The notes beneath the pieces were generated by a model. That model was not told where the DNA came from and did not search any database. It worked only from the letters and a program-made list of their open reading frames with translations. This document shows positions 1 through 64,000 of a stretch of 64,000 nucleotides of DNA, piece after piece. Every line of letters starts with the position of its first letter. Position 1 is the first letter of the stretch. Source of the DNA: Acidobacteria bacterium Mor1 (GTDB taxonomy: Bacteria > Acidobacteriota > Polarisedimenticolia > Polarisedimenticolales > Polarisedimenticolaceae); NCBI GenBank assembly GCA_001664505.1, contig CP011806.1:2907263-2971262 (forward strand). Reading direction: 5' to 3'. Both the position numbers and the translations under genes were made by a program.

Positions 1-2171
1 TGGCGCTGTTCCTGCGATTCCGCCTGGCGTTCTGGGTCAGCCTCGGCATCCCGATCTCGTTCCTCGGCGCGCTGTGGATGCTGCCGATGGTCGACGTGAC
101 CATCAACATGCTTTCGATGTTCGCCTTCATCGTCGTGCTCGGCATCGTGGTCGACGACGCGATCATCGTCGGCGAGAACATCTACTCCCATCAGCAGCGT
201 GGGGCGGGTGGACTGCGCGGTGCGATCTCCGGCGCCCAGGAGGTGGGTAAGCCGGTCGTCTTCGCCATCCTGACGACCATCGCCGCCTTCGCCCCGTTGA
301 TGGCGATCGAGGGCACCATGGGCAAGTTCATGCGCGTGGTCCCGCTGGTGGTGATCCCCTGCCTCGTGTTCTCGTTGATCGAGTCGCTGCTGATTCTTCC
401 GGCGCACCTGTCTCACCGGAAGGAGATCGCCGACGCCGACCGCAACGCCTTCTCCCGGGCCTGGAGACGGTTCCAGGGACGCTTCGCCGACGGGCTGATG
501 ACCGCGGTGCGGCGTTTCTACGCTCCCGGGCTCGAGATCGCGATCCGCTGGCGCTACGTCACCGTCGCCCTCGGGATCGCGACCCTTTCGCTGACCATGG
601 GCCTGTGGGCCGGCAAGTACGTCGGCTTCGTCTTCTTCCCCGACGTGCCGGCGGACTTCCTGACCGCCGGCGTGACCATGCCTCTCGGCACTCCGGTGGA
701 AACCACCGCCCAGGCGGCGGACCGGATCGAACGGAGCGCCGCGCGGCTGCGCCAGGAAGTGCTGGACGAAACCGGCGAGGATGTGGTGGTCCACACCCTG
801 ACCGCCATCGGCTCCCAACCGACCGCCGAGCAGCAGGCGCGCAACGGCGGACAGATCGGAACGACGGTCTCGGCGGGGCATGTCGCCGAGGTCACCATCG
901 AACTGACCCCTTCAGAAGGCCGGGCCATCGACTCCGACTACCTGGTCAACCGCTGGCGTGAACTCACCGGCGCGATCCCCGACGCCGAGGAGGTGGTCTT
1001 CGGTGCCAGCATCTTCTCCGCCGGCGAACCGATCAACGTGCAGCTCGCCGGCCCGGACATTCAGCAGCTCGAGGCAGCCGCCGAAGAGCTCAAGAGAAAG
1101 CTCGCCGGTTACGACGGGGTCTACGAGATCGCCGACTCCTTCCTCGAGGGCAAGCGCGAACTGAAACTGGGCATCCGGCCCCAGGCGGAGTTGGTCGGGC
1201 TGAGCATGTCCGACCTGGGCCGCCAGGTGCGCCAGGCGTTCTACGGGGAAGAGGCCCAACGTATCCAGCGGGGCCGGGATGAACTCAAGGTCATGGTGCG
1301 CTACCCCGAGGCGGAGCGTCGCTCCCTGGACGATGTGGAGAGCATGCGCATCCGCACCGCCACCGGGCTCGAGGTCCCCTTCTCCGAGGTGGCCGACGTC
1401 GAGGCGGGCCGCGGCTACGCCACGATCACCCGGGTCGACCGGCGGCGGGCGATCAACGTCACCGCCGACGTCGACGAATCCCTGACCAACGCCTCCGACG
1501 TGCTGGCCGATCTGGGCGAGGGGTTCCTGCCCCAGCTGACCGACCGTTACGTCGGCATGACCTTCTCGTTCGAAGGGCAGAACGCGGAACAACGGGACAC
1601 CATGGCAGGGCTGTTCGTCGGTCTGATCCTGGCCTCGATCGGCATCTACGCGCTGCTCGCGATCCCGTTGCGGTCGTACATCCAACCGGCGCTGATCATG
1701 GCGGCGATCCCCTTCGGCCTGGTCGGCGCGGTCTGGGGACACGTGATCATGGGGATGGATCTGACGATCCTCTCGATGTTCGGCATCGTGGCCCTGGCCG
1801 GGGTCGTGGTCAACGACAGCCTGGTGATGGTCGACTTCATCAACCGCTACCGCGAGGAGCACGGCTCGCTGCACGATGCGGTGCGGGAGGCGGGCGTCGC
1901 CCGTTTCCGGCCGATCCTGCTGACCTCGCTGACCACCTTCGTCGGGCTGAGCCCGCTGATGTTCGAAGAGAGCATGCAGGCGCGCTTCCTGATCCCGATG
2001 GCGGTGTCCCTGGCCTACGGCGTGCTGTTCTCGACGTTCATCACCCTGATCCTGATTCCCTGCGGCTACACGGTGCTCGAAGACCTGCGGGCGCTGTTCA
2101 CCCGCGGCAGCCGCTCGTCGACGGAACCCGGCGAAGGGATCGGTACCGACGAGGCGCCGGCGACGCTCTAG
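1..2171 (+). CDS. RND efflux transporter permease subunit (5'-truncated by window edge)
   Basis: Inner-membrane proton-driven pump of the RND superfamily, expected to work with a periplasmic adaptor and an outer-membrane channel (neither is in view). The frame is open from base 3, so about 723 C-terminal residues are present of a usual 1000-1050. The motif GIVVDDAIIVGEN near the start is the TM4 segment with the paired Asp of the proton relay. A large periplasmic domain follows. The second TM block contains LAGVVVNDSLVMVDFINRYR, the equivalent repeat in TM10, and RFRPILLTSLTTFVGLSPL. The charged C-terminal tail after the last helix looks complete. HAE-1 (drug) versus HME (metal) cannot be settled from this fragment; absence of the metal-type signature makes drug or hydrophobe export more likely. 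Family certain, substrate unknown. Confidence 0.93.
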   Translation, partial: ALFLRFRLAFWVSLGIPISFLGALWMLPMVDVTINMLSMFAFIVVLGIVVDDAIIVGENIYSHQQRGAGGLRGAISGAQEVGKPVVFAILTTIAAFAPLMAIEGTMGKFMRVVPLVVIPCLVFSLIESLLILPAHLSHRKEIADADRNAFSRAWRRFQGRFADGLMTAVRRFYAPGLEIAIRWRYVTVALGIATLSLTMGLWAGKYVGFVFFPDVPADFLTAGVTMPLGTPVETTAQAADRIERSAARLRQEVLDETGEDVVVHTLTAIGSQPTAEQQARNGGQIGTTVSAGHVAEVTIELTPSEGRAIDSDYLVNRWRELTGAIPDAEEVVFGASIFSAGEPINVQLAGPDIQQLEAAAEELKRKLAGYDGVYEIADSFLEGKRELKLGIRPQAELVGLSMSDLGRQVRQAFYGEEAQRIQRGRDELKVMVRYPEAERRSLDDVESMRIRTATGLEVPFSEVADVEAGRGYATITRVDRRRAINVTADVDESLTNASDVLADLGEGFLPQLTDRYVGMTFSFEGQNAEQRDTMAGLFVGLILASIGIYALLAIPLRSYIQPALIMAAIPFGLVGAVWGHVIMGMDLTILSMFGIVALAGVVVNDSLVMVDFINRYREEHGSLHDAVREAGVARFRPILLTSLTTFVGLSPLMFEESMQARFLIPMAVSLAYGVLFSTFITLILIPCGYTVLEDLRALFTRGSRSSTEPGEGIGTDEAPATL

Positions 2172-2183
2172 TGGCCTAGCCGC

Positions 2184-3086
2184 TCAAACGACCCGGCGGC
2201 GGGTGGTCCCGCTGCGGGTCGGCCGGGCGGTATTGCCTCTGGGCGGACCGTTGAGCGACGGAACCAGCGAGGCGGTGCGCCGCTCGTTCTGCGGCATCTG
2301 GGTGATGCGGCCGTCGACGGCGATCTTGGCGTTCTCTGCCGTGGCATCGGCCCAGGGAAGGCCTTGCGGCACCTGGCCGTGAACCCGGCGGAACTCCTCC
2401 ATCCAGGCGTCGGTCTCCGACAGACGCATGCCGTGCTCCCCCGAGTCGAGGGAGAAGGGCGCGACGCAGGCCTCACCGGTGGCCGGATCCTCGACGCTCT
2501 GCAGGCGAGGGATTACCACGGTGGTCGAGAAACCTACCACCTGCCGATGAGGAAAGCGGTAGGAGAGTTGCTGAAGTAGCCGCGTTCCGTTTCTCCCGGC
2601 TCCGGTGTTGCAGCAGATCAGCATGATGGTCGACGGCCCGACCCGTTCGATCCGGGGTAAGCGCCGCCCGCCGGCCGAAGGAATCGAAACTTCTCTGGAC
2701 CGGGACGCGGTCATCAGGCCGATGTCCCGCAGGGCCTCGCCGTAGCGATCGAGGTCGCGCCAGCCTACCCGAACCCCGGGCACGCCCTCGGGGTAGAAGA
2801 TCCCGTCGGCGCCGTGACAATCGATACCGAGGGTGTGCACCTCGCCCCGCTGGAGCAGATCGTCGCCGCGAATGTGCGGCGGAAGGGGGGTCGAACTCAG
2901 CCGCGCGGCCAGATCGGAAAGATCGCGGAACGGGATGGCCACATGCCAGCCGGCCTCCCCGACGATCTGCCCCCCGGGCGCCATGCGCTGCGCTGCGCCG
3001 CTTGCGTCGGAACAGATCTGGGTCCGCTGCATGCGGCCGGGAGCGCTCAACTGTTCTTGCCAGGCCCAGACGTTGATCGCGCGCAT
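2184..3086 (-). CDS. Hypothetical protein, possible His-Gly/Cys (caspase-like) arrangement
   Basis: A 300-aa protein I do not recognise. GAGGAG lies 5 nt before the ATG, which supports the start. No signal peptide or membrane segment is evident. The middle has a short strand-like segment ending in CHG (H91-G92), followed about 67 residues later by TIMLICCNTGAGRNGTRLL (C158, C159), then QVVGFSTTVVIPR. That order of a His-Gly strand, a Cys-ended strand and a helix recalls clan CD peptidase-like domains (CHAT, DUF4347), but the likeness is weak and I would not call it a peptidase. The C-terminal 40 residues are Arg/Thr/Pro rich and probably disordered. It starts 43 nt downstream of selD on the same strand and could be co-transcribed; it converges on the RND gene, whose stop is 12 nt away. 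Confidence 0.6.
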   Translation of the reverse strand: MRAINVWAWQEQLSAPGRMQRTQICSDASGAAQRMAPGGQIVGEAGWHVAIPFRDLSDLAARLSSTPLPPHIRGDDLLQRGEVHTLGIDCHGADGIFYPEGVPGVRVGWRDLDRYGEALRDIGLMTASRSREVSIPSAGGRRLPRIERVGPSTIMLICCNTGAGRNGTRLLQQLSYRFPHRQVVGFSTTVVIPRLQSVEDPATGEACVAPFSLDSGEHGMRLSETDAWMEEFRRVHGQVPQGLPWADATAENAKIAVDGRITQMPQNERRTASLVPSLNGPPRGNTARPTRSGTTRRRVV

Positions 3087-3129
3087 GGAAACTCCTCGGT
3101 TGCGGCTGCGGAGCGCCGCCAGCCGGCCT

Positions 3130-4203
3130 CTAGGCTACCTCGATCCCGGCCGGACCGGCGATCGCTTCGCCGACCCACCAGATCGGCTCTCCCGCCGCGC
3201 GGAAGGCGCGCTCGATCTCCCCGGCGGCGTCGGCGGAGACCGCCGCGAACAAACCGCCCGATGTCTGGGGATCGAACAGCAACGCCTTTTGCCACTCCGC
3301 CGTATCGGCAGCCAGGCGGACCCGGTCACGGAAGGCCTCGGCGTTGCGCCGGGTCCCTCCCGGAATCCGGCCCTGCTCGGCGCAATCCCGGGCGCCCTCG
3401 AGCAGGGGCAGCCGGTCGAAATGCATCCGCAGCTTCAGCGAAGACTGGGACGCCATCTCGAATCCGTGGCCCATCAGCGAGTAGCCGGTAATGTCGGTGC
3501 AGGCGTGAACCGCGCCCTCGGCCTCGCCGAGAATCCGCGCCGCGTTGCCGTTCAGCCGCGACATGCTGGCGATCGCCGCATCGAGAGAGGCCCCGTCGAC
3601 GGAGTCGGCACGATGGGCGGTGGTGATCAACCCGCTCCCCAGCGGCTTGGTCAGGAGCAGCCGGTCGCCGTCCAGCGCACCTCCCTTGGTCCAGACCCGC
3701 TGAGGATCGACGAGACCCAGCGCCGCCAGGCCGTACTTCGGCTCCTGGTCGGTGGTGGTGTGGCCGCCGGCGATCACGGCGCCGGCCTCCCGCACCTTCT
3801 CTCCCCCGCCCCGCAGGATCTCCGAGAGAATCGATTCAGGCAGATCGTCGGGGAAGCCGACCAGATTGAGGGCGAACAGCGGGCGGGCCCCCATGGCGAA
3901 CAGGTCGGAAAGAGCGTTGGCCGCGGCGATCGAGCCGAAGGCGTGGGGATCGTCGACCACCGGAGGGAAGAAGTCGGTGGTCAGGACGAGCGCACGGGTA
4001 TCGTCGAGGCGCCAGACCGCAGCGTCGTCGGGGGTCGACAGGCCGCTGAGCAGGTCCGGGAATGCCTCCGGATCGAACATGTCGGCGAGCGGGCGCAGCA
4101 CCTGCGCCAGGGACGCGGGTCCCATCTTGCTCGCTCAACCGGCGCAGCTGGCCCGGGCGGTCAGCCGGGTCTTCTCCTCGCCGGCCTTCTCTCCTGCGGA
4201 CAT
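3130..4203 (-). CDS. selD: Selenide, water dikinase SelD, predicted selenoprotein (in-frame UGA at catalytic residue 23)
   Basis: Makes selenophosphate from selenide and ATP, the selenium donor for Sec-tRNA and selenouridine. Opening the frame at ATG 4203 (GGGAG 5 nt upstream) gives 357 residues with one in-frame TGA at 4135-4137. The N-terminus reads RLTARASCAG-U-ASKMGP, which lines up with E. coli RLTQYSHGAG-C-GCKISP: the TGA falls on catalytic Cys17 and the following Lys20 is kept. Further conserved parts are DDAAVW, TTDFFPPVVDDPHAFG, AGGHTTTDQEP, TKPLGSGLITTA, DITGYSLMGHG and DPQTSGGL. A start at ATG 4125, just after the TGA, would remove the catalytic residues and is rejected. Sec-containing SelD is a known variant. 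SelA, SelB and tRNA-Sec are not in this window. A hairpin follows the UGA (separate entry). Confidence 0.9.
4110..4137 (-). promoter_or_regulatory. Candidate bacterial SECIS hairpin just 3' of the selD UGA
   Basis: On the minus strand the UGA (4137-4135) is followed after 11 nt by GGGAC-CCGC-GTCCC (4123-4110), a perfect 5-bp stem with a 4-nt loop starting 17 nt after the UGA. That distance fits bacterial SECIS elements. The loop lacks the early G seen in many of them, and the outer stem is weak (AGCA/TGCT with internal mismatches), so the assignment rests mostly on position. Confidence 0.45.
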
Positions 4204-4294
4204 GGCGTCTCCCGTAGGGCTTCGGCTGAATGAAGCGTCCGGCGAGGTGCCGCCCGCCGGACACTCCAATCATAAACCCGTTCGGGCCGCGGGG

Positions 4295-6583
4295 TCAGAA
4301 GCCAAAGCGGACTCCGGCGAGTACGGTGCGGTCGATGCCCGGGCGCAGCCCCGCCGGACGGCGGGAAACCACGTACTGCTCGTCGAACAGGTTGCGCACC
4401 TGAAGCTGCAGATCGAGGTTCGAACGCAGGGTGTAGCGGGCCGACCAGTCGACGGTTACCTGGGCGTCGATCGATTCCGCCTGGGGAATCGCACCCTGGC
4501 CGGCATCGGTGCGCGACTCGCTGGTCAGGTTGACGTTGGCGTGGGTCGCGAAGCGCTGGAAGACCAGGCCGGCACTCAGGGTGGCCTGCTGCTCCGGCAG
4601 ATAAGGCAGGTTATCGCCGGCGGCGACATTGCCCCAGGGGCCGAAGTCGGAGTCGAAGCTGTTGGAGAACTCGGCGTCGGTGTAGGTGTAGACCAGTGAA
4701 ACCGGCGCGCGGAACCCGGCGTTGCGGCCGGCAGTCAGGTCGTGACGCAGCGACAGCTCGAGCCCCTGAACCTGCACCTCACCACCGTTGAACACGTCGC
4801 CGACGTCGCAGTTCGGGTCGACGGAGACGGTGCAGACCCCGAGCAGGTTGTCGTAGTCGTTGAAGAAGCCGATCACCTCGGCCTGGAATCCTCCGGAGTG
4901 GTGGCGGTAGCCGAGCTCGTAGTTGACGCTCTCCTCGACCCGGGTCTCCTCGGCGGCGCCCGGCCCCGGGGGCGAGAAGCCCCGGTGGACGCCGACGAAC
5001 AGCACCCGGCCGTCCTGGATCTCGTAGCTGGCGCCGACGCCGGGGATCACCTCGTCGACGGAATTTTGCCGGGGGTCGCGGGTCAGCGTCGTGCGCGCGG
5101 CGTCGACAAAGTCACGGCGTTCGAAATCGATGGACTCGAAGCGCACGCCGGGGGTGAAGGCCCAGCGACCGACGGAGATGGTGTCCCGGACGAACAGCGA
5201 GACCGCCTCGGCGTCGCTGATCCGGTTGGCCTGGCTCCCGGGAACGCCGAAGGTCGTCAATTCCATGGCGCCGGCGGCGGTCATGCGGAAACCGTCCTCC
5301 TCCTGGAAGCGGTCCTCCTCGTCCTCGTGGTAGCGGGCGCCGAACTCCAAGGCATGGGTCACGTTGCCGCTGCCGAGATTGAGGCCGGCCCGCAGATCGA
5401 GCCCCCGGCTGTAGTAGTTGCGGCGGTTGTTGCGCACGCTGAGCGCATCGTCGGCGGAATCGGCAGCCAGATCGGCACGCAGGATGTCGAACTCCCCGGC
5501 GAAGCTGTTGGGGTCTGCGAGAACGTTGGCCACGCCGATACCGTTGACCTTCTCCAGCTTGCGCCAGTTGCGGAAGAAGTCGTTGTTGTAGGCGGTGACG
5601 GTCAGATCGAAGCGCTGGTTGGGCCGGTACAGGTAGCGCGCCTGGATCTGCTCGTGATCGGTATCGATGTTGTCTTCCTGGGAGGCGGCGTAGCGGCGAT
5701 TCGGCTCGGCGTCGAAGTCCGCCTGGCTCAATCCCAGATAGGTCTCGTTTCCGAACTGGGTCGTCTTGCCCAGCTTCAATTCGAAGGCGTGGAAAGCCGG
5801 CGACGACGCGTCGCTGGTGAACCGGATCTTGGCCATGTAGTCCTGCAGATCGAAACCGGTCTCCCCGCCGGTGTCGAGATCCTTGAAGCCCTCGGTATCG
5901 GTCTGGAACGTCTCGAACAACCAACCGAAGCGTTCCGACGAATCACCGACGCGGACCCGGCCCTGCAGGGTGCTGTTGTTGCCGACCATCAGATCGACGT
6001 CTCCGCCGAAGCCGTCGGGGATCGGCGACGAGAGCAGGTTCAGGACACCGCCGTTGGTGTACGGCCCTTGCTGGATCGACGCGGAGCCCTTGTGGACCTC
6101 GACGCCGGCCATGCGCGCGGCAGTGGGAAAGTAGTAGGCGGAGGGTGCGGAGTAGGGCGCCGGCGCAGCCAGCACGCCATCCTCCAGCAGGGTGATCTTC
6201 GAGCTGCGCTCCACGCCGGTGCCGCGCATGCCGATGTTGGGGCGCAGGCCGTATCCGTCTTCCTGCTGGAAATTGACTCCGGGGATCAAGCCGACGATGC
6301 GGTGGATGTCGGTGTAGCCCTGCTCTTTGAGAGTCTCCTCGTCGAGATAGTCCACCGACCCCGGGATACGGATGCGCTCGTCGGGACGGCCGGCAACGCG
6401 AACCCGCTCGAAGATGTCCGATTGGCCCGGCTCCGTCGATGCGGTCTCATCGTTGCCGGAACTCGAGGACTCGGTGCCGTCGTTCGAGTCCGAACTCGCA
6501 TCGGTCTCATCGGCGAAAAGGGCGCCAGGCGCCGACAGCAACAGGATGGCGAGCAGAAGAGGCATGACCTTGGGGAACTTCAT
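4295..6583 (-). CDS. TonB-dependent outer-membrane receptor, FecA-like
   Basis: Energy-coupled outer-membrane importer, probably of a ferric chelate. The protein is 762 aa from ATG 6583 (GGAG 6 nt upstream), which gives a clean signal peptide MKFPKVMPLLLAILLLSAPG. An acidic Ser/Asp/Glu linker precedes the plug: VDYLDEETLKEQGYTDIHRI, IPGVNFQQEDGYGLRPNIGM, RGTGVERSSKITLLEDGV, APAPYSAPSAYYFP and VEVHKGSASIQQGPYTNGG, all typical of ferric-citrate-type receptors. The barrel ends in the usual aromatic terminus (VRFGF). No TonB box could be placed with confidence, and there is no FecA-type signalling domain, so regulation by FecIR is unlikely. The upstream 470 bp hold four copies of a palindrome (separate entry). 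Ferric citrate versus another siderophore is not determined. Confidence 0.92.
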   Translation of the reverse strand: MKFPKVMPLLLAILLLSAPGALFADETDASSDSNDGTESSSSGNDETASTEPGQSDIFERVRVAGRPDERIRIPGSVDYLDEETLKEQGYTDIHRIVGLIPGVNFQQEDGYGLRPNIGMRGTGVERSSKITLLEDGVLAAPAPYSAPSAYYFPTAARMAGVEVHKGSASIQQGPYTNGGVLNLLSSPIPDGFGGDVDLMVGNNSTLQGRVRVGDSSERFGWLFETFQTDTEGFKDLDTGGETGFDLQDYMAKIRFTSDASSPAFHAFELKLGKTTQFGNETYLGLSQADFDAEPNRRYAASQEDNIDTDHEQIQARYLYRPNQRFDLTVTAYNNDFFRNWRKLEKVNGIGVANVLADPNSFAGEFDILRADLAADSADDALSVRNNRRNYYSRGLDLRAGLNLGSGNVTHALEFGARYHEDEEDRFQEEDGFRMTAAGAMELTTFGVPGSQANRISDAEAVSLFVRDTISVGRWAFTPGVRFESIDFERRDFVDAARTTLTRDPRQNSVDEVIPGVGASYEIQDGRVLFVGVHRGFSPPGPGAAEETRVEESVNYELGYRHHSGGFQAEVIGFFNDYDNLLGVCTVSVDPNCDVGDVFNGGEVQVQGLELSLRHDLTAGRNAGFRAPVSLVYTYTDAEFSNSFDSDFGPWGNVAAGDNLPYLPEQQATLSAGLVFQRFATHANVNLTSESRTDAGQGAIPQAESIDAQVTVDWSARYTLRSNLDLQLQVRNLFDEQYVVSRRPAGLRPGIDRTVLAGVRFGF

Positions 6584-6692
6584 CGGGGACTCCAACCGGC
6601 CGCAGGTCGTGCGGCCTCGAGGGGGTTCGATCGAGCAGAGCCAGGGAGCACCGCGAGATTGCGGCAAGGGAAGCAGGGACGAGAAGCAAACT

Positions 6693-6914
6693 TGCGAACC
6701 ATTCGCATTAATGAGCAGCAGGCGTCGGCCGCCGAGCTGCCGAGCACTCCCTGCTTAGTTGCGAACCGGTCGCACAAAAGGGCCTGCGGCCAGGGATGCC
6801 GGCCCGGAGGGGCAACCACTTTCTGCGACTCGTTCGCATTAAGGAGCAAACGTCGAAGGCGCAGGGATCCCGTCTCAGAACCCAGGCGGAGATCGCAGTT
6901 GCGACTCGTTCGCA
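6693..6914. promoter_or_regulatory. Four-copy 15-bp palindrome array (TGCGA-N5-TCGCA) upstream of the TonB receptor
   Basis: The 476-bp gap between the TonB receptor and the MerR-type gene has no convincing gene. It contains four copies of TGCGA-N5-TCGCA at 6693-6707, 6760-6774, 6824-6838 and 6900-6914, with cores ACCAT, ACCGG, CTCGT and CTCGT. Starts are 67, 64 and 76 bp apart. Copies 1 and 3 also share the flank TTAA(T/G)GAGCA. Read on the minus strand, copies 1 and 3 give AATGCGAAnnnnTCGCA, which resembles the ATTCGCATT half of Fur boxes in some proteobacteria. Repeated operator sites for an iron-responsive repressor (Fur family) are likely; the binding protein is inference. Confidence 0.6.
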
Positions 6915-7059
6915 GCGACATCCATTGCTCGGCCTGAAACGTGAACATGGCTCGGACTGCTCCTTGGGAAAACCGGGTCGACGGGAAGATAAACAAGCTG
7001 ATGGAATCCGTCAAACCCCTCGCAAGAACCGGTTCGGTCGCTTTTAACGGAAGGTGGAT

Positions 7060-8007
7060 TCAGCGGCCGAAACGAATCGATTCGAGCTCACGGCGAAACG
7101 CCTGCATGTCCTCGCGAACCGTCGCCCCGACCTCGGCGAGCACCTGCCCATAGCCGTGGGCGGCGGAACCGCCGACGATGACGGGCAGTCCCTCGGGCAA
7201 GAGATCCCGCAGCCGACGCAACTCGACGACCAGTTGCGGATCGTCGGCGGGATAGACGACGCTCATCGCCAGCGCCTTGCAGTCCCTGCCGCGTACGGCA
7301 GCGGCGATCTCCTCGGCAGGGAGATTGGGACCCAGGTAGGTCACCCGCCATCCATCGAGAGACGCGGTCACCGCCACCATCAACGCACCGAGTTCGTGAA
7401 TCTGCCCTGCCGGAGTGGTGACCACCACCTCGGGACCGCTCTCCGCGGCCACGCCTGCGTTGCCGCGGTTCTTGAGGGCTCCGAGGAACGATCGCACGAT
7501 CGCCGACGCGAGATGCTCGTGGGCCACCCGCAAAGTGCCCTCACGCCACAGGTCGCCGATCTCCCGCAGCAGGGGCATCAACAGGCGCTCGAGCAGCACC
7601 GGGGTTGCCAGGGTCACCGCCGCGTTGGACAGCGCCTGCTGGAGCCCGTCGCCGTCCAGGGCACGCACCGCGGCGAGGCAGGCATCGTGATGGGACTGAA
7701 CCGAGACGTCGTTGCGCTTGCCCGCCGGTCTGGGCGCAAGCGCTTCGGCCTCGGCGTCATCGGCGGTCAACTGCCGCAGCTCGTCGTCGCTGTACTCGGC
7801 CACGTCACCGATCCGCCTGCCCGAGAGCGTCGCCTTGCGCAGCAAGCGCAGTCGCTCGACGTCGGCGTCGCTGTAGAGCCTGCGGTTGGTGTCCGACCGG
7901 CGGGGCTCCACGGCGTTGTAGCGCCGTTCCCAGACGCGGATCACATCGGCGGTCAGACCGGTGCGGCGAACGACGACCTGGATCGGATGTTTCGGATCGG
8001 TGCTCAT
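7060..8007 (-). CDS. carH: CarH/LitR-type MerR regulator with B12-binding photosensory domain
   Basis: A 315-aa predicted light-responsive repressor. Residues 8-75 form a MerR winged helix (VVRRTGLTADVIRVWERRY, NRRLYSDADVERL). Residues 110-180 are the four-helix cap with the CarH signature W154-x9-E164-H165, and residues 190-310 are a cobalamin-binding Rossmann domain with H204 in QIHELG as the expected lower axial ligand. In CarH, adenosylcobalamin drives tetramer binding to DNA and light breaks it. ATG 8007 is the only sensible start. Divergent from a small membrane-protein gene across a 113-bp region that holds an inverted repeat TGTCCAA...TTGGACA, so it probably regulates itself, the divergent gene and the sigma factor downstream of that. 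No carotenoid genes are in view. Confidence 0.88.
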   Translation of the reverse strand: MSTDPKHPIQVVVRRTGLTADVIRVWERRYNAVEPRRSDTNRRLYSDADVERLRLLRKATLSGRRIGDVAEYSDDELRQLTADDAEAEALAPRPAGKRNDVSVQSHHDACLAAVRALDGDGLQQALSNAAVTLATPVLLERLLMPLLREIGDLWREGTLRVAHEHLASAIVRSFLGALKNRGNAGVAAESGPEVVVTTPAGQIHELGALMVAVTASLDGWRVTYLGPNLPAEEIAAAVRGRDCKALAMSVVYPADDPQLVVELRRLRDLLPEGLPVIVGGSAAHGYGQVLAEVGATVREDMQAFRRELESIRFGR

Positions 8008-8029
8008 GTGCCTGGGAGACTAATCCCTC

Positions 8030-8061
8030 TGTCCAAGTTTTTCCAGGATTGAGATTGGACA
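8030..8061. promoter_or_regulatory. Inverted repeat TGTCCAA-N18-TTGGACA, candidate CarH operator
   Basis: Perfect 7-bp arms at 8030-8036 and 8055-8061 in the divergent carH/membrane-protein region. On the minus strand the left arm reads TTGGACA, 23 nt upstream of the carH ATG. The same heptamer TTGGACA recurs at 8645-8651 in front of the sigma-factor gene, which suggests one regulator acts on both promoters. Confidence 0.5.
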
Positions 8062-8120
8062 TCCCCAGGGCAAACAGGGCATCTTCAGACGGTCCAGATC
8101 CTGTCCATGGAGGGTTGGGG

Positions 8121-8549
8121 ATGCACGCGGTGCTCTACGTCCAGGCTGCCGCCACCCTGTTCATGACCGGTCTGATCTGGTTCGTCCAGTGGGTTCACTA
8201 CCCGCTGTTCGCCCGGGTCGGCTCGGGGTTCGAGGCCTATCAGGTGGAACACATGCGGCGAACCGGGTTCGTCGTCGGGCCACCGATGTTGGCCGAAGCG
8301 GCCGCGGCGGGCTGGATAGCCCTGTTTCCCCCGCCGGGGGTGCCCAGGGGCGCGGCCCTCGCGGGCCTCGGGCTCCTCGCCGCGATCTGGATCAGCACCT
8401 GGCTGTCCCAGGTCCCCAGCCACCGCCGGCTGTTGCAGAGCTTCGACGAAACCGCCCATCGACGGCTCGTCCGCTCCAACTGGGTACGCACCCTGGCATG
8501 GACGCTGCGCAGCCTTGTGGCGCTGTGGATGGTTGTCCAGGCGTCCTGA
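8121..8549 (+). CDS. Small four-helix membrane protein, divergent from carH
   Basis: 142 aa from ATG 8121 (AGGG 7 nt upstream). Four hydrophobic segments: residues about 3-24 (LYVQAAATLFMTGLIWFVQW), 53-70, 76-96 and 118-139. The loop after TM1 carries VHYPLFARVG, and a polar middle section carries QVPSHRRLLQSFDE and HRRLVRSNWVRT. I recognise no enzymatic motif; it resembles short uncharacterised membrane proteins of the DUF4149/DUF1772 size class. Its divergent placement next to a B12 photoreceptor regulator suggests light-controlled expression, so a role in photoprotection or pigment context is possible but unproven. Confidence 0.75.
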   Translation: MHAVLYVQAAATLFMTGLIWFVQWVHYPLFARVGSGFEAYQVEHMRRTGFVVGPPMLAEAAAAGWIALFPPPGVPRGAALAGLGLLAAIWISTWLSQVPSHRRLLQSFDETAHRRLVRSNWVRTLAWTLRSLVALWMVVQAS

Positions 8550-8610
8550 ACAAGCCGGTTTTCCGCGTCCATGCGTTATTTCACCGAAAAACCTGAGAAA
8601 TCCCATCTAT

Positions 8611-8635
8611 CTGCCCTATGGCCCCCATACGGCAG
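8611..8635. other. Inverted repeat / hairpin between membrane-protein gene and sigma-factor promoter
   Basis: CTGCCCTATGG-CCC-CCATACGGCAG has 11-nt arms with one mismatch. It sits 62 nt after the 8549 stop and 10 nt before the sigma promoter inverted repeat. There is no T-tract, so it may be an intrinsic barrier or an operator rather than a standard terminator. Confidence 0.45.
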
Positions 8636-8644
8636 AGCTATGTC

Positions 8645-8685
8645 TTGGACAAAACCTTGACATCCAGGTTTTGTACAGGTATATT
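8645..8685 (+). promoter_or_regulatory. Sigma-70 promoter overlapped by CarH-like inverted repeat, upstream of sigma factor
   Basis: TTGACA (8657-8662), 17-bp spacer, TATATT (8680-8685). The -35 box sits between the arms of GGACAAAACC (8647-8656) and GGTTTTGTAC (8667-8676), which match as an inverted repeat at 9 of 10 positions. The left arm includes TTGGACA as in the carH region. A repressor bound here would block the -35 box, as expected of a CarH/LitR tetramer in the dark. Confidence 0.7.
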
Positions 8686-8726
8686 CCGTGGTGTAGTTCA
8701 ACTCCAGAGGGCTCGAGGAGTTCGCG

Positions 8727-9896
8727 ATGCATCACTGGCCCCAACCAGAAAAAACCCGCGGGAGCTTTGCGCTCCCGAAAGTCGCTTCCAAAACCACCCC
8801 TGAGAAGAAGCAGGAGCGCCGTGCCGGCAGCGAGGAGAGTGGTGAGCAGGTGCTCAAACTCTACCTGCGCGACATGGGTCGCCACGCGTTGATCGACGCC
8901 ACCGAAGAGGTTCGCCTCGCCGGTGAGCTGCGCGCCGCTCGCGAAGGTATGGCCGCTCAGCTGAGACGGCTCCCTCGCGGAGTTCGCGATTCCCTGCTCG
9001 CGGGCACCGAACTGCCCGAGAAGGGAACCGACTGGCCTTTCGACAATGTCGAAGAGGTCTATCGCCGCTTCCGCTCTCAGGAAGCCTCCGAGCCTTCACT
9101 ACGCAAGCGCTCCCTGGCCATCCGCCGGGAGAAGCGGCGCCTGGACAACGCCCGGGAGGCGATGATCGTCGCCAACCTGCGCCTCGTCGTCCATATCGCC
9201 AAGCAATACCTGAACCGCGGCCTCCCTCTATCTGACCTCGTCCAGGACGGAAACCTGGGCCTGATGAAGGCGGTGGAGAAGTTCGAGCACGACCGCGGCA
9301 TCAAGTTCTCGACCTACGCCTACTGGTGGATCCGCCAGGCGATCGACCGCGGCCTGGCCGACAAGCGCCGCACGATTCGCATTCCGGTCCACCTCAACGA
9401 GCGCCGCAAGAAGATCGTGCGTGCGACCCGTGAACTCGGCCAGGATCTCGGCCGGCGTCCGTCCAACATCGAGATCGCTCGATGGTTGAAGATGCCCAAG
9501 GATCAGGTCGAGGAGATCAACAGCCTCGTCAGCGAACCCCTGAGCTTCGACGACCTTTCTCGTGCCGAGAACGGTCACGGCCTGCTGGAGACGATCAAGG
9601 ATCCCAAGGCCGCCCTCCAGGTCGAGAGCAGCGAAGCCCGTGAACTGCGCGAGAAACTGGAGGCTCCCCTCAGCTCGCTGAGCGAGCGGGAAGAGCGCAT
9701 CGTGCGCCTGCGCTTCGGCATCGGCAACGACACGACCCACACCCTCGAGGAAGTCGGCCGCATCATCGGCCTTTCCCGGGAGCGGGTCCGTCAGATCGAG
9801 GTCGAGGCGATCCAGAAGCTCCGGCGCTCCGACCTGCTGTCGGCGCTGGCGACCTCCCGGAGAAGCAAACTGGCCCAGGTCGCTGCCGGGGCCTGA
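8727..9896 (+). CDS. RNA polymerase sigma factor, sigma-70 family group 2 (RpoD/RpoS-like)
   Basis: 389-aa sigma factor, ATG 8727 with GAGGAG 6 nt upstream. Region 1.2 (LKLYLRDMGRHALIDATEEVRLAGEL, read in two parts), region 2 (ANLRLVVHIAKQYLNRGL, LVQDGNLGLMKAVEKFE, KFSTYAYWWIRQAIDRGL), region 3 (IRIPVHLNERRKKI) and region 4 (LEEVGRIIGLSRERVRQIEV) are all present. It lacks the long region 1.1 and non-conserved insert of a primary sigma, so it is probably an alternative group 2 factor. Its promoter carries a CarH-like operator, which points to light-controlled or photooxidative-stress transcription. Ends 105 nt before a good terminator. Confidence 0.93.
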   Translation: MHHWPQPEKTRGSFALPKVASKTTPEKKQERRAGSEESGEQVLKLYLRDMGRHALIDATEEVRLAGELRAAREGMAAQLRRLPRGVRDSLLAGTELPEKGTDWPFDNVEEVYRRFRSQEASEPSLRKRSLAIRREKRRLDNAREAMIVANLRLVVHIAKQYLNRGLPLSDLVQDGNLGLMKAVEKFEHDRGIKFSTYAYWWIRQAIDRGLADKRRTIRIPVHLNERRKKIVRATRELGQDLGRRPSNIEIARWLKMPKDQVEEINSLVSEPLSFDDLSRAENGHGLLETIKDPKAALQVESSEARELREKLEAPLSSLSEREERIVRLRFGIGNDTTHTLEEVGRIIGLSRERVRQIEVEAIQKLRRSDLLSALATSRRSKLAQVAAGA

Positions 9897-10000
9897 CCCT
9901 GACCTGACAAGTTGAGACCGGCGGTGCCCCGGTGATCCCGCCCACTATCCCCCCGGGGTGTCGCCGGCTCTCATTCCTTCGATTCCCCTCTGTTCCAGCC

Positions 10001-10028
10001 GGCCGGGCCCTTGCCCGGCCTTCTTTTT
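10001..10028 (+). terminator. Rho-independent terminator after sigma-factor gene
   Basis: GGCCGGGC-CCTT-GCCCGGCC (10001-10020), an 8-bp GC-only stem with a 4-nt loop, followed by TTCTTTTT. It ends the light-module transcript before the permease gene. Confidence 0.85.
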
Positions 10029-10085
10029 GCCCTAATTTAGCGAGGCACGCCCTGCCGCGTTGGAGCGACCGGGACGATCCGCGAG

Positions 10086-11879
10086 GTGCCCGCAAGCATG
10101 GAGTTGGCCTGGCAGGGGTGGTTCACCATCGGCGTGCTGCTGCTCACGCTGGGCGGGCTGGCTTTCACCCGCTATGCCCCGGACCTGATCCTGGTCGGGG
10201 CGCTGACCCTTCTGATCGTCAGCGGCGTCCTGACCCCGTCGGAGGCGCTGGCCGGGCTGGCCAACCCCGGGCTCGCGACGGTCGGGGTGCTGTTTGCCGT
10301 CGTCGCGGGATTGATCGATACCGGATCGGTGCAGCAGCTCGGCCGCATCGTGTTCGGCCGCACCGCCTCCCTGCACGTGGCCAAGGTGCGGATGATGGCG
10401 CCGGTGATCGCCATGAGCGCCTTCCTCAACAACACCCCGGTGGTGGCGATGATGGTGCCGGCCATCGAGGACTGGTGCCGGCGCCAGCGGATCTCGGTGT
10501 CGAAGTTCATGCTGCCGCTCAGCTACGCCGCGATCTTCGGCGGAACCTGCACCCTGGTCGGCACGAGCACGAACCTGATCGTTCACGGCCTGGTGCTCGA
10601 ACGAACCGACCTCGGACCGATCGGGTTCTTCGAACTCGCCTGGGTCGGTCTCCCCTTCTCCCTGGTCGCCACGGCGTTCGTCGTCGTCGCCGGCCCACGC
10701 CTCATACCTGAACGGAAGCCACCCCTCGACACGCCGAGCGACGCCAGGGAGTACGTCGCCGAACTGGCCATTCAACCCCAGAGCCCGTTGATCGGCCAGA
10801 CCATCGAGCAGGCCGGCCTGCGCAATCTGCCCGGCGCGTTCGTCGCCGAAATCGAACGAGGCGACACGGTCCTGCCCGCCGTCGCCCCCACCGAGAAACT
10901 CCAGGCCGGTGACGTGCTGGTCTTCGTCGGCATGGTCGATTCGGTCGCCGACCTGGTGAAGCTCAAGGGATTGGCTCCCGTGGCCCACCAGCTGTTCAAG
11001 CTGGACCAGCCCCGGCCCGAGCGGCGCCTGATCGAGGCGGTCATCTCGGTCAACTGCCCTCTCGTCGGCCAGACGATTCGCGAGGGGCGCTTCCGCGCGC
11101 GCTACGGAGCGGTGGTCATCGCCGCCGCCCGGGCCGGCGAACGGATCCGGCGCAAGATCGGCGACATCGTGCTGCGGCCCGGAGACACGTTGATGCTCGA
11201 GGCACCACCCTCGTTCCTCGAGCAACAGCGCAACTCCAGGGATTTCCTGCTGGTCAGCGAGCTTCAGGGCTGGACCGCTCCCCGCCACGAGCGTAGCCGC
11301 TATGCGGTGTCGATCCTGGCGGCGATGGTGTTGCTGACCGCCACCTCGCTCCTGAGCATGCTCGAAGCAGCCCTGCTGGCCGCCGGACTGATGATCGCGA
11401 CCCGTTGCACCACCGGTTCCTCGGCCCGCTCCAGCGTCGACTGGTCGGTGCTGACGATCATCGGTGCCTCGCTGGGATTGGGTGCGGCGATGGAATCCAC
11501 CGGAGCCGCTCAGGCCATCGCCGACAGCTGGCTCTCGGTTGGCGGCCGCGACCCGATGCTGGCCCTTGCGGTGGTGTTCGTGCTGACCAGCCTGTTCACC
11601 TGTTTCATCACCAACAACGCGGCGGCGGTGCTGGTCTTTCCGGTGGCGCAGGCGACGGCTGCGAGCCTCGGCGTCAGCCTCTGGCCCTTCGTGGTGACGA
11701 TCATGATGGGAGCGTCGGCGAGCTTCGCCACGCCGATCGGGTACCAGACGAACCTGATGGTCTACGGCCCCGGCGGCTACCGCTTCGGCGACTACCTGCG
11801 GCTGGGGGTGCCGCTGATCCTGTTGCTGGGAGCGATGACCCTGTTGATCGTGCCCCGGGTCTGGCCCCTGGTGCCCTGA
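10086..11879 (+). CDS. SLC13/DASS-type permease with two central RCK_C (TrkA-C) domains
   Basis: Inner-membrane anion or dicarboxylate symporter of the ArsB/NhaD/DASS superfamily. 597 aa from GTG 10086; ATG 10098 is an equally good start. The first membrane half includes MSAFLNNTPVVAMMVPAI and GGTCTLVGTSTNLIVHG (the SNT-type substrate motif). Residues about 220-400 hold two soluble RCK_C domains (SPLIGQTIEQAGLRN and CPLVGQTIREGRFRARY). The second half ends with FITNNAAAVLVFPVA and ATPIGYQTNLMVYGPG. RCK_C-containing members are often annotated as sulfate or citrate transporters; substrate here is unknown. Stands alone, between a terminator and a convergent gene. Confidence 0.9.
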   Translation: MPASMELAWQGWFTIGVLLLTLGGLAFTRYAPDLILVGALTLLIVSGVLTPSEALAGLANPGLATVGVLFAVVAGLIDTGSVQQLGRIVFGRTASLHVAKVRMMAPVIAMSAFLNNTPVVAMMVPAIEDWCRRQRISVSKFMLPLSYAAIFGGTCTLVGTSTNLIVHGLVLERTDLGPIGFFELAWVGLPFSLVATAFVVVAGPRLIPERKPPLDTPSDAREYVAELAIQPQSPLIGQTIEQAGLRNLPGAFVAEIERGDTVLPAVAPTEKLQAGDVLVFVGMVDSVADLVKLKGLAPVAHQLFKLDQPRPERRLIEAVISVNCPLVGQTIREGRFRARYGAVVIAAARAGERIRRKIGDIVLRPGDTLMLEAPPSFLEQQRNSRDFLLVSELQGWTAPRHERSRYAVSILAAMVLLTATSLLSMLEAALLAAGLMIATRCTTGSSARSSVDWSVLTIIGASLGLGAAMESTGAAQAIADSWLSVGGRDPMLALAVVFVLTSLFTCFITNNAAAVLVFPVAQATAASLGVSLWPFVVTIMMGASASFATPIGYQTNLMVYGPGGYRFGDYLRLGVPLILLLGAMTLLIVPRVWPLVP

Positions 11880-11987
11880 TCCCCGGTTCGACCGGTCGCA
11901 CCGCGCTCAGCCGCGATCTGGAGACCCGGGCGCTCCGCTCGCCGGGCAGACGTTCCGGCGCCGAGCCGAAATGGAACCGCCAAGGAG

Positions 11988-14018
11988 CTAGCGGCGATCG
12001 CCCAGCTGGCCCAGCAGGGTCTGGGCCTGCTGCTTCAACGAGTCCTCGGGCTCCTGCTCCAACACCCGGCGCAGCAAGCTTCGGGCCTCGCCGAACCGGC
12101 GGACCTTCACCATGTCCACGGCGGTGTTGTAGAGGCTGACCGCCTCGTTGTGCCGCTCGACTCGCAGGAACTCCTCACGAGCCGTCAGCGCGCGCTCCCG
12201 CAACTGAGGATCCCGTACCACCTCCAGCAGCCGGTCGAGTTCCCGAACGGCCAGGTCCAGGTCCCCCCGGCCGGCATGCTCCGCGGCGCGGTTGAACATC
12301 GAGATCTGGAGGTTGGCCCGTGCCAGATCGGCCATCGAGGCCATCTGCGCCTCGACATCCTTCCGCAGCCCGGTATTCGAGGTCGCGGCGGCGATCTGCT
12401 CCAGCCGGCAGGTGGCTTCCTCGCTCCGGCCTTCATTCATCCAGGCAACCGCCTCGGCGATCTCCGCCTGGACCAGTGAGGATTCGGCGCTTCGAATCAG
12501 CTCCTCGTCATCGCTGCGGCGCCGCAGGGCGGACACGAACAGCTCCCTGGCCGCGGCGGTGTCCCCCGATACGGCGAGCAACACGATGCGGTCATGGAGA
12601 ATGTCGTCCCTGGAGGGCAGCAGCATCGACGCCCGCTCCGCCGCCTTCAACGCCTCTCCGGAGACACTCTGTTCGAACAGGAACGTGCGCGCAAAACCGG
12701 CCAGGCTCTCGGCATTGTCCTTGTCCAGTTCGAGACTGCTGCGGAACAACCTGCGCGCCTCCCGCAGCGGTGGCGGCGTGGCGGCGAAGCGTGGCCTGTC
12801 GGGCAGGTCCCGCACGAACTGTTCGATCAAGGCCCACCCGCAGCGGGCGTAGGGCGACGGTTCGCTGCCGTCGGCCTTGATCGCTTCCCGGTAGAGCTCG
12901 ACCGCTTCCGGGTAGCGCTCTTCCTGTTCCCGCAGGTGAGCCAGGGTGAGCAACGGCCCCGGCGCCGAGGGATCGATCGCCCTGGCGGCGCGCAGGTGCT
13001 CTTCGGCCGCTCCGAACTGGATCGGAGGATGGTGCGCCAGCAGATCCCCCAGGCGGAACAAGGTCTCGGACCGCTCCAGCGAACGCACCTCGGCCTTGTC
13101 GGGGTCGAGCCGGCCGCGCAGGCGCACCGTGGTCGAGCGGAAGTCGTCGAGGGGGCGCGCAACGTAGCGCTCCAGCACCCGGGCCAACTCCTCGGCACTC
13201 AGATCGTAGACCTGTTCGAAGGCGCCCAGCGGCTCCTCGCCGTGATTGACCCGCCAGAGATAGTCGGCGAGCTTGCCCTGATCGCCGACTCCCATCATCA
13301 GGTAGTGCATCAACGCCCAGGACTGGGCATAGAAGGTGCCCTGGCGCTGAGCCTCGTTGTATTCGGGAGAGTGGGTGTTGACCGCAAAGAATCGTTCGAA
13401 GGGCAGCAGCGGGTTGCGGCGCAGCCAGTCCACATGGGCTTGAATCGGCAGCCCGACGTCCGCCTCACGTTCCCGGGAACGGAAGGTGCTGTAGAGCTCG
13501 GCCAGCCCTTCGTTGAGCCACAGCGGCGTGTTGGGGATGTTGTTCTCGACGAAGTAGTGCAGGTATTCGTGGTAGACGACGCCTAACGAACCGGCGTCGG
13601 CCGAGGCATCGACCGCTACGTAGTTGCCGTCGTGAGTCGACACGAAGTAGCCGCTGACGTTGCGGGGAGCACCTCCCTCACCGGTCTTGTACGGGCGGAA
13701 ACTCCGGTCGTTCCTGAACACGTAGATCGACGTCGGCAGCGGCGAGTGCACCCGCAGCCCCTGGGTCGTTTCCGACAGGACCGCCCGCAGGGCCTCGAGC
13801 TTGTGGCCGATGCGCCGGGTCGCTCCGGCGGAGACGTTGCTGAATAGAATGAAATGATCGGTACGAACCTCGATCCAACGTTCACGCTTGGACGGGATCG
13901 CCTCGGCGGTCGGGACCAGCCCCGGGATCAGCAGCCACAGGCAGAGCACGGCGACGGCGCGAGCACCTGTGCGCCGGCGCGTACCCGGTGTGCCCCTACC
14001 CGGTCGGCTCGGATCCAT
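11988..14018 (-). CDS. Secreted DUF1570-type gluzincin metallopeptidase-like protein with TPR repeats
   Basis: 676 aa, ATG 14018 with GGAGG 4 nt upstream. An Arg-rich start and hydrophobic stretch (AVAVLCLWLLIPGLVPTAEA) form a signal peptide or anchor. HEYLH at residues 150-154 is the zinc HExxH motif and NEGLAE (169-174) supplies the third ligand, the pattern of the DUF1570/peptidase MA-like group. From about residue 315 onward there are TPR-like helical repeats (for example HLREQEERYPEAVELYREAI and LARANLQISMFNRAAEHAGR). Such proteins are common in Acidobacteriota and Planctomycetes; substrate is unknown. Likely periplasmic or extracytoplasmic. Confidence 0.82.
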   Translation of the reverse strand: MDPSRPGRGTPGTRRRTGARAVAVLCLWLLIPGLVPTAEAIPSKRERWIEVRTDHFILFSNVSAGATRRIGHKLEALRAVLSETTQGLRVHSPLPTSIYVFRNDRSFRPYKTGEGGAPRNVSGYFVSTHDGNYVAVDASADAGSLGVVYHEYLHYFVENNIPNTPLWLNEGLAELYSTFRSREREADVGLPIQAHVDWLRRNPLLPFERFFAVNTHSPEYNEAQRQGTFYAQSWALMHYLMMGVGDQGKLADYLWRVNHGEEPLGAFEQVYDLSAEELARVLERYVARPLDDFRSTTVRLRGRLDPDKAEVRSLERSETLFRLGDLLAHHPPIQFGAAEEHLRAARAIDPSAPGPLLTLAHLREQEERYPEAVELYREAIKADGSEPSPYARCGWALIEQFVRDLPDRPRFAATPPPLREARRLFRSSLELDKDNAESLAGFARTFLFEQSVSGEALKAAERASMLLPSRDDILHDRIVLLAVSGDTAAARELFVSALRRRSDDEELIRSAESSLVQAEIAEAVAWMNEGRSEEATCRLEQIAAATSNTGLRKDVEAQMASMADLARANLQISMFNRAAEHAGRGDLDLAVRELDRLLEVVRDPQLRERALTAREEFLRVERHNEAVSLYNTAVDMVKVRRFGEARSLLRRVLEQEPEDSLKQQAQTLLGQLGDRR

Positions 14019-14074
14019 GCTGCCTCCACCTTCGATCTTATTCCTACCCGGGCAAAGGGCAACGCAACCCGTCC

Positions 14075-14115
14075 AAAAAACGAAAGCCCGCCCCGCGGCG
14101 ACGCGGAACGGGCTT
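14075..14115 (-). terminator. Rho-independent terminator after sodA
   Basis: On the minus strand AAGCCCG...CGGGCTT (14115-14084) encloses an inner CCGCG/CGCGG stem and is followed by CG and TTTTTT (14080-14075). Starts 25 nt after the sodA stop. Confidence 0.88.
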
Positions 14116-14139
14116 GATGGAGTCGGATCGAAGTTCGGG

Positions 14140-14745
14140 TCAGGCGTTCTTCAGGTTCGCCGCGACCTCGTCCCAGTTCACCGTGTTGAACCACGCTTCG
14201 AGGTAGTCCGGGCGCCGGTTCTGGTAGTTCAGGTAGTAGGCGTGCTCCCAGACGTCGACGCCGAGGATCGGCGTACCGCCGAACATCAGCGGGGAGTCCT
14301 GATTGGCGGTACCGCCGGCATGGAGCTTCCCGTCCTTGATGCCGAGCCAGGCCCAGCCGGAGCCGAACTGGCCGACGCCGACGTTGATCAGCGTCTTCTT
14401 CATGTCGGCGAAGGAGCCGAACACGCTGTTGATCGCGTCGGCCAGCTCGCCGCCTGGCTCACCGCCGCCGCCGGGTTTCATGATCTTCCAGAACAGCGAG
14501 TGGTTGCAGTGGCCTCCGCCGTTGTTGCGCACGGCGCCGCGGATGTCCTCGGGGACCTCGTCCAGCGAGGCCATCAGGTCCTCGATCGACTTGGCGGCCA
14601 GGCCGTCATGACCTTCGAGAGCGGCGTTCAGCTTGCTCACGTAGGCGGCGTGATGTTTACCGTGATGAATCTCCATCGTGCGCGCGTCGATGTGCGGCTC
14701 GAGGGCGTCGAAGGCGTAGGGTAGCGAAGGCAGCTCGTGTGCCAT
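14140..14745 (-). CDS. sodA: Superoxide dismutase, Mn type
   Basis: Converts superoxide to oxygen and hydrogen peroxide. 201 aa, a normal length, with an ideal AGGAGG before ATG 14745. Metal ligands are visible in [13 protein letters not shown] (first His), [10 protein letters not shown] (second His) and [13 protein letters not shown] (Asp and His). [10 protein letters not shown] supplies the C-terminal-domain Gln typical of the manganese form rather than the iron form, though cambialism cannot be excluded. No signal peptide, so cytoplasmic. Flanked by its own promoter and terminator, so it is a single-gene transcript. Confidence 0.96.
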
Positions 14746-14789
14746 GGAATCCTCCTAAAGGGTCGGTCGCGTACACGGAAGAATGATGG

Positions 14790-14818
14790 ATTGTATCGAT
14801 CGTCGGAGTCCTTCTCAA
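14790..14818 (-). promoter_or_regulatory. Sigma-70 promoter of sodA
   Basis: Minus strand TTGAGA (14818-14813), 17-bp spacer, TACAAT (14795-14790), about 45 nt upstream of the sodA ATG. The closest fit to consensus on this strand in the window. Confidence 0.75.
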
Positions 14819-15042
14819 CCTGGGCCGACAACCCAGACAGCGCCCCGCATTTCGTAGCTTCGGCGGACCGTCCGACCGCAGGTCCGGAAAGCCCGAGGCG
14901 CCCTCCACGCGCCGTTTTCGCAGGTTCGCGGACGACAACAAAGCCAAACGCAAATACCACCTGGAAAGCGGGGAAACGCGGCCAAAACTCGGGGACATTC
15001 AGCTTGACGGGACCGCGGGATGTGCGTACCGAAGACACTGCT

Positions 15043-15246
15043 ATGACGGGAGTACTTTTCAAAGTCTACTGCTATCGCGGGAGCGACAAGCAGGTCTGGT
15101 TCGAAGTGGAAGACATGGCCTCGGGACAGGGTGTGGCCTGGTCTCCGTCGCGCAAGACCGTGATCCAGAAGGCAACCAAGCTGGGTTACGCACTGCTCGA
15201 CGAGAGCAAGCCGGTGCTCAAGTTCTACCGCGCCAAGGCGAGCTGA
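15043..15246 (+). CDS. Small hypothetical protein (67 aa)
   Basis: Starts at ATG 15043 (MTGVLFKVYCYRG) with a weak purine-rich stretch upstream. The protein is soluble, with alternating beta/alpha character (VWFEVEDMASGQGVAW, VIQKATKLGYALLD, PVLKFYRAKAS) and one Cys. Good codon usage and a tidy fold-like pattern argue it is real, but I recognise no family. The 297 bases between it and sodA hold the sodA promoter; otherwise nothing clear. Confidence 0.55.
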   Translation: MTGVLFKVYCYRGSDKQVWFEVEDMASGQGVAWSPSRKTVIQKATKLGYALLDESKPVLKFYRAKAS

Positions 15247-15530
15247 CCCCGCCTCCTCTTCCCACCGTTCCGACCTCCTTCCCTCCAGGCTTTAGCGTGC
15301 ACGGCGGCGGCGTGATCCCACGCCCCGTGGGTGCGGTGCCCTGCGCGGTGAGTGCGACTCGCCACGTCGCATGCACATCCCCGGCCGCGCACCGGCCTGT
15401 GACCCCATGACCGCGAGCGACGCAGGGGTTCATCCCGACGCGCCGGCGAGGCCGGGCGCACCGCTACCCCCTGCGGCATGGCTTCATGTGGTTCTGAGGA
15501 AGGAGCCCGCGTAGGGGCGTCGGCGTGGAG

Positions 15531-16046
15531 TCAGGTGCGATCGGCGACGATGCTGGCCAGGGACTGGACCTTGCGCAGCAGCACCATGGCGTCGGCGTCG
15601 AGCTCCTCGTCGATCTCGAAGGAGAAGGTCTCCACCTCGCCGTCGCCACCGCTCCACTGGAAGATCACCGAGTCCTCGTCCAGCCGGATCGGCTCGAGCC
15701 GGTTCGGCTCGGCGATGACCCGCTCTACGGCCGGCAGCGCCGTGAAGTAGGTGGCGCTGAGGTTCGAGCCGCATTCCAGTTCGGGGATCGCCGCATCCAT
15801 CATCGGAGCCGGCTCGGGCTTCGGAGCGCGGAGGCGCTGGGGCGAGTCGGCCGGGGCCGGCTCCGCGGCGTGTACGCCGCCGAAGCGGGGGGCCGGGTCG
15901 ATGTCGCTGACGGTCGGAGGTCCGATCCGGACCGAACCGGCGACCAGGACCAGAATCACCAGCAGCGCCACATCGCGGAAGGCCTGGACAGCGCCCATAC
16001 CGGTCTCGCGGCTGCGGCGTCTGTTCTGGTGGCTGCTGGGGTTCAT
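15531..16046 (-). CDS. Hypothetical single-pass membrane protein
   Basis: 171 aa, ATG 16046 preceded by AGGAGA. An N-terminal cytoplasmic segment with Arg/Ser, then one membrane helix (ALLVILVLVAGSV, about residues 27-40), a Pro/Ala-rich linker, and an acidic C-terminal domain (RLDEDSVIFQWSGGDGEVET, DEELDADAMVLLRK). It has one Cys in ELECGSNLSAT. No family recognised. It lies 114 nt upstream of the stop of the next minus-strand gene. The 284 bases between its 3' end and the small gene at 15246 contain GC-rich dyads but no gene I can support. Confidence 0.6.
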   Translation of the reverse strand: MNPSSHQNRRRSRETGMGAVQAFRDVALLVILVLVAGSVRIGPPTVSDIDPAPRFGGVHAAEPAPADSPQRLRAPKPEPAPMMDAAIPELECGSNLSATYFTALPAVERVIAEPNRLEPIRLDEDSVIFQWSGGDGEVETFSFEIDEELDADAMVLLRKVQSLASIVADRT

Positions 16047-16160
16047 CTCATCTCCTGGTCGTTGCGTCCCGTTCGTCTAGTGAAACGCTTCAACCCGGGG
16101 ATGGTTGCAAGTTTTTTGGAGGCCGCCCCGGGAACCCCCGGCCGGGGCGTCTCTGCCTCC

Positions 16161-19100
16161 CTAGCGCCGCAGGCCTCCCAGGCGCTTGGCCGGCGGCTTT
16201 TGGCCCGAAACCGGCCCGGCGGGGGCCGGCCCGTCGGAGGACGGCTCCGTCCCCCCGATGGTGTTGGGACAGGTATCGTCGGCCAGGGCCTCCCGGCCCA
16301 GACCGAGGGATCCGGTGCACTCGTTACGGGCCCGGACCAGGTAGTAGTAGGCTTGGCCGGGGGCCGGATCGGGCCGGGCGTCGACGTAGCGGGCGTTGTA
16401 GACGTTCCCCTCGAGGCAGCTGGCTCCGTCGAAGCCGACCGCCTGCAGCCCGTCCAGGCCGCCGCTGAACACCTCGTAGCTGGCGTAGGAACCCGCCTCT
16501 TCGATCAGGGGATTCCAGTCGACGAGCGCCGCACCCAACTGCTTGTCGACCCGGACGTCGAGCACCTGGGGAGGCGGCCCGGTCGCCGTGCCGGTCGCCG
16601 GCGCGCAATCCTCGGCGTCGAGTACGCCGTCGCCGTCCCTGTCGCCGCCCAGGAACGAACCGGCGTTCGTCGGTGCGCAGAGGAAGGTCAGCGGTCCCCC
16701 GGCGGAAGTCCGCAGAGCGTTGGTGTTCTGCGGGGTGTTGCCTGAGCCGTCGGGGTTCCACAGGCCGCCGGAGAGCGAGTAGGAGCGCATCAGTCCGCCG
16801 TCCAGGGCGTGGGCCACCAGATCACAGTGCCGGTCCGGGTTGGCCTGGTCGCCGAGCAACAACAGGGTCGAGAGGACCTGTTCCTCTTCCGTCGAACCGG
16901 TCGGCGGTGTGCCGGCAGGCACGGTGACCTGCTGCCCCACGGCCGGCGGCGTGCCCGTCGGGAAGTGAACCACGAACGAGGTGAAGTCCCGGATGTCCTG
17001 GGCGCTGACCTGGAACGGCGGCGCCGAGAAGAAGGACCCGAGATCCGGGATGCTTCCATCGTGGTTGAAGCCGAAGCCTGCCTTGGTGTCGATCGGCGCC
17101 GCGCTGGTGCCGAAGACCGGCCCGAACTTTTCGTACATGTTGCGCAGGTGCGGCACCTTCATGTCGCTGTGCTCGGAGAGCACCCGGTTGCCGGCCAGAA
17201 GCGCCGCGTGGTCCGGATCCGCCGGGTCCCCCGGCTCGATCCCGCCCAGCTTGCCCCCCTTGGTACCGAACGGGAGTTCATGGCAGGTGTTGCAGTTCGA
17301 GAGGCCGTCGGTTTGCCCGGTGGTGTAGATGGTCCGGCCAGTGGTCGGGTTGCCGGCGCCTGCGATGTGTCCGGGAATGCTCACGTCGACGTTGGGCAGG
17401 GTGTCGTCCAGATTGCGGTACGGGTTGGGCGGAAACTTGATGCCCAGGGCGAACTGGCGCATGGTCTCCATGTCCTCGGCGCTCAGGCCTGAGGCGGTGC
17501 CCATCAACGCAGGGAACGCTCCGTTGAAATCGTTGAAGGTGCCGCGGTCCCCCCGCCAGTGCAGCGGCTCGATCATCGCCCGGAAGGTCTGGGTCGTCAT
17601 CGGCCCCTTTTGCGGATCGAAGCCCTCGTGATCGGCGCAGGTCTCGGGATCGCAGGTCACGGCATCGGGACCGACCTGCTGCACGAAGCGCACGTTGTCG
17701 CCGGGGGTCCCGTAGGGCAGCAGATCCCCTTCGGGGTTGCCCAGGTCCCAACCGAGGCGGTCCATGTCCGCCGAGACGTGGCAGCTGGCGCAGGAGGCAT
17801 CCCCGTGGCCCGAGGTCAGGATGCCGTCGTAGAGGAAGATCCGGCCCTGCCGAACCACCTCGCCGGCAGGGTCATTGAGCTGGATCTCCCCGAGCTTCTG
17901 CATCGCCGTGGCGTCGACGGTGACCAGGGAGTTGTCGATCCGGTTGAACACGTACAGCCGGTCATGGGTCTCCGAGAGCACCACGCCCACCGGGCCGTTG
18001 CCCACCTCGACGGCGTCGGGGTTGGCCCGGGCCGCGCCGAAGATGCAGGCCGGACTGAGACAGGCGCCGTCGACCTTGAAGACCTTGCGTGAGCCGATGG
18101 CGGTAAGGAAGGCCTCGGAGCCGTCGCTGCGCCAGGCCATCATGTGAGGCTGGGAAATGCTGGCTTCCCGCTCGGCCAGGTTGGTCGAGGGATCGCTCTC
18201 GCGGTCGACGTGGGCGTTGAGATCGATCGGCGTCACGGCGTTGCCGTTCTGGGGGTCGATGACCGTCAGGCGGTTGTCGACCACGTGCCCTTCGACCCCG
18301 AGGGGATGCTCGAAGCGCACATGGTTGCGGGCGTCGGTGTTGGCCACGTAGACCCGGCCGTTGGCCGGGTTGACCGAGACGTCGAACAGGGTGGTGCCGA
18401 CGTGGCTGACCGGGGTGACCGCCAGGGTCGACGCGTTGATGGCGAACAGGTCCTGGTCGGGCATGCGGAACGGCAGGCAGTGACTCCAGTTCTGCCCGGC
18501 GTCATCCTCCCAGGCCTGGGTTTGCCGGTTCCACTTGACGATCAATCCGACCTTGGGCAGCCCGTCGACCGGATCGATCAGGGCCGGATTGCGGACGATC
18601 CCCGCCGGCAACGGCGGATAGGGGTTGGGAGCTCCGTCGCAGGAGGTGTCGTTGATGCCGAGCTGAGCCAGGCGGAACACGTCCAGGCCGCTGATGCCCC
18701 GGTGAGTCACCCCCGCCGAGAGCACGGTGGTCTGGTTGCCCGAGTGCAGCACCACGGCGTAGACGGTCTGACCGTCGGGAGAGACCGCCAGCGCCCGCGG
18801 GTCCTCGCCGAAGATGTCGAGCACCGTCGGTGCCGCCGAGAGGTTGGCCAGATCGTAGACCTTGACCCGGTCTTCCTGCGAAACGGTGACGAAGGCCTTT
18901 CCCGCGGCGAAGGCGACATCGGTCGGCTCATCACCGGGGAAGAGGGTCTCGGTGACGCTCCCCAGGTTCAGATCGACGATGCTGATGCTGTCGGAAAGGT
19001 GATTGACCACCCAGGCTTCCGTGTTGCTACGGGCGATGACGCTGACCGGCTCGAGCCCGACGGGGATCGACACGGTCGGTTCCGGGGTGCCCTCCGCGCC

Positions 19101-19274
19101 CAACTCGAAGACCTCGAGCCGGGCGGTCGGGGTGTTGATGACCAGCAGGGTCGTACCGTCCGGGGTCAGGGCGACGGGATGGACCTGGTGGCTCTCGAAG
19201 TTGGTGTAGGTGGCGAACGCCGGAGACACGCAGAGAAAAAGCGCGAGCACTCCGAGACAGACCTTGATACGCAT
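16161..19274 (-). CDS. Secreted beta-propeller / di-haem cytochrome (MauG/CcpA-like) protein
   Basis: 1037 aa from ATG 19274 (GGGGGGAG just upstream), giving signal peptide MRIKVCLGVLALFLCVSPAFA; an upstream ATG at 19325 would bury it. Residues 20-460 are YVTN/YncE-type propeller repeats (HPVALTPDGTTLLVINT, PDGQTVYAVVLHSGNQTT, VYVANTDARNHVRF). CASCH (about residue 490) and CNTCH (about 663) are two c-type haem sites, as in bacterial di-haem peroxidases. The C-terminus has DRDGDGVLDAEDC, a thrombospondin type 3-like calcium loop, and a fibronectin-like tail. An extracytoplasmic redox or surface protein; the propeller-di-haem combination is known in several phyla but its substrate is not. Confidence 0.85.
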   Translation of the reverse strand: MRIKVCLGVLALFLCVSPAFATYTNFESHQVHPVALTPDGTTLLVINTPTARLEVFELGAEGTPEPTVSIPVGLEPVSVIARSNTEAWVVNHLSDSISIVDLNLGSVTETLFPGDEPTDVAFAAGKAFVTVSQEDRVKVYDLANLSAAPTVLDIFGEDPRALAVSPDGQTVYAVVLHSGNQTTVLSAGVTHRGISGLDVFRLAQLGINDTSCDGAPNPYPPLPAGIVRNPALIDPVDGLPKVGLIVKWNRQTQAWEDDAGQNWSHCLPFRMPDQDLFAINASTLAVTPVSHVGTTLFDVSVNPANGRVYVANTDARNHVRFEHPLGVEGHVVDNRLTVIDPQNGNAVTPIDLNAHVDRESDPSTNLAEREASISQPHMMAWRSDGSEAFLTAIGSRKVFKVDGACLSPACIFGAARANPDAVEVGNGPVGVVLSETHDRLYVFNRIDNSLVTVDATAMQKLGEIQLNDPAGEVVRQGRIFLYDGILTSGHGDASCASCHVSADMDRLGWDLGNPEGDLLPYGTPGDNVRFVQQVGPDAVTCDPETCADHEGFDPQKGPMTTQTFRAMIEPLHWRGDRGTFNDFNGAFPALMGTASGLSAEDMETMRQFALGIKFPPNPYRNLDDTLPNVDVSIPGHIAGAGNPTTGRTIYTTGQTDGLSNCNTCHELPFGTKGGKLGGIEPGDPADPDHAALLAGNRVLSEHSDMKVPHLRNMYEKFGPVFGTSAAPIDTKAGFGFNHDGSIPDLGSFFSAPPFQVSAQDIRDFTSFVVHFPTGTPPAVGQQVTVPAGTPPTGSTEEEQVLSTLLLLGDQANPDRHCDLVAHALDGGLMRSYSLSGGLWNPDGSGNTPQNTNALRTSAGGPLTFLCAPTNAGSFLGGDRDGDGVLDAEDCAPATGTATGPPPQVLDVRVDKQLGAALVDWNPLIEEAGSYASYEVFSGGLDGLQAVGFDGASCLEGNVYNARYVDARPDPAPGQAYYYLVRARNECTGSLGLGREALADDTCPNTIGGTEPSSDGPAPAGPVSGQKPPAKRLGGLRR

Positions 19275-19548
19275 GCTCCCCCCGCCCGAACTCGCATCCC
19301 GGTCGCGCCCCTCGGCCGGAAACACGGAATATGCTTAAATCGCAAACATTCAAGCCGACTTATGCGTGATCCGCAATGACGTGGACACACCTGTCCCGGC
19401 TCTGCAACACGCTAATAGCTTATCTTCTACGTCAATATTTCGTGGCCGCCATGGCGAAAGTCCGGAATCCGCCCCAAGATCCTGGCCGGTGGTACGATCC
19501 CCGGCGTCAGACGGCCGCTCCGGGGAATCGGGGCCGAGGACTCCCCTG

Positions 19549-20700
19549 ATGTCGGATAAACCCAAGACCCGCTTGTGGATGCGCGTCCTGCTGGCGGTGC
19601 TGCCCAGCCTCCTGCTTCTCGGAATGCTGGAAATCGGCGGCCGTTTGGCCGGGTTCCGGCCGGAGACATGGTCCGCCCTGGACGACCGGCTGGGCTACCG
19701 CATGTCGGAGCCGAGCCAGCGCTTCCCGGTCGAGGCGGAGCGGGCCGACGTCCTGCTGCTGGGTGACTCGATCACCTACCCCGGCTACCCGGTGGCGGAT
19801 ACCAAGCAGTCCTTCGCCGACCTGTTGGCCGGCAAAGGCTACGAGGTGATCAACCTCTCGGGCATCGGCTACGGCACCGATCAGCAGCTCCTGCTGCTGG
19901 AGCGCCATCTGGACGAGTTGCCCCCGGTCCACACCGTCGTGGTGAACTTCTGCCTGTTCAACGACTTCATCGACAACGTGAACGAGGTCAATCCCCACGA
20001 CGGCTTCCGGCCCAAGCCCTACTTCGAACTGGTGGATGACGAACTGGCCTACCGGGGGGACCACCTGAAGTTCAGCACCATGGACCGGTTCTCTCTGTGG
20101 GTGAGGCAGCGGTCGGGGGCGGTGTACCTGATCCGGCGATTGCTGGGGATGGATCGCAAACAGGACCGCTCGGCGCCGTCAGGGGCCGCCGCGGCTCCCC
20201 GGCGTTTTCGCGCGCAGCTCACCGGCGGAGCGCCGGCCGCGCCGGCCTACGCCGCCTATCGCGAGCGGGTCGTCGCCGGGCTGCCGGTCACTCGCTCCCT
20301 GCTGCAGCGCATCCGGGACATCGCGGGAGAACGTCTCGGGGCGCAGCGCTTCGTGGTGATGCTGCATCCGACCGGGTACAAACCGGAGTCCCGGCCGCTT
20401 CTGTCCCTCGATGACGAGCTGGCCGACTACTTTGCGAAGATCGCGGAAGACACGAACTCACCGATGATCGGTTCCGTCGATCTCGGTTGCATCTACGAAC
20501 TGGACGGCGTGACCTATGAACAGGCTGCCTTCGACCGGGTGGGCCACCTGACCGTCGAGGGGCATGCTCGGGTGGCCGACGAGATCGAGGGAGTGATCAA
20601 CCTGGAGGAGGGGCGGCCGCTCACCGAGGAGAGTGCGGACTGTTATCCCCATCTTCGATCGGAGCTGAAACGGGAGGCAGCAGTTCCCGATCCACGATGA
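19549..20700 (+). CDS. Membrane-anchored SGNH/GDSL-family hydrolase
   Basis: 383 aa from ATG 19549 (GAGG 9 nt upstream); an in-frame ATG at 19366 lies in AT-rich leader DNA and is rejected. N-terminal membrane anchor (LLAVLPSLLLLGMLEIGG). Block I is VLLLGDSITYPG with the catalytic Ser, block II is NLSGIGYGTDQQ, block III VVNFCLFNDFID (Asn), and block V DRVGHLTVEGH supplies Asp and His. This fits O-acyl esterase or acyltransferase partners of surface polysaccharides. Its last 80 bases overlap the end of the opposing SGNH gene. The 274 bases upstream are AT-richer and probably hold divergent promoters, not defined. Confidence 0.83.
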   Translation: MSDKPKTRLWMRVLLAVLPSLLLLGMLEIGGRLAGFRPETWSALDDRLGYRMSEPSQRFPVEAERADVLLLGDSITYPGYPVADTKQSFADLLAGKGYEVINLSGIGYGTDQQLLLLERHLDELPPVHTVVVNFCLFNDFIDNVNEVNPHDGFRPKPYFELVDDELAYRGDHLKFSTMDRFSLWVRQRSGAVYLIRRLLGMDRKQDRSAPSGAAAAPRRFRAQLTGGAPAAPAYAAYRERVVAGLPVTRSLLQRIRDIAGERLGAQRFVVMLHPTGYKPESRPLLSLDDELADYFAKIAEDTNSPMIGSVDLGCIYELDGVTYEQAAFDRVGHLTVEGHARVADEIEGVINLEEGRPLTEESADCYPHLRSELKREAAVPDPR

Positions 20701-21754
20701 ACCCGGCCATCGCCTCGGCGGCGATGCCGTGCCCCACTTCGTTGGGATGCTGATCCGCCGGATGGACCCACAGCTCGCCGTACTCCCGCCCCTTGAACGC
20801 CTCGAGCAGATCCAGCACCGGAATCCCCTGCTCGGCGCAGTGCCCGGCGACCTCGTCGTGAATCGGCTTCAACGGATAGTCGTCGTGGAGTTCGTACATG
20901 AAGGGGAACAGCGCGACGGCGAAGTTCGAGCCCTTGCCGGCCGCCAGCCCCTTCCCCTCGGTCATCGCATCGAAGGCATCCTGCCACTGCTGCTCCCGGC
21001 GTAGCGCCTCGCCCACCAGGAACTCGATGTAGTTGCGGCCGCTGAGCCGCTTGGCCAGCTTGGCGTAGACCCAGCTGATGAAGTAGCTGTGCTTCAGCGC
21101 GGGATTCTCGTAGCGCTCGCGGAAGTTGTCGAAGAAGTCGAGTCCCGCGGCGTAGGTCGCATCGTTGGCCACGAATACCACCAGCACCAGATCCGGCTCG
21201 AAACCGAGGCCGACCTGCTCCAGGTACTCGATCTCCTCGACGGTGCTCCAGGCGCTGACCCCCAGGTTCAGCACCTCGATCTCCCGGCCGAGGCGTTCCC
21301 TCAGCAATCCCTCGAGACGCACACAGAAGGTGTGCTCGAGACGCACCCCCTCGCCGAAGGTGAAGGAGTCGCCGAGCACCAGCACCCGCTGCACCCCCTC
21401 GGCCTTCTCCGCGGCGAAGTCATCGCCGCGCAGGCCCCAGGAGTTGGTGTGGAACACCATGCGGTTGCCCTCGTCGAAATAGCCGCGAGGGTCGGACTCG
21501 TACTGGAAGCTGAAGCGGGAATCGGGACGCAGCTGCAGGTGAATGCCCGGGATGCGCTCGCTGTCGGAGAGCAGCGCGTTCTCCCAGTCCCGATAGCGGG
21601 ACTCGTGATAGCCCCGCAGCCCGAGCACCCGGAACGCGCCCTCGAAGAACAGCAGCATGACCAGCACGGTGACCAGCACCAGCAGCAGGTTGGGCAGCAG
21701 CCGGCGCTTGGCAGGAGTGTTCGCGGCCGGCGTCTGGGTCGAAGGATCGCTCAC
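20621..21754 (-). CDS. Membrane-anchored SGNH/GDSL-family hydrolase, convergent overlap
   Basis: 377 aa from GTG 21754 (GAGGAA 5 nt upstream). One N-terminal helix (LLPNLLLVLVTVLVMLLFF). SGNH blocks: VLVLGDSFTFGEG (Ser), LNLGVSAWSTVEE (Gly), LVVFVANDATYA (Asn) and HPADQHPNEVGHGIAAEAM (Asp/His). Only distantly similar to the converging gene. Upstream gene is a GT-C glycosyltransferase 16 nt away on the same strand, so the pair probably acts on one surface glycan: sugar addition followed by acyl transfer or removal. Whether it adds or removes acyl groups is unknown. Confidence 0.83.
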   Translation of the reverse strand: MSDPSTQTPAANTPAKRRLLPNLLLVLVTVLVMLLFFEGAFRVLGLRGYHESRYRDWENALLSDSERIPGIHLQLRPDSRFSFQYESDPRGYFDEGNRMVFHTNSWGLRGDDFAAEKAEGVQRVLVLGDSFTFGEGVRLEHTFCVRLEGLLRERLGREIEVLNLGVSAWSTVEEIEYLEQVGLGFEPDLVLVVFVANDATYAAGLDFFDNFRERYENPALKHSYFISWVYAKLAKRLSGRNYIEFLVGEALRREQQWQDAFDAMTEGKGLAAGKGSNFAVALFPFMYELHDDYPLKPIHDEVAGHCAEQGIPVLDLLEAFKGREYGELWVHPADQHPNEVGHGIAAEAMAGFIVDRELLPPVSAPIEDGDNSPHSPR

Positions 21755-21770
21755 GCAGGTTCCTCGGCGG

Positions 21771-23414
21771 TCAACGGATCTCCCGCACCGCCCAGCCCTC
21801 CCGCTCGATGGCGGCGTCGACGGCCGGGTGCGGCACCAGATACAGGGTCAACAGACGATACCCCTCCCCCAGGTCGATCTCCAGCACCCGGGCTCCGGGC
21901 GGCAGTTCCGAGCGCCGGGTCAACGGCACGATCAGGAGCTGCTCGATCTCGGCGACGCTGTAGCTCTCCTGGGTCCGCCGCCGCACCTGGGGATGACCGA
22001 TGGCCAGATGGGTCCCACTCTCGATCAGGTAGCCGAGAGGCGCGGCCCGTTGGTGGCCCGGGCGGCTGCCCATGACCGTCCCGTTGCGGGCGACCCAGGC
22101 GTCGTTGAGGCCGAACATGTCGATGGTGCGCAGACCGGCGTAGTAGGGAATCGCACCCGCGGCGGTCACGGCGATGGTCACGTCGGGATCGCCGGCGAAG
22201 ACCCGGCCCAGGGTCTTGCCGATGCCGACCCATTGCTCGTCGGGAGACCACAGATGCCCCTCTAACTTGGCGATGCTCTCGATGCCGAAATGGGTCGTGT
22301 AGGTGCGCCCGTGCCAGACCGACCCGCCGACGAGAGCGAGAGCGGCCGCCACCTGCACCCAGACGCGGAAGCGGTCCGGGTAGCGGCTGCAGACCCAGAC
22401 CAGCCAAACCATCGCCAGGGGCACCAGCGGGACGAAGAAGCGGAACTCCATGAAGCCGCCGCCGACCTTGATCAGGTACAGAAGCCACAGCAGCGCCAGC
22501 GCTGCCATCGAAACGACCGTGGCGGAGCGGGCGCGCCAGAGTCGGAGCAGCACCGGCAGGGGCAACAGCAACAGCAGGAACCAGAGGTAGGACTGGAACC
22601 AGATCAGGATGAAGGTGATCCCGCGCAGGTGCGAGGTCGCGCTGCCCGCCTTGGCGTAGAAGGTGTTGGGCAGCAACTCGCCGTAGTAGCCGAGCTTCCA
22701 CAGCAGCCAACCGCCGACGACGGCGATGAAGGGCCCGGCCAAGGCAATCCAGCCGGCCACTACCGGCATGCCCGAGCGCAACACCCGCCAGGCCGCCGTG
22801 GAACCGACCACCGCCAGCAACAGCGCCGAGTCCGGACGGGTCAGCATCGACGCGGCCAACACCAGCGAAAGCGCGATCAGCCCGCCCCGGGACGGCTCGG
22901 TCCGATGCAGTCGATGCAGCAAGAGGAAGGCCGCCACGAACAGGGTCGCCTGCAGCTGGGTCTCGAGACCGCCGGTGGCGTAGCTGGTGAAGGTGAAGTT
23001 GGCGGCGGTCAGGCCGAGAGCGAGGTAACCGGCCATCGGCCGGCCGCCGAGGGCGGCGCCCAGGGTGTAGGTCAGCCGCAAGGTCACCGCATAGGACAGG
23101 AGCCCGAAGGCGTAGGAGACGGCGACCGGCTCCAACCCCAGCTTCATCGCCCCGGCGATGCCGACGGTCCAGATGAAGTTGGTGTAGCCCTCGATCGGCT
23201 GCCCCGGATTCCAGACCAGGCCCAGCCCCTCGGCCAGGTGCCGGGCGTAGCGGAACGAGATGAAGGCGTCGTCCTGGACGAAGCGGAGCAGCCAGGCGGG
23301 CACCAGGGCCAACGCTACCGCGATCCAGGGCCCTGCACGGAGAACGCCCCCGGGCTCGTTTCCGGGCCGGCGATCGAATCCCGGTTCAGGCGTCTGGATC
23401 CGGCCTTGGCTCAA
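21771..23414 (-). CDS. Polytopic GT-C glycosyltransferase (GT39/AftB-like)
   Basis: 547 aa from TTG 23414 (AGGAGAG 8 nt upstream). About ten membrane helices. The first periplasmic loop has FVQDDAFISFRYARHLAEGL, with the paired Asp typical of GT-C polyprenyl-phosphate-sugar transferases, then LGLVWNPGQPIEGYTNFIW, close to the mycobacterial AftB and related PMT family. A soluble C-terminal domain follows (about residues 390-547). Predicted to transfer a sugar from a lipid carrier to a surface polymer or protein in the periplasm. Co-directional with the SGNH hydrolase 16 nt downstream. Confidence 0.82.
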   Translation of the reverse strand: MSQGRIQTPEPGFDRRPGNEPGGVLRAGPWIAVALALVPAWLLRFVQDDAFISFRYARHLAEGLGLVWNPGQPIEGYTNFIWTVGIAGAMKLGLEPVAVSYAFGLLSYAVTLRLTYTLGAALGGRPMAGYLALGLTAANFTFTSYATGGLETQLQATLFVAAFLLLHRLHRTEPSRGGLIALSLVLAASMLTRPDSALLLAVVGSTAAWRVLRSGMPVVAGWIALAGPFIAVVGGWLLWKLGYYGELLPNTFYAKAGSATSHLRGITFILIWFQSYLWFLLLLLPLPVLLRLWRARSATVVSMAALALLWLLYLIKVGGGFMEFRFFVPLVPLAMVWLVWVCSRYPDRFRVWVQVAAALALVGGSVWHGRTYTTHFGIESIAKLEGHLWSPDEQWVGIGKTLGRVFAGDPDVTIAVTAAGAIPYYAGLRTIDMFGLNDAWVARNGTVMGSRPGHQRAAPLGYLIESGTHLAIGHPQVRRRTQESYSVAEIEQLLIVPLTRRSELPPGARVLEIDLGEGYRLLTLYLVPHPAVDAAIEREGWAVREIR

Positions 23415-23577
23415 GGGGCCATCTCTCCTGGTTTCAGGCGCATCGGGCCGCCGGACTATATCCCGAGCCCGGCGGCGGCTTCAAAACCGGAAAACCGCAA
23501 AAGAATCCTAAAGCCCGACAACGCCGGGCCGATAGCCCCCCCAGAGAGCAGGGATAAGAGGACCGATAGGAGTATCC

Positions 23578-24543
23578 ATGGACCTCACAAGCATCTCTAC
23601 GGGCGCCGGCGGCCCGCTTCAACTGCCGCAGTCAGGGAACTCCCGTTTGGGTACCCCGTTCGAATTCGACGAACCGGGGCGCCTGGGTCAAGGCCGTCGT
23701 GGCCGCGGTGCCGGGGGTGCCCCCGGCGAAGCCGAGGCTCCGGCTTCGGGGCGCAGCGATCTCGAACAACGCCTGACCAGCCTGCTGGAGCGGCTGACCG
23801 GAGCGCGGATCGATCCCGAACGGCTGGAGAAACTGCTCGACCGCATCGATTCCCTGGGAGAGGCCACGGTGCTCCCCGGCGAGCCTCCGGCGATCGATCC
23901 GGCCAACCCCAAGGAGATCCGCAAGGCGCTGATCGACTTCGGCCGGGACATCAGCGGCGGCATCCGCGACCTGGGCCGGGAACTGGTCGAGAGCCTGGCC
24001 GGTGACGATCCCAAGCTCCAACGGAACCTGGAGTTCGCCCTCAAGCGTATCGGCGACAGCTTCCGCTCGGACCTGCGCCGGGCCTTCCGCGCCTCCAAGG
24101 AAGGCAAGAGCGTCGACGGCGAGGCGCTGCTCGACCGGGTTCAGACCGCCTTCAGCGACCTGCAGCAGAAGCTCCAGCTCGTCTTCGACAAGGCCCAGAA
24201 CGATCCCGGTAACTTCCGCGGCATCCTCGGCCGGATTCGCAGCGGCGACTTCGGCCCCGATGAAGCCCGGACCGGGAACGTGGTTCCCCTCGACCCCACC
24301 GCCGGTGGGAACGACGGCCTGGGTAGCCTCAGCCTGATCGGCAACCTCCCCGGCGGCGCGGCGGATCCCGGCCCCTCGCTGGATCTGTCCTCGCTGCAGG
24401 CCCGCTTCGACCAACTGTTGAACGAGCTGGCCGACCGTTTCGCTCCCGAGGAGCCGGCGGTTCCGGCGCCGGTGATCCCGGTCTACGACGAAATCGAGGT
24501 CGCGGCGGAAGACGACGGAAACCGTCTCAACTTCAACGGCTGA
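23578..24543 (+). CDS. Hypothetical helical protein (321 aa)
   Basis: ATG 23578 with AGGAG 9 nt upstream. No signal peptide. A Gly/Arg/Ala-rich start (residues 30-57) is followed by helical heptad-like segments (LEQRLTSLLERLTGARIDPE, ALIDFGRDISGGIRDLGREL, LQQKLQLVFDKAQNDPGNF) and an acidic Pro-rich end. The opening ISTGAGGPLQLPQSG resembles structural or filament-associated low-complexity leaders, but no family is recognised. Followed by a 9-10-bp hairpin. Cytoplasmic, possibly oligomeric. Confidence 0.6.
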   Translation: MDLTSISTGAGGPLQLPQSGNSRLGTPFEFDEPGRLGQGRRGRGAGGAPGEAEAPASGRSDLEQRLTSLLERLTGARIDPERLEKLLDRIDSLGEATVLPGEPPAIDPANPKEIRKALIDFGRDISGGIRDLGRELVESLAGDDPKLQRNLEFALKRIGDSFRSDLRRAFRASKEGKSVDGEALLDRVQTAFSDLQQKLQLVFDKAQNDPGNFRGILGRIRSGDFGPDEARTGNVVPLDPTAGGNDGLGSLSLIGNLPGGAADPGPSLDLSSLQARFDQLLNELADRFAPEEPAVPAPVIPVYDEIEVAAEDDGNRLNFNG

Positions 24544-24579
24544 CCGCAGCCCAAACACACCACACGAAGAAAAGCCCGA

Positions 24580-24604
24580 AAGAGCCGACACGAAGTCGGC
24601 TCTT
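24580..24604. terminator. Hairpin, probable terminator after the 23578-24543 gene
   Basis: AAGAGCCGAC-ACGAA-GTCGGCTCTT, a 10-bp stem. The trailing T-run is only TTC on the plus side; A-rich DNA (GAAGAAAAG) precedes it, so it could act better for minus-strand transcripts. Confidence 0.5.
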
Positions 24605-24669
24605 CGGCGCAACTTCACGTAGCGATGGCGCAGGCTCGTTGTACGTTCCCTTTTCGGGGGACGATCAAC

Positions 24670-24873
24670 GTGCAACACAGCTATTTCGAAGAGCTGAACC
24701 TGTTCGCGTACCACTGGCTGCGCGGCCGCTTCTACGACGCGGTGATCTGGTGCCTCGGCCCGCTGGTCGACGACACCCGCCGCTACGGTGCGCTGCGCCG
24801 TTACCTGTCGGTGGTGACCTGCGAGGCTTGCCGCCGCTGGCTGGTTCAGGACGAATCCGACGGCGAGTACTAG
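24670..24873 (+). CDS. Small Cys-pair protein (67 aa)
   Basis: GTG 24670 is preceded by GGGGGA with 8-nt spacing, a better start than ATG 24625, which has no ribosome site. The protein begins QHSYFEELNLFAYHWLRGRF, has AVIWCLGPLVDD and ends with VTCEACRRWLVQDESDGEY. The CxxC near the end may bind metal or be redox active. No family recognised. Confidence 0.5.
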   Translation: MQHSYFEELNLFAYHWLRGRFYDAVIWCLGPLVDDTRRYGALRRYLSVVTCEACRRWLVQDESDGEY

Positions 24874-24915
24874 GCCCGGGCTAGTGTCCCTGAAGCTGGC
24901 ATCCCGGACGGGGCC

Positions 24916-25575
24916 CTAGTCAAAGCCGTCCGAGAACTGGGCGGCGATCGCGCTGCCCCCCTCGGCCGGACTGACCTCTGCGCTGAAGCTACGCGCTCGA
25001 TCCACCGAGGTGGCGACGATCACCGTCCCGCCGGTTTCGCCGCCGGCGTCGAAGGACCGGAAGGTCAGCCCCTCCTGCTCCAACGATTCCCTCAGGCGTT
25101 CGACCCAAACCCCCGGCTCGAGTCCGCTGGTCGCCTGGATCGTGCCGGTCATCCCCTGCGGGTGGCGCAACCCCCGGACGCTGGTGATCGCGTCCCGCTC
25201 AACCGGCAGCCATTCGGGCAGATCCGAGGGTTCCAACCCGCCCGCCGAGATCGTCTCTCCATCGGGACCGGGGAAGGAAAAACCACCCTCGTCGGTCAGG
25301 GGGGACCCGGGGGATTCAGGCGAGGGCGGCGGCGGAGCATCGCGGCCCACCGCGGGTTCGGTCGCATCCCCCGCCCTGTCGGCGGCCTGCCCCGGGGACT
25401 CCGCAGGGGCTTCCTCCGTGGGCGCGTCCGGCGCAGCCGGAGCCGGCTCTCCACCGGAGGAGTTGAGCACCCACATGCCGGCGAGGGCGACCAGACCGAT
25501 CCCCCCGGCCAGGAACAGAGCCCCGCAGCCCATCATCAGCCAGGCATGGGGGGCCGACCCCTTCTTCGCGGCCAT
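24916..25575 (-). CDS. Hypothetical single-pass membrane protein with Pro/Glu-rich linker
   Basis: 219 aa, ATG 25575. One membrane helix (AWLMMGCGALFLAGGIGLVA and following, residues 11-37), an extended Pro/Ala/Glu/Ser linker (about 40-95), then a compact domain (PEWLPVERDAITSVRGLRHP, GVWVERLRESLEQEGLTFRS, TVIVATSVDRARSFSAEVSP). The C-terminal layout is like small periplasmic sensor or ligand domains but not assignable. Starts 15 nt after the outer-membrane-barrel gene and is likely in its operon. Confidence 0.6.
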   Translation of the reverse strand: MAAKKGSAPHAWLMMGCGALFLAGGIGLVALAGMWVLNSSGGEPAPAAPDAPTEEAPAESPGQAADRAGDATEPAVGRDAPPPPSPESPGSPLTDEGGFSFPGPDGETISAGGLEPSDLPEWLPVERDAITSVRGLRHPQGMTGTIQATSGLEPGVWVERLRESLEQEGLTFRSFDAGGETGGTVIVATSVDRARSFSAEVSPAEGGSAIAAQFSDGFD

Positions 25576-25590
25576 CGACGCCGGAACGAA

Positions 25591-26154
25591 CTAGAACTTG
25601 AAGCCGACCGCGAGGCTCAGCTCCCAGCTCGTGCAATCGTCTTCGCAGTCGTCGAACTGGCGCAGCTTGAAATCGGGGCGGATGTAGGTCGAACCCGCGT
25701 CGGCCTTGACACCGATACCCGCGTGGATCGTCGCCGTGGAGTCCTGAACGAAGTTCAGCGGGGTCATCGGATCGACGGGCATGCCGCCGGGCATGGTGAT
25801 GTCGACGTCGGCGAAGCCCGGGCCGAAGTAGAAGTACCAGGTGCCGTTGGACTCCGGGTTGATCGCGTAGAGGAACGAGACGTCGGCCAGCACGAAATCG
25901 TAATCGAGGCCGTCGAAGGTGTTGTTGAACACCGTGCCGGTCAGCTCCCAGGCCCAGCGCTCGGCGAAGTTGTGCCCACCGCGCAGGCCGAAGGCCAGAT
26001 CGCCGGTGAGGTCGGTGTTCACCTGGAAGTTGCTGGCGAAGGCCTCGATGGCGCCCTTGCCCTTCTCATGCTCGGCGTGAGCCGGAAGTGCGGCCACCAG
26101 GGCCAAAATCGTCAGGGAAACAACTCCCAAGCTCCGAACCGTTCGCGTCCACAC
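25591..26154 (-). CDS. Outer-membrane beta-barrel protein (OmpW/OmpA-barrel-like)
   Basis: 187 aa from GTG 26154, chosen because GGGAGGAT lies 7 nt upstream, within what longer starts would translate. Signal peptide RTVRSLGVVSLTILALVAALPAHA. The mature part alternates strand and turn (DLAFGLRGGHNFAERWAWEL, FVLADVSFLYAINPES, TWYFYFGPGFADVD, SLAVGFKF) and ends in Phe, as outer-membrane barrels do. Two Cys pairs near the end (CEDDC). Probably an 8-stranded barrel. First gene of a two-gene unit. Confidence 0.75.
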   Translation of the reverse strand: MWTRTVRSLGVVSLTILALVAALPAHAEHEKGKGAIEAFASNFQVNTDLTGDLAFGLRGGHNFAERWAWELTGTVFNNTFDGLDYDFVLADVSFLYAINPESNGTWYFYFGPGFADVDITMPGGMPVDPMTPLNFVQDSTATIHAGIGVKADAGSTYIRPDFKLRQFDDCEDDCTSWELSLAVGFKF

Positions 26155-26449
26155 AGCGCAATCCTCCCTCATGCCGGAATCCACCCGGCCTGGTCCATAC
26201 GCGCGAAGAGGGAGGGTTCCGGCCTCCGTCTGCCCCCCAGGTCGATATTTCTTCGTGCGAGCCCGTGTCCGTGGCCGCGCCATGCTACCCCAGCCAACGG
26301 GGGGGTTCAACGGCCTCGGTCCCGGGGGCCGGGAAGATTTGACATGCGGCGCCCGGGACCTAACTTTCTACGCAAAGGTGTGGAAGGCGCATATGGGCGG
26401 AGCCACTTTCGCCAGGGTTGACTCTAGGGGGCCTAGAGGACTGATAGAG

Positions 26450-26905
26450 ATGCAGAAGGGCTTTACCATTGTCGAATTGCTGATCGTCCTGACGATCATC
26501 GGGGTGCTGTTGGCCATCGCCATCCCCGAGATGCAGGAGGCCCGCTCCCGCGCCGTGGTGAGCGCGGTCGTCGCCGACGCCAAGACGATCCACACCGCTT
26601 TCAAGCAGTACATGGTCGACCACAGCGGCTACTACCCGTCGCTGACCCTGACCGACTTCGAACCTCTGAAGTCCCAGGGGGCCTACCAAGGCACCGTGGC
26701 CAGATTGCTGCTCAACGGCCGCGCCGACGGTTTCGACTCTCCCGACGACGTGGGGACCAACCAGGAGTTCTGGCTGGAGATGACCGTGGCGTTCGACACC
26801 GACGTTCGCATCCTGGTGGCCGATTCAGACAACGCTCCCCTGGGCGGAGGCGTCTGGTACGACGGCGTCTATCGCTTCCACAACGGAGTGCTCGAACCGC
26901 TGTAG
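26450..26905 (+). CDS. Type IV pilin / type II pseudopilin-like protein
   Basis: 151 aa, ATG 26450. MQKGFTIVELLIVLTIIGVL is a textbook prepilin N-terminus: cleavage after Gly4 by PilD, mature residue Phe1 and Glu5, hydrophobic helix to about residue 24. Then the conserved IAIPEMQEARSRAV spine helix and a small C-terminal domain without Cys (KQYMVDHSGYYPSLTLTDFE, GGGVWYDGVYRFHNG). Size and the GYYP segment suggest a GspG-like pseudopilin or minor pilin. No secretion ATPase or PilD genes are in view. The next gene starts 46 nt downstream. Confidence 0.85.
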   Translation: MQKGFTIVELLIVLTIIGVLLAIAIPEMQEARSRAVVSAVVADAKTIHTAFKQYMVDHSGYYPSLTLTDFEPLKSQGAYQGTVARLLLNGRADGFDSPDDVGTNQEFWLEMTVAFDTDVRILVADSDNAPLGGGVWYDGVYRFHNGVLEPL

Positions 26906-26951
26906 GGCCGGGTCTCCCGTCCCTATCTCTTTGCCTACTGGGGAGTCTGAG

Positions 26952-28121
26952 TTGTCAACCGAAGCCGCCGCGGTCGTACCGGGTCGTCAGGAAACCCTGC
27001 GCCCGTACCTGGACAAACTGTTCTCGATCGGTGGAAAGAGCGACGGCAGCGACCGTCCGCTCAACATCACCATCGGCAGTCACAGTCTGGCCATCGACGC
27101 GTGGGAACGCGAGATCCTGCGCGACATCCTCGCACCGGAAGAGACGCCTTCCTGGCAGCCTCTGCTGGCCGAGGGGCTTGCGCTCCAGACCAAGCTGCTG
27201 AGCGATCTGGCCCGCTATGAGAGCAAGGGTGACTCGGCCCCGGAAGAGGCCCGCACCCGCATGCTGACCGAGCTCTGCAACGACGCCACCATCGCCTACG
27301 CGCTGATGACGGAGATGCAGTCGACCATCGGCGAGATGGTGCTCTCGGGCCGGATGGAAGATGCCAAACGGCTGACCCAGCATCGCAACAAGCTGAGCCA
27401 GAATCTGGGACGTCTGACCCCGGTGCTGGGCGAACCGGCGATGCGCACGGCGAAATCCACCTCGGCCGACCTGGTCGCTGCCTCCAAGGAGGCTGGTGCC
27501 GCCGCCGGCCCCGTCGATTCCCACGAGGAACGGACGGTCCAGGAACTGCTCGCCATGGAAGAGGCGCTGCAGGCACAGCCGGACAGCCGCACCTCCAACC
27601 CCACGGTGGCGAAAGCCAAGGCCCAGGGCAAGGGCCAGGGGAAGGGCAAAGGCAAGGGCAAGGGTGCCAAGGTCAAGGAGGGCGCCAAGGCCGAGGAGAA
27701 GAAGGCCAAGGCGCTGCCCGCACGGTTCGGCGTCAAGCGCAAGGAAGACCGCCAATCGTCCGCCGGCAAACTGATTGCGGTCCTCGCGGTGGCCCTGATC
27801 GCCTGGGTCGCGCTCCAGGGCGTCCCGATGATGAACCGGGTCGAGATTCCCGAGGTCACCATCGCCGACTTCAGCGGCATGAACGGAGTCACCCAGATCA
27901 TGGCCCGGCCGCCCAGCGTCTACGTCCAGGTCGACAGTTACGCCTGGGGTCAGATGGCCCACAAGGACCGGGTCACCCTGGTCGAATCGATCGGCCACAA
28001 GATCGAAGGCATGGGATACGTCGGAGCCCACATCCAGGGGGACAACGGTAGGACCCTGGCCCAGTGGCTGCAGAAGACCGGCACCACGGTCCACGAGCTT
28101 CCGACGACGGCCGCGAACTGA
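26952..28121 (+). CDS. Hypothetical membrane protein with Gly/Lys-rich region
   Basis: 389 aa from TTG 26952 (GGGAG 6 nt upstream). Residues 1-210 are soluble and helical (EREILRDILAPEETPSWQ, EMVLSGRMEDAKRLTQHRNK). Residues about 218-250 are a GKGQGKGKGKG tract rich in Lys, then one membrane helix (LIAVLAVALIAWVALQGVPM) and a 95-residue outer domain (FSGMNGVTQIMARPPSVYV, EGMGYVGAHIQGDNGR). Topology puts the basic tract at the inner membrane face, where it could bind DNA, RNA or anionic lipid. Next to a pilin-like gene. Family not recognised. Confidence 0.65.
   Translation: MSTEAAAVVPGRQETLRPYLDKLFSIGGKSDGSDRPLNITIGSHSLAIDAWEREILRDILAPEETPSWQPLLAEGLALQTKLLSDLARYESKGDSAPEEARTRMLTELCNDATIAYALMTEMQSTIGEMVLSGRMEDAKRLTQHRNKLSQNLGRLTPVLGEPAMRTAKSTSADLVAASKEAGAAAGPVDSHEERTVQELLAMEEALQAQPDSRTSNPTVAKAKAQGKGQGKGKGKGKGAKVKEGAKAEEKKAKALPARFGVKRKEDRQSSAGKLIAVLAVALIAWVALQGVPMMNRVEIPEVTIADFSGMNGVTQIMARPPSVYVQVDSYAWGQMAHKDRVTLVESIGHKIEGMGYVGAHIQGDNGRTLAQWLQKTGTTVHELPTTAAN
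27619..27668 (+). repeat. Short GGCAAG-type repeat encoding the Gly/Lys tract
   Basis: Imperfect hexamers of GGCAAG/GGCCAG/GGGAAG repeat about eight times, encoding alternating Gly and Lys. A likely site of slippage length change. Confidence 0.6.
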
Positions 28122-28151
28122 CCGCCGGCGACGGCCGCTCGCCGTAGCCGG

Positions 28152-28811
28152 CTAGTTCTCCACCAGCACCCGCGAGGCAGCGTGGTAGCCGAGCTGCAGG
28201 GGGTCTCCCCCGACCGGGCACACGTTGACGGTCTCCGAGAGCTCATCCCGGGCGCTGACCGTGAGCCGGTTGCCGGGCATCAGCCCGTGGCGCTCCAGCA
28301 GCCGCAGGAAGTCCTGGCGCTGATCGGTGACCCGGGCCAGCACGAGTTCCCGGCCCAACTCACATTCAAGCAGGTTGGCGTAGTCCGGGTTGGCGATTTC
28401 CCCGCCGGCCGTCGGGATCGGATCGCCGTGGGGGTCCGCGGCAGGATGCCCCAGCATCTCGTCCATCCGATCGAGGAGCCGTTCGGAGATGACGTGCTCC
28501 AGCACCTCGGCCTCGCCGTGAACTTCACTCCAGTTCATCCCCATGATCCGGACCAGGAACAGCTCCACCAGCCGGTGGCGGCGCAGCACATGGGTCGCCA
28601 GCTTGCGCCCGGCGGGGGTCAACTGCACCCCGGAGTACGGGGCGTACTCGACCAGCCCGGTCTCGGCCAGGGTCTTGACCATCGACGTGGCGGTACCCGG
28701 CGCGACCTGGAGGGCCGCGGCGATCTGACCGGTCGACACGTCCTTGCCCGGAACCGCTTCCTGCTCCAGGTAGATACACTTGAGGTAGTCCTCGACGGTA
28801 CTGGTCGGCAT
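28152..28811 (-). CDS. DtxR/MntR-family metal-dependent transcriptional repressor
   Basis: 219 aa, ATG 28811 with AGGAGA upstream. The N-terminal winged helix (VEDYLKCIYLEQ, VSTGQIAAALQVAPGTATSMV) is followed by the metal dimerisation domain (HVLRRHRLVELFLVRIMGM, WSEVHGEAEVLEHVISERLL) and a C-terminal SH3/FeoA-like domain (from about 150), the IdeR-type layout. The His/Glu/Asp ligands of DtxR proteins are visible. It senses iron or manganese; which is not decidable. Possible regulon members nearby are the Mn superoxide dismutase and the TonB receptor. Confidence 0.9.
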   Translation of the reverse strand: MPTSTVEDYLKCIYLEQEAVPGKDVSTGQIAAALQVAPGTATSMVKTLAETGLVEYAPYSGVQLTPAGRKLATHVLRRHRLVELFLVRIMGMNWSEVHGEAEVLEHVISERLLDRMDEMLGHPAADPHGDPIPTAGGEIANPDYANLLECELGRELVLARVTDQRQDFLRLLERHGLMPGNRLTVSARDELSETVNVCPVGGDPLQLGYHAASRVLVEN

Positions 28812-28837
28812 CGGCGAGTTCTCCTAGACGCGAGGAC

Positions 28838-29596
28838 TCAAGAGCGGCGGCCCAGCGTGCGTTCCAGGTAGTCGCCGATCGCCTGGAGCGTCTCCGGGTG
28901 CTTCCAACGCGCCGCGATCTCCGGCTCCGTGGTGCGTTTCGCCTCGTGGATATTCCCCAGCGCCGGCGCCCGCATGGTGCGCTTGGCCAACTCGAAGGTC
29001 TCCGGTGGAATCGAGCCGAGCTGCTGGGCGATCTCCAGGGATCGTTCCGCAAGCCGGGACGGGTCGACAACCTCGTCGACGATTCCGAGCCGCAGCGCCT
29101 CGTCGGGAGCGAAGGTCTCGCAGAGGTAGACCGCTCGCTGGAACGAGGGGGCGGGCAACGCGAAACGCATGGTCTCGAGGGCTGCCGTCGGGAACGGAAC
29201 ACCGACGGCGAGCTCGGGCACTCCGATCCGGCCGTCCCCGGCGGCCATTACCCGGTGATCACAGGCACAGGCCAGAACACAGCCGCCGGCGATGGCGTGG
29301 CCGTTGACCGCGGCGATCACCGGCACCGGCAGGGTGAACAGCTTGGAGAACGCCCGGTCCAGGGCATCGAGGAAATCATCGATGTAGGCGGCGCCCCCGT
29401 TGACCACGCGGAACAGATCCACGCCGGCCGAGAACGCGCGCCCGGTCCCGGTCAGCACCACCGCCCGGGCGCCCCCTTCCTGAGCCGCGGCGAGCTCCCG
29501 CTCGAGGGCCAGGCAAAACTCCAGGTCGAGAGCACTGACCTTGCCGTGGGTCAGACGCAGCAGGACGATTCCGCCCTGATCGGTTTTTTCGATCAT
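28838..29596 (-). CDS. Enoyl-CoA hydratase/isomerase family protein
   Basis: 252-aa crotonase fold. RAFSAGVDLFRVVNGG and VNGHAIAGGCVLACACD form the CoA site and oxyanion hole; GVPELAVGVPFPTAALETM carries the catalytic-region Glu of PELxxG. The second glycine-rich catalytic segment is divergent, so hydratase versus isomerase is open. It precedes the DtxR gene by 26 nt. Confidence 0.87.
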   Translation of the reverse strand: MIEKTDQGGIVLLRLTHGKVSALDLEFCLALERELAAAQEGGARAVVLTGTGRAFSAGVDLFRVVNGGAAYIDDFLDALDRAFSKLFTLPVPVIAAVNGHAIAGGCVLACACDHRVMAAGDGRIGVPELAVGVPFPTAALETMRFALPAPSFQRAVYLCETFAPDEALRLGIVDEVVDPSRLAERSLEIAQQLGSIPPETFELAKRTMRAPALGNIHEAKRTTEPEIAARWKHPETLQAIGDYLERTLGRRS

Positions 29597-29649
29597 GGCG
29601 GTATCCTACCCTCTCGAAGGCACCCCCGGCACCCCCACGCGGAGTTCCG

Positions 29650-30138
29650 ATGAAACAGCTCTGGTTACAGCGACACGCCCAGGCATCCGGAGGTTGGCCG
29701 GGCGCCGATCACGAACGCCCGCTCAGCGAACGGGGCATACAGGATGCCCGGGAAGCGGCCGGGCTACCCGCCGCCTGGGGCCTCACCCCGGCGGCCATCG
29801 TCTGCTCCAGCGCGGAACGGACCGAGACGACGGCGCAGATCATGGGGCAAGGCTGCGATCCGGCGCTGGAACCGGTCTCGACCCGGCGGCTCTACGACGG
29901 AAGCCCGGACACCTACCTGGATCTGCTGCGGCAGACCGGCGAAGAGATCCCAACCCTGTTGCTGGTGGGGCACAACCCGACGGTCTCGATGCTCGGTTCC
30001 GCGCTGTCGGGCAGCGCGCTCTCGATGATTCCGGCCACACTGCTGGTGATCGACTTCGAGATCGAGCGCTGGGCCGACCTCGCCGCCGACCGGCCGGGCC
30101 GGCTGTTGCACCGCTGGAGCCCTGCCGGAGGGTTCTAG
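29650..30138 (+). CDS. sixA: SixA-type histidine phosphatase
   Basis: 162 aa, ATG 29650 with GGAG upstream. Opens LWLQRHAQASGGWPGADHERP with the RH(G/A) phosphohistidine motif (H9), the second catalytic Arg-rich and GHNPTVSMLG segments, and the small size of SixA rather than PhoE or phosphoglycerate mutase. In E. coli SixA acts on phosphohistidine of the nitrogen phosphotransfer system; the partner here is unknown. Divergent from the enoyl-CoA hydratase gene. Confidence 0.85.
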   Translation: MKQLWLQRHAQASGGWPGADHERPLSERGIQDAREAAGLPAAWGLTPAAIVCSSAERTETTAQIMGQGCDPALEPVSTRRLYDGSPDTYLDLLRQTGEEIPTLLLVGHNPTVSMLGSALSGSALSMIPATLLVIDFEIERWADLAADRPGRLLHRWSPAGGF

Positions 30139-30157
30139 CCCCTCGTCGCAGCGGAGA

Positions 30158-32059
30158 CTAGCGGGGAATCCGCGGCCGCTCGCTCCGGCCGTCGTAGGGG
30201 CGCACCTGAATCCCTTCGATGAGTTCGGCCAGCCCCTCGGCATCCCGCTGGTCCAACACGCCGTTGAGGTCGAAGTCGAAGGCGTGGCAGTCGCCGGCGA
30301 GTTCGCCGCCGCGCCGGCAGGTGCGGAAGCGGCGAATATCCCTGCGGTCGACATCGCCGTCCCGATCGGCATCTCCGGGGTTCTGATAGATGCGCACCGT
30401 CCGGTCGACCGGAACGTCGACGTAGGTCGAGGTCGTGCCGTCGGTCCACTCGACGACCAGTTGGTCGATCGAATCCGCGTCCCCGAAACCGAAGTGCACC
30501 TCACTGGGCGTGCCCGCGAGGTAGCTCTCGCCGGCCAACACATCCCGGCGGCGGGTGGTCTCACCGATGGTCGCGTAGAGGGTCACGCCGATGCCGGCGG
30601 CGTTCTCACCCGGGCGCTGGACCACCGAGGCCTCGAACCAGTGACCGCTGCTGCGGTCGTTGCGGTAGAGCCGCGCCGGACCGCCGACGTTGGTGATCAA
30701 CACGTCTTCGTCACCGTCCCGGTCGTAGTCGAAGGCGATCAACGCCCGGGAGTCCTGGGGTGCATCGAGACCGGGAAGGATCGTGCGGGTGAACATGCCC
30801 TCGCCGTCGTGGACCATCGCCACGGTGGGCTTGTCCCGTAGCGAGTCGGCTCCGGGGAAGGTTCCCATGAACTCCTCGAAACCGTTGGCCGCCAGCAGGT
30901 CCAGGTCCCCGTCGTTCTCCAGGTCGGTGAACTCGACGCCCCAGCCCCAGTAGGTGTCCCAGGCGCCGCGGACGAAGGCCTCGTCGCTGAAGCGCAGTAC
31001 ACCCCCTTCGGCCAGCTGATTGACGTACAGCACGTTTCCCTGGTCGGTGCCGAACAGAAAGTCCGGATCGGTGATGTTGGTCGAGTACATGTCCAGATCG
31101 CCGTCGTTGTCGAAATCGGCAGCGGCGACACCCATGTCATTGCCCCGGTGGTCGGCCTGAACCCGGCGGCTGACCCGCAGGAAGTGACCGCCGGAGTTGG
31201 CGTAAAACTCGTCGCTGGTGTGATCGACGGCGACGTGGAGGTCGGGATACCCGTTTTCGTCAAAGTCGGCGAAGATCGCGGTGAAGCTGTCACGAGCGAG
31301 GAAGCCCAGCCCGGACTCCTCGGTCACGTCCTCGAAACGCAAATCGCCGAGATTGCGGAACAGCAGGTTGTGGCCGGGAAACTCCGGCCGGCCGCGGCCC
31401 GCCTCGGCGCCCCAGTTGGTGATGTAGAGGTCCAGCAGGCCGTCCCGGTCGTAGTCCGCCGCGGCGATCCCGCAACGCAGCCAACCCGGCGTGGCGATGC
31501 CGGAACCGTCGGTGGCGTCGGTGAAGGTGCCGTCCCCTTCGTTACGCAACAGGCGGGTGCCGATGTGGGTCTCGTCCTCGTCGTTGACCACCAGCAGGTC
31601 CAGATCGCCGTCGTCGTCGAGATCGACGAACTGGGCGGTGCGGGAGAGGCCGTTGATGCAGGCCAGGGTTTCGCCCCCCGCCTCGGCGGTGACGTCGGTG
31701 AAGCCGGCGCGTCCCTGGTCCAGGTCGTTGCGGTAGAGCACGTTGGCGTGGCCCAGTTGGCCCAACAGGTAGATGTCCAGGTCGCCGTCGTTGTCGTAGT
31801 CGCCGACCGCGGCGCCGTTGCCCATGTTGCGCTGCATGATGTCGAGGATCTCCGACCCGGTCCACTGCTCACCGGGAGCCCAGTCGAAGGAGAGCCCCGC
31901 AGACTCGGTGACGTCGGTGAAGCGGATCTCCGAGACCGGCGTCTGCACCGGACGTTCCGCCGGCTGCCGTGAAAGTTCGGCGGCGAACGCCGGGGAGAGA
32001 CAGATCAGGCTGAAGCAGACCAGGGTCAGGCAGAGCCCCGTGAAGCGACCTCGATGCAT
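30158..32059 (-). CDS. Secreted CRTAC1-like protein: FG-GAP/VCBS repeats, ASPIC/UnbV and dockerin-like tail
   Basis: 633 aa from ATG 32059, which starts a signal peptide (LCLTLVCFSLICLSPAFA); the open frame before it is rejected. The main part is an integrin-like propeller of VGDYDNDGDLDIYL units with repeated DxDxDGxxD calcium loops. A UnbV/ASPIC module follows (AGIGVTLYATIGETTRRRDV, GDADSIDQLVVEW). The last 60 residues have DADRDGDVDRRDI and DFDLNGVLDQRD, two dockerin-type EF loops. An extracellular calcium-binding protein, possibly docked to a partner or surface. Confidence 0.85.
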   Translation of the reverse strand: MHRGRFTGLCLTLVCFSLICLSPAFAAELSRQPAERPVQTPVSEIRFTDVTESAGLSFDWAPGEQWTGSEILDIMQRNMGNGAAVGDYDNDGDLDIYLLGQLGHANVLYRNDLDQGRAGFTDVTAEAGGETLACINGLSRTAQFVDLDDDGDLDLLVVNDEDETHIGTRLLRNEGDGTFTDATDGSGIATPGWLRCGIAAADYDRDGLLDLYITNWGAEAGRGRPEFPGHNLLFRNLGDLRFEDVTEESGLGFLARDSFTAIFADFDENGYPDLHVAVDHTSDEFYANSGGHFLRVSRRVQADHRGNDMGVAAADFDNDGDLDMYSTNITDPDFLFGTDQGNVLYVNQLAEGGVLRFSDEAFVRGAWDTYWGWGVEFTDLENDGDLDLLAANGFEEFMGTFPGADSLRDKPTVAMVHDGEGMFTRTILPGLDAPQDSRALIAFDYDRDGDEDVLITNVGGPARLYRNDRSSGHWFEASVVQRPGENAAGIGVTLYATIGETTRRRDVLAGESYLAGTPSEVHFGFGDADSIDQLVVEWTDGTTSTYVDVPVDRTVRIYQNPGDADRDGDVDRRDIRRFRTCRRGGELAGDCHAFDFDLNGVLDQRDAEGLAELIEGIQVRPYDGRSERPRIPR

Positions 32060-32153
32060 CGGACGTACCCCCTCGGATCGGCGGCGAAAGGCCGCCTCGA
32101 TCAGGCAATATACGCCGATCCCGGCCGTCTGGGGCGTGCTACGGTACGGGGCC

Positions 32154-32948
32154 ATGAAACCGATCATTCCGGCCCTGATGACCCTGATCCTGCTGCTTTC
32201 CGGCTGCGCGGCGCCGGATGGGGGCCCCGCCGAGAACGCGCCGGAATCCACCGATTCTTCCGGGGCGGCGAACAGCGGCGGACCGGGCTGGACACGGATC
32301 GAGCCCGCGCTTCCGATCCCCGGTGACCGCAAGCTGCGCGCCGGCTTCCTGATCGTCGACGGGGTCTACAACACCGAGCTGACCGCCCCCTACGACATCC
32401 TGCAGCACACGATCTTCCACACCGAGCCGGGCATCGAGGTGTTCACCGTCTCCCCCGACGGCAATCCGGTCACCACCTTCGAGGGCCTGCGGGTCGACGC
32501 CCACTACAGCTTCGCCGACGCTCCGGAGATCGACATCCTGATCGTGCCCAGCGCCGAGGGGAGCATGGAAGCCGACCTGAAGGACGAGAAGATGATGGCC
32601 TGGGTCGCCGATGTCGGCGGCCGGGCGCGTTACGTGATGTCCCTCTGTGACGGAGCGTTCGTGCTGGCCGCGGCGGGCCTGCTCGAGGGGCGGGCGGCCA
32701 CCACCTTCCCCGGCGACCAGGACGCCTTCGCCGAGAAGTTCCCGCAGATCGACCTGCGGCGGCCACCGAGCTTCGTCCATGACGGGCCGGCCATCACCTC
32801 CCACGGCGGCGCCCGGAGCTTCGACCCGGCGATGTATCTGGTCGATCACCTCTACGGCGAAAAGGTGGCCAGGGGAGTCGGCCGGGGCATGGTGATTCCC
32901 TGGCCCCCTGCCCCCGAAGTGCTGCACGGGGTGGTGATTCCCCGCTAG
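32154..32948 (+). CDS. DJ-1/PfpI-family (class I glutamine amidotransferase-like) lipoprotein
   Basis: 264 aa from ATG 32154, giving lipoprotein signal MTLILLLSGC (lipobox Leu-Ser-Gly-Cys). The domain has the nucleophile elbow MSLCDGAFVLAAAG, FLIVDGVYNTELTAPYDIL, and DGPAITSHGGARSFDPAMYL, as in the AraC-type DJ-1 branch. Being lipidated, it faces the periplasm; peptidase, hydratase or glyoxalase activity is not settled. Its 5' end lies 94 nt from the divergent CRTAC1 gene. Confidence 0.82.
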   Translation: MKPIIPALMTLILLLSGCAAPDGGPAENAPESTDSSGAANSGGPGWTRIEPALPIPGDRKLRAGFLIVDGVYNTELTAPYDILQHTIFHTEPGIEVFTVSPDGNPVTTFEGLRVDAHYSFADAPEIDILIVPSAEGSMEADLKDEKMMAWVADVGGRARYVMSLCDGAFVLAAAGLLEGRAATTFPGDQDAFAEKFPQIDLRRPPSFVHDGPAITSHGGARSFDPAMYLVDHLYGEKVARGVGRGMVIPWPPAPEVLHGVVIPR

Positions 32949-33025
32949 GCCGCCCCACCGGCCGTCGCGCCGTCGGAACCGCTGCGCACTGGGCAATCGT
33001 CCCCGGGGACCCTACGTTTGCCGGG

Positions 33026-33247
33026 ATGAACGGGACGAAACCAAAGCCGCGGGTACGGGTACCCGAGTGCCGGCGCTGCTGCTTCTACTACGTGACCTGG
33101 AAGCCCGAGCGGCCTCACGGCTGCCGCGCGCTGCAATTCGTCTCGCCCCGCCCGCCGTCGCTTGTGGTGCTGGAAGCGTCGGGTGTCGCCTGCCGCCAGT
33201 TCGTGGAGAAGCCGCGCCCCGAGAGCAAGCCGGGTTCGCGCAGCTAG
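33026..33247 (+). CDS. Small conserved Cys-rich protein
   Basis: 73 aa, ATG 33026. ECRRCCFYYVTWKPERPHGC holds CxxC and a further Cys, then LVVLEASGVACRQF with another. I recall similar short proteins in several Gram-negative groups (sometimes mislabelled uracil-DNA glycosylase), annotated as hypothetical. Spacing suggests zinc binding. Convergent with the three-domain fusion gene. Confidence 0.65.
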   Translation: MNGTKPKPRVRVPECRRCCFYYVTWKPERPHGCRALQFVSPRPPSLVVLEASGVACRQFVEKPRPESKPGSRS

Positions 33248-33277
33248 GCCCTTCGACCACCTCGGCATCGGGCAGGC

Positions 33278-35887
33278 TCAGGGGTGGTTGCGGGAGCTCT
33301 GACGGTAGTCCCGAAGGCGACGGATCAAGCCTCCGAACCCCACAGGGGCCACACCCCGTTTCCGGTTGGCTGCGCCGATCTCGCACGCCACTCTCCACTG
33401 CTTGAACAGGACCCTGTAGGCGGCGAACAGGCTGAAGGCGGGGTCGTAGATGTGGGTCGCCTCGGAGGTCACCCCGTTGAGTTCGACGATCTTGAAGTTG
33501 CGTCCCCGGGCCAGGTCCTCCGGGTCAGGCGTCCTCAGGTCGTAGCGGCCGAAGAAGAATCCCTCGTAGCCGCGGCTGATGCGATCGATGGTCTCCGCGA
33601 GGGCGGCGGTGGCCAGTCTTCCACCGTCGAGGAAGATCGCGCCCCGGCAGTGGGTGCCCAGCTCGACCAGCTGAATCTCCTCGCCCGCGGCGGGCACCCG
33701 CTCCTGGTCCGTCTGCTGCGCCAGATAGATCGACGCCATGCTCACCGCCCGCGGGTCGTCGAGGATCAACCGCTCGACGGTGCGCTCTCCGTCACCGACG
33801 ACGACAGGCATGCGCTTCTCGGTGATCGAGAAGATGCGCCCTCGCTCCTCGTGGGGATAGCGGTAGTAGAAGACCCCGAACTCCTCGCCGGGCGCGTATT
33901 CCTGAACGATGGTGTCGTAGTCGGCGGCGACCAGGTAGCTGCGAAGCGCGGCCTCGTCGCGAACTACCTGGACCCCTGAACCCCGCTGTCCGGCGTCAGG
34001 CTTGAGCACCACCGGATAGTCGAGCCCCGCCTCGTCGATGAACCGCCGGCAGCTCTCGACCCGCTGCTCCACCCCGTGCGACCGGGGCAACAGCCGATGC
34101 CGCGCGACGAATTCGCCGGCGCCGGCCAGACCTTGGAGAATCTCCTGCTTGGACTCGTCGATGAACCCGCTCGCATCGATGGCCGGATTCGCCGCGGTGA
34201 ACAGCAGCGGGCCGCGCAGCCGGATCGCCTGCCAAACCAGGTACAACACCACCGGCGGATAAACGATCCAGGGCGGCCAGAACTCCCAGTGGATCTTGCG
34301 CTTGATGCTGCCGGCCAGCATGCGCCGGCCCCGGTAGCTGAAGAGCGGCACGACCAGCTTGACCAGCAGGTACATCAGCAGCACCGCCGCCAACACCGCC
34401 AGCGGGGTGTACTTCTCGACCACCGCCAGGTACTCGAGCAACTCGCCGCCGATCCACATCGAAAGCGCCACGAGGATCGGCGTCCAGAGCAGCACCGCCA
34501 GCAGGAAGTAGCCGGCGAAGGCCAACATGCGGGTGCGCAGCATACCGGCAACGAAGTAGGTGGCCAGGCGGGTTCCGGGCAGGAAACGGCTGATGCCGAT
34601 GACGATCGGCCCCCGGCGATCGAACCAGCGGGAGCTGACCTCGACCCGCTCCGGCGAGATCCACCAGCGCAGCGGAATGCGGTCGAGAGCCGGGCGTCCG
34701 ACGAGGCGACCGGCGAGGAAGATCAGCATGTCGCCGACGAAGATCCCGAACCCGCATGCCGCCACCGCCGGAAGAAACTCCATGCGTCCCTGGGCCACCA
34801 GGATGCCGGCGACGATGCAGGTCAGATCCTCGCTGATCATCGTCGCGAGGGCCAACACCAGGAAGATCACGAACAGCGCCAGCCCTCCGGCCGGAGGCAC
34901 TCGGCGAGGATCGAAGGAGCGTGCGGCGGCCTGCAGGCGATCGGCCTCCGCCTGGGAGCGGGTCCGCCCTTCTCCCGCTTCGACGCGATCGAGAAACCCG
35001 CCGAGCCAGAGCGCCGTGTTCTCTCCGTCCATGAAGGGAAAGAAGTGGTCGGGCGAACGATGCTCTCCGTCGCGCAGCAGCATCAACTCGCTCTGGGGCA
35101 CGAGCCGGTGGTGTTCGTACGCACCGGCGACCGGCACCAGCGGGTCGAGCTCCCCGTGGATGATCAACATCGGCGGCTCGAAGCGCTGCAGCAGGCCGCG
35201 CAGCGGCCGCTGGTCGGTGTCGTAGAAGTTTCGCGCGTACTCCAGCGACAGCATGCCGCCGTCGAACAGGCCGAAGTGGGGCACCCCCTCGTAGGCAAGC
35301 CAAAGACCTGCCACCTGGGCACCGTGCACCAGGTGGTTGACCCGGTAGTCGCCCAGGAGTTCCAGTTCCTGCACTCCGGTCGCGGCCAGCATCGAAAGGG
35401 ATTCGATCCGCTCGGGGCGCTCCTCGTACATCCGCAGCGCGACGGCGCCGCCCATGCTGAACCCTGCGACGTGGGCCTCCGGGATGCCGAGTTCGTCCAA
35501 TAGCTTCCAGACGACGGCAGCATGGCCCCGGGCGGAGTAATCGGGCAGCCCGCGTCCCGAGCGCCCGAAGCCGGGCAGATCCAGCGCCAGCACCCGGTAG
35601 CGATCGGCAAGGCCGGGAATCACCGAGGAGAAATCCACCTTGCGGCCGGGGCTCCCGTGGAGCAACACCACTACCGGCGCGGCGGGATCTTGCGGCCCTC
35701 GATCGATGTAGACCAGCGGGCTCAGCCGGCCGGCGTCGAGCCGCTCACCATCCCAGACCGGCAGCTCGGCAACCGCGTCTCCCTCGGCAGGGACGATGAC
35801 GTGGGGATCGAGCCAGCGTTTGAGATGGGAGGCTGCCAGGAGCGCCAGATAGGCGATCAGCAGACCGGTCAGCAGGCGGCGGTTCAC
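33278..35887 (-). CDS. Three-domain fusion: alpha/beta hydrolase - DedA - ATP-grasp ligase
   Basis: 869 aa from GTG 35887. One N-terminal helix, then residues 50-305 an alpha/beta hydrolase: VVLLHGSPG oxyanion loop, GFSMGG (142-147, Ser144), GELDPL (Asp248) and GEHRSPDH (His276). Residues 330-545 are a DedA/SNARE-associated membrane domain (SEDLTCIVAG, RFLPGTR at 434-440). Residues 570-830 are an ATP-grasp ligase: VVLKPDAGQRGSGVQVV (Lys629), EYAPGEEFGVFY and VELNGVTSEATH (Glu802, Asn804). Its GTG overlaps the dinB-like stop by 4 nt (GTGA), so translation is coupled to an olsB-olsA-dinB cluster. DedA proteins scramble lipids, so a lipid-modifying and moving multi-enzyme is plausible. Confidence 0.85.
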   Translation of the reverse strand: MNRRLLTGLLIAYLALLAASHLKRWLDPHVIVPAEGDAVAELPVWDGERLDAGRLSPLVYIDRGPQDPAAPVVVLLHGSPGRKVDFSSVIPGLADRYRVLALDLPGFGRSGRGLPDYSARGHAAVVWKLLDELGIPEAHVAGFSMGGAVALRMYEERPERIESLSMLAATGVQELELLGDYRVNHLVHGAQVAGLWLAYEGVPHFGLFDGGMLSLEYARNFYDTDQRPLRGLLQRFEPPMLIIHGELDPLVPVAGAYEHHRLVPQSELMLLRDGEHRSPDHFFPFMDGENTALWLGGFLDRVEAGEGRTRSQAEADRLQAAARSFDPRRVPPAGGLALFVIFLVLALATMISEDLTCIVAGILVAQGRMEFLPAVAACGFGIFVGDMLIFLAGRLVGRPALDRIPLRWWISPERVEVSSRWFDRRGPIVIGISRFLPGTRLATYFVAGMLRTRMLAFAGYFLLAVLLWTPILVALSMWIGGELLEYLAVVEKYTPLAVLAAVLLMYLLVKLVVPLFSYRGRRMLAGSIKRKIHWEFWPPWIVYPPVVLYLVWQAIRLRGPLLFTAANPAIDASGFIDESKQEILQGLAGAGEFVARHRLLPRSHGVEQRVESCRRFIDEAGLDYPVVLKPDAGQRGSGVQVVRDEAALRSYLVAADYDTIVQEYAPGEEFGVFYYRYPHEERGRIFSITEKRMPVVVGDGERTVERLILDDPRAVSMASIYLAQQTDQERVPAAGEEIQLVELGTHCRGAIFLDGGRLATAALAETIDRISRGYEGFFFGRYDLRTPDPEDLARGRNFKIVELNGVTSEATHIYDPAFSLFAAYRVLFKQWRVACEIGAANRKRGVAPVGFGGLIRRLRDYRQSSRNHP

Positions 35888-36417
35888 CGGGAAACGGTGG
35901 TGGTCTCTCGCCAGTGCTGGAGCGTGGACGGCGCGACACCGAACTCCGAGGGAGCCTCGAAGCGCTGGGTCGCCAGCAACGCCTTGATCAACGCGAAGTG
36001 GTGGATCGTGTGGCTCATCAAGAACTGCAGCTCACGGGCCGTCGAGGAGCGGCTCCAGATCTCGTCGCCGTTGTCGTTGACGGGACGCTCGGCCTTGACG
36101 CGAATCGAGGAATCGTCGGTCCGCTCGGCAAGTCCGGCCAGGCGCTCGGCCAGGGAGCGCAGGCGATGGCAGGACCGCTCGCGGCTGCACTCGAGTTCGG
36201 GTTCTCGGGCGCGGCTGACGTAGTCGACGGAACCGCTCTCGATGCCCCGCAGGAACGACTCGTAGAAGTCGATCAGGTGCCGGAACTGTTTGCCGACCCC
36301 GTCCCAGGACGCGGCGGGGTCGCCGCAGAACAGGCGGTCGTCGAGGCGTTCGATCAGGTCGACACCGCTCTGGAGGATCAGCCGGTTGTCCTCGGCCAAA
36401 ACTCTTGCGTCAAGCAT
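35884..36417 (-). CDS. DinB-family protein
   Basis: 177 aa from ATG 36417 (GGAG 5 nt upstream), 10 nt after the olsA stop; GTG 36420 is one codon longer. DinB fold: four helices with metal His residues in QFRHLIDFYESFL and FLMSHTIHHFALIKALL. Members include bacillithiol/mycothiol-type thiol transferases and many unknowns. Embedded in a lipid cluster and overlapping the fusion gene by 4 nt, so it likely takes part in the same pathway rather than in DNA damage response. Confidence 0.8.
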   Translation of the reverse strand: MLDARVLAEDNRLILQSGVDLIERLDDRLFCGDPAASWDGVGKQFRHLIDFYESFLRGIESGSVDYVSRAREPELECSRERSCHRLRSLAERLAGLAERTDDSSIRVKAERPVNDNGDEIWSRSSTARELQFLMSHTIHHFALIKALLATQRFEAPSEFGVAPSTLQHWRETTTVSR

Positions 36418-36427
36418 CACGACTCCG

Positions 36428-37186
36428 TCATCTCACCGGCCGGAACTGGGCCATCGACGCTTCCCACAACTGGGTGGTCAATCGCTTGCGATCCGGCTCC
36501 AAGATGCCTTTCGATCCGAACTCGATAGTCGCCTGGATCCGCTCGAGCCGGGCCAACCCCAACAAGTGCGGAACGAGGCTCATATCCCCCACCCAGCATA
36601 CGGCATCCCGGGCGCTCTTCGCTCCCGGCGGCGTGGCGTACGACACCGTAGCATAGTAAACCGGGACTTCGGCGCGGGCCGCTACCTCGAGCAATGACGA
36701 TTTGAAGGGCAAAATGGTTTCGCCCTCGGAGCTCGTCCCCTCAGGAAACAGCACGATTCCCACGCCTTGTTCCATCCGCTCGCGGATCTCCGCCAAAACC
36801 CGGGGAATGTCCCGTTTGAGGCGGCGATCGACGAACAGGGTCCCCGCCGCCCGGGCCACCGTACCGAAGAGCGGCCACTCCCCTACCTCGGACTTGGCCA
36901 CGAAGGCGCACTCGATCGCTCCGGCGACCAGGAAGATGTCCAGATAGGTCAAGTGGTTGCAAACAAGGAAGAACGGCGCCGGAGGACGCTCCCCGACCAC
37001 CTCGACGTCGACGGCGAGGGCCCGGGCCATGCGGAGCCCCCATCGCCGGGTCGCGGTAGCCCGCAGGCGAACCGCACTGCGACCGCTCAGTCGCGCCCGC
37101 GGACCGGCAGTCAGCACCGCGAGCAGGCCGATCAGGGTGTAGACGACCGCCAGGCCCAGGCGCCACGGGACTCGGAAGAGACTCAT
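36428..37186 (-). CDS. olsA: Lysophospholipid/1-acylglycerol-3-phosphate acyltransferase, OlsA-like
   Basis: 252 aa from ATG 37186, 5 nt after the olsB stop, with its ribosome site (GAGG) overlapping that stop; the long open frame upstream is a shadow of olsB. Membrane helix near the start, then PlsC motifs: NHLTYLDIFL (NHxxxxD), FVDRRLKRD, LFPEGTSSEG and VPVYYATVSY. OlsA adds the second acyl chain to N-acyl-ornithine. The tight linkage to olsB is the reason for OlsA rather than general PlsC. Confidence 0.85.
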   Translation of the reverse strand: MSLFRVPWRLGLAVVYTLIGLLAVLTAGPRARLSGRSAVRLRATATRRWGLRMARALAVDVEVVGERPPAPFFLVCNHLTYLDIFLVAGAIECAFVAKSEVGEWPLFGTVARAAGTLFVDRRLKRDIPRVLAEIRERMEQGVGIVLFPEGTSSEGETILPFKSSLLEVAARAEVPVYYATVSYATPPGAKSARDAVCWVGDMSLVPHLLGLARLERIQATIEFGSKGILEPDRKRLTTQLWEASMAQFRPVR

Positions 37187-37191
37187 CGACC

Positions 37192-38001
37192 TCAGGCGAA
37201 GTAGAGCTTGTGCAGGTCGCCGTCGAGTTCGAGGACGTCGAGCATCACCAGGTAGTCGATGGTGCGGAAGAAACGGTCGAGGGCCGGGAGCCCGGTGACC
37301 TTGGCTCCGTAGCGCAGGTAGAGGCGGAACAGCTTCGGGATCTGGACCGCAGCTTGGGGGTCCCAGGGAGTGTCTTCGTCGTAGCATTCCCAGCCGGGCT
37401 TGGGCAGCACCCCGAGAGGATCCAGGGTGTGTCCGTTGGCGACGAGGTACTCCATGACCTGGCGCCCCTCGGTGGGGTCCTGGCTGGTCAGCGAGCAGCA
37501 TCCGAACAGGTAGCGCTTGCGGTTGTGGATCATGTAGGCCGCAAGCCCTTTCCAGAGAAGGAACAGGGCCCGGCGATTGCGGTGATCGACGGAGATACAG
37601 GCGCGGCCGACCTCGACCGAGTCGGCGAGCACGTGAGGGGGCATCCCTTCCAGCTTGAACTCGTCGGCCGAGTAGAAGCCCTCGTGAGCCCGGGCCATCT
37701 CGCTCGTCTGCATCCGGTAGGTGCCGATGATCTGCCCGGTCTGCCGCTCCTCGATCACCAGGTGATGGGTCACCCCGTCGAAGCGATCGGCGTCCCGCCC
37801 CGTTTCGAAGGACTCCTCGAGCCCCTCGCCGAGTTCCACGTTGAACACCTCGAAGCGCAGCCGCTGCAGCGCCTCCAGATCCTGTTGGTTCTCGGCGAAA
37901 CGGACGGTGTAGCGATTCTCGGTCAAGGAGTACGACGGCAGCTGATCCCGGAATACGGGATACACGGCAGACGTCGTGGTGACCTGTTCCTTCGAGCTCA
38001 T
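37192..38001 (-). CDS. olsB: N-acyltransferase, OlsB-like (ornithine/aminolipid synthesis)
   Basis: 269 aa, ATG 38001 with AAGGAG 8 nt upstream. GNAT-type fold of the hemolysin/OlsB family: ENRYTVRFAENQQDLEALQR, LRFEVFNVELGEG, TYRMQTSEMARAHEGFYSAD, VEVGRACISVDHRNRRALFL, FGCCSLTSQDPTEG. OlsB transfers a 3-hydroxyacyl group from ACP to the alpha-amine of ornithine; glycine or other amines are alternatives in related enzymes. First gene of the four-gene cluster, behind a possible promoter. Confidence 0.87.
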   Translation of the reverse strand: MSSKEQVTTTSAVYPVFRDQLPSYSLTENRYTVRFAENQQDLEALQRLRFEVFNVELGEGLEESFETGRDADRFDGVTHHLVIEERQTGQIIGTYRMQTSEMARAHEGFYSADEFKLEGMPPHVLADSVEVGRACISVDHRNRRALFLLWKGLAAYMIHNRKRYLFGCCSLTSQDPTEGRQVMEYLVANGHTLDPLGVLPKPGWECYDEDTPWDPQAAVQIPKLFRLYLRYGAKVTGLPALDRFFRTIDYLVMLDVLELDGDLHKLYFA

Positions 38002-38118
38002 GGGAAGGTCTCCTTAGATCCCCGCAAACTACCGGGGCGGGATCCGTACGAGGGCCACGCTCAAATTTCGGTCTCCGCGGTCCCGGCGGCATTGGCCGCC
38101 TCGGAACCGACGCTCACG

Positions 38119-38147
38119 ATGCTACCTGTGTATCACAATTGCAGCAA
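38119..38147 (-). promoter_or_regulatory. Possible sigma-70 promoter for the olsB-olsA cluster
   Basis: Minus strand TTGCTG (38147-38142), 17-bp spacer, TAGCAT (38124-38119), in an AT-rich patch about 115 nt before olsB. Only a moderate match in the 227-bp gap between genes. Confidence 0.4.
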
Positions 38148-38228
38148 TTCGGGGAGCGGCAGACGCACCCCTCCCGGTCGCGTTGCAGGCGCATTGCTGA
38201 ACCGGGTGCCGGACCGTGGCCCAAGGAC

Positions 38229-40181
38229 CTAGGAACCGACCTTGACCCCGCCGCCGGGCACCTCTAGATCGAACAAGCTGCCGTTGCCGAACTGCTGGAT
38301 GCCGTCCTGGTCCATGTCCCGGCCGGTGCCGTAGGCGTCCTTGTCCTTGGTCGACTCGGGGATCGAGAAGTCGGAGTTGGGCAGACGATCGGCCATGCGC
38401 ATCGCGACGTCGGAAGCCGGCTCGATGCTGGCGTCCGGGTTCTTGTGCAGGCCCTGGATCGCCTGGGAGATCTCCTCCTCGGCCAGCGCGGCCAGATGCC
38501 GCACCGTCGCCATCTCGTCCTCGAGCTCCTGACCGGCCAGACCGTTCTTGATGTTGTGGTCCAGCTTGGACAGGGCACAGGTCATCGCATGGATCCAGAG
38601 CGCGCAGAGCGAAAGCCGGCGCTGAACCATCTGGGCAGTGATCAGCTTCTCCTCGTGGGTCTTGAACGCGACCTTGACCTCGTGGGCGAAGTCGCGGATC
38701 CACTTCTCGACCTGCACGCGGAACTCGCCGAGCTGCGGGTTGAGCCGGGTGATGTGGGGTGCGGAGCGCTTGAGTCCGAGGAACAACTCGGCGGCGATAC
38801 GCATCGCCTCGCCCAGGTTGCCGAACGGGTTGGCCTTGATCGCCAGCATCGACTCGCCGAGCTGCTTGGAGCCGTAGCCGAAGATGAAGCTGTGCATCAC
38901 CTCGTTGGCGCCCTCGACGATGATGTTGATGCGGCTGTCGCGCCACAGGCGCTCGACGGTGTTCTCCGTCATGTAGCCTTCGCCGCCCATGATCTGCACC
39001 GCGTCGTCGACGGTGCGGAATCCGTACTCCGAGCAGAAGACCTTGCAGGCCGCCGTCTCGAGCATCAGGTCCTCGTCGTTGCGGTCGACGATGCCGGTGG
39101 TCATGTACAGCATCGCATCCATGGCGTAGACGTAGGCGTTCATCCGGGCCAGCATGTTCTTGACCTGTTCGAAGTCGCCGATCGGGCGATCGAACTGGTA
39201 GCGGTACTGAGCCCACTTGGTGGCCTGCTCGAAGGCGCTCTTGGCGGCGCCGACCATGCCGGCGGAGAGCGTGCAGCGGCCGACGTTGAGGCAGGTAAGC
39301 GCGATGACCAGGCCCCGGCCTTCCTTGAACAGCAGGTTCTTCTTGGGGACGCGCACGTTGTTGAAGCGAATGCGCGCCTGCCAGGTGCCACGGATACCGC
39401 ACTTGCTGCGGTTGCGGCTGAAGATGTCGATGCCTTCCATGTCCGGCGTGCAGATCAGCGCCGTGACCACGTCCTTTTCCTTGCCGGTCTTGGGATCGGT
39501 CTTGCGCTGCTTGCACATGACGGTGAACAGGCCGGAGAGCGCACCCGAGGTGGCCCACTTCTTCTCACCGTTCAGGATGTAGTACTCGCCGTCCTCGGAC
39601 ATGGTGCAGCGGGTCTCCTGCCCGCCCGCGTCGCAACCCACCTGGGGCTCCGACAGACAGAAGGCGCTCAGGGTGTCCTTGGCCATGCGCGGCAGGTAGA
39701 TGTTCTTCTGCTCTTCGTTGCCGAACAGGTTGATGGCACCGCAGCCGATCGACTGGTGGGCGGAGACCATCACGGCGGTCGAGCCGCAGGAACGTCCGAT
39801 GCGCTCGAGCACCCGGTTGTAGCTGGTGGTGCCGAAGCCGCCGCCGCCGTACTCCTGGGGAATGATCATCCCCATCACGCCGAGATCGAAGAGCGCCTTG
39901 ACGGCGGACTCGGGGATCTCCTGCTTCTGATCGATCTCGGTCGACGGATGCTCGGTGCGCAGGTAGTGGTCGAGCTTTTCCAGCAGCGCGTCGCAGCGGG
40001 TGCGCTCCTCCGCCGATTCCTCGGGGTAGGGCAGGACGGCGTCCTCACGGAAACGACCCCAGAACAGGTTCTTGATGAACCCCATCGTCGACGGATCGGG
40101 ACCGAGCATCTCCTCGGCCTGCTCGATCTGCTTGCGGTCCTTTTCCGAGACGTTCTTGAGTTGGTCCAACGCTTTGGACAT
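38229..40181 (-). CDS. Acyl-CoA dehydrogenase, VLCAD/ACAD9-like
   Basis: 650 aa from ATG 40181 (AAGGAGGT 8 nt upstream); longer starts lack a ribosome site. FAD-dependent first step of beta-oxidation. AFCLSEPQVGCDAGG and TRCTMSEDGEYYILNGEKKW are flavin and substrate motifs; RVPKKNLLFKEGRGL and QYRYQFDRPIGDFEQVK follow; IIVEGANEVMHSFIFGY holds the usual catalytic-region Glu. The long C-terminal extension after residue about 450 resembles very-long-chain enzymes. Acts with electron-transfer flavoprotein. Confidence 0.93.
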   Translation of the reverse strand: MSKALDQLKNVSEKDRKQIEQAEEMLGPDPSTMGFIKNLFWGRFREDAVLPYPEESAEERTRCDALLEKLDHYLRTEHPSTEIDQKQEIPESAVKALFDLGVMGMIIPQEYGGGGFGTTSYNRVLERIGRSCGSTAVMVSAHQSIGCGAINLFGNEEQKNIYLPRMAKDTLSAFCLSEPQVGCDAGGQETRCTMSEDGEYYILNGEKKWATSGALSGLFTVMCKQRKTDPKTGKEKDVVTALICTPDMEGIDIFSRNRSKCGIRGTWQARIRFNNVRVPKKNLLFKEGRGLVIALTCLNVGRCTLSAGMVGAAKSAFEQATKWAQYRYQFDRPIGDFEQVKNMLARMNAYVYAMDAMLYMTTGIVDRNDEDLMLETAACKVFCSEYGFRTVDDAVQIMGGEGYMTENTVERLWRDSRINIIVEGANEVMHSFIFGYGSKQLGESMLAIKANPFGNLGEAMRIAAELFLGLKRSAPHITRLNPQLGEFRVQVEKWIRDFAHEVKVAFKTHEEKLITAQMVQRRLSLCALWIHAMTCALSKLDHNIKNGLAGQELEDEMATVRHLAALAEEEISQAIQGLHKNPDASIEPASDVAMRMADRLPNSDFSIPESTKDKDAYGTGRDMDQDGIQQFGNGSLFDLEVPGGGVKVGS

Positions 40182-40327
40182 GGACGGAGACCTCCTTGCC
40201 GCACCGGTGGCCGCGGCGTGCAGCCACACCGGGTCCGTGGATCGTGTACCGACGGATTCCTTACGGAAGACCAAAAACTATAGCAAAAACGTGCCTGGCT
40301 GCCCGCCTGGGTCCGCCTGCAGGCTCA

Positions 40328-41287
40328 TCAGCCCTGGGCGGCCTCCTGGGCCTGCCGGATCCGCCGGCGTCGTTTCTTGAAGATACGGCCAAATTCCTCG
40401 GCAAGCTCGAACGCGGCGTCCACGTTGCGGGGATTGCGGGAATCCAGATATTCCACGTTTACCCCGAGCTTGTCTGCCGGGTAGCCGATCTCCCGGGCGA
40501 AGGTGGCCAGCCGCTCCCAGACCCCGATCAGGCTCGAAATCGAGGCTTCCCGCATGCTGCGGGCCCCCTTGAGCATTCTCTCGATGTCCGACGGGATGTA
40601 AACCCCGAGGGTCTTGCGGGCGAAGATCAGGTCCTCCTCGCAGACCAGCGGCGAGAAGGTCAGGTAGAGCTTGGGGAGCTGGGCATCGGGGACGGCGCGC
40701 TTGAGGTCGACCAGCAGGCAGGCCATCCACTCGCTCTCGTAGAGGATCTGGGTGGTGAAGAACTCGAAGCCGTCGTTGCGAATCTTCGACAGCAGGCGGT
40801 CGGTCTCGTCGGTGGAGGCCGGCCGGGACTGGAAATGGCGGCGCCGGGTCGGAATCACGATCCCGCCGCAGCGGAACCCGAGCTCCCGGGCAATGGCCGC
40901 GGCCCGAGGGACGCCCAGGGCGTCGTCGGCGTAGACCTTGTCGCTGGAGTCGCCTCCGACGATGAACACGTCCCGGCAGCCCAGGTCGCCGGCCCGCCCG
41001 AGCCAGCGCTCGAACTCCTCGCGATTGCAGTTCACCGAGACCTTGTAGAGGCTCAACGGCTTTGACGTCAGCTGCCGCAGCCAGTCGGCGAACTCCTCGT
41101 TGGGCACCCGCTCCCGCTGCCGGTTGAACTCGGCCCCGTCCTGTAGGTCGGGCACGCTGATCGCGTGGAACGAGTTGTAGCAGGCGAAGCTCTGCTTCAG
41201 GACCGCGTAGGCCTTCTCGCGATCGACGAGAGCCGGCGGGCAAGCCTCGAGGATGACGTGATGATCGGTGACGTGTTCCTGATCCAT
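40328..41287 (-). CDS. Methylenetetrahydrofolate reductase-like (MetF-family) protein
   Basis: 319 aa. HVILEACPPALVDREKAYAV, LGCRDVFIVGGDSSD, ELGFRCGGIVIPTRRRHFQS and FEFFTTQILYESEWMACLL fit the MetF/MTHFR TIM barrel. Some MetF landmarks are replaced, so it may use a different folate or partner. No metH or folD neighbour. Lies upstream of the acyl-CoA dehydrogenase on the same strand, 146 nt apart. Confidence 0.78.
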   Translation of the reverse strand: MDQEHVTDHHVILEACPPALVDREKAYAVLKQSFACYNSFHAISVPDLQDGAEFNRQRERVPNEEFADWLRQLTSKPLSLYKVSVNCNREEFERWLGRAGDLGCRDVFIVGGDSSDKVYADDALGVPRAAAIARELGFRCGGIVIPTRRRHFQSRPASTDETDRLLSKIRNDGFEFFTTQILYESEWMACLLVDLKRAVPDAQLPKLYLTFSPLVCEEDLIFARKTLGVYIPSDIERMLKGARSMREASISSLIGVWERLATFAREIGYPADKLGVNVEYLDSRNPRNVDAAFELAEEFGRIFKKRRRRIRQAQEAAQG

Positions 41288-41336
41288 GTTCTCGGGAACA
41301 AGTCTAGCACGCCGTTCGGACCGCGCTCGCGGCCCG

Positions 41337-43742
41337 CTACATCACCCAGGCGTAGCCGATTTTAAGGAAGAAAGTCCGATCGGTCCTGACGAAATCGGAA
41401 TCGTCCAACCCGAGCCGCTGCTCGTTGTAGCCCAGGAACAACGCCGTCTGCGGGTTGAGCTTGTAGGAGAACAGGAACTGCCCGAGTCCCGTGCGGCTCT
41501 CGTCCTGCGGGCACAGCCCGTCATCCTCGGTCGACCCGTTGGTACAGGCGGGATAGAGCGACGGATCGAAATCGACGTCACCGCGCTGGATGATCGCCCG
41601 GATGAAGGTGCGCACGTTGAACTGGTACACCGCCCGCAGCTCGGTCAGGTCCGCCTCGAACGCCGTCCCCTGGGGCAAGCCGAGTTCGCGATGGTTGTGA
41701 AACAGGTCGACCTTGAGATGGCGGCCCAGGTTGTAGGCCACCGTCGAACTCCAGCGATACTCCGAGCCTTGCCGCGCAGGCGCAAGCCCGCTGTCGACGG
41801 TGACGAAGGAACGATCTTCACGATCGCTGTAGGCGAAGTCGACGTTGACGTACAGATCGCCGGTGGGGCGGATCTCGTAGAACGCGCTGACGAAGGATTG
41901 ATCGAAGGACACGGTGTTGTAGACCCGCTCCCGCTCGCCGCCGCCGAAGAAGAAGAACGACTGCAGCGGCCCGCTGAACTGGAACCAGCCTTCGCTCTCC
42001 CGTTCGATCAAGCGGCCCTGCTGATCCTCGGCCTGGTCCCAATCACCACCGACCCGGTAGAACACGATCTTGGAGTCCTCGTCGTCCTGCCAGAAGGTGT
42101 AGTCCCCGCCGAACACCGCTTGCCGGAAGTTGACCTGGGGGATGAAACCGAGATCGGCGCGGAAGTTCTCGCCGTAGTCGACGTAGTTGGCCCGGGCCGA
42201 CCAGTCCCGCACGCTGTGCCGGTAGGAGATCAACATCGCCCGGTCGCTGAAGCTCCCGTTCTGCTGGAAGAGGTCCGAGACCAGGTCGGGCTGGGACGCC
42301 CCCTCGAGGCCGGCGTTGAAGTCGGCGACGATCTGATCGGGATAGCGGGTCGAGGAACTGAGGAATTGGAAGGCGATGCGGTCCTTCTCGGTCGGCCGCA
42401 GCAGTCCGTCGATGCCGACGACCCGGTTGTGGTAGTCCGCCCCTTCGCGCGCGGTTACCAGGCCGCCCAGGGTGGCGTTGCCGGGCAGGTCGCGGCGATA
42501 GCGGAACACCCCCGCATCGACGCCGCCGTCGAGCACGATCGCCCGGGATTGCTGACTGCCGGGGATCAGCGACACGGAGCCGCCTCTGGGGTTGTCCCGG
42601 GCGATGAAGGTGCCGATGGCGTTCTTGCCTTCTTTTCCGGTCAGCTTGCCGCCCCACTCAGGGTCGGCCACCGACCGGGTATTGACCGCGCGGAAGGGCG
42701 TATCGAAAAAGTCCGCACCTTCGAGAAAGAACGGCCGGCGTTCCGGGAAGAACAGCGCGAACTGCTCGTTGACGTTCAGCTGGGCCACGTCGGCCTCGAC
42801 CTGGGAGAAGTCCGGATTGACCGTTCCGCTCAAGGTCAGGTTGGGGGTCATGCCCCATCGGGCGGTGATGCCCGGCTCGTAGTCCGGGTCCCCTTCGGTC
42901 AACTCCCCTTCGGGAAAGCTGTCGATGGAGTCGCTGCGCAGCGCGGTGACCGTCGGCACGATCTCCAGGTTCTTGCCCGGCTCGGCACCGTCGAAGCCGG
43001 CGATCTTGGCCACCTGGCAGAGGTAACAGTTGATGTCGCGATCCCGGGAGTTGAGCGCCAGGGTGCGGCGGCGATCCCGCGGATAGATCCGTACCAGATC
43101 GAGCCCCCAGATCTGCTCACCATCACCACGCTGAAAGCGCAGGGAGGTGTAAGGGATCGCCATCTCCACCTCGTACCCGGTTTCGTTGACGTGGCCGGCG
43201 GAGGTCCAGATCGCGTCCCAGGAGGCATCTTCGTTGTTGTTGACGTCGTCCTGGATCAGATCCATCTGCACGCCCAGGGCGTTGGAGAAGAACTCGTAGG
43301 CCCGCCGCTCGTCGTTGAAGGTGTCGACGACGATGCCGACGAAGTCGTCCTGAAAGGCGCGGTCCCGGTCGCTGATACGGGCACGGATCTTGTCGGGCTC
43401 GGGATCGTGAGCGCGAAAGCCAGCGTAGAGGGAGTCGCCGTCGTAAGCCAGGAGCGCCACGGTGCGCACCGGCGCCTCGGTGTTGTCGCCGGGCCAGACC
43501 TCGTAGGGGAGCTCCAGCACCAGGGCATTCTCCCAGGCAGCATCGTCCAGTTTGCCGTCGATCTCGATGGTCGCCTCGACCCGGGGAATGTCATGAGGGT
43601 CGATGCGGGTGCGGCTCTCTCCTTCGGCGCCGGAGGTTGCGGCGACACCGGTCAGGGCCCCGAGACACAAGGTGACGGCGAGGATTCCTCGCAAAGGCAA
43701 ACCGCTTCCGCCCGATAACGCGTCCCTGGCGACTGATCTCAT
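41337..43742 (-). CDS. DUF5916/CBM9-like outer-membrane protein
   Basis: 801 aa from ATG 43742 (AGGGG 6 nt upstream); upstream in-frame ATG is rejected. Signal peptide LRGILAVTLCLGALTGVAAT. Residues 40-230 are a CBM9-like domain (EATIEIDGKLDDAAWENALV, DRDRAFQDDFVGIVVDTFND). The rest is a DUF5916 outer-membrane barrel (FFPERRPFFLEGADFFDTPF, ARWGMTPNLTLSGTVNPDFS) ending VGYAWVM-like aromatic terminus. Common in Acidobacteriota and Bacteroidota; function not established, probably sugar or surface related. Confidence 0.87.
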   Translation of the reverse strand: MRSVARDALSGGSGLPLRGILAVTLCLGALTGVAATSGAEGESRTRIDPHDIPRVEATIEIDGKLDDAAWENALVLELPYEVWPGDNTEAPVRTVALLAYDGDSLYAGFRAHDPEPDKIRARISDRDRAFQDDFVGIVVDTFNDERRAYEFFSNALGVQMDLIQDDVNNNEDASWDAIWTSAGHVNETGYEVEMAIPYTSLRFQRGDGEQIWGLDLVRIYPRDRRRTLALNSRDRDINCYLCQVAKIAGFDGAEPGKNLEIVPTVTALRSDSIDSFPEGELTEGDPDYEPGITARWGMTPNLTLSGTVNPDFSQVEADVAQLNVNEQFALFFPERRPFFLEGADFFDTPFRAVNTRSVADPEWGGKLTGKEGKNAIGTFIARDNPRGGSVSLIPGSQQSRAIVLDGGVDAGVFRYRRDLPGNATLGGLVTAREGADYHNRVVGIDGLLRPTEKDRIAFQFLSSSTRYPDQIVADFNAGLEGASQPDLVSDLFQQNGSFSDRAMLISYRHSVRDWSARANYVDYGENFRADLGFIPQVNFRQAVFGGDYTFWQDDEDSKIVFYRVGGDWDQAEDQQGRLIERESEGWFQFSGPLQSFFFFGGGERERVYNTVSFDQSFVSAFYEIRPTGDLYVNVDFAYSDREDRSFVTVDSGLAPARQGSEYRWSSTVAYNLGRHLKVDLFHNHRELGLPQGTAFEADLTELRAVYQFNVRTFIRAIIQRGDVDFDPSLYPACTNGSTEDDGLCPQDESRTGLGQFLFSYKLNPQTALFLGYNEQRLGLDDSDFVRTDRTFFLKIGYAWVM

Positions 43743-43922
43743 CGATTTCCCCTCGGCCGGACATCCCCTCCCCCAGGCGTCTGTCTGAACGCCGGAGGGC
43801 GCTCCGGGGTTGCCTCTGCCCGTGCTTGCCCGCTCCACATCCGGTTAACGCGCCAGGGTCCCGATGGTTTCCGCTTGCCCGGCACATTGCGTGGTTTCGC
43901 CGTTTCGACTAACAATCCGCAT

Positions 43923-45737
43923 GTGTCCCAACAAGGAATTCCCGATCTCCGCGTGTTCCTCGACGGCCTGCGGCGCGACCGCGACCTGGTCGAGATCGAC
44001 GCGCCTGTCGACGCCCGGCTGGAGGCCGCCGAGATTCACCGGCGGGTCATCGCCGCCGGCGGCCCCGCCCTGCTGTTCCGCAACATCCAGGGGGCGGAGA
44101 TCCCCCTGGCGACCAACCTTTTCGGAACGCCGAGCCGGGCCGAACGGGCGTTCGGCAGCCATCCGCTGAAGTTCATCAAGCGGCTCGTCGAACTGGTCGA
44201 GACGGCGATTCCTCCGACGGCGGGCAAGCTGTGGGGCGCCCGGGACGTGATCGGCCAGGCGCTCAAGGTCGGCACCCGCAACCGGGGCCGCGCTCCGGTC
44301 ACCGAGAAGATCCTGTCGGGAAGCGACGTGCGCCTCGATCGCCTGCCGGCCATGACCACCTGGTCCCAGGACGGCGGCCCGTTCGTGACTCTGCCCCTGG
44401 TCTACACCGAGCATCCCGAGAGCGGCGTGCCCAACCTGGGCATGTACCGGCTGCACGTACACGACGCCCGGCACACCGGCATGCACTGGCAGATCGGCAA
44501 GGGAGGTGGCTTCCACTACCAGCTTGCCGAACAGGCGGGGAACGCCCTGCCGGTCACCGTGTTCCTCGGCGGGCCGCCTGCGCTGATTCTGTCGGCGATC
44601 GCCCCGCTACCTGAAAACGTGCCGGAACTGCTGCTGGCATCGTTGATTGCCGGCCGCAAGCTGCCGATGGTCCCCGGTCCCGGCGAACACCGGCTGGTCG
44701 GTTCCTGCGAGCTGGCCCTCTGCGGCCACGTGGCGCCCCACGAGCGGCGACCCGAGGGCCCTTTCGGCGACCACTACGGCTACTACTCGCTGGAGCATGA
44801 CTACCCGGTGTTCCACGTCGATCACATCGCCCGGCGGCAGGACGCGATCTTCCCGGCGACCGTCGTGGGCAAGCCGCGTCAGGAAGATTTCTTCATCGGC
44901 GACCTGCTGCAGGAACTGCTCTCGCCGCTGTTCCCGCTGGTGATGCCCGCCGTCGAGGATCTCTGGTCCTACGGTGAGACCGGCTACCACTCCCTGGCCG
45001 GAGCGGTGGTCAAGCAACGCTACAAGCGGGAAGCGATGACCTCGGCCTTCCGCATCCTGGGCGAGGGTCAGCTGTCGCTGACCAAGTTCCTCCTGGTCAC
45101 CGATCAGCATGTCGACCTGCGGGACTTCAAGGCGACCCTGGAGCACGTGCTCTGCCGCAGCCATCCCGAGACCGACCTCTACGTGCTCTCGAACCTGTCC
45201 ATGGACACCCTGGACTACACCGGCCCCGAGGTGAACCTGGGCAGCAAGGGCATCTGGCTGGGCCTCGGCGATCCGGTCCGGGATCTGCCCCGGGAATTCC
45301 AGGCGGCGGAACTGCCGGCGGGTGCCCGGGATCCCCAGGTGTTCTGCGGCGGTTGCCTGGTGGTCGGCGGCCCGCCCAAGGGGGAGGATCCCGAGGCCGC
45401 GGCCCGCTTCGTCGGCCACCCCGCCTTCCGGGACTGGCCGCTGGTGGTGCTGACCGACGAGCCGAAACGAGCCGCCCGCAGCGCCATGAACTTCCTCTGG
45501 ACCACCTTCACCCGCTTCGAACCCGCGGCCGACCTCCACGCCGCGTCGACCCGGGTGGTGCGCAACCATGTGTCCTACGGGGGCCCGATCCTGATCGACG
45601 CCCGGCTGTCTCCCGGCTTTCCCGACGAGCTGTTCTGCGACGAACAGACCGCAGCCAGGGTAGAGTCTCGCTGGAAGGAGTACTTCCCCGACGGCAACGT
45701 CGAGATGGGCGACAGCGACCAGGCCCACCTGGACTGA
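43923..45737 (+). CDS. UbiD-family prFMN-dependent decarboxylase
   Basis: About 604 aa from GTG 43923, chosen because the family begins just before IPDLRVFLDGL; a TTG at 43875 is possible. No clear ribosome site at either. Uses prenylated FMN to decarboxylate (or carboxylate) aromatic or alpha-beta unsaturated acids. Landmarks: NLGMYRLHVHDARHTGMHW, RRPEGPFGDHYGYYSLEHDY, HVDHIARRQDAIFPATVVGK, EVNLGSKGIWLGLGDPVRDL. UbiX, which makes the cofactor, is not in view. Substrate (ubiquinone/menaquinone precursor or an aromatic acid) unknown. Confidence 0.9.
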   Translation: MSQQGIPDLRVFLDGLRRDRDLVEIDAPVDARLEAAEIHRRVIAAGGPALLFRNIQGAEIPLATNLFGTPSRAERAFGSHPLKFIKRLVELVETAIPPTAGKLWGARDVIGQALKVGTRNRGRAPVTEKILSGSDVRLDRLPAMTTWSQDGGPFVTLPLVYTEHPESGVPNLGMYRLHVHDARHTGMHWQIGKGGGFHYQLAEQAGNALPVTVFLGGPPALILSAIAPLPENVPELLLASLIAGRKLPMVPGPGEHRLVGSCELALCGHVAPHERRPEGPFGDHYGYYSLEHDYPVFHVDHIARRQDAIFPATVVGKPRQEDFFIGDLLQELLSPLFPLVMPAVEDLWSYGETGYHSLAGAVVKQRYKREAMTSAFRILGEGQLSLTKFLLVTDQHVDLRDFKATLEHVLCRSHPETDLYVLSNLSMDTLDYTGPEVNLGSKGIWLGLGDPVRDLPREFQAAELPAGARDPQVFCGGCLVVGGPPKGEDPEAAARFVGHPAFRDWPLVVLTDEPKRAARSAMNFLWTTFTRFEPAADLHAASTRVVRNHVSYGGPILIDARLSPGFPDELFCDEQTAARVESRWKEYFPDGNVEMGDSDQAHLD

Positions 45738-45824
45738 CCCTCCTTCGCCGAGGCTTCGGGGGGCGGGCCTGAGGGGCCGCGCAGCCCTTGGGGCCGCGAA
45801 CCGCAGAACTAGGAGTCAAGCGAG

Positions 45825-46802
45825 ATGGCGACGACCCGGGCGATCCGTATTCATGAAACCGGCGGCCCTGAAGTGCTGCGCTGGGAGGAGGTCGAGGTCG
45901 GCGAGCCGGGACCGGGCCAGGTCCTGCTGGAACACAGCGCCATCGGCCTCAACTTCATCGACACCTACCACCGCAGCGGGCTCTACCCGATGGGTTTGCC
46001 CGGCGTGCTGGGCCGCGAGGCGGCGGGCACCGTCACCGCCGTCGGCGAAGGGGTCGAGGGAATCACGGTAGGCCAGCGCGCCGCCTACCCGATGGTCGCC
46101 GGCTCCTACGCCGAACGGCGCCTGATCGACGCCGACCTGCTGGTGCCCCTGCCCGACGGCATCGAGGAACGGACCGCGGCGGCGATGATGCTCAAGGGAT
46201 TGACCGCCCACTACCTCCTGCGCCGAACCTACGAGGTCAAGCCCGGCGAGACGATCCTGTTCCACGCAGCGGCGGGCGGGGTCGGGCTGATCGCCTGCCA
46301 GTGGGCCCGGCACCTGGGCGCCACGGTGATCGGCACGGTGGGTAGCCCCGAGAAGGCGGAACTGGCCAAGGCCCACGGCTGCCACCACACGATCCTCTAT
46401 CGCGAGGAGAACTTCGTGGAGCGGGTGCGGGAACTGACCGACGGCGCCGGCGTCCCGGTGGTCTATGACTCGGTGGGCAAGGACACCTTCGAGGGATCAC
46501 TGGACTGCCTGTCCCCCCGGGGTCTGCTGGTCAGCTTCGGCCAGGCGTCGGGGGCGATCCCCCCGTTCTCGATCAACATCCTGGCGGGCAAGGGCTCTCT
46601 CTTCGTCACCCGTCCCACACTCGCAACATTCATCGCCCGGCGCGAAGATCTGCGGGCGGCGGCGGCGGAGCTGTTCGAGCGGGTGCTGGCCGGCGATATT
46701 CGCATTCAGGTTCCCCAGACCTACCCCCTGGCCGAGGCGGAGCGGGCCCACCGGGACCTGGAAGGCCGCCGGACGTCGGGGTCGACGGTACTGGTTCCCT
46801 AG
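45825..46802 (+). CDS. qor: Zinc-independent quinone oxidoreductase (MDR family)
   Basis: 325 aa, ATG 45825 with AGGAG upstream. NADPH:quinone reductase: GGPEVLRWEEVEV start, FIDTYHRSGLYPMGLPGVLG, HAAAGGVGLIACQWARHLGA (nucleotide-binding AAGGVG), VYDSVGKDTFEGSLDCL. No zinc-binding Cys cluster. Follows the UbiD gene by 87 nt and precedes the kinase gene by 9. Confidence 0.93.
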   Translation: MATTRAIRIHETGGPEVLRWEEVEVGEPGPGQVLLEHSAIGLNFIDTYHRSGLYPMGLPGVLGREAAGTVTAVGEGVEGITVGQRAAYPMVAGSYAERRLIDADLLVPLPDGIEERTAAAMMLKGLTAHYLLRRTYEVKPGETILFHAAAGGVGLIACQWARHLGATVIGTVGSPEKAELAKAHGCHHTILYREENFVERVRELTDGAGVPVVYDSVGKDTFEGSLDCLSPRGLLVSFGQASGAIPPFSINILAGKGSLFVTRPTLATFIARREDLRAAAAELFERVLAGDIRIQVPQTYPLAEAERAHRDLEGRRTSGSTVLVP

Positions 46803-46811
46803 AGGGCTGCG

Positions 46812-49646
46812 TTGGACGACTCCGACCCTATCCACGAGGGCACGACCCAGCCGCTGCCCCCGAATCCGGCTCCACGGAAACGGCCGACGGAGCTCCCGAA
46901 ACAGATCGGGCGTTACCGGATCCTTCGCTACCTGGGCGAAGGGGCGATGGGCGAGGTGCTGCTCGCCTTCGATCCCACCCTCTCGCGGCAGATCGCCCTC
47001 AAGCGCATTCGACCCGATCGGACCGGCAGCGAGGTCCTCGTGCGCCGGTTCCAGACCGAAGCCCACGTGACGGCGCTTCTGCAACACCCCTCGGTAATCC
47101 CCGTCTACGAATACCTCGACCAGGGAGAGAGCGGCTACTACACGATGCGCCCGGTCGAGGGCGTGACCCTGGCCAGCCTGATCCAAACGCTCCACGCCGA
47201 GCCGGGACGCCGCGCCGAATGGACCGCCGCTCGGCTGGTGCGGCTGTTCCTGCAGGTCTGTAGCGCGGTGGCCTACGCCCATTCGATGGGGGTGCTCCAC
47301 CGGGATATCAAACCCGCCAACATCATGCTGGGCCCGTTCGAGGAGATCTTCATTCTCGATTGGGGGATGGCGCTGCTCTGCGCCGAGCAACCCTCTCAGC
47401 CCAAACAGGTGCTTCCGGAACGGCTGCAAGCCCTCGCCGAACAGACCGCGTCCCACGCCCTGGTCGGCACCCCGGCCTACATGGCTCCGGAGTTGCTCCA
47501 GGGGAGCTGCGCCGCGACGCCGCAGACCGAGGTCTTCGCGCTGGGCGTGTTGCTCTACGAACTGCTGGCCTTTCGACGGCCGTGGACGGCGAAGACGGTG
47601 GGCGAGCTGATCGCGGCGATGCAGCAGGAACCGCCCAGACCGCCGAGCATCCTGCGCCGCGGCCGGGGCATCTCGGCGCGCCTCGATGCCGTGGTGCTGC
47701 GAGCGCTTGCGACGGACCCCGCGGCGCGATACCCGACCGTTCAGCGGCTGGCCGCAGACGTCGCCGAGGCGTTGGAGGGTCGCGCACCGTGGGTGCCGGT
47801 CCGCGCCGCGGCCGACGGAGAGTCCCTCTGGTACCTGGAGCGAGGCAAGAGCCAGGAGGAGGCCGACAGCATCTCGCTACGGTCGCGGGGGAAGCCCTTC
47901 AGCTTCCTCTTCCGCCAACCGCTGGGCGACAACGTCCGGCTCGATCTCGACGTCAGCTTCGGGCGCGGGACCCACCAGTTCTGGGTCGTGCTCGGCGCCC
48001 CGGTAGCCTCGGGCCCGACGGGCTTCGAGGGCTACCAGCTCGAGATCCTTCCGGGCCGCCGCAGGACCGTACGGCTGCGCCGCTCGGGCCGGGCGGTGGC
48101 CGGGGCGCGCAACCCCAGGATCCCGGCGAAGCGCTGGCATCGCATCTCGGTGACCCGCGAAGACGACCGGTTGTCCCTTTCGATCAACGGCTCCGAGATC
48201 TACACCTATCGCGATCCGATCCCGCTCCGCGGGACGCGGCTGACGCTCCAGGGTGTCAGCACCGGGCTCGATCTGCGGAACCCCCGGGTTCACCGCAGAG
48301 GTTCGGATCTTCGCGTGTCCTGTCTCGCCGTCCCCGACGCCCTGTACAACCGGGAACACTACGAGGAGGCGATGGCCGAGTACGCGACGATCGCCTCGGC
48401 CCACCCCGGCCGCCCCGAGGCGATCCAGGCCCGCTTCCGCTCCGCCCTCTGCGCCGTGGAGATGCAGCACAGGGAGGCCGACGCCGAGGTCGGAGAGCTG
48501 TGGCTGGGACAGGCCGAGATGTCCCTGGGCAAGGCGGGCGCCGCGGAGTCATCCTGCCTGCTCCCCCTGGGAAAGGCGATCGTGGCCCGGGCCCGGCGTG
48601 ACTCGGCGCGAGCCCACGACGCGTTGGTCAGCGCGCTGACCGACCTACCGGACGATCCCGATCTGCCGACGATCCGGGAGTGGATTCTCGGCCAGCTCCA
48701 CTCGGCAAGCGAGGACGACCGCGGCTGGGTCGCCGAGCTCCTTCCCCTGGCAATCCGCCACTGCATGGGCGGACACGGCCGGCACGCGGTGCGGGAGCTG
48801 GTGCACACCGTGCGCAATCAGTGGGAGATGCCGTCGTTCATCGTCGGCAGGGCGCAGTTCCAGCAGGGAAGCGAAACCAGCCACGCGGAGTCGATCCTGT
48901 TCCTGGCCTTCTGGGCGGGTCGCGCGTCGCTCATCGAACAGACCGCCGTCGAGCTCGTTCGTTCCGGGCACCTCCGCGCCTACCACGTGTCGGACTTCAT
49001 CTTCTCGCTGCTGGAGCTGGACGCCCTGGAGCGGGCCGAACGCCTGCTCGAGGTTCTCGATCAGCCGGCCGCAGCGGATGGTGGGTCCGAACACTACGCC
49101 CGTGCGGCCCAGGCCGCCACGCTAGCTGTGTCCGGTGACCTGGAACGGGCCACGGCGGCGTTGGCCGCGATGAAAGCGGACCCGTTCGACCGCGCCTTCA
49201 ACGGCGCCCGGCTGTGGCTGGCCCGGTCCGGCTGGAAGCACGGCGACAAGAAGCACGCGCCCCGCTATCTGAAGCCCCTGGATGACCGGGACTACTTCGC
49301 CATGGAGCACCGGGCCTGGTTCTTCCTGGCGAACGGAGATCCCCGGCGCTCCCGGCGTGAGCTCGAACCCCTGATCGACCGCGGGGACCATCTGAAGGGA
49401 CGGAACCTGGTGAATCTGCTCTACGGTGCGTACCTGCTGGCCACCCGCCGGCCCGGCGAGGCCGAGCGGACCTTCCGCCGGCTGAGGCCCACGCCGTGGC
49501 CACGCACCTGGACCCTCGGATCCCACTACGCATCAGGGCAGCTGGGAGAAGGCTCGCTGGATCGCTATCTGGAAGGCTGTTTCGACTGGGAGCGGGCGGT
49601 GCTCGAAGAGCATCGATCCCTGCTCTCGCGGGTCGCCGGGAGCTAA
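46812..49646 (+). CDS. Serine/threonine kinase fused to LamG-like and TPR domains
   Basis: 944 aa from TTG 46812, 9 nt after qor, with GAGGG nearby. Residues 33-300 are a PknB-like kinase: LGEGAMGEV, Lys64, HRDIKPAN (163-170, Asp165), then DWG (183-185) in place of DFG, GTPAYMAPE and FALGVLLYELLAF. Residues about 340-505 are a LamG/3-keto-disaccharide-hydrolase-like sandwich (SFLFRQPLGDNVRLDLDVSF, GFEGYQLEILPGRR). Residues 515-940 are TPR-like helical pairs. No membrane helix, unlike PASTA kinases, so it is soluble; this layout is an uncommon one. Confidence 0.87.
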   Translation: MDDSDPIHEGTTQPLPPNPAPRKRPTELPKQIGRYRILRYLGEGAMGEVLLAFDPTLSRQIALKRIRPDRTGSEVLVRRFQTEAHVTALLQHPSVIPVYEYLDQGESGYYTMRPVEGVTLASLIQTLHAEPGRRAEWTAARLVRLFLQVCSAVAYAHSMGVLHRDIKPANIMLGPFEEIFILDWGMALLCAEQPSQPKQVLPERLQALAEQTASHALVGTPAYMAPELLQGSCAATPQTEVFALGVLLYELLAFRRPWTAKTVGELIAAMQQEPPRPPSILRRGRGISARLDAVVLRALATDPAARYPTVQRLAADVAEALEGRAPWVPVRAAADGESLWYLERGKSQEEADSISLRSRGKPFSFLFRQPLGDNVRLDLDVSFGRGTHQFWVVLGAPVASGPTGFEGYQLEILPGRRRTVRLRRSGRAVAGARNPRIPAKRWHRISVTREDDRLSLSINGSEIYTYRDPIPLRGTRLTLQGVSTGLDLRNPRVHRRGSDLRVSCLAVPDALYNREHYEEAMAEYATIASAHPGRPEAIQARFRSALCAVEMQHREADAEVGELWLGQAEMSLGKAGAAESSCLLPLGKAIVARARRDSARAHDALVSALTDLPDDPDLPTIREWILGQLHSASEDDRGWVAELLPLAIRHCMGGHGRHAVRELVHTVRNQWEMPSFIVGRAQFQQGSETSHAESILFLAFWAGRASLIEQTAVELVRSGHLRAYHVSDFIFSLLELDALERAERLLEVLDQPAAADGGSEHYARAAQAATLAVSGDLERATAALAAMKADPFDRAFNGARLWLARSGWKHGDKKHAPRYLKPLDDRDYFAMEHRAWFFLANGDPRRSRRELEPLIDRGDHLKGRNLVNLLYGAYLLATRRPGEAERTFRRLRPTPWPRTWTLGSHYASGQLGEGSLDRYLEGCFDWERAVLEEHRSLLSRVAGS

Positions 49647-49686
49647 ACGCCGGCAATCCCCGGACCCGGCCTCCAGCGCACCGGAC

Positions 49687-49959
49687 TCAGGCGTACTTGT
49701 CGCCCAGGTCCTTCTCGTAGTGCTGGGGGTTGGGATCGTCGTTCTTGGCGATCCGGTCGGCTTCCTCGCCTCGCTCGGCTCCGCCGTAGAAAGCGACCTC
49801 GGCCTGGAACTCGTCGAGTTCGTCGTTGCCGCAGGTGGCGCAGAAAGCCTCGCGCAGGCGTCCCACCTGGAAGTCCCACTCGAACTGGAAGCAGGGCGTG
49901 TCGCACTGGGTGCAGACCACGAAGTCCGGTTCCTGCGTACTGAGCTGAGGCTTGCTCAC
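49687..49959 (-). CDS. Small zinc-ribbon-like protein
   Basis: 90 aa from GTG 49959, chosen because GGAGGA lies 7 nt upstream; the open frame extends much further but overlaps the divergent glycosylase. VVCTQCDTPCFQFEW and FCATCGNDELDEF give two CxxC pairs, a zinc ribbon. The acidic tail ends KDLGDKYA. No family recognised; divergent from the Fpg-like gene. Confidence 0.62.
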   Translation of the reverse strand: MSKPQLSTQEPDFVVCTQCDTPCFQFEWDFQVGRLREAFCATCGNDELDEFQAEVAFYGGAERGEEADRIAKNDDPNPQHYEKDLGDKYA

Positions 49960-50079
49960 CTGGGCATCCTCCGTCCGGGGGCGGTCCACGGGAGAACTTA
50001 GGTTCGGCCACCCCGCCCGACAAGCCGCAATTCCGTATCGATTAGACGCGGGATGTCGCTTCGGGGTAACGTCCTGGAC

Positions 50080-50991
50080 ATGCCCGAACTGCCGGATATC
50101 GTCGCCTATCTCGACGCCCTCGAGGAGCGGGTGGGCGACCAGGTGCTGCAGCGTGTCCGCGTGGCCAGCCCGTTCCTGCTCCGCAGCGTCTCTCCCCCGC
50201 TGAGAGAGGCCGAGGGGCGCAAGGTCCGGGGGCTCCGCCGGGTCGGCAAACGGGTGGTATTCGCCCTGGAGGGGGACCTGTTCCTGGTGGTTCACCTGAT
50301 GATCGCCGGACGGTTCAAGTGGCGGGAGGCCGGCGCCAAGATCCCGGGCCGGCTGGGGCTGGCCGCTTTCGATTTCGAGAGCGGCACGCTGATGCTGACC
50401 GAGGCCAGCAAGAAGAAACGGGCCTCGCTCCATCTGGTGGCCGGCGAGGAGGGGTTGGCGGCGCTGGATCCAGGGGGTATCGAGATCTTCGACATCGACC
50501 TCGAGACCTTCCGCGAGACGCTGGTCCGGGGCAATCACACCCTGAAGCGGGCGCTGACCGATCCGCGGCTCTTCAGCGGCATCGGCAACGCCTATTCCGA
50601 CGAGATCCTGCACCGGGCCAGGCTGTCTCCTTTCAAGCTCGGCGCCAAGCTGGACGACGACGAGGTCGCACGGCTGTGGGAGGCGGTGCGCCAGGTGCTC
50701 TCCGAGTGGATGGAGCGGCTACGTGCCGAGGCCGCCGGGGGCTTCCCCGAGAAGGTCACTGCCTTCCGCCCGGAGATGGCGGTCCACGGCAAGTACGGGG
50801 AGCCCTGTCCGGTCTGCGAGGCGCCGGTGCAGCGGATCGTCTACGCCCAGAACGAGGCCAACTACTGCGCCCCCTGCCAGACCGGCGGCAAACTGCTGGC
50901 CGACCGGGCGCTGTCACGGCTGCTCAAGAAGGACTGGCCCCGCTCGCTGGAAGAGCTGGAAGAGCACAAGGCACAGCGCCGAGAGCCCTGA
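50080..50991 (+). CDS. Formamidopyrimidine-DNA glycosylase-type repair enzyme (Fpg/Nei family)
   Basis: 303 aa from ATG 50080, giving the obligatory MPELPDI start (Pro2 nucleophile, Glu3). Removes oxidised bases and cuts the strand. H2TH region LKRALTDPRLFSGIGNAYSD (binding Asn in GIGNA), and a C-terminal zinc finger GEPCPVCEAPVQRIVYAQNE followed by CAPCQTGG. MutM versus Nei/EndoVIII cannot be settled from motifs; the C-terminus (KKDWPRSLEEL) runs past the usual end. Confidence 0.9.
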   Translation: MPELPDIVAYLDALEERVGDQVLQRVRVASPFLLRSVSPPLREAEGRKVRGLRRVGKRVVFALEGDLFLVVHLMIAGRFKWREAGAKIPGRLGLAAFDFESGTLMLTEASKKKRASLHLVAGEEGLAALDPGGIEIFDIDLETFRETLVRGNHTLKRALTDPRLFSGIGNAYSDEILHRARLSPFKLGAKLDDDEVARLWEAVRQVLSEWMERLRAEAAGGFPEKVTAFRPEMAVHGKYGEPCPVCEAPVQRIVYAQNEANYCAPCQTGGKLLADRALSRLLKKDWPRSLEELEEHKAQRREP

Positions 50992-51150
50992 GTCTCCCGG
51001 CAACCGCGCGACCGGGGACGAGCAACGGTTGATGATGCTGAAGGGCGTGTTTCGCCAGTAGGTCACACGGTCACGCTGTGCCGGCACTCGGCGTCCTGCC
51101 CACGGGACAACGAGCGTGCGCTCCTACTCACACACTGCGCGTTCCTTGGA

Positions 51151-51166
51151 TGGTCCGACTCTTGCT
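51151..51166 (+). promoter_or_regulatory. Possible sigma-54 promoter (-24/-12)
   Basis: TGGTCCGACTCTTGCT keeps the GG-N10-GC spacing and TTGC end of sigma-54 promoters, 38 nt before the ATG at 51205. Two positions of the TGGCAC box differ. Confidence 0.4.
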
Positions 51167-51204
51167 TGGTCTGTGAGCACATACCATCAAGGAGGACGAG
51201 CAAG

Positions 51205-51669
51205 ATGAGACACTCCGAACGACGACCCGACCGAGCCCGGCGTGCTGCGCTGTGGGCGTTCGCCTGCGCCGCGCTGTTCTGCATCCAGGGCAACGCTTGG
51301 GCGGAGGGCTCGAGCCCGTGGCCAAGCATCCACTTCGAACTGGACGTCCCGTCGGGAACCAGCCCGGTGATCATCACCGAGACCGATACGAGCGGCCTCT
51401 ACAAAGTGCTCCAGGTCGGCACCAGCACGTACAAACTGATCAACTTCGATAGCGGCGTCCTGTTCCAGATGAAGCCGGTGAGCGCATCGGCTCCCGCCAA
51501 CCTTCGCGTGATCCACGGTGGAGGAGGGGGTGAGGATGACGCCAACCCCTGGCCGACCTTGGTGCTCGAATGGTTCATCGGAGGGCAGCCCAGCCTCACG
51601 GTCGAGCTAGATCCACAGGAAAGCGACGACTGCGCCAACTGCGATCGCGTCTACATGCACTGGGAATAA
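51205..51669 (+). CDS. Secreted hypothetical protein (154 aa)
   Basis: ATG 51205 with AGGAGG upstream. Signal peptide AALWAFACAALFCIQGNAWA; the mature part is beta-rich (SIHFELDVPSGTSPVIITET, KVLQVGTSTYKLINFDSG, TLVLEWFIGGQPSLTVELD) and ends with CANCDRVYMHWE, a CxxC pair. Function unknown. The upstream region holds a possible sigma-54 site. Confidence 0.68.
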   Translation: MRHSERRPDRARRAALWAFACAALFCIQGNAWAEGSSPWPSIHFELDVPSGTSPVIITETDTSGLYKVLQVGTSTYKLINFDSGVLFQMKPVSASAPANLRVIHGGGGGEDDANPWPTLVLEWFIGGQPSLTVELDPQESDDCANCDRVYMHWE

Positions 51670-51711
51670 CCCGGAAGGGCCGGTGGAAGGTCACTCCCGC
51701 CCGGCGCCGCT

Positions 51712-53423
51712 CTACGGGGTGGCGTCGGCTGCGAGCGTGACGAACTCCGGGTCGTCGCGGTAGGGATCGAAGGCGGGCCAGACACCGACGAAGGGCAGGA
51801 AGCGGGAGCGTTCCCGGTCGGCCCGTTTCAGCGCGGCCAGGGCGCCGGCCCGATCGGAGCCGGCGAGGGCCAGCGCCATGCGGCCGGCGGGCACGTGGTT
51901 CTCCACCGCTCGTTCCTCAAGCTCCCGGCGCACGTCGGCGACACCCTCCTCGATGCCCTTGCGCCCCAACACGAAGGCCAGCACCGAGAGCATTGCGGTC
52001 GCCCGCTCCGACAGCTCCACGGCTTTCCGGGCTTCAGCCTCGGCAGCATCCAGATCACCGGTCTCGGTCAGGGCCAGCGCAAGAGCGAAACGTCCATAGG
52101 CGAAGCCCGGGTCCAACTCCAGCGCCTCGGTCAGGGTCGTGACGGCCCGGTCGTAGTCCCGGGCGAAGTAGTGGACGAGGCCCAGGTCGCTGCGGATCGG
52201 TAGCGACAGCGGGTCGAGCTGTAGCGCTTCACCCAGGGACGCTCGGGCCACGTCGAACTGTCCGCGGGCGGCCTCGAAGAACCCCAACCAGTGATGGGCG
52301 GTTGCGTAGGAAGGCCGCAACTCGACCCCCTGGCGCAGCCCCTCGAACGCCGCCTCCCAATCGCGATCGAAGACGAATCGGACGTAGGCGCGGGAGACGT
52401 GAGCCTCGGCCAGGTCCGGGTCGAGCTCGAGGGCGGTCTCCGCCGCGCTCTTGGCCAACGGGAACGCTTCCAGCGCCGGAGTGTCTCCGTAGAGTGGGAG
52501 CAGTACGTAGGAATCGGCCAGGCCCGCATAGGCCGGAGCGTACTTGGCGTCGAGGGTGACCGCCCGATGGAAGCAGTCGATGGCCCGGCGCAGCACGTGC
52601 CCCGAGCGCTTGTTCCAGAAGAAGCGTCCCTTGATGTAAGCGTCGTAGGCTTCGCGATTGGCCAGGTAGTCCCGCGCCAGGCGTGCCCGCTCGAGAGATG
52701 TGAGTTCGAGGCTGAGGGCGTCTGCGATTTGCTGGGAGATCGTGTCCTGCATGGTGAAGATGTCGTCGAACTCGATGTCGAAGGTGTCGCCCCAGATCGA
52801 CGCCCGGCGTTCCAGATCGACGAGCTGCACCGTCGCTCGCAGCCGGGATCCCGCGAGCTGAATCGAACCCTCGACGGTGGTCCCGACTTGGAGCCCGCGC
52901 AGCCCGTCAGGCCGGTTGTCCCGGCCCAGCACGGCGCTGGTCGGCCGTACGTCGAGCTGAGGCAGGCGGCTGAGCCGAGCGATCAAGGCGTCGGCCATCC
53001 CCACGCCGAGGTAGCGGGCCTGTTCGGCCTCGGGACCGACGCACTCGAAGGGCAACACGGCGATCGAAGTGGCCGCCGGGGTGGCGGTGGCCGGCGACGG
53101 AGCGGGCGCGTCCCGAGTGACCTCGGCGACGAAGCGGAAACCCTTGCGCGGCACGGTCACGATGTAGCGATGGGGCGCCTTGGTGTCTTCCAGCACCTTG
53201 CGCAGCACATAGATGTTCTGGGAGAGCACCGCGTCCTCGACGTGGGCGTCGGGCCACAGCTCTTCCAACAGGCTGCGTTTCTCCACCAGGTTGCCCGCAT
53301 CGCGGACCAGGCACACCAGGATGTCGTAGGGCTTGCCGGTCAACTTGACCGGTTCGCCGTCCCGGTAGAGCTGCCCTTCCCGTGGGGATAGCCGGTACGG
53401 GCCGAAGCGAGCATCGGATTCGC

Positions 53424-53427
<4 letters not shown>
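51712..53427 (-). CDS. Winged-helix (OmpR/CadC-type) regulator with TPR domain
   Basis: 571 aa from GTG 53427. Residues 6-103 form a Trans_reg_C winged helix (LTGKPYDILVCLVRDAGNLV, EDAVLSQNIYVLRKVLED, RYIVTVPRKGFRFVAEV). Residues 120-265 are a FlgO/adenylate-cyclase-associated TolB-like domain (SIAVLPFECVGPEAEQARYL), and residues 265-520 are TPR repeats. No membrane helix, unlike CadC. Common in Acidobacteriota. Its GTG overlaps the antiporter stop by 4 nt, so translation is coupled to the antiporter gene. Confidence 0.9.
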
Positions 53428-54698
<1,271 letters not shown>

Positions 54699-54766
54699 GG
54701 TGGCGGTATACTATCCAAAGTGTTGCGGATGGGCGATGTGCCCCGGAGTATTCCCTCCAGGAGAAG

Positions 54767-55186
54767 TTGTTGGACCCCTATCGCGTGTTCCTGACCCACG
54801 GGGGCGCCGACACCTGGCTAGCCCGGGAGACACTGAAGCCGAGGCTCGAAGAGTCGGGGGCCGAGGTGTTTCTCGATAATGTCAATTTGGAATACGGGGA
54901 CGATTTCCGAGAGATCATTCTCTCCGAACTACGTCGATGTGATGAGTTGCTCGCTCTGTTAACCCCATCGTCGATACGACGCCCGTGGGTCTATGCCGAG
55001 ATAGGGGCTATGGTTGTTCGCGAGCAAGGTGATCGCGTCATTGCCGTTCAATACGGCCCCGAAGAGCAGGAACTCCAGGAACTCGGCGTGCTTTCGCTAC
55101 TCGGAACGCGGACCCTGCTACCGCTAGACGACTTCGACACCTACCTGGCACAACTCAAAGGGCGCGTGGAGTCGAAGCATGCATGA
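54767..55186 (+). CDS. TIR-domain protein
   Basis: 139 aa from TTG 54767 (AGGAG 6 nt upstream; TTG 54770 also possible). A lone TIR domain: YRVFLTHGGADTWLARETLK, LEESGAEVFLDNVNLEYGDD, ELRRCDELLALLTPSSIRRP, then WVYAEIGAMV, in which Glu occupies the NADase catalytic position. Ends in a helical segment. Likely an NAD+-cleaving or signalling domain used in defence. Overlaps the next TIR gene by 8 nt. Codons such as gat, aat, ttg and gaa are more frequent than in flanking genes, suggesting transfer. Confidence 0.85.
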   Translation: MLDPYRVFLTHGGADTWLARETLKPRLEESGAEVFLDNVNLEYGDDFREIILSELRRCDELLALLTPSSIRRPWVYAEIGAMVVREQGDRVIAVQYGPEEQELQELGVLSLLGTRTLLPLDDFDTYLAQLKGRVESKHA

Positions 55187-55781
55187 TGTTTTCGTGTCCT
55201 ATTCGGGAGCCGACCACGACGCGGCCTCGGCTTTGGCAGATAGCCTGCGTCACGCAGGGTTCTCCACATTCTTCGACACCGAGGGCCTCGTCGCAGGCCT
55301 TGACTGGTCACAGGCGAGTCAGCGCGAGCTTGAGACATCCCGATCCGTGCTCGCGATACTCTCCACTCATTCGCAGCAGTCCATGATCGTACAGAGCGAG
55401 TTGAGGCGGGTCCTCCACCAGAAGAGACTCATCATCCCAGTGATGCTCGACGACGCCGCAACGGAAAATGCTATCTGGCCATTGCTGGCAGATCGCGCAG
55501 CCCTGCGGCTGGACGCTGCACCGCACTCTCGAGAATGGGACAACCAGGTAGAGGCAATCGTGTCCGCCGTGGCCCGCTCGCTGAGCCCCCCCTCCCCGCC
55601 GCCGACTTCGCCGTCAACAGCGCCGGCGCCCCAGTCCCCACGGTCAGAATCCAGCCCACCGCCGCGGAGCCTCCCACATAGTGCGGAGCGGAAAGGGGGT
55701 CTACGGCTTGGGCCAGGCTTTGTCATCGCTGTCCTGTCTGCGCTCGCCGGAGCAGCAGCGATGTGGTTGGCACTGAAGTAG
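55179..55781 (+). CDS. TIR-domain protein with C-terminal membrane anchor
   Basis: 200 aa, ATG 55179 inside the end of the first TIR gene. Residues 2-135 are TIR: HDVFVSYSGADHDAASALAD, HAGFSTFFDTEGLVAG, SRSVLAILSTHSQQS, then IVQSELRRVL with Glu at the catalytic position. A Pro/Ser linker (137-172) leads to a terminal helix FVIAVLSALAGAAAMWLALK, so it is tail-anchored with the TIR domain in the cytoplasm. With the soluble TIR gene it forms a coupled two-gene unit; membrane tethering could couple sensing to membrane damage. Confidence 0.87.
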   Translation: MHDVFVSYSGADHDAASALADSLRHAGFSTFFDTEGLVAGLDWSQASQRELETSRSVLAILSTHSQQSMIVQSELRRVLHQKRLIIPVMLDDAATENAIWPLLADRAALRLDAAPHSREWDNQVEAIVSAVARSLSPPSPPPTSPSTAPAPQSPRSESSPPPRSLPHSAERKGGLRLGPGFVIAVLSALAGAAAMWLALK

Positions 55782-55786
55782 AAACG

Positions 55787-56416
55787 ATGATGCGCAGCGA
55801 CTTCCTCATCGACGGCCCCAAACGGGGCGGCCTCACACTCATCCTGGCCCACGGTGCCGGGGCTGCCATGGATTCGCCGTTCATGAACGTGATCGCCGAA
55901 GGGGTCGCCGCGTCGAAGATCCGGGTGGCGCGTTTCGAGTTCCCCTACATGGCCCGTCGCCGCACCGAGGGCAAGCGCCCCGGTCCGGACCGCGCGCCGG
56001 TATTGCTGCAGACCTGGCATGACGCCGTCGAAGCCTGGGGCGGGGGCGACAAGGTGGTGGTCGGCGGAAAGTCGATGGGTGGCCGCATCGCCAGCATGAT
56101 CGCCGACGAGGCCGGGGTGCGCGGGGTGGTCTGCCTGGGCTACCCGTTCCATCCGCCGGGCAAACCGGACAAGCTACGGACCGCTCATCTCGAAAAGCTC
56201 AAGACACCGACCCTGGTCCTCCAGGGCGCCCGGGACCCCTTCGGCACCCGGGAAGAGGTGCCGGGCTACGGGCTGTCCCGCAAGATAAGACTGCACTGGC
56301 TGGAGGACGGCGACCACAGCCTCAAACCGCGCAAGAAGTCCGGGTTCACCCTGGAGCAGCATCTGGACGATGCCGTCGCTCAGATCGTGACGTTCGTCGA
56401 GAAGGTCGGCGGCTAG
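55787..56416 (+). CDS. Alpha/beta hydrolase (KANL3/Tex30-like)
   Basis: 209 aa from ATG 55787 (second ATG at 55790). TLILAHGAGAAMDSPFMNVI, then VVGGKSMGGRIASMIADE with the catalytic Ser, and ARDPFGTREEVPG for the Asp and DGDHSLKPRK for the His. Belongs to the dienelactone-hydrolase-like KANL3/Tex30 group. Composition is back to the local high GC, so it is not clearly part of the TIR unit, only adjacent (5 nt). Confidence 0.82.
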   Translation: MMRSDFLIDGPKRGGLTLILAHGAGAAMDSPFMNVIAEGVAASKIRVARFEFPYMARRRTEGKRPGPDRAPVLLQTWHDAVEAWGGGDKVVVGGKSMGGRIASMIADEAGVRGVVCLGYPFHPPGKPDKLRTAHLEKLKTPTLVLQGARDPFGTREEVPGYGLSRKIRLHWLEDGDHSLKPRKKSGFTLEQHLDDAVAQIVTFVEKVGG

Positions 56417-57546
56417 GTTTTCGGCAGATCCCCGACCCGGTTCGCGTAGGCGTCGACCTGCTTCTGCAGGGTGAACCCGCGCACCTTCCCGTTCTCGTCC
56501 ACATCGAAGGCAACCCGCCCCCGGTCGGGCGCGATGCGAAACTCCGTCGGCGACTCGGGGAACAACGTCGCCGGTGGCTGGCCGGGGTTCTCGACACGCA
56601 GCTCGCTGCCCTGCCGCGCGATGGTGATCTTGACCTGAGGCGCCTGGGCCGGGGAGTAGATTCCCTCCAACCGGTCCAGCTCCGCGGCGCTGAGTTCCAC
56701 CCGGGTGCCCCACTCTTGCCGCTGCGGCTTGGCGCGCAACGCCTCGAGATCGTCGTCGCCGGGGAACAGCTTCTTCATCTTGTGGGTCTTGCGACCCTTG
56801 CCCAGCTCCGCCTGCAGATCGAAGGTCGCGGCCTGATCGAAATCCGCCAGGTTGTAGAGGTGTAGCTTGCGGGCTTTCAGGTCGTAGACCACCGAGTAGC
56901 TGGTGAACGCGCCCGGGCCGTGCTGATGGATCGCGTCGAGAGCCGCGGCCATCGCATCCAGGGAACGGTCCTCCCGGGAGGCCAGCACCCGTTCGGCGGC
57001 CACATGGCGGGCGCAGCGGTAGCCCGACGGCTCCAGGTGGGTGTTGGTGGCGATCTGACGGTCCCCTTCGATCCGGGTCACGGTCAAACCGCGGCCGGGA
57101 AGCCAGGAGACCACCGCCGAGTCCCCGGTCGCATCGGCGAACTGGAACTGGCTGCGCCGTAGGTGCGGACAGTTGTGGGTCTCGAACATCTCCACCGCCT
57201 CGGCGACGGTGCCGGCGGTATTCATGATCTCTTCCAGCAGATTCTTCGGCGTGGGCAGGTCGGGATTAGCCTCCCACGGCACCTCGGGAGTCACCGCCGC
57301 ATCGAAGGCCAGCCCCTTCTCGTTCATGCTGCCCTGAGCGAAGTCATCCTTGAAGCCGACGTTGACCCGGCCGAGCCGCCCCTTCTTCGCCGGGACGAAC
57401 CAGATCACTCCCGGCTCGGTCCAGTCCTCGTTGGTGCCCATCAGGATCTGTTCGGCGGTTCGCAAGGTGATCATGGCGCAGGCGTGGACGGGGGTCGCAG
57501 CCTGCCACACCCAAAGAGCAAACAGTAGAACGAGGGCTTTCTTCAT
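56413..57546 (-). CDS. Secreted Ntn-hydrolase (choloylglycine hydrolase/penicillin-acylase-like)
   Basis: 377 aa from ATG 57546; signal peptide KKALVLLFALWVWQAATPVHA ends so that the mature N-terminal residue of CAMITLRT can be the catalytic Cys. GTNEDWTEPG is the second family motif. Such enzymes cleave linear amide bonds (bile salts, N-acyl amino acids, acyl homoserine lactones). A C-terminal domain after about residue 285 (ELDRLEGIYSPAQAPQVKIT) looks like the DUF3471-type add-on. Ends 4 nt inside the converging hydrolase gene. Confidence 0.82.
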   Translation of the reverse strand: MKKALVLLFALWVWQAATPVHACAMITLRTAEQILMGTNEDWTEPGVIWFVPAKKGRLGRVNVGFKDDFAQGSMNEKGLAFDAAVTPEVPWEANPDLPTPKNLLEEIMNTAGTVAEAVEMFETHNCPHLRRSQFQFADATGDSAVVSWLPGRGLTVTRIEGDRQIATNTHLEPSGYRCARHVAAERVLASREDRSLDAMAAALDAIHQHGPGAFTSYSVVYDLKARKLHLYNLADFDQAATFDLQAELGKGRKTHKMKKLFPGDDDLEALRAKPQRQEWGTRVELSAAELDRLEGIYSPAQAPQVKITIARQGSELRVENPGQPPATLFPESPTEFRIAPDRGRVAFDVDENGKVRGFTLQKQVDAYANRVGDLPKT

Positions 57547-57648
57547 GGTACTCAGCGTACTCGCAATACTCGGCGGCACCAACTTCGGGGTTGAACCTAC
57601 GGAGGACCCTCGCCTACCATCGCGGCAAATCCAAAAAACGGAGACGCC

Positions 57649-60630
57649 ATGCCCAACCCAGCTAACGATGTGCGCATTATCCGTGTCTTCGTTTCTTGTC
57701 CCGGCGACATTGCTGCGGAGCAGAAGCAACTCAAGCAGGTCATCGAGGACATCAACCGCACCGACGGCATGGAGAAGGGAGTTCGACTAGAGCCCTGGAA
57801 ATGGGACCAAGACGCGGCTCCGCAGATCGCCCAAGCTCCCCAAGCAGTCGTTGACGCTCAGACGCCGAACTTCGACATCTATCTCGGTTTCATGGCAGAT
57901 CGATTCGGCACTCCGACCGACGGCTATGGCTCAGGAACCGAGAAGGAGTTCCGCGACGCTCACAAACGGTGGGGCGAAACCGGCAAACCATGGATCGCCT
58001 TCTACTTTCGTGACGACCTTCCCGCGCCCAAAGGGCTTGAGGCCGCGAAGCAGTACATGAAGGTCGTCGCGTTCCAAGAAGAGCTCAACCAACTAGGGCT
58101 TACGGGGATGTACGCACTTTCCGACGACGGGGAGCACTCGTTCTACCGGGTCATCAGCACCCACCTGCGACTCGTACTTCGTCATATCCAGCAATGCAAC
58201 AAAGGCGACGGACCGACACCCAAAGAGCCCCGCAGCGTCCCTGCCGCCTACCGCGAGTGGCTCGGCAGCCAATGGTCAGAGATGGAATCGCTAGGGCTTC
58301 GCCGGCAGCACGGCCAGGCGGTGCGATTGAATCATGTCTACGTTCCGCTCGTCGGCAGCGGTGGATGGCAGCGAATCGAGATGTACTCCGGCTATCCCGA
58401 GGCGGTAGCACGAGCGGCCATCCGGTCGGACGAGGAGGATGCGCCGGCCTTGCTCCTCGATCTCCTCGACAGGCACTCGCTTTATGTCCCTGGAGCCCCT
58501 GGCTCGGGAAAATCGACGTTCTGCCGCTGGGTCGCCGCGCTAACGACGCTGGCATCGATGCCCGAACAGGAAGTCGATGTCCCCGACGGCTACCAGGAGA
58601 GCTTTCCCGAGCAGCTTCAGCGCCGGTTACCGTTGCTGGTGCCACTGCGCCAGTTCTGGAGCCATCTACCGGAACTCCGAGGCAAGCAGAAGCTAACCTG
58701 CGCACAATTCGAGCGAGCGCTCGAGCGATGGCTCTCCGAGGAGAAGCCAGGGCGATTGACGTGGACCCAGGCCAAACCCCACATCGACGCGGGCAGAGCG
58801 CTACTCCTGTTCGACGGCGCTGACGAGATCCCGCAATCCCACGACGATCCGGACAAGGGCTGTCCGCGCTCGATGTTCCTTTCGGGCCTCGCTGAAGCCA
58901 AACGCCAGTGGCACGCAGACAATCGATTCCTGCTCACGGCCAGGCCCTACGGCCTGGAAGAGGGGGACGCCGAACGAATCGGGCTCCCCGAGATCCCCAT
59001 CGCAAATCTGGGCGAAGAAACGCAAGCCCTGCTGATCGAAAAATGGTGCCGCATCCTGAAGGAGACGCCAACTCTGGCCGAACACGCTGCCCAGCAGATG
59101 CACCGTCACCTCGCGACGCGTCCGGAACTAAGCGAACTCCAGGGCAACCCGATGTTGCTGACCGCCATGTGCATCGTCTACGACGAAGGGGGGCGCCTAC
59201 CGCAAGACAAGGCGGACTTGTACGACCGTATCGTCGATAACGTGCTCTACAACCGCTTCCATGATCGAGGGCGGATCGACCATGTGCGCAACCGATTGAG
59301 GGTCGTCGCCCACGGGATGCACACCGGTACCGGCATCAACGAGGACCGCTCAGCACCTCTCGCTGAAGCAACCCACGACGAGGTCGATCGAATGATCGGG
59401 GCCTATCAGGATGCCAACCGGGCTAAAGAGGTGGGGTACCAAGGGGTCGTCGAGGCCCGAGAGGAGCTTCTGGGCCAAACCGGCATCCTGCTTCCGCGGG
59501 ACCACAGGACCGCAAACTTCTACCACCTGTCATTCCAGGAGTTCCTGGCAGCGGAACGCATTCTCGGCCTGGAAGCAGAGCCGCTGGAGAAGGTGTTCGT
59601 CGAGCGGGCTCGGGTGCCTGGATGGCGCAACACCCTGGCCTTTCTCTTCGGCTGCAAGCTCGCCAGCAGCAGATCAACAGATCCGACGATCCGGCTGCTG
59701 GAAATTCTGATCGAACGAGCAAGCGAGGGTAACTCACTAGGTCTCCAGGTCACCGTCGCCGATTGCTTGGAGATCGTGCTGGGTCGCGAGCTGCGCTTGC
59801 GCGACGAGATCGAGCAGAAGTTCCGGCTGATCGCGTTGAAAGCGATCGAGGAAGAGTTCGAAGTCAAGGCCCGCTGTCACCTGGCAACGATGATGGGACG
59901 CCTGGGCGATCGACGATTAACCGAGGATCCTCGGGATCCTGACGGTTATGTAGAGATTCCTGTCGGTACCTACAACCTGGGGGACGAATGGGGAGAGCAC
60001 ACCATTGCCGAGTCGTTCGCCCTTTCGCGCCACCCCGTGACCAACGCCTGGTTCGAGCAGTTCATTTTGGACCGAGGCTATGAACGCGAGGAACTCTGGT
60101 CCTCTGATGGCTGGAACTGGCGTGTGCCGAAGAAGGCCGTCGAGCCCAGCTACTGGCGACACGGGTTGTTGAGCGCCGGCAATCAACCGGTTGTCGGTGT
60201 TTCTTTCTGGGAGGCCGAGGCCTTCTGCAACTGGGTTGGTGGTCGGATACCTACAGAACAAGAGTGGGAGGCGGCGGCACGCGGCCCGGAGGCTCCAGAG
60301 TACCCCTGGGGGAACGACTGGGAGGACGGGATATGCAATACGGCGGATTCAGGGCTCGGCCTGCCGAGCCCTGTGGGTGTATTCCCGCGGTCTCGGTCGG
60401 CCGCCTTCAAGCTCGAAGACATGGCCGGGAACGTATGGGAATGGACCCGTTTTGGATCAAACGGCGAGATTGCCAAAGGCGAAGACTTTCGAGTGTTGCG
60501 CGGCGGCTCGTGGGCCCACGATCGCTACGACGCTCTTTGCGCGTACCGCGACCTTTGGCACACCGGCTACCGCGCCAACTACGTCGGGTTTCGTGTATGT
60601 GTTTCGTCCCCCGTCTCTTTGGGCCGCTGA
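57649..60630 (+). CDS. STAND NTPase: TIR-like/DUF4062 - NACHT - FGE-sulfatase domain protein
   Basis: 993 aa, ATG 57649. Residues 8-120 are DUF4062/TIR-like (RIIRVFVSCPGDIAAEQKQL, FDIYLGFMADRFGTP, SGTEKEFRDAHKR with a Glu). Residues 275-560 are NACHT: Walker A GAPGSGKST (282-290), Walker B LLLFDGADE (385-393), sensor LLTARPYG. A helical arm follows, then an FGE-sulfatase/C-type-lectin-like domain from 765 (IPVGTYNLGDEWGEH, RHPVTNAWFEQFI, NVWEWT, RGGSWAH, NYVGFRVCV). It lacks the FGE catalytic Cys pair, so it is probably a binding module. Architecture matches bacterial NLR-like conflict proteins: effector, NTPase and sensor. Codon use is lower in GC than neighbours. Confidence 0.88.
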   Translation: MPNPANDVRIIRVFVSCPGDIAAEQKQLKQVIEDINRTDGMEKGVRLEPWKWDQDAAPQIAQAPQAVVDAQTPNFDIYLGFMADRFGTPTDGYGSGTEKEFRDAHKRWGETGKPWIAFYFRDDLPAPKGLEAAKQYMKVVAFQEELNQLGLTGMYALSDDGEHSFYRVISTHLRLVLRHIQQCNKGDGPTPKEPRSVPAAYREWLGSQWSEMESLGLRRQHGQAVRLNHVYVPLVGSGGWQRIEMYSGYPEAVARAAIRSDEEDAPALLLDLLDRHSLYVPGAPGSGKSTFCRWVAALTTLASMPEQEVDVPDGYQESFPEQLQRRLPLLVPLRQFWSHLPELRGKQKLTCAQFERALERWLSEEKPGRLTWTQAKPHIDAGRALLLFDGADEIPQSHDDPDKGCPRSMFLSGLAEAKRQWHADNRFLLTARPYGLEEGDAERIGLPEIPIANLGEETQALLIEKWCRILKETPTLAEHAAQQMHRHLATRPELSELQGNPMLLTAMCIVYDEGGRLPQDKADLYDRIVDNVLYNRFHDRGRIDHVRNRLRVVAHGMHTGTGINEDRSAPLAEATHDEVDRMIGAYQDANRAKEVGYQGVVEAREELLGQTGILLPRDHRTANFYHLSFQEFLAAERILGLEAEPLEKVFVERARVPGWRNTLAFLFGCKLASSRSTDPTIRLLEILIERASEGNSLGLQVTVADCLEIVLGRELRLRDEIEQKFRLIALKAIEEEFEVKARCHLATMMGRLGDRRLTEDPRDPDGYVEIPVGTYNLGDEWGEHTIAESFALSRHPVTNAWFEQFILDRGYEREELWSSDGWNWRVPKKAVEPSYWRHGLLSAGNQPVVGVSFWEAEAFCNWVGGRIPTEQEWEAAARGPEAPEYPWGNDWEDGICNTADSGLGLPSPVGVFPRSRSAAFKLEDMAGNVWEWTRFGSNGEIAKGEDFRVLRGGSWAHDRYDALCAYRDLWHTGYRANYVGFRVCVSSPVSLGR

Positions 60631-60657
60631 TTCCTGGCTAGGCCGGTAGACGGCTCC

Positions 60658-60676
60658 GGGGCGCGAAGAGCGCCCC
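60658..60676. terminator. Hairpin between converging NACHT and NDH-2 genes
   Basis: GGGGCGC-GAAGA-GCGCCCC, a perfect 7-bp stem without a T-run, at the meeting point of two converging genes. Possibly a bidirectional barrier. Confidence 0.45.
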
Positions 60677-60702
60677 CTTCCAAAGACGGCGCGCAGCACA
60701 GC

Positions 60703-61965
60703 CTACCCCTCTCGTTTTTCAACCTGGGTAATCAGCCGCACCCCACGCTGGAACGTGAAATACGCATACGCCCACTGCAGCAGCACGCTGAGCCGGTTGC
60801 GGAAGCCGACCAGATACAGAATGTGAACGAACAGCCAGAGGAACCAGGCCAGGCGGCCGCGCACCCGCAGCCAGCCGAAGTCGGCGATGGCTCGGTTGCG
60901 GCCGATGGTCGCTAGGTTGCCCTTGTCGAGATAGCGGAACGGCTTGCGGGCTCGCCCGGCGAGGTCGGCGAGGATGCCGCGGGCGGCGTGCTTGCCCTGT
61001 TGGTTGGCTGCAGGCGCGACCCCGGGAACGAGCTTGTCCCCCCACTTGACCGCCGCCAGGTCACCGACGGCGAATACCTCGGAGTGTCCCGGCACCGACA
61101 GGTCCGGTTCCACCGGCACCCGCCCCGCCCGATCGGTCTCCACGCCGAGCTTCTTGCCCAGCGATGACGCCTGGTTCCCCGCTGCCCAGAAGACATTGCG
61201 GCAGGGAATCCGCTCGTCGCCGATGTGCACGCAGTCCTCTTCGATCGCCGTCACCCGGGCGCCGGTGCGTACCTGGACGCCGAGTTCCTCCAGATCCCGT
61301 TTGGCCCGGGCGGAAAGTGACTCGGGATACGCGGTGAGCACCCGGTCCAGTCCTTCGACGAGAATCACCCGGGTGCCTGCAGCGTCGATGGCGCGATAGT
61401 CGCCGGCCAGGGCCTTGCGGGCGATGACCGGCATGACACCTGCGAGTTCGACGCCGGTCGGCCCGGCGCCGACGATCACGAAGGTCAGCCAGGCCCGGCG
61501 CTCCGCCTCGTCGTCGCAACGTTCGGCCTCCTCGAAGGCGGCCAGGAAGCGATTGCGGATCTCCAGGGCGTCCTCGATAGACTTGAGACCCGGCGCGTGC
61601 TCTTCCCACTCGTCCCGCCCGAAGTAGGCGTGACGGGCGCCGGTAGCGACGATCAAGTAGTCGTAGTGCAGGTCGTCGCCGCGGTCGAGACGCACACACT
61701 TGCCTTCGACGTCGATGGACTCCGCCGAGGCCATCAACACCCGGGCATTGCGCTGCTTGCGCAGCAGAAAACGAATGGGCGCGGTGATGTCGCCGGGGGA
61801 AACCGCCGCGGTCGCCGCCTGATAGAGCAGCGGCTGGAATACATGGTGGTTGCTGCGGTCGACGAGAGTGATGCGGACGTCGGCACGTTTCAGCGTGCGA
61901 GCCGCCGACAGGCCGGCGAAGCCGCCGCCGAGAATCACGACATGGGGACGCTTGGAATCGGCCAC
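60703..61965 (-). CDS. ndh: Type II NADH dehydrogenase (NDH-2)
   Basis: 420 aa from GTG 61965, chosen for GGGAGGT 5 nt upstream. Membrane-peripheral FAD enzyme that passes electrons from NADH to quinone without pumping. HVVILGGGFAGLSAARTLKR binds FAD, TFVIVGAGPTGVELAGVMPV binds NADH, and GHSEVFAVGDLAAV is the second FAD site. The C-terminal FRNRLSVLLQWAYAYFTFQR end is the amphipathic membrane tether of NDH-2. Confidence 0.93.
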   Translation of the reverse strand: MADSKRPHVVILGGGFAGLSAARTLKRADVRITLVDRSNHHVFQPLLYQAATAAVSPGDITAPIRFLLRKQRNARVLMASAESIDVEGKCVRLDRGDDLHYDYLIVATGARHAYFGRDEWEEHAPGLKSIEDALEIRNRFLAAFEEAERCDDEAERRAWLTFVIVGAGPTGVELAGVMPVIARKALAGDYRAIDAAGTRVILVEGLDRVLTAYPESLSARAKRDLEELGVQVRTGARVTAIEEDCVHIGDERIPCRNVFWAAGNQASSLGKKLGVETDRAGRVPVEPDLSVPGHSEVFAVGDLAAVKWGDKLVPGVAPAANQQGKHAARGILADLAGRARKPFRYLDKGNLATIGRNRAIADFGWLRVRGRLAWFLWLFVHILYLVGFRNRLSVLLQWAYAYFTFQRGVRLITQVEKREG

Positions 61966-62062
61966 GCTGGACCTCCCGCTCTTGGAGGGAGAAGATAGCG
62001 CAACCGGACCGTCCACCGCCCGTCTTCAGGCCCGATTTGAAGTGTCTTTGAGAATGCCCGGA

Positions 62063-63127
62063 TCAGTCGCCGGAGCGGTCGCCCGAACCGGGCATCTCCG
62101 AGGGGCCCAGGGTCTGCATCCGGCGCCTGCGCGCCGCCTCCCGCAGATCGGCGACCTCGTCGAACTCGTCGACGATCTCGGTGCCCAGCACCTCTTCCAG
62201 CACGTCCTCCAGGGTCACCACGCCGGCCACCCCGCCGTGTTCGTCGATGACCACGAACAGGTGCTGGCGCCGGTCGATGAAGGACTGCATCAGGTCATGA
62301 ACCCGGGCGGTATCGACGACGAAATGGACCGGTTTGATCAGATCGCCGACCGAGACCTCACCCTTGCCGTCGGCGACAGCCGCCAGCAGGTCCCGCCGGT
62401 GGACCAGGCCGACCACGTCATCGGGGTTCGAGTCGTAGACCGGCAAACGGCTGTGAGCCATGGTGCCGGGAATACTCCGGGCCTCCTCGGCGGAGAGATT
62501 CTGGGGTAGCGAGGCCACCACCGCCCGCGGCGTCATGATCTCCCGGGCCCGCTTCTGGTCCAGATCGAGGATGTTCTCGATCACCTGGGCTTCGTCGGGG
62601 CGGATCGATCCGGCCTTGAGGCCCGAGCGGGCCATGAAGATGATCTCCTTTTCCGAAACTTCGTCGCCGTCGCCACCCCGGGAGATCAGAAGGGTCGCCG
62701 CCCGGCAGAGCCAGACGAAAGGGGTGAAGACCTTGACCAGCAGGTTGAGCGGACCGGCGACCATCGGCGCCAGCACCCGGCTGTGGACTACGCCGGCGGT
62801 CTTGGGGATCACCTCGGAGAAGATCAGGATCATCACGGTGAACACCGCCGAGAACCAGATCAGCTTCTCCTCGCCGAAGACGCTGGCCGCGGCGTAGCCG
62901 GCCACGGCGGCGCCGGCAGTGTTGGCGATGGTGTTGAGCGACAGGATCGCGGCGATCGGGCGGTCAACGTTTTCGCGCAACCGGCGCAGCGTCTCCCCCG
63001 CCCCGCGGCCCTGCTGTTTGAGGGCGTCCACGTGGCTGTCGGGCACCGAGTAGAGCACTGCTTCGAACAGGGAACACATGGCCGAGGTCACGATCGCGGC
63101 GGTCACCGACACGACGAGCAGAAGCAA
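62063..63127 (-). CDS. CNNM/CorC-family DUF21 - CBS-domain membrane protein
   Basis: 354 aa from TTG 63127 (AGGAGG 6 nt upstream). DUF21 membrane domain of four helices (VTSAMCSLFEAVLYSVPDSH, FTVMILIFSEVIPKTAGVVH), then a CBS pair (RAREIMTPRAVV, HSRLPVYDSNPDDVVGLVHR, FVVIDEHGGVAGVVTLEDVL). Often annotated hemolysin C or magnesium/cobalt efflux; the physiological role is disputed. The TorC/CorC transporter-associated domain is missing at the end. Confidence 0.9.
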   Translation of the reverse strand: MLLLVVSVTAAIVTSAMCSLFEAVLYSVPDSHVDALKQQGRGAGETLRRLRENVDRPIAAILSLNTIANTAGAAVAGYAAASVFGEEKLIWFSAVFTVMILIFSEVIPKTAGVVHSRVLAPMVAGPLNLLVKVFTPFVWLCRAATLLISRGGDGDEVSEKEIIFMARSGLKAGSIRPDEAQVIENILDLDQKRAREIMTPRAVVASLPQNLSAEEARSIPGTMAHSRLPVYDSNPDDVVGLVHRRDLLAAVADGKGEVSVGDLIKPVHFVVDTARVHDLMQSFIDRRQHLFVVIDEHGGVAGVVTLEDVLEEVLGTEIVDEFDEVADLREAARRRRMQTLGPSEMPGSGDRSGD

Positions 63128-63178
63128 GGCAGGCCTCCTGAAACTATTCCGGCACGGAGCATAGCCCAGACCGTCCAC

Positions 63179-64000
63179 TCACCCCATCAACTCCGCCAAC
63201 CTGGCCAACGCTCCCACCAGGTCCGCCTCGACCTCCAGCACCGGGGCCAGCGGGTCTTGCTTCATCCGCTTGAAACGCTTGGGAACGGTGTGGATCGTGT
63301 GCTTGCGCAGATCGAGCTTGCCGTTGACCTCGGACCAGCGCAGCGGCGTGGAGACCGGGGCTCCCGGCAGCGGCCGCACACAGAAGGGGGAGACCAGCAG
63401 CCGGCCGGAGCCGTTCTGCACCCAGTCCAGGTAGACCCTGCCCTTGCGGGCGTTCATCGCCCGGGCGATGGTGGCGATGTCCCGGTGCCGCTGGGAGACG
63501 ATCTGGCTCAGCAGTTGCCCCAACAGGCGGGACTGCTCGTAGGTGCACTGCCCCGCCAACGGAATCAACACGTGCAGCCCGCTCGAACCGCTGGTCTTGA
63601 CGTAGCAGGGCAGCTCGATCTCGTCGCAGAGCTCCTTGCACGCCTTCGCCACGGCGACCACGTCGGAGAACGGCGCCTCCTTGGGGTCCAGATCGAGAAT
63701 GCACCAGTCCGGATGCTGCAGGCTCGAGACCCGGCTGGACCAGACGTGGAGCGGGATCGTCCCCATGTTGGCCAGATACAAGAGGGTTTCGATGTCGTCG
63801 GCGATGAAGTAGCGGATCTCCCGCTGGGCGTGCTCGCTCCACATGGTCTCGAGGCGGATCCAGTCAGGGACGAAGCTCGGTGCATCTTTCTGGAAGAAGT
63901 TCTTGCCTTCGATCCCGTCGGGGTAGCGGGTCAGAACCAGCGGCCGGTCGCGCAGATAGACCAGGAGCCACGGCGCGATCCGGCGATAGAACTCGATCAG
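63179..64000 (-). CDS. ligD: LigD-type DNA polymerase/primase domain protein (truncated by window edge)
   Basis: The 3' part of an AEP-family polymerase of the DNA ligase D type used in NHEJ; the frame runs off the right edge. At the edge LIEFYRRIAPWLLVYLRDRP and GIEGKNFFQKDAPSFVPDW match the LigD start; WCILDLDPKEAPF is the catalytic DLD (two-metal) motif, CYVKTSGSSGLHVLIPL and VSPFCVRPLPGAPVSTPLRW follow. Whether ligase or nuclease domains are fused upstream is not visible; it ends without them here. ku is not in view. Confidence 0.92.
   Translation of the reverse strand: MIEFYRRIAPWLLVYLRDRPLVLTRYPDGIEGKNFFQKDAPSFVPDWIRLETMWSEHAQREIRYFIADDIETLLYLANMGTIPLHVWSSRVSSLQHPDWCILDLDPKEAPFSDVVAVAKACKELCDEIELPCYVKTSGSSGLHVLIPLAGQCTYEQSRLLGQLLSQIVSQRHRDIATIARAMNARKGRVYLDWVQNGSGRLLVSPFCVRPLPGAPVSTPLRWSEVNGKLDLRKHTIHTVPKRFKRMKQDPLAPVLEVEADLVGALARLAELMG

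Follow-up and report, generated by a model that had tools for sequence, protein, structure and literature searches.

A fused alpha/beta-hydrolase, DedA and ATP-grasp protein in a candidate aminolipid operon of Acidobacteria bacterium Mor1

What might a bacterium do with a hydrolase, a lipid-transporter fold and an ATP-dependent ligase joined in a single chain? Such a protein, 869 residues long, is encoded at 33278..35887 on the minus strand of the window, the 64,000-nucleotide stretch of contig CP011806.1 analysed here. A first-pass annotation had read it as an unusual way to build a vectorial lipid machine. We asked whether the fusion is genuine, on which side of the membrane each domain is likely to lie and which pathway the protein may serve.

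The fused gene and its hydrolase domain

The frame opens with a GTG codon at position 35887, lying within a GTGA shared with the stop codon of the preceding dinB-like gene (a 4-nt overlap), and ends with TGA. It is free of internal stops, and its GC3 of 0.86 is similar to that of the neighbouring genes. All three domains claimed for this chain score above their Pfam cut-offs: Abhydrolase_1 (PF00561; 1.9e-30, 106.8 bits versus 25.8), VTT (PF09335; 9.6e-14, 52.4 bits versus 33.9) and, as a weak match, RimK-like ATP-grasp (3e-5, 24.2 bits versus 21). The AF2 model of the full chain has a mean pLDDT of 85. The full fusion protein is present as a single copy in the 6.0-Mb single-contig genome, an acidobacterial one from the family of Candidatus Polarisedimenticola.

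A broken frame or a fusion made by assembly would have undone this reading, but the frame is intact, and full-length homologues occur independently in many genomes of several phyla, so that an assembly artefact can be dismissed. At 40-58% identity, three-domain homologues are found in many Acidobacteriota (in the window's own family, its class and other sampled families), Planctomycetota, Verrucomicrobiota, Rhodothermota and Balneolota; the named genomes among them belong to Rhodothermia, Verrucomicrobia, Balneolaceae and Planctomycetota. Judged by these sequences, the three-domain fusion is old. A single origin does not fit the tree of 61 ATP-grasp domains: the three-domain label has to change at least five times along branches with good support, and the fusion must therefore have been gained or lost repeatedly. 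Two-domain DedA-ATP-grasp proteins are present in Planctomycetota, Desulfobulbales and Azospirillum, and the ATP-grasp domain stands alone elsewhere. One ATP-grasp-only homologue (L045, 273-1418) lies on a 4-kb contig labelled Euryarchaeota, which could reflect transfer or misbinning.

The alpha/beta-hydrolase (ABH) domain spans residues ~58-303 (34979..35716, minus strand), as indicated by Pfam, conservation and fold matches, and has the triad S144/D248/H281. Counted over 28 full-length homologues, each of these three residues is conserved in 27. The first-pass annotation had proposed His276 as the catalytic histidine; this residue lies inside an insertion and is a gap in 26 of the 28 homologues, and the conserved histidine is His281. 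The other signatures it listed, S144, D248, the DedA motif (R434, P437 and R440), K629, E802 and N804, were borne out. The lone exception to the triad, a Balneolaceae protein (L031), has lost H77, S144, D248 and H281 while its DedA and ligase residues are intact, so the ABH domain is dispensable.

By fold, the hydrolase matches several lipases and esterases, among them ABHD6 and a PlaF-type membrane phospholipase A (PDB entry 6i8w); the 6i8w match is no closer than those to several other esterases. Like 6i8w and ABHD6, the domain combines the alpha/beta-hydrolase fold and a Ser-Asp-His triad with a predicted N-terminal membrane anchor: a transmembrane helix is predicted at residues 3-26 (35810..35881, minus strand; from the model and the charge distribution), and its position after a basic N-terminus, seen also in homologues and suggesting an N-in orientation, may make for a PlaF-like layout with a periplasmic catalytic domain. 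Unlike those enzymes, it is joined to a DedA domain and a ligase, and it is missing or dead in several homologues.

The DedA domain and the predicted topology

The DedA/VTT domain occupies residues ~335-515 (34343..34885, minus strand), as delimited by Pfam, conservation and AF2, with E353/D354 and R434-R440 at the putative re-entrant tips. E353, D354 and D386 are present in 28/28 full-length homologues, and R434, P437 and R440 are likewise invariant. In the whole-chain model, the domain consists of three crossing helices and two broken helix pairs (335-365 and 412-449), the latter fitting re-entrant hairpins. Most homologues have a strongly basic N-terminus, and residues 513-535, which follow the last crossing helix, are also basic. 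The DedA protein UptA has an N-out topology (PMC11474028). Helix order and count, charge bias and this precedent together predict a periplasmic hydrolase and a cytoplasmic ligase. A cytoplasmic ABH domain, as would follow from four DedA transmembrane helices, was rejected, since the full model contains re-entrant-like broken hairpins and three crossings, matching N-out UptA.

DedA relatives transport undecaprenyl phosphate (UndP; UptA) or PE (PetA) (PMC11474028, PMC12893004), and the fusion may likewise transport a lipid. The likeness to UptA and PetA lies in a VTT match above cut-off, in acidic and two-arginine re-entrant tips and in the predicted N-out/C-in arrangement of UptA; UptA is also the best DedA-specific NCBIfam match, and the spacing of R434 and R440 is that of its R112 and R118 (PMC11474028). 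Two-arginine DedA proteins form the UndP-flippase class, COG0586 (PMC10127716), and because the fusion has both arginines its cargo might be UndP. It differs from UptA and PetA in that its VTT domain is joined to ABH and ATP-grasp domains and is linked to aminolipid genes. Fusions of enzymes to DedA domains are known as such: the main text of a DedA survey describes PAP2, rhodanese and pyridine-nucleotide oxidoreductase fusions, and ABH or ATP-grasp fusions are not among them (PMC10127716). Among the papers searched, no precedent for a DedA-ATP-grasp protein was found, nor an aminolipid ligase.

Linkage to aminolipid genes

The fusion gene is the last of an operon in the order olsB-olsA-dinB-fusion, with spacings of 5, 7 and -4 nt. 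The first gene encodes an OlsB-like GNAT N-acyltransferase (37192..38001), the second an OlsA-like O-acyltransferase of the PlsC family (36428..37186) and the third a DinB-like protein with invariant H48/H137/H140/H141 (35884..36420), all on the minus strand. The OlsB- and OlsA-like proteins score below the cut-offs of the corresponding NCBIfam equivalogs (132 bits versus 320 and 139.5 versus 300), so the operon may use an amino acid other than ornithine. The same gene order is seen again across phyla, and in a Verrucomicrobial locus (L028) a gene for bifunctional OlsF (398 bits) follows the fusion in place of OlsBA.

Among 396 sampled genomes of the Acidobacteriota phylum, 54 contain the ATP-grasp part. 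OlsB is found in 47 of these versus 28 of the 342 others (Fisher p 1e-33, a value that overstates the linkage because related genomes are not independent), and in 39 of the 47 it lies within 12 kb of the ATP-grasp gene; in the remaining 7 of the 54, no OlsB match was found. OlsA is present in 48/54. The DinB partner occurs in 34 of the 396 genomes, all of them inside the set of 54, even when unlinked (p 2e-35).

Unfused versions show the same associations. In Vibrio and Photobacterium replicons, DedA, ATP-grasp, DinB, NRDE (TANGO2-type), YHS, DoxX and OlsF are encoded, in that order, by separate genes; V. cholerae VCA0646 is a proven OlsF, the last gene of a putative four-gene operon (PMC12186959). 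The ATP-grasp gene of Variovorax adjoins an OlsB gene. Paracoccus denitrificans PD1222 has three adjacent separate genes for the ligase (PDEN_RS24485), an alpha/beta hydrolase (PDEN_RS25810) and a VTT protein (PDEN_RS24475), the last being convergent. Taken together, the operon, the phyletic pattern and the unfused homologues tie the fusion to aminolipid synthesis. With the hydrolase and ligase predicted on opposite sides of the DedA domain, these links speak for a vectorial lipid machine, in which flippase and ligase may act together.

This linkage bears on what the DedA domain carries. If it were an undecaprenyl-phosphate flippase, the ligase and hydrolase might work on intermediates of the envelope or of peptidoglycan, and the aminolipid genes would be neighbours that are co-regulated. 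The invariance of R434/R440 and the UptA match are in keeping with this, as is the fact that CphA and Ddl-like ligases make peptides. We nevertheless judge it improbable, given the association with OlsB, OlsA and OlsF across phyla, including the non-orthologous replacement by OlsF, and given that the neighbours listed include no repeatedly seen family of cell-wall genes.

The operon also raises the question of whether the ABH domain could be the second-step O-acyltransferase in place of OlsA. The alpha/beta-hydrolase OlsI performs this step in the planctomycete Singulisphaera (PMC12493201), and four ABH-fusion operons are without OlsA. However, the sampled genomes concerned (G253, G367, G004 and G337) all carry OlsA elsewhere, most ABH-fusion operons contain OlsA, and the domain is predicted to lie on the periplasmic side, without acyl-ACP. 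An acyltransferase role is thus very improbable.

A salvage or turnover pathway would also make use of a lipase-like domain outside and a ligase inside: the periplasmic lipase would deacylate an aminolipid, DedA would import the lyso-lipid or free N-acyl amino acid, and the ligase would re-conjugate it. The neighbouring NRDE hydrolases (TANGO2-type, with an N-terminal Cys), which frequently adjoin DedA-ATP-grasp genes where the ABH domain is unfused, would suit such turnover. Because many homologues retain DedA and ligase but have lost the ABH domain or its active site, deacylation cannot be an obligatory first step, and we regard the salvage direction as unlikely.

The DinB-like proteins, which keep H48/H137/H140/H141, and the NRDE/TANGO2-type proteins, which start Met-Cys-Thr, are tightly tied to the ligase (L041 6400-7811, L122 9057-10361 and L124 9114-10534). 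Upstream of the Desulfobulbales DedA-ATP-grasp genes (L036, L037 and L039), a 240-residue membrane protein is repeatedly encoded ahead of NRDE, and in L037 a protein that by eye resembles a MurG-type glycosyltransferase precedes it; the two upstream proteins of these loci that were scanned had no Pfam match.

The ligase domain and a candidate route to extended headgroups

Aminolipids take the place of phospholipids under stress, and some have extended headgroups (Gly-Ser, Orn-taurine). The ATP-grasp domain, residues ~531-866 (33290..34297, minus strand), is cyanophycin-synthetase-like and has a hydrophobic helix (WEFWPPW...) near its N-terminus. K629, K691, E802 and N804 are present in 28/28 full-length homologues, and the segment modelled alone has a mean pLDDT of 91.6. 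Its nearest relatives are cyanophycin synthetases, both by profile (8e-10) and by fold (6.8e-12; TM-scores against CphA of about 0.5), followed by glutathione synthetase and D-Ala-D-Ala ligases. In all these enzymes, ATP activates a carboxylate, which is then joined to an amine; in cyanophycin synthetase the growing chain is the acid and the small molecule the amine. The catalytic residues and a GDGxxTxxxLI motif are common to the fusion and CphA1/CphA2. In contrast to these, the fusion is without the Mur-ligase and N domains, is about 21% identical and has the extra hydrophobic, probably membrane-hugging N-terminal helix; it is not an equivalent of cyanophycin synthetase, having only the ATP-grasp domain and reaching 30.9 bits versus an NCBIfam cut-off of 850. 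The helix is retained even in homologues without DedA, as expected if the substrate is a lipid. One locus (L089, in G306) has an in-frame TAG inside the ATP-grasp frame.

We propose, at somewhat less than even confidence, that the fusion is a membrane-spanning aminolipid headgroup-processing protein, in which the ligase extends, DedA moves and the hydrolase trims. OlsB and OlsA (OlsF elsewhere) would make an acyloxyacyl amino-acid lipid at the cytoplasmic face. The cytoplasmic ATP-grasp domain would phosphorylate the free carboxylate of this lipid and condense it with an amine-bearing small molecule, which could be another amino acid or an amine, for instance taurine. DedA would hand the product to the outer leaflet, where the periplasmic hydrolase, as a lipase, might trim or turn over its acyl chains. 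The intact fused frame, the operon and phyletic linkage to OlsB/OlsA/OlsF, the ATP-grasp fold and motifs and the predicted topology support this computationally; we infer from them the substrate, the amine donor, the direction of transport and the role of the hydrolase. Against the scheme stands that it gives no clear part to the DinB and NRDE partners.

The ligase might also work in the opposite sense, attaching either an amino acid or an acyl group to the amine on the aminolipid's side chain (such as the ornithine delta-amine), with the soluble partner as the activated acid. The same operon and fold evidence would serve, and the operon is silent on which partner gives the carboxylate; the closest family, cyanophycin synthetase, activates the growing chain instead, so we consider this direction rather unlikely. 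Under the headgroup-extension scheme, the operon resembles the OlsBA, OlsF and OlsHI systems in being headed by OlsB and OlsA relatives, with OlsF filling the same place elsewhere. It differs in its ligase and flippase: the parts of the aminolipid literature covered here (the review PMC11631085, searched for such an ATP-grasp ligase or dedicated flippase, and PMC12493201) mention neither.

Lipids with both kinds of extension, Gly-Ser and Orn-taurine, have been described; how the Gly-Ser dipeptide lipid is made is stated to be unknown (PMC10191378). The fusion family offers a specific candidate for both a Gly-Ser-type headgroup ligase and an aminolipid flippase and, as part of a conserved operon for amino-acid lipids that contain no phosphorus, a testable one for the enzyme that builds two-amino-acid membrane lipids. 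It is possible, but we hold it only tentatively, that the operon encodes a pathway to dipeptide-type aminolipids, with a single polypeptide that makes the headgroup bond inside, flips the lipid and trims it outside. Such a pathway would be spread in fused and unfused form from Acidobacteriota to Vibrionaceae, and its ligase would be the class so far missing for aminolipids extended by an amide. Some culturable bacteria, P. denitrificans PD1222 among them, have the parts as separate genes, which makes the question directly testable.

PADLOC assigned no defence family. Two other multidomain proteins are encoded in the window, both on the plus strand: one in which a 3-keto-disaccharide hydrolase-like domain comes after a Ser/Thr kinase domain (46812-49646), and a 993-residue protein combining a NACHT NTPase with a C-terminal formylglycine-generating-enzyme-like domain (57649-60630).

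Follow-up and report, generated by a model that had tools for sequence, protein, structure and literature searches.

TIR enzymes become active on assembly, and control over them is usually exerted by a fused sensor or by a third protein. Type I Thoeris has a ThsA with STALD as its effector, and other Thoeris types have macro-domain (ThsA), TM- or caspase-type effectors. In staphylococcal Thoeris, the major head protein of the phage (capsid) is the binding partner of ThsB1, which recruits ThsB2; the latter makes gcADPR in a manner requiring its Glu and Phe, whereas mutants in the equivalent residues of ThsB1 stay immune; in the S. equinus system, the catalytic duty falls to ThsB1 instead (PMC12578639). 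The same text describes the role of this Phe and Glu pair in TIR NADases and records, for both Sau-Thoeris and Seq-Thoeris, that defence stays intact when one TIR of the two is mutated at its putative catalytic positions (PMC12578639). Outside Thoeris, the available text on the tirE1 and tirE2 genes of E. faecium states that they are not recent duplicates (PMC6304867), and DUF4062 proteins are reported to be TIR-like NADases and to constitute the Swarozyc defence (PMC13174449).

Against this background, two adjacent TIR genes, here called TIR1 and TIR2, were analysed in the window, by which we mean the whole 64,000-nucleotide stretch of DNA from Acidobacteria bacterium Mor1 under study (Table 1). 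The first-pass annotation had described the two genes as overlapping by 8 nt, and both the ORFs and the stretch they share were confirmed. The TIR1 ORF is open already from TTG 54767; the second TTG, at 54770, is judged from the sequence to be the likelier start, since it stands 6 nt from the putative ribosome-binding site AGGAG and the first TTG leaves a spacing of only 3 nt. Together, the overlap and the putative ribosome-binding site inside TIR1 imply that the translation of the two genes is coupled. The further claim that their codon use differs from that of the neighbours was borne out, GC3 being 0.655 in TIR1 and 0.697 in TIR2 when 34 long ORFs of the window, some of them wrong-frame shadows, have a median of 0.847; the few ORFs with a GC3 below that of the pair either look like shadows in the wrong frame or are situated where the window ends.

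Table 1. Features of the TIR1-TIR2 locus, in window coordinates.
Feature	Position	Strand	Basis or remark
TIR1 putative ribosome-binding site, AGGAG	54759..54763	+	Sequence reading; 6 nt before TTG 54770
TIR1 gene, 138 aa, soluble, TIR-only	54770..55186	+	Pfam TIR_2 E 1e-13; AlphaFold mean pLDDT 90.0
TIR2 putative ribosome-binding site, GGAG, within TIR1	55168..55171	+	Sequence reading
TIR1/TIR2 overlap, 8 nt, ATGCATGA (TIR2 start / TIR1 stop)	55179..55186	+	
TIR2 gene, 200 aa, putative C-terminal anchor	55179..55781	+	Pfam TIR_2 E 1.5e-21; AlphaFold mean pLDDT 81.7
TIR2 TIR domain, residues 1-135, Phe5/Glu74	55179..55583	+	Alignment, AlphaFold, structure comparison
TIR2 proline/serine-rich linker, residues 136-178	55584..55712	+	Low pLDDT
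TIR2 terminal hydrophobic helix, residues 179-199	55713..55775	+	Hydropathy 2.28; AlphaFold helix
DUF4062-NACHT-FGE gene, 993 aa	57649-60630	+	GC3 0.724; 1.9 kb downstream of the pair

Both proteins match Pfam TIR_2 above its curated cut-off of 28 bits (TIR1 52.3, TIR2 77.6), and AlphaFold gives both of them a TIR fold. The TIR1 model aligns with SPARTA (8ifl; Z 16.2, rmsd 2.2 over 125) and AbTir (7uxu; Z 14.5, rmsd 2.7 over 129), the TIR2 model with SARM1 (9mw2; Z 17.8, rmsd 2.2 over 125) and again AbTir (Z 15.8, rmsd 2.1 over 127). Among the fold matches of TIR1, however, nucleoside 2-deoxyribosyltransferases tie with TIRs (7o62; Z 15.6, rmsd 2.7 over 123), and because they score equally the fold of TIR1 is by itself no proof of activity. 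The Glu expected for NAD+ cleavage had been said to be kept in both proteins, and alignment agrees: the catalytic-type Glu of helix C is E77 in TIR1 and E74 in TIR2, the facing Phe of strand A is F7 and F5, respectively, and both columns are invariant in all nine aligned TIR1s and all nine aligned TIR2s. In the WxxxE motif, the window's TIR1 has the Trp and its TIR2 has Ile in that place. A conserved Glu does not prove activity either, since the Sau- and Seq-Thoeris mutants in one TIR still defend; we infer that TIR1-TIR2 cleaves NAD+ and confers protection.

Genome searches and a scan of the collection yielded ten distinct TIR1-type loci, the window included (G044 (= L020), G271 (= L017), L018, L019 in G397, L021 in G398, L022, L023, L024, G703 (= L079) and the window), the members being gathered by similarity to TIR1 alone, with pairing disregarded. 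Their record titles name Acidobacteria, Bryobacterales, Ardenticatenia/Chloroflexota, a proteobacterial MAG and candidate division KSB1, with the proviso that taxonomic assignments of MAGs may be wrong. At nine of these ten loci a second TIR gene follows TIR1 directly on the same strand, so that the objection that relatives might never carry both genes together falls away. The two genes overlap in the window, L020, L019 and L023 (by 8, 20, 8 and 4 nt, respectively) and are separated by 1 nt in L021, 8 nt in L024, 21 nt in L018, 25 nt in L017 and 28 nt in L022; the tenth locus, that of G703, has a strong TIR1 member without an adjacent TIR2 and continues with non-TIR ORFs. In a tree with long branches, flagged as such by the program, TIR1 forms a single clade of small TIRs (support 98/91), and this clade groups with eight of the TIR2s at 86/84, one control row falling within each half. 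Against a TIR1 profile trained without it, the window's TIR1 scores 129.4 bits, compared with 74.5 for the best non-member and a control median of 37.2, and the sole row ranked above it is the TIR1 of G044 itself, present twice. Moreover, in the eight pairs other than the window's, the distances among the TIR1s track those among the TIR2s (Mantel r 0.65, a value reached in 53 of 40,320 permutations), and they do so also when the window is included (r 0.62, reached in 118 of 40,320 random permutations). TIR1 and TIR2 therefore appear to be handed down together.

Could the adjacency be due to chance? A search of 149 genomes of the phylum with TIR_2 (PF13676) at E 1e-6 produced 109 matches, and for 10 of them another TIR lies on the same strand no more than 500 bp away; ordinary TIR genes are therefore seldom paired, and chance adjacency of TIR1 and TIR2 was rejected against this background. 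Four of these 10 matches are the window and G044 pairs themselves, and the other six comprise two matches in one 282-aa frame (G099), a TIR with a short TIR stretch (G109) and two adjacent TIR ORFs of the window's own genome. The TIR1 type occurs in 3 of 396 genomes of the window's own phylum, in none of the five other genomes of the window's own family that were searched, and in 1 of 398 genomes of the phylum of G398, namely G398 itself. In the phylum of G397, 11 of 400 genomes match at E 1e-15, the only strong matches being G397 (221 bits) and G703 (181 bits); the remaining 12 matches, at 59-67 bits, are TIRs of larger proteins and were rejected as extra members, and the flanking stretches examined beside them held no second TIR gene. 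Three of the ten contig-scan relatives (L025-L027; E 3e-9 to 9e-7) were likewise rejected, being TIRs that start ORFs of 1318-1512 aa. The phage, plasmid and viral-contig records searched contained no close relative, the weaker plasmid and phage matches covering 50-71% of the query. A viral contig of IMG/VR (L058) encodes a distant 374-aa TIR protein with 27% identity to TIR1, and the Methylorubrum plasmid locus L013 (pCMU01 55937-64233) carries three annotated TIR genes in 4.5 kb near a tyrosine recombinase.

The upstream neighbour of the window's pair, on the opposite strand, encodes an NhaP-type antiporter; downstream come an alpha/beta hydrolase gene and a C45-type one, and each of the three has a high GC3 (0.83-0.88). 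An operon with these flanking genes was rejected, as the antiporter and hydrolase lie apart in the family genomes that have both (G004, C77/C115; G002, C29/C76), and because they are not adjacent there, no clean empty site can be read. Most pairs sit among housekeeping-type genes, outside clear defence islands. No third gene is common to the nine paired loci within flanks of up to 5 kb (shorter on some sides), the candidates that came up and were dismissed being common ATPase, reductase and FGE-domain matches only. Further downstream in the window, the DUF4062-NACHT-FGE gene has a DUF4062 match of 22.5 bits, slightly under the cut-off of 24.7, and is matched by the PADLOC candidate PDC-S60 at 1.1e-28; it is likely to be a second TIR-like immune gene near the pair. 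A same-strand FGE-sulfatase-domain gene (L019:142-1167) ends 27 nt before TIR1 of L019, and FGE-domain genes are thus found near the pair both there and, 1.9 kb away, in the window. At L020 (G044; L061:3399-12371), the pair opens a longer TIR-rich run that includes a gene matching ThsB_TIR at 75.5 bits (cut-off 21.2), a SLOG cluster 2 gene with a sub-threshold TIR_2 match and more TIR genes. Elsewhere in the window's own genome, L059 (C1:1264000-1283000) is a cluster of TIR proteins, one of them of 782 aa, with ORF 8092-9111 among them; we take these to be pentapeptide-repeat/TIR proteins, the 782-aa one having a ParA/MinD-like N-terminus, and ORF 8092-9111 to be integrase-like.

The window's TIR2 had also been described as tethered to the membrane by a terminal helix. 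The helix is real by hydropathy, the best 19-residue mean being 2.28 from residue 181 when the 17 other proteins of the pairs peak at 1.70, and by AlphaFold, which models residues 179-199 as a helix with a pLDDT of about 82-83; it would place the protein in the membrane, and the basic residues directly N-terminal of it would fit a cytoplasmic TIR. The other eight partners are soluble proteins of 129-139 aa, so that a terminal helix occurs in one of nine pairs, the window's only, and a membrane partner was rejected as the defining trait of the pair. Of 58 control TIR ORFs, 8 have a strong hydrophobic stretch beyond their TIR, but none of the 58 is an uncut ORF with an N-terminal TIR in which such a stretch falls in the last 45 residues.

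Where, then, did this anchored partner come from? Against a profile of the usual partners trained without it, the window's TIR2 scores 55.2 bits and ranks 29 of 61, the control median being 50.4, whereas the other partners, each left out in turn, reach between 68.2 (L021) and 145.9 bits. The tree sets it among the controls, outside the TIR1+TIR2 group, and the TIRs that match it most closely in the phylum stand at the start of larger proteins, with 25-32% identity. Given this background-level score, the tree position and the nearest matches in larger proteins, the window's partner may have been swapped or cut down; replacement is favoured by the scores, though not proved, an AU test leaving a single clade of the window's TIR2 and the other TIR2s unrejected (p 0.198). 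Since this TIR2 is perhaps of other descent, the window's pair draws less direct support from the fact that the pairing is conserved. One could go further and regard this TIR2 as no true partner but as a TIR-linker-TM receptor that was cut down and came to lie next to TIR1, with loss of the original TIR2. The profile score and tree position would suit such a history, as would the commonness of TIR-linker-TM proteins among the controls (the 8 of 58 just mentioned), but we consider it rather unlikely, because the overlap and in-gene ribosome-binding site imply translational coupling, GC3 is similarly low in both genes and the AU test tolerates a single TIR2 clade.

TIR1-TIR2 is probably a rare, ThsA-less two-TIR module with a defensive role. 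The reading that we prefer, with a probability of roughly 0.5, is that of a compact, horizontally moving pair whose co-made TIRs assemble and respond to infection via NAD+, and which occurs here in an anchored form. Two different TIR domains made together would assemble with each other; sensing or scaffolding might be the main task of one of them and NAD+ cleavage that of the other, or the two might share a composite site, and assembly would lead to NAD+ depletion or to an ADP-ribose signal by which the infected cell is stopped. The division of labour would resemble that of staphylococcal Thoeris minus ThsA, with the assembled pair either using NAD+ directly or signalling to an effector that was not found. 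In the window, the tail-anchored TIR2 would bring the assembly to the inner membrane, where a membrane-bound event might act as the trigger. The rare and scattered occurrence and the low GC3 count in favour of a two-gene module; the unpaired locus of G703, the housekeeping-type neighbours, the lack of a close phage or plasmid relative in the records searched and the missing WxxxE Trp of the window's TIR2 count against it. It is conceivable, if still doubtful, that we are dealing with a hitherto unrecognised, self-contained immune module that needs no further component and joins a small conserved TIR to an exchangeable one, the tail anchor of the window having turned it into an inner-membrane hetero-TIR NADase in which the location of the partner sets the infection event that is sensed.

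Several other functions could be assigned to the two genes. They might form the signalling half of a Thoeris-like system, with the effector that receives their cyclic ADP-ribose signal encoded at some other place in the genome, and ThsB1/ThsB2 two-TIR operons do exist (PMC12578639). In PADLOC, where the pair gives partial TIR matches only, both proteins show weak matches to models of ThsB. Yet their ThsB_TIR (PF08937) scores of 15.1 and 12.5 bits are under the Pfam cut-off of 21.2, the ThcB4 Thoeris TIR model gives the window proteins 30.6 and 25.6 against a cut-off of 220, and their NCBIfam matches all stay far under the cut-offs. No STALD (ThsA) match exceeded the cut-off in any of nine genomes, the own one included, with one sub-threshold match in G397, and the adjoining genes offer no common effector; we regard such a role as unlikely.

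Alternatively, the two might work in the manner of a toxin-antitoxin pair, an NADase TIR being kept in check by a partner TIR of weak catalytic activity. Such an arrangement would agree with the tight coupling of two genes without a third one and with the Ile in place of the WxxxE Trp in the window's TIR2, but a pure inhibitor would not need the Phe and Glu that are invariant in both proteins of all nine pairs, and G703 tolerates a solo TIR1, which makes it quite improbable. A non-enzymatic TIR scaffold engaged in housekeeping or developmental signalling, to which the neighbours at most loci and the fold ties with non-NADase relatives such as the nucleoside 2-deoxyribosyltransferases could point, fits poorly with the conserved catalytic-type Phe and Glu, the scattered, rare occurrence and the low GC3, and we regard it as improbable.

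What would be learned if the preferred reading, a defensive pair of assembling TIRs, were true? A conserved pair of bare TIRs without another partner would reduce the control of one TIR by another to a minimal system, and would reveal what the second TIR contributes in Thoeris operons. The anchored TIR2 of the window would test whether membrane location alters what is sensed, and the conservation of the pairing across several phyla provides ready test constructs. Should the pair prove to have no such function, it would be a warning against equating TIR clusters with defence.

How does the pair compare with what has been described? The first-pass annotation did not recognise two-TIR operons with one membrane partner as any defence type familiar to it. 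A genuine two-TIR unit is upheld by the nine paired loci among ten; the membrane partner as a trait of the type is not, the anchor being confined to one of nine pairs and carried by a TIR2 that, at 55.2 bits, scores outside the usual partner subfamily. Nor are two-TIR operons new to defence, ThsB1/ThsB2 of Thoeris being known, though with ThsA (PMC12578639). The literature searched, which left most subscription journals outside its coverage, held no recognisable ThsA-less conserved two-TIR unit, and the available portions of two further sources describe no such TIR pair (PMC13142454; PMC7159879). The S. aureus thsA/thsB1/thsB2 operon, as far as the accessible text goes, resembles the window in having two different TIR genes per operon and a Phe and Glu site, but there ThsA is part of the operon and required, whereas here none of 9 genomes has a STALD match over the cut-off; that text mentions no TIR subunit anchored in the membrane, as the window's TIR2 would be (PMC12578639). 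The tirE1-hp1-tirE2 locus of E. faecium likewise comprises two co-transcribed TIR genes, on a mobile element, but in the part of the paper available it has a Sir2-like gene between the TIRs and is studied for virulence (PMC6304867). Likeness to the DUF4062 proteins of Swarozyc (PMC13174449, in part) belongs to the DUF4062-NACHT-FGE gene of the window, a separate single gene outside the TIR pair, with two genes between, one of them on the opposite strand. The control TIR-linker-TM proteins (such as L082, L089, L083, L087 and L084) share with TIR2 the order of TIR, linker and single hydrophobic stretch, but they extend beyond that stretch, whereas the window's TIR2 stops at it and has TIR1 as its partner. 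Operons with two TIR genes are already known; what is new is a unit of this kind without ThsA and, in the window, a second TIR with a tail anchor.
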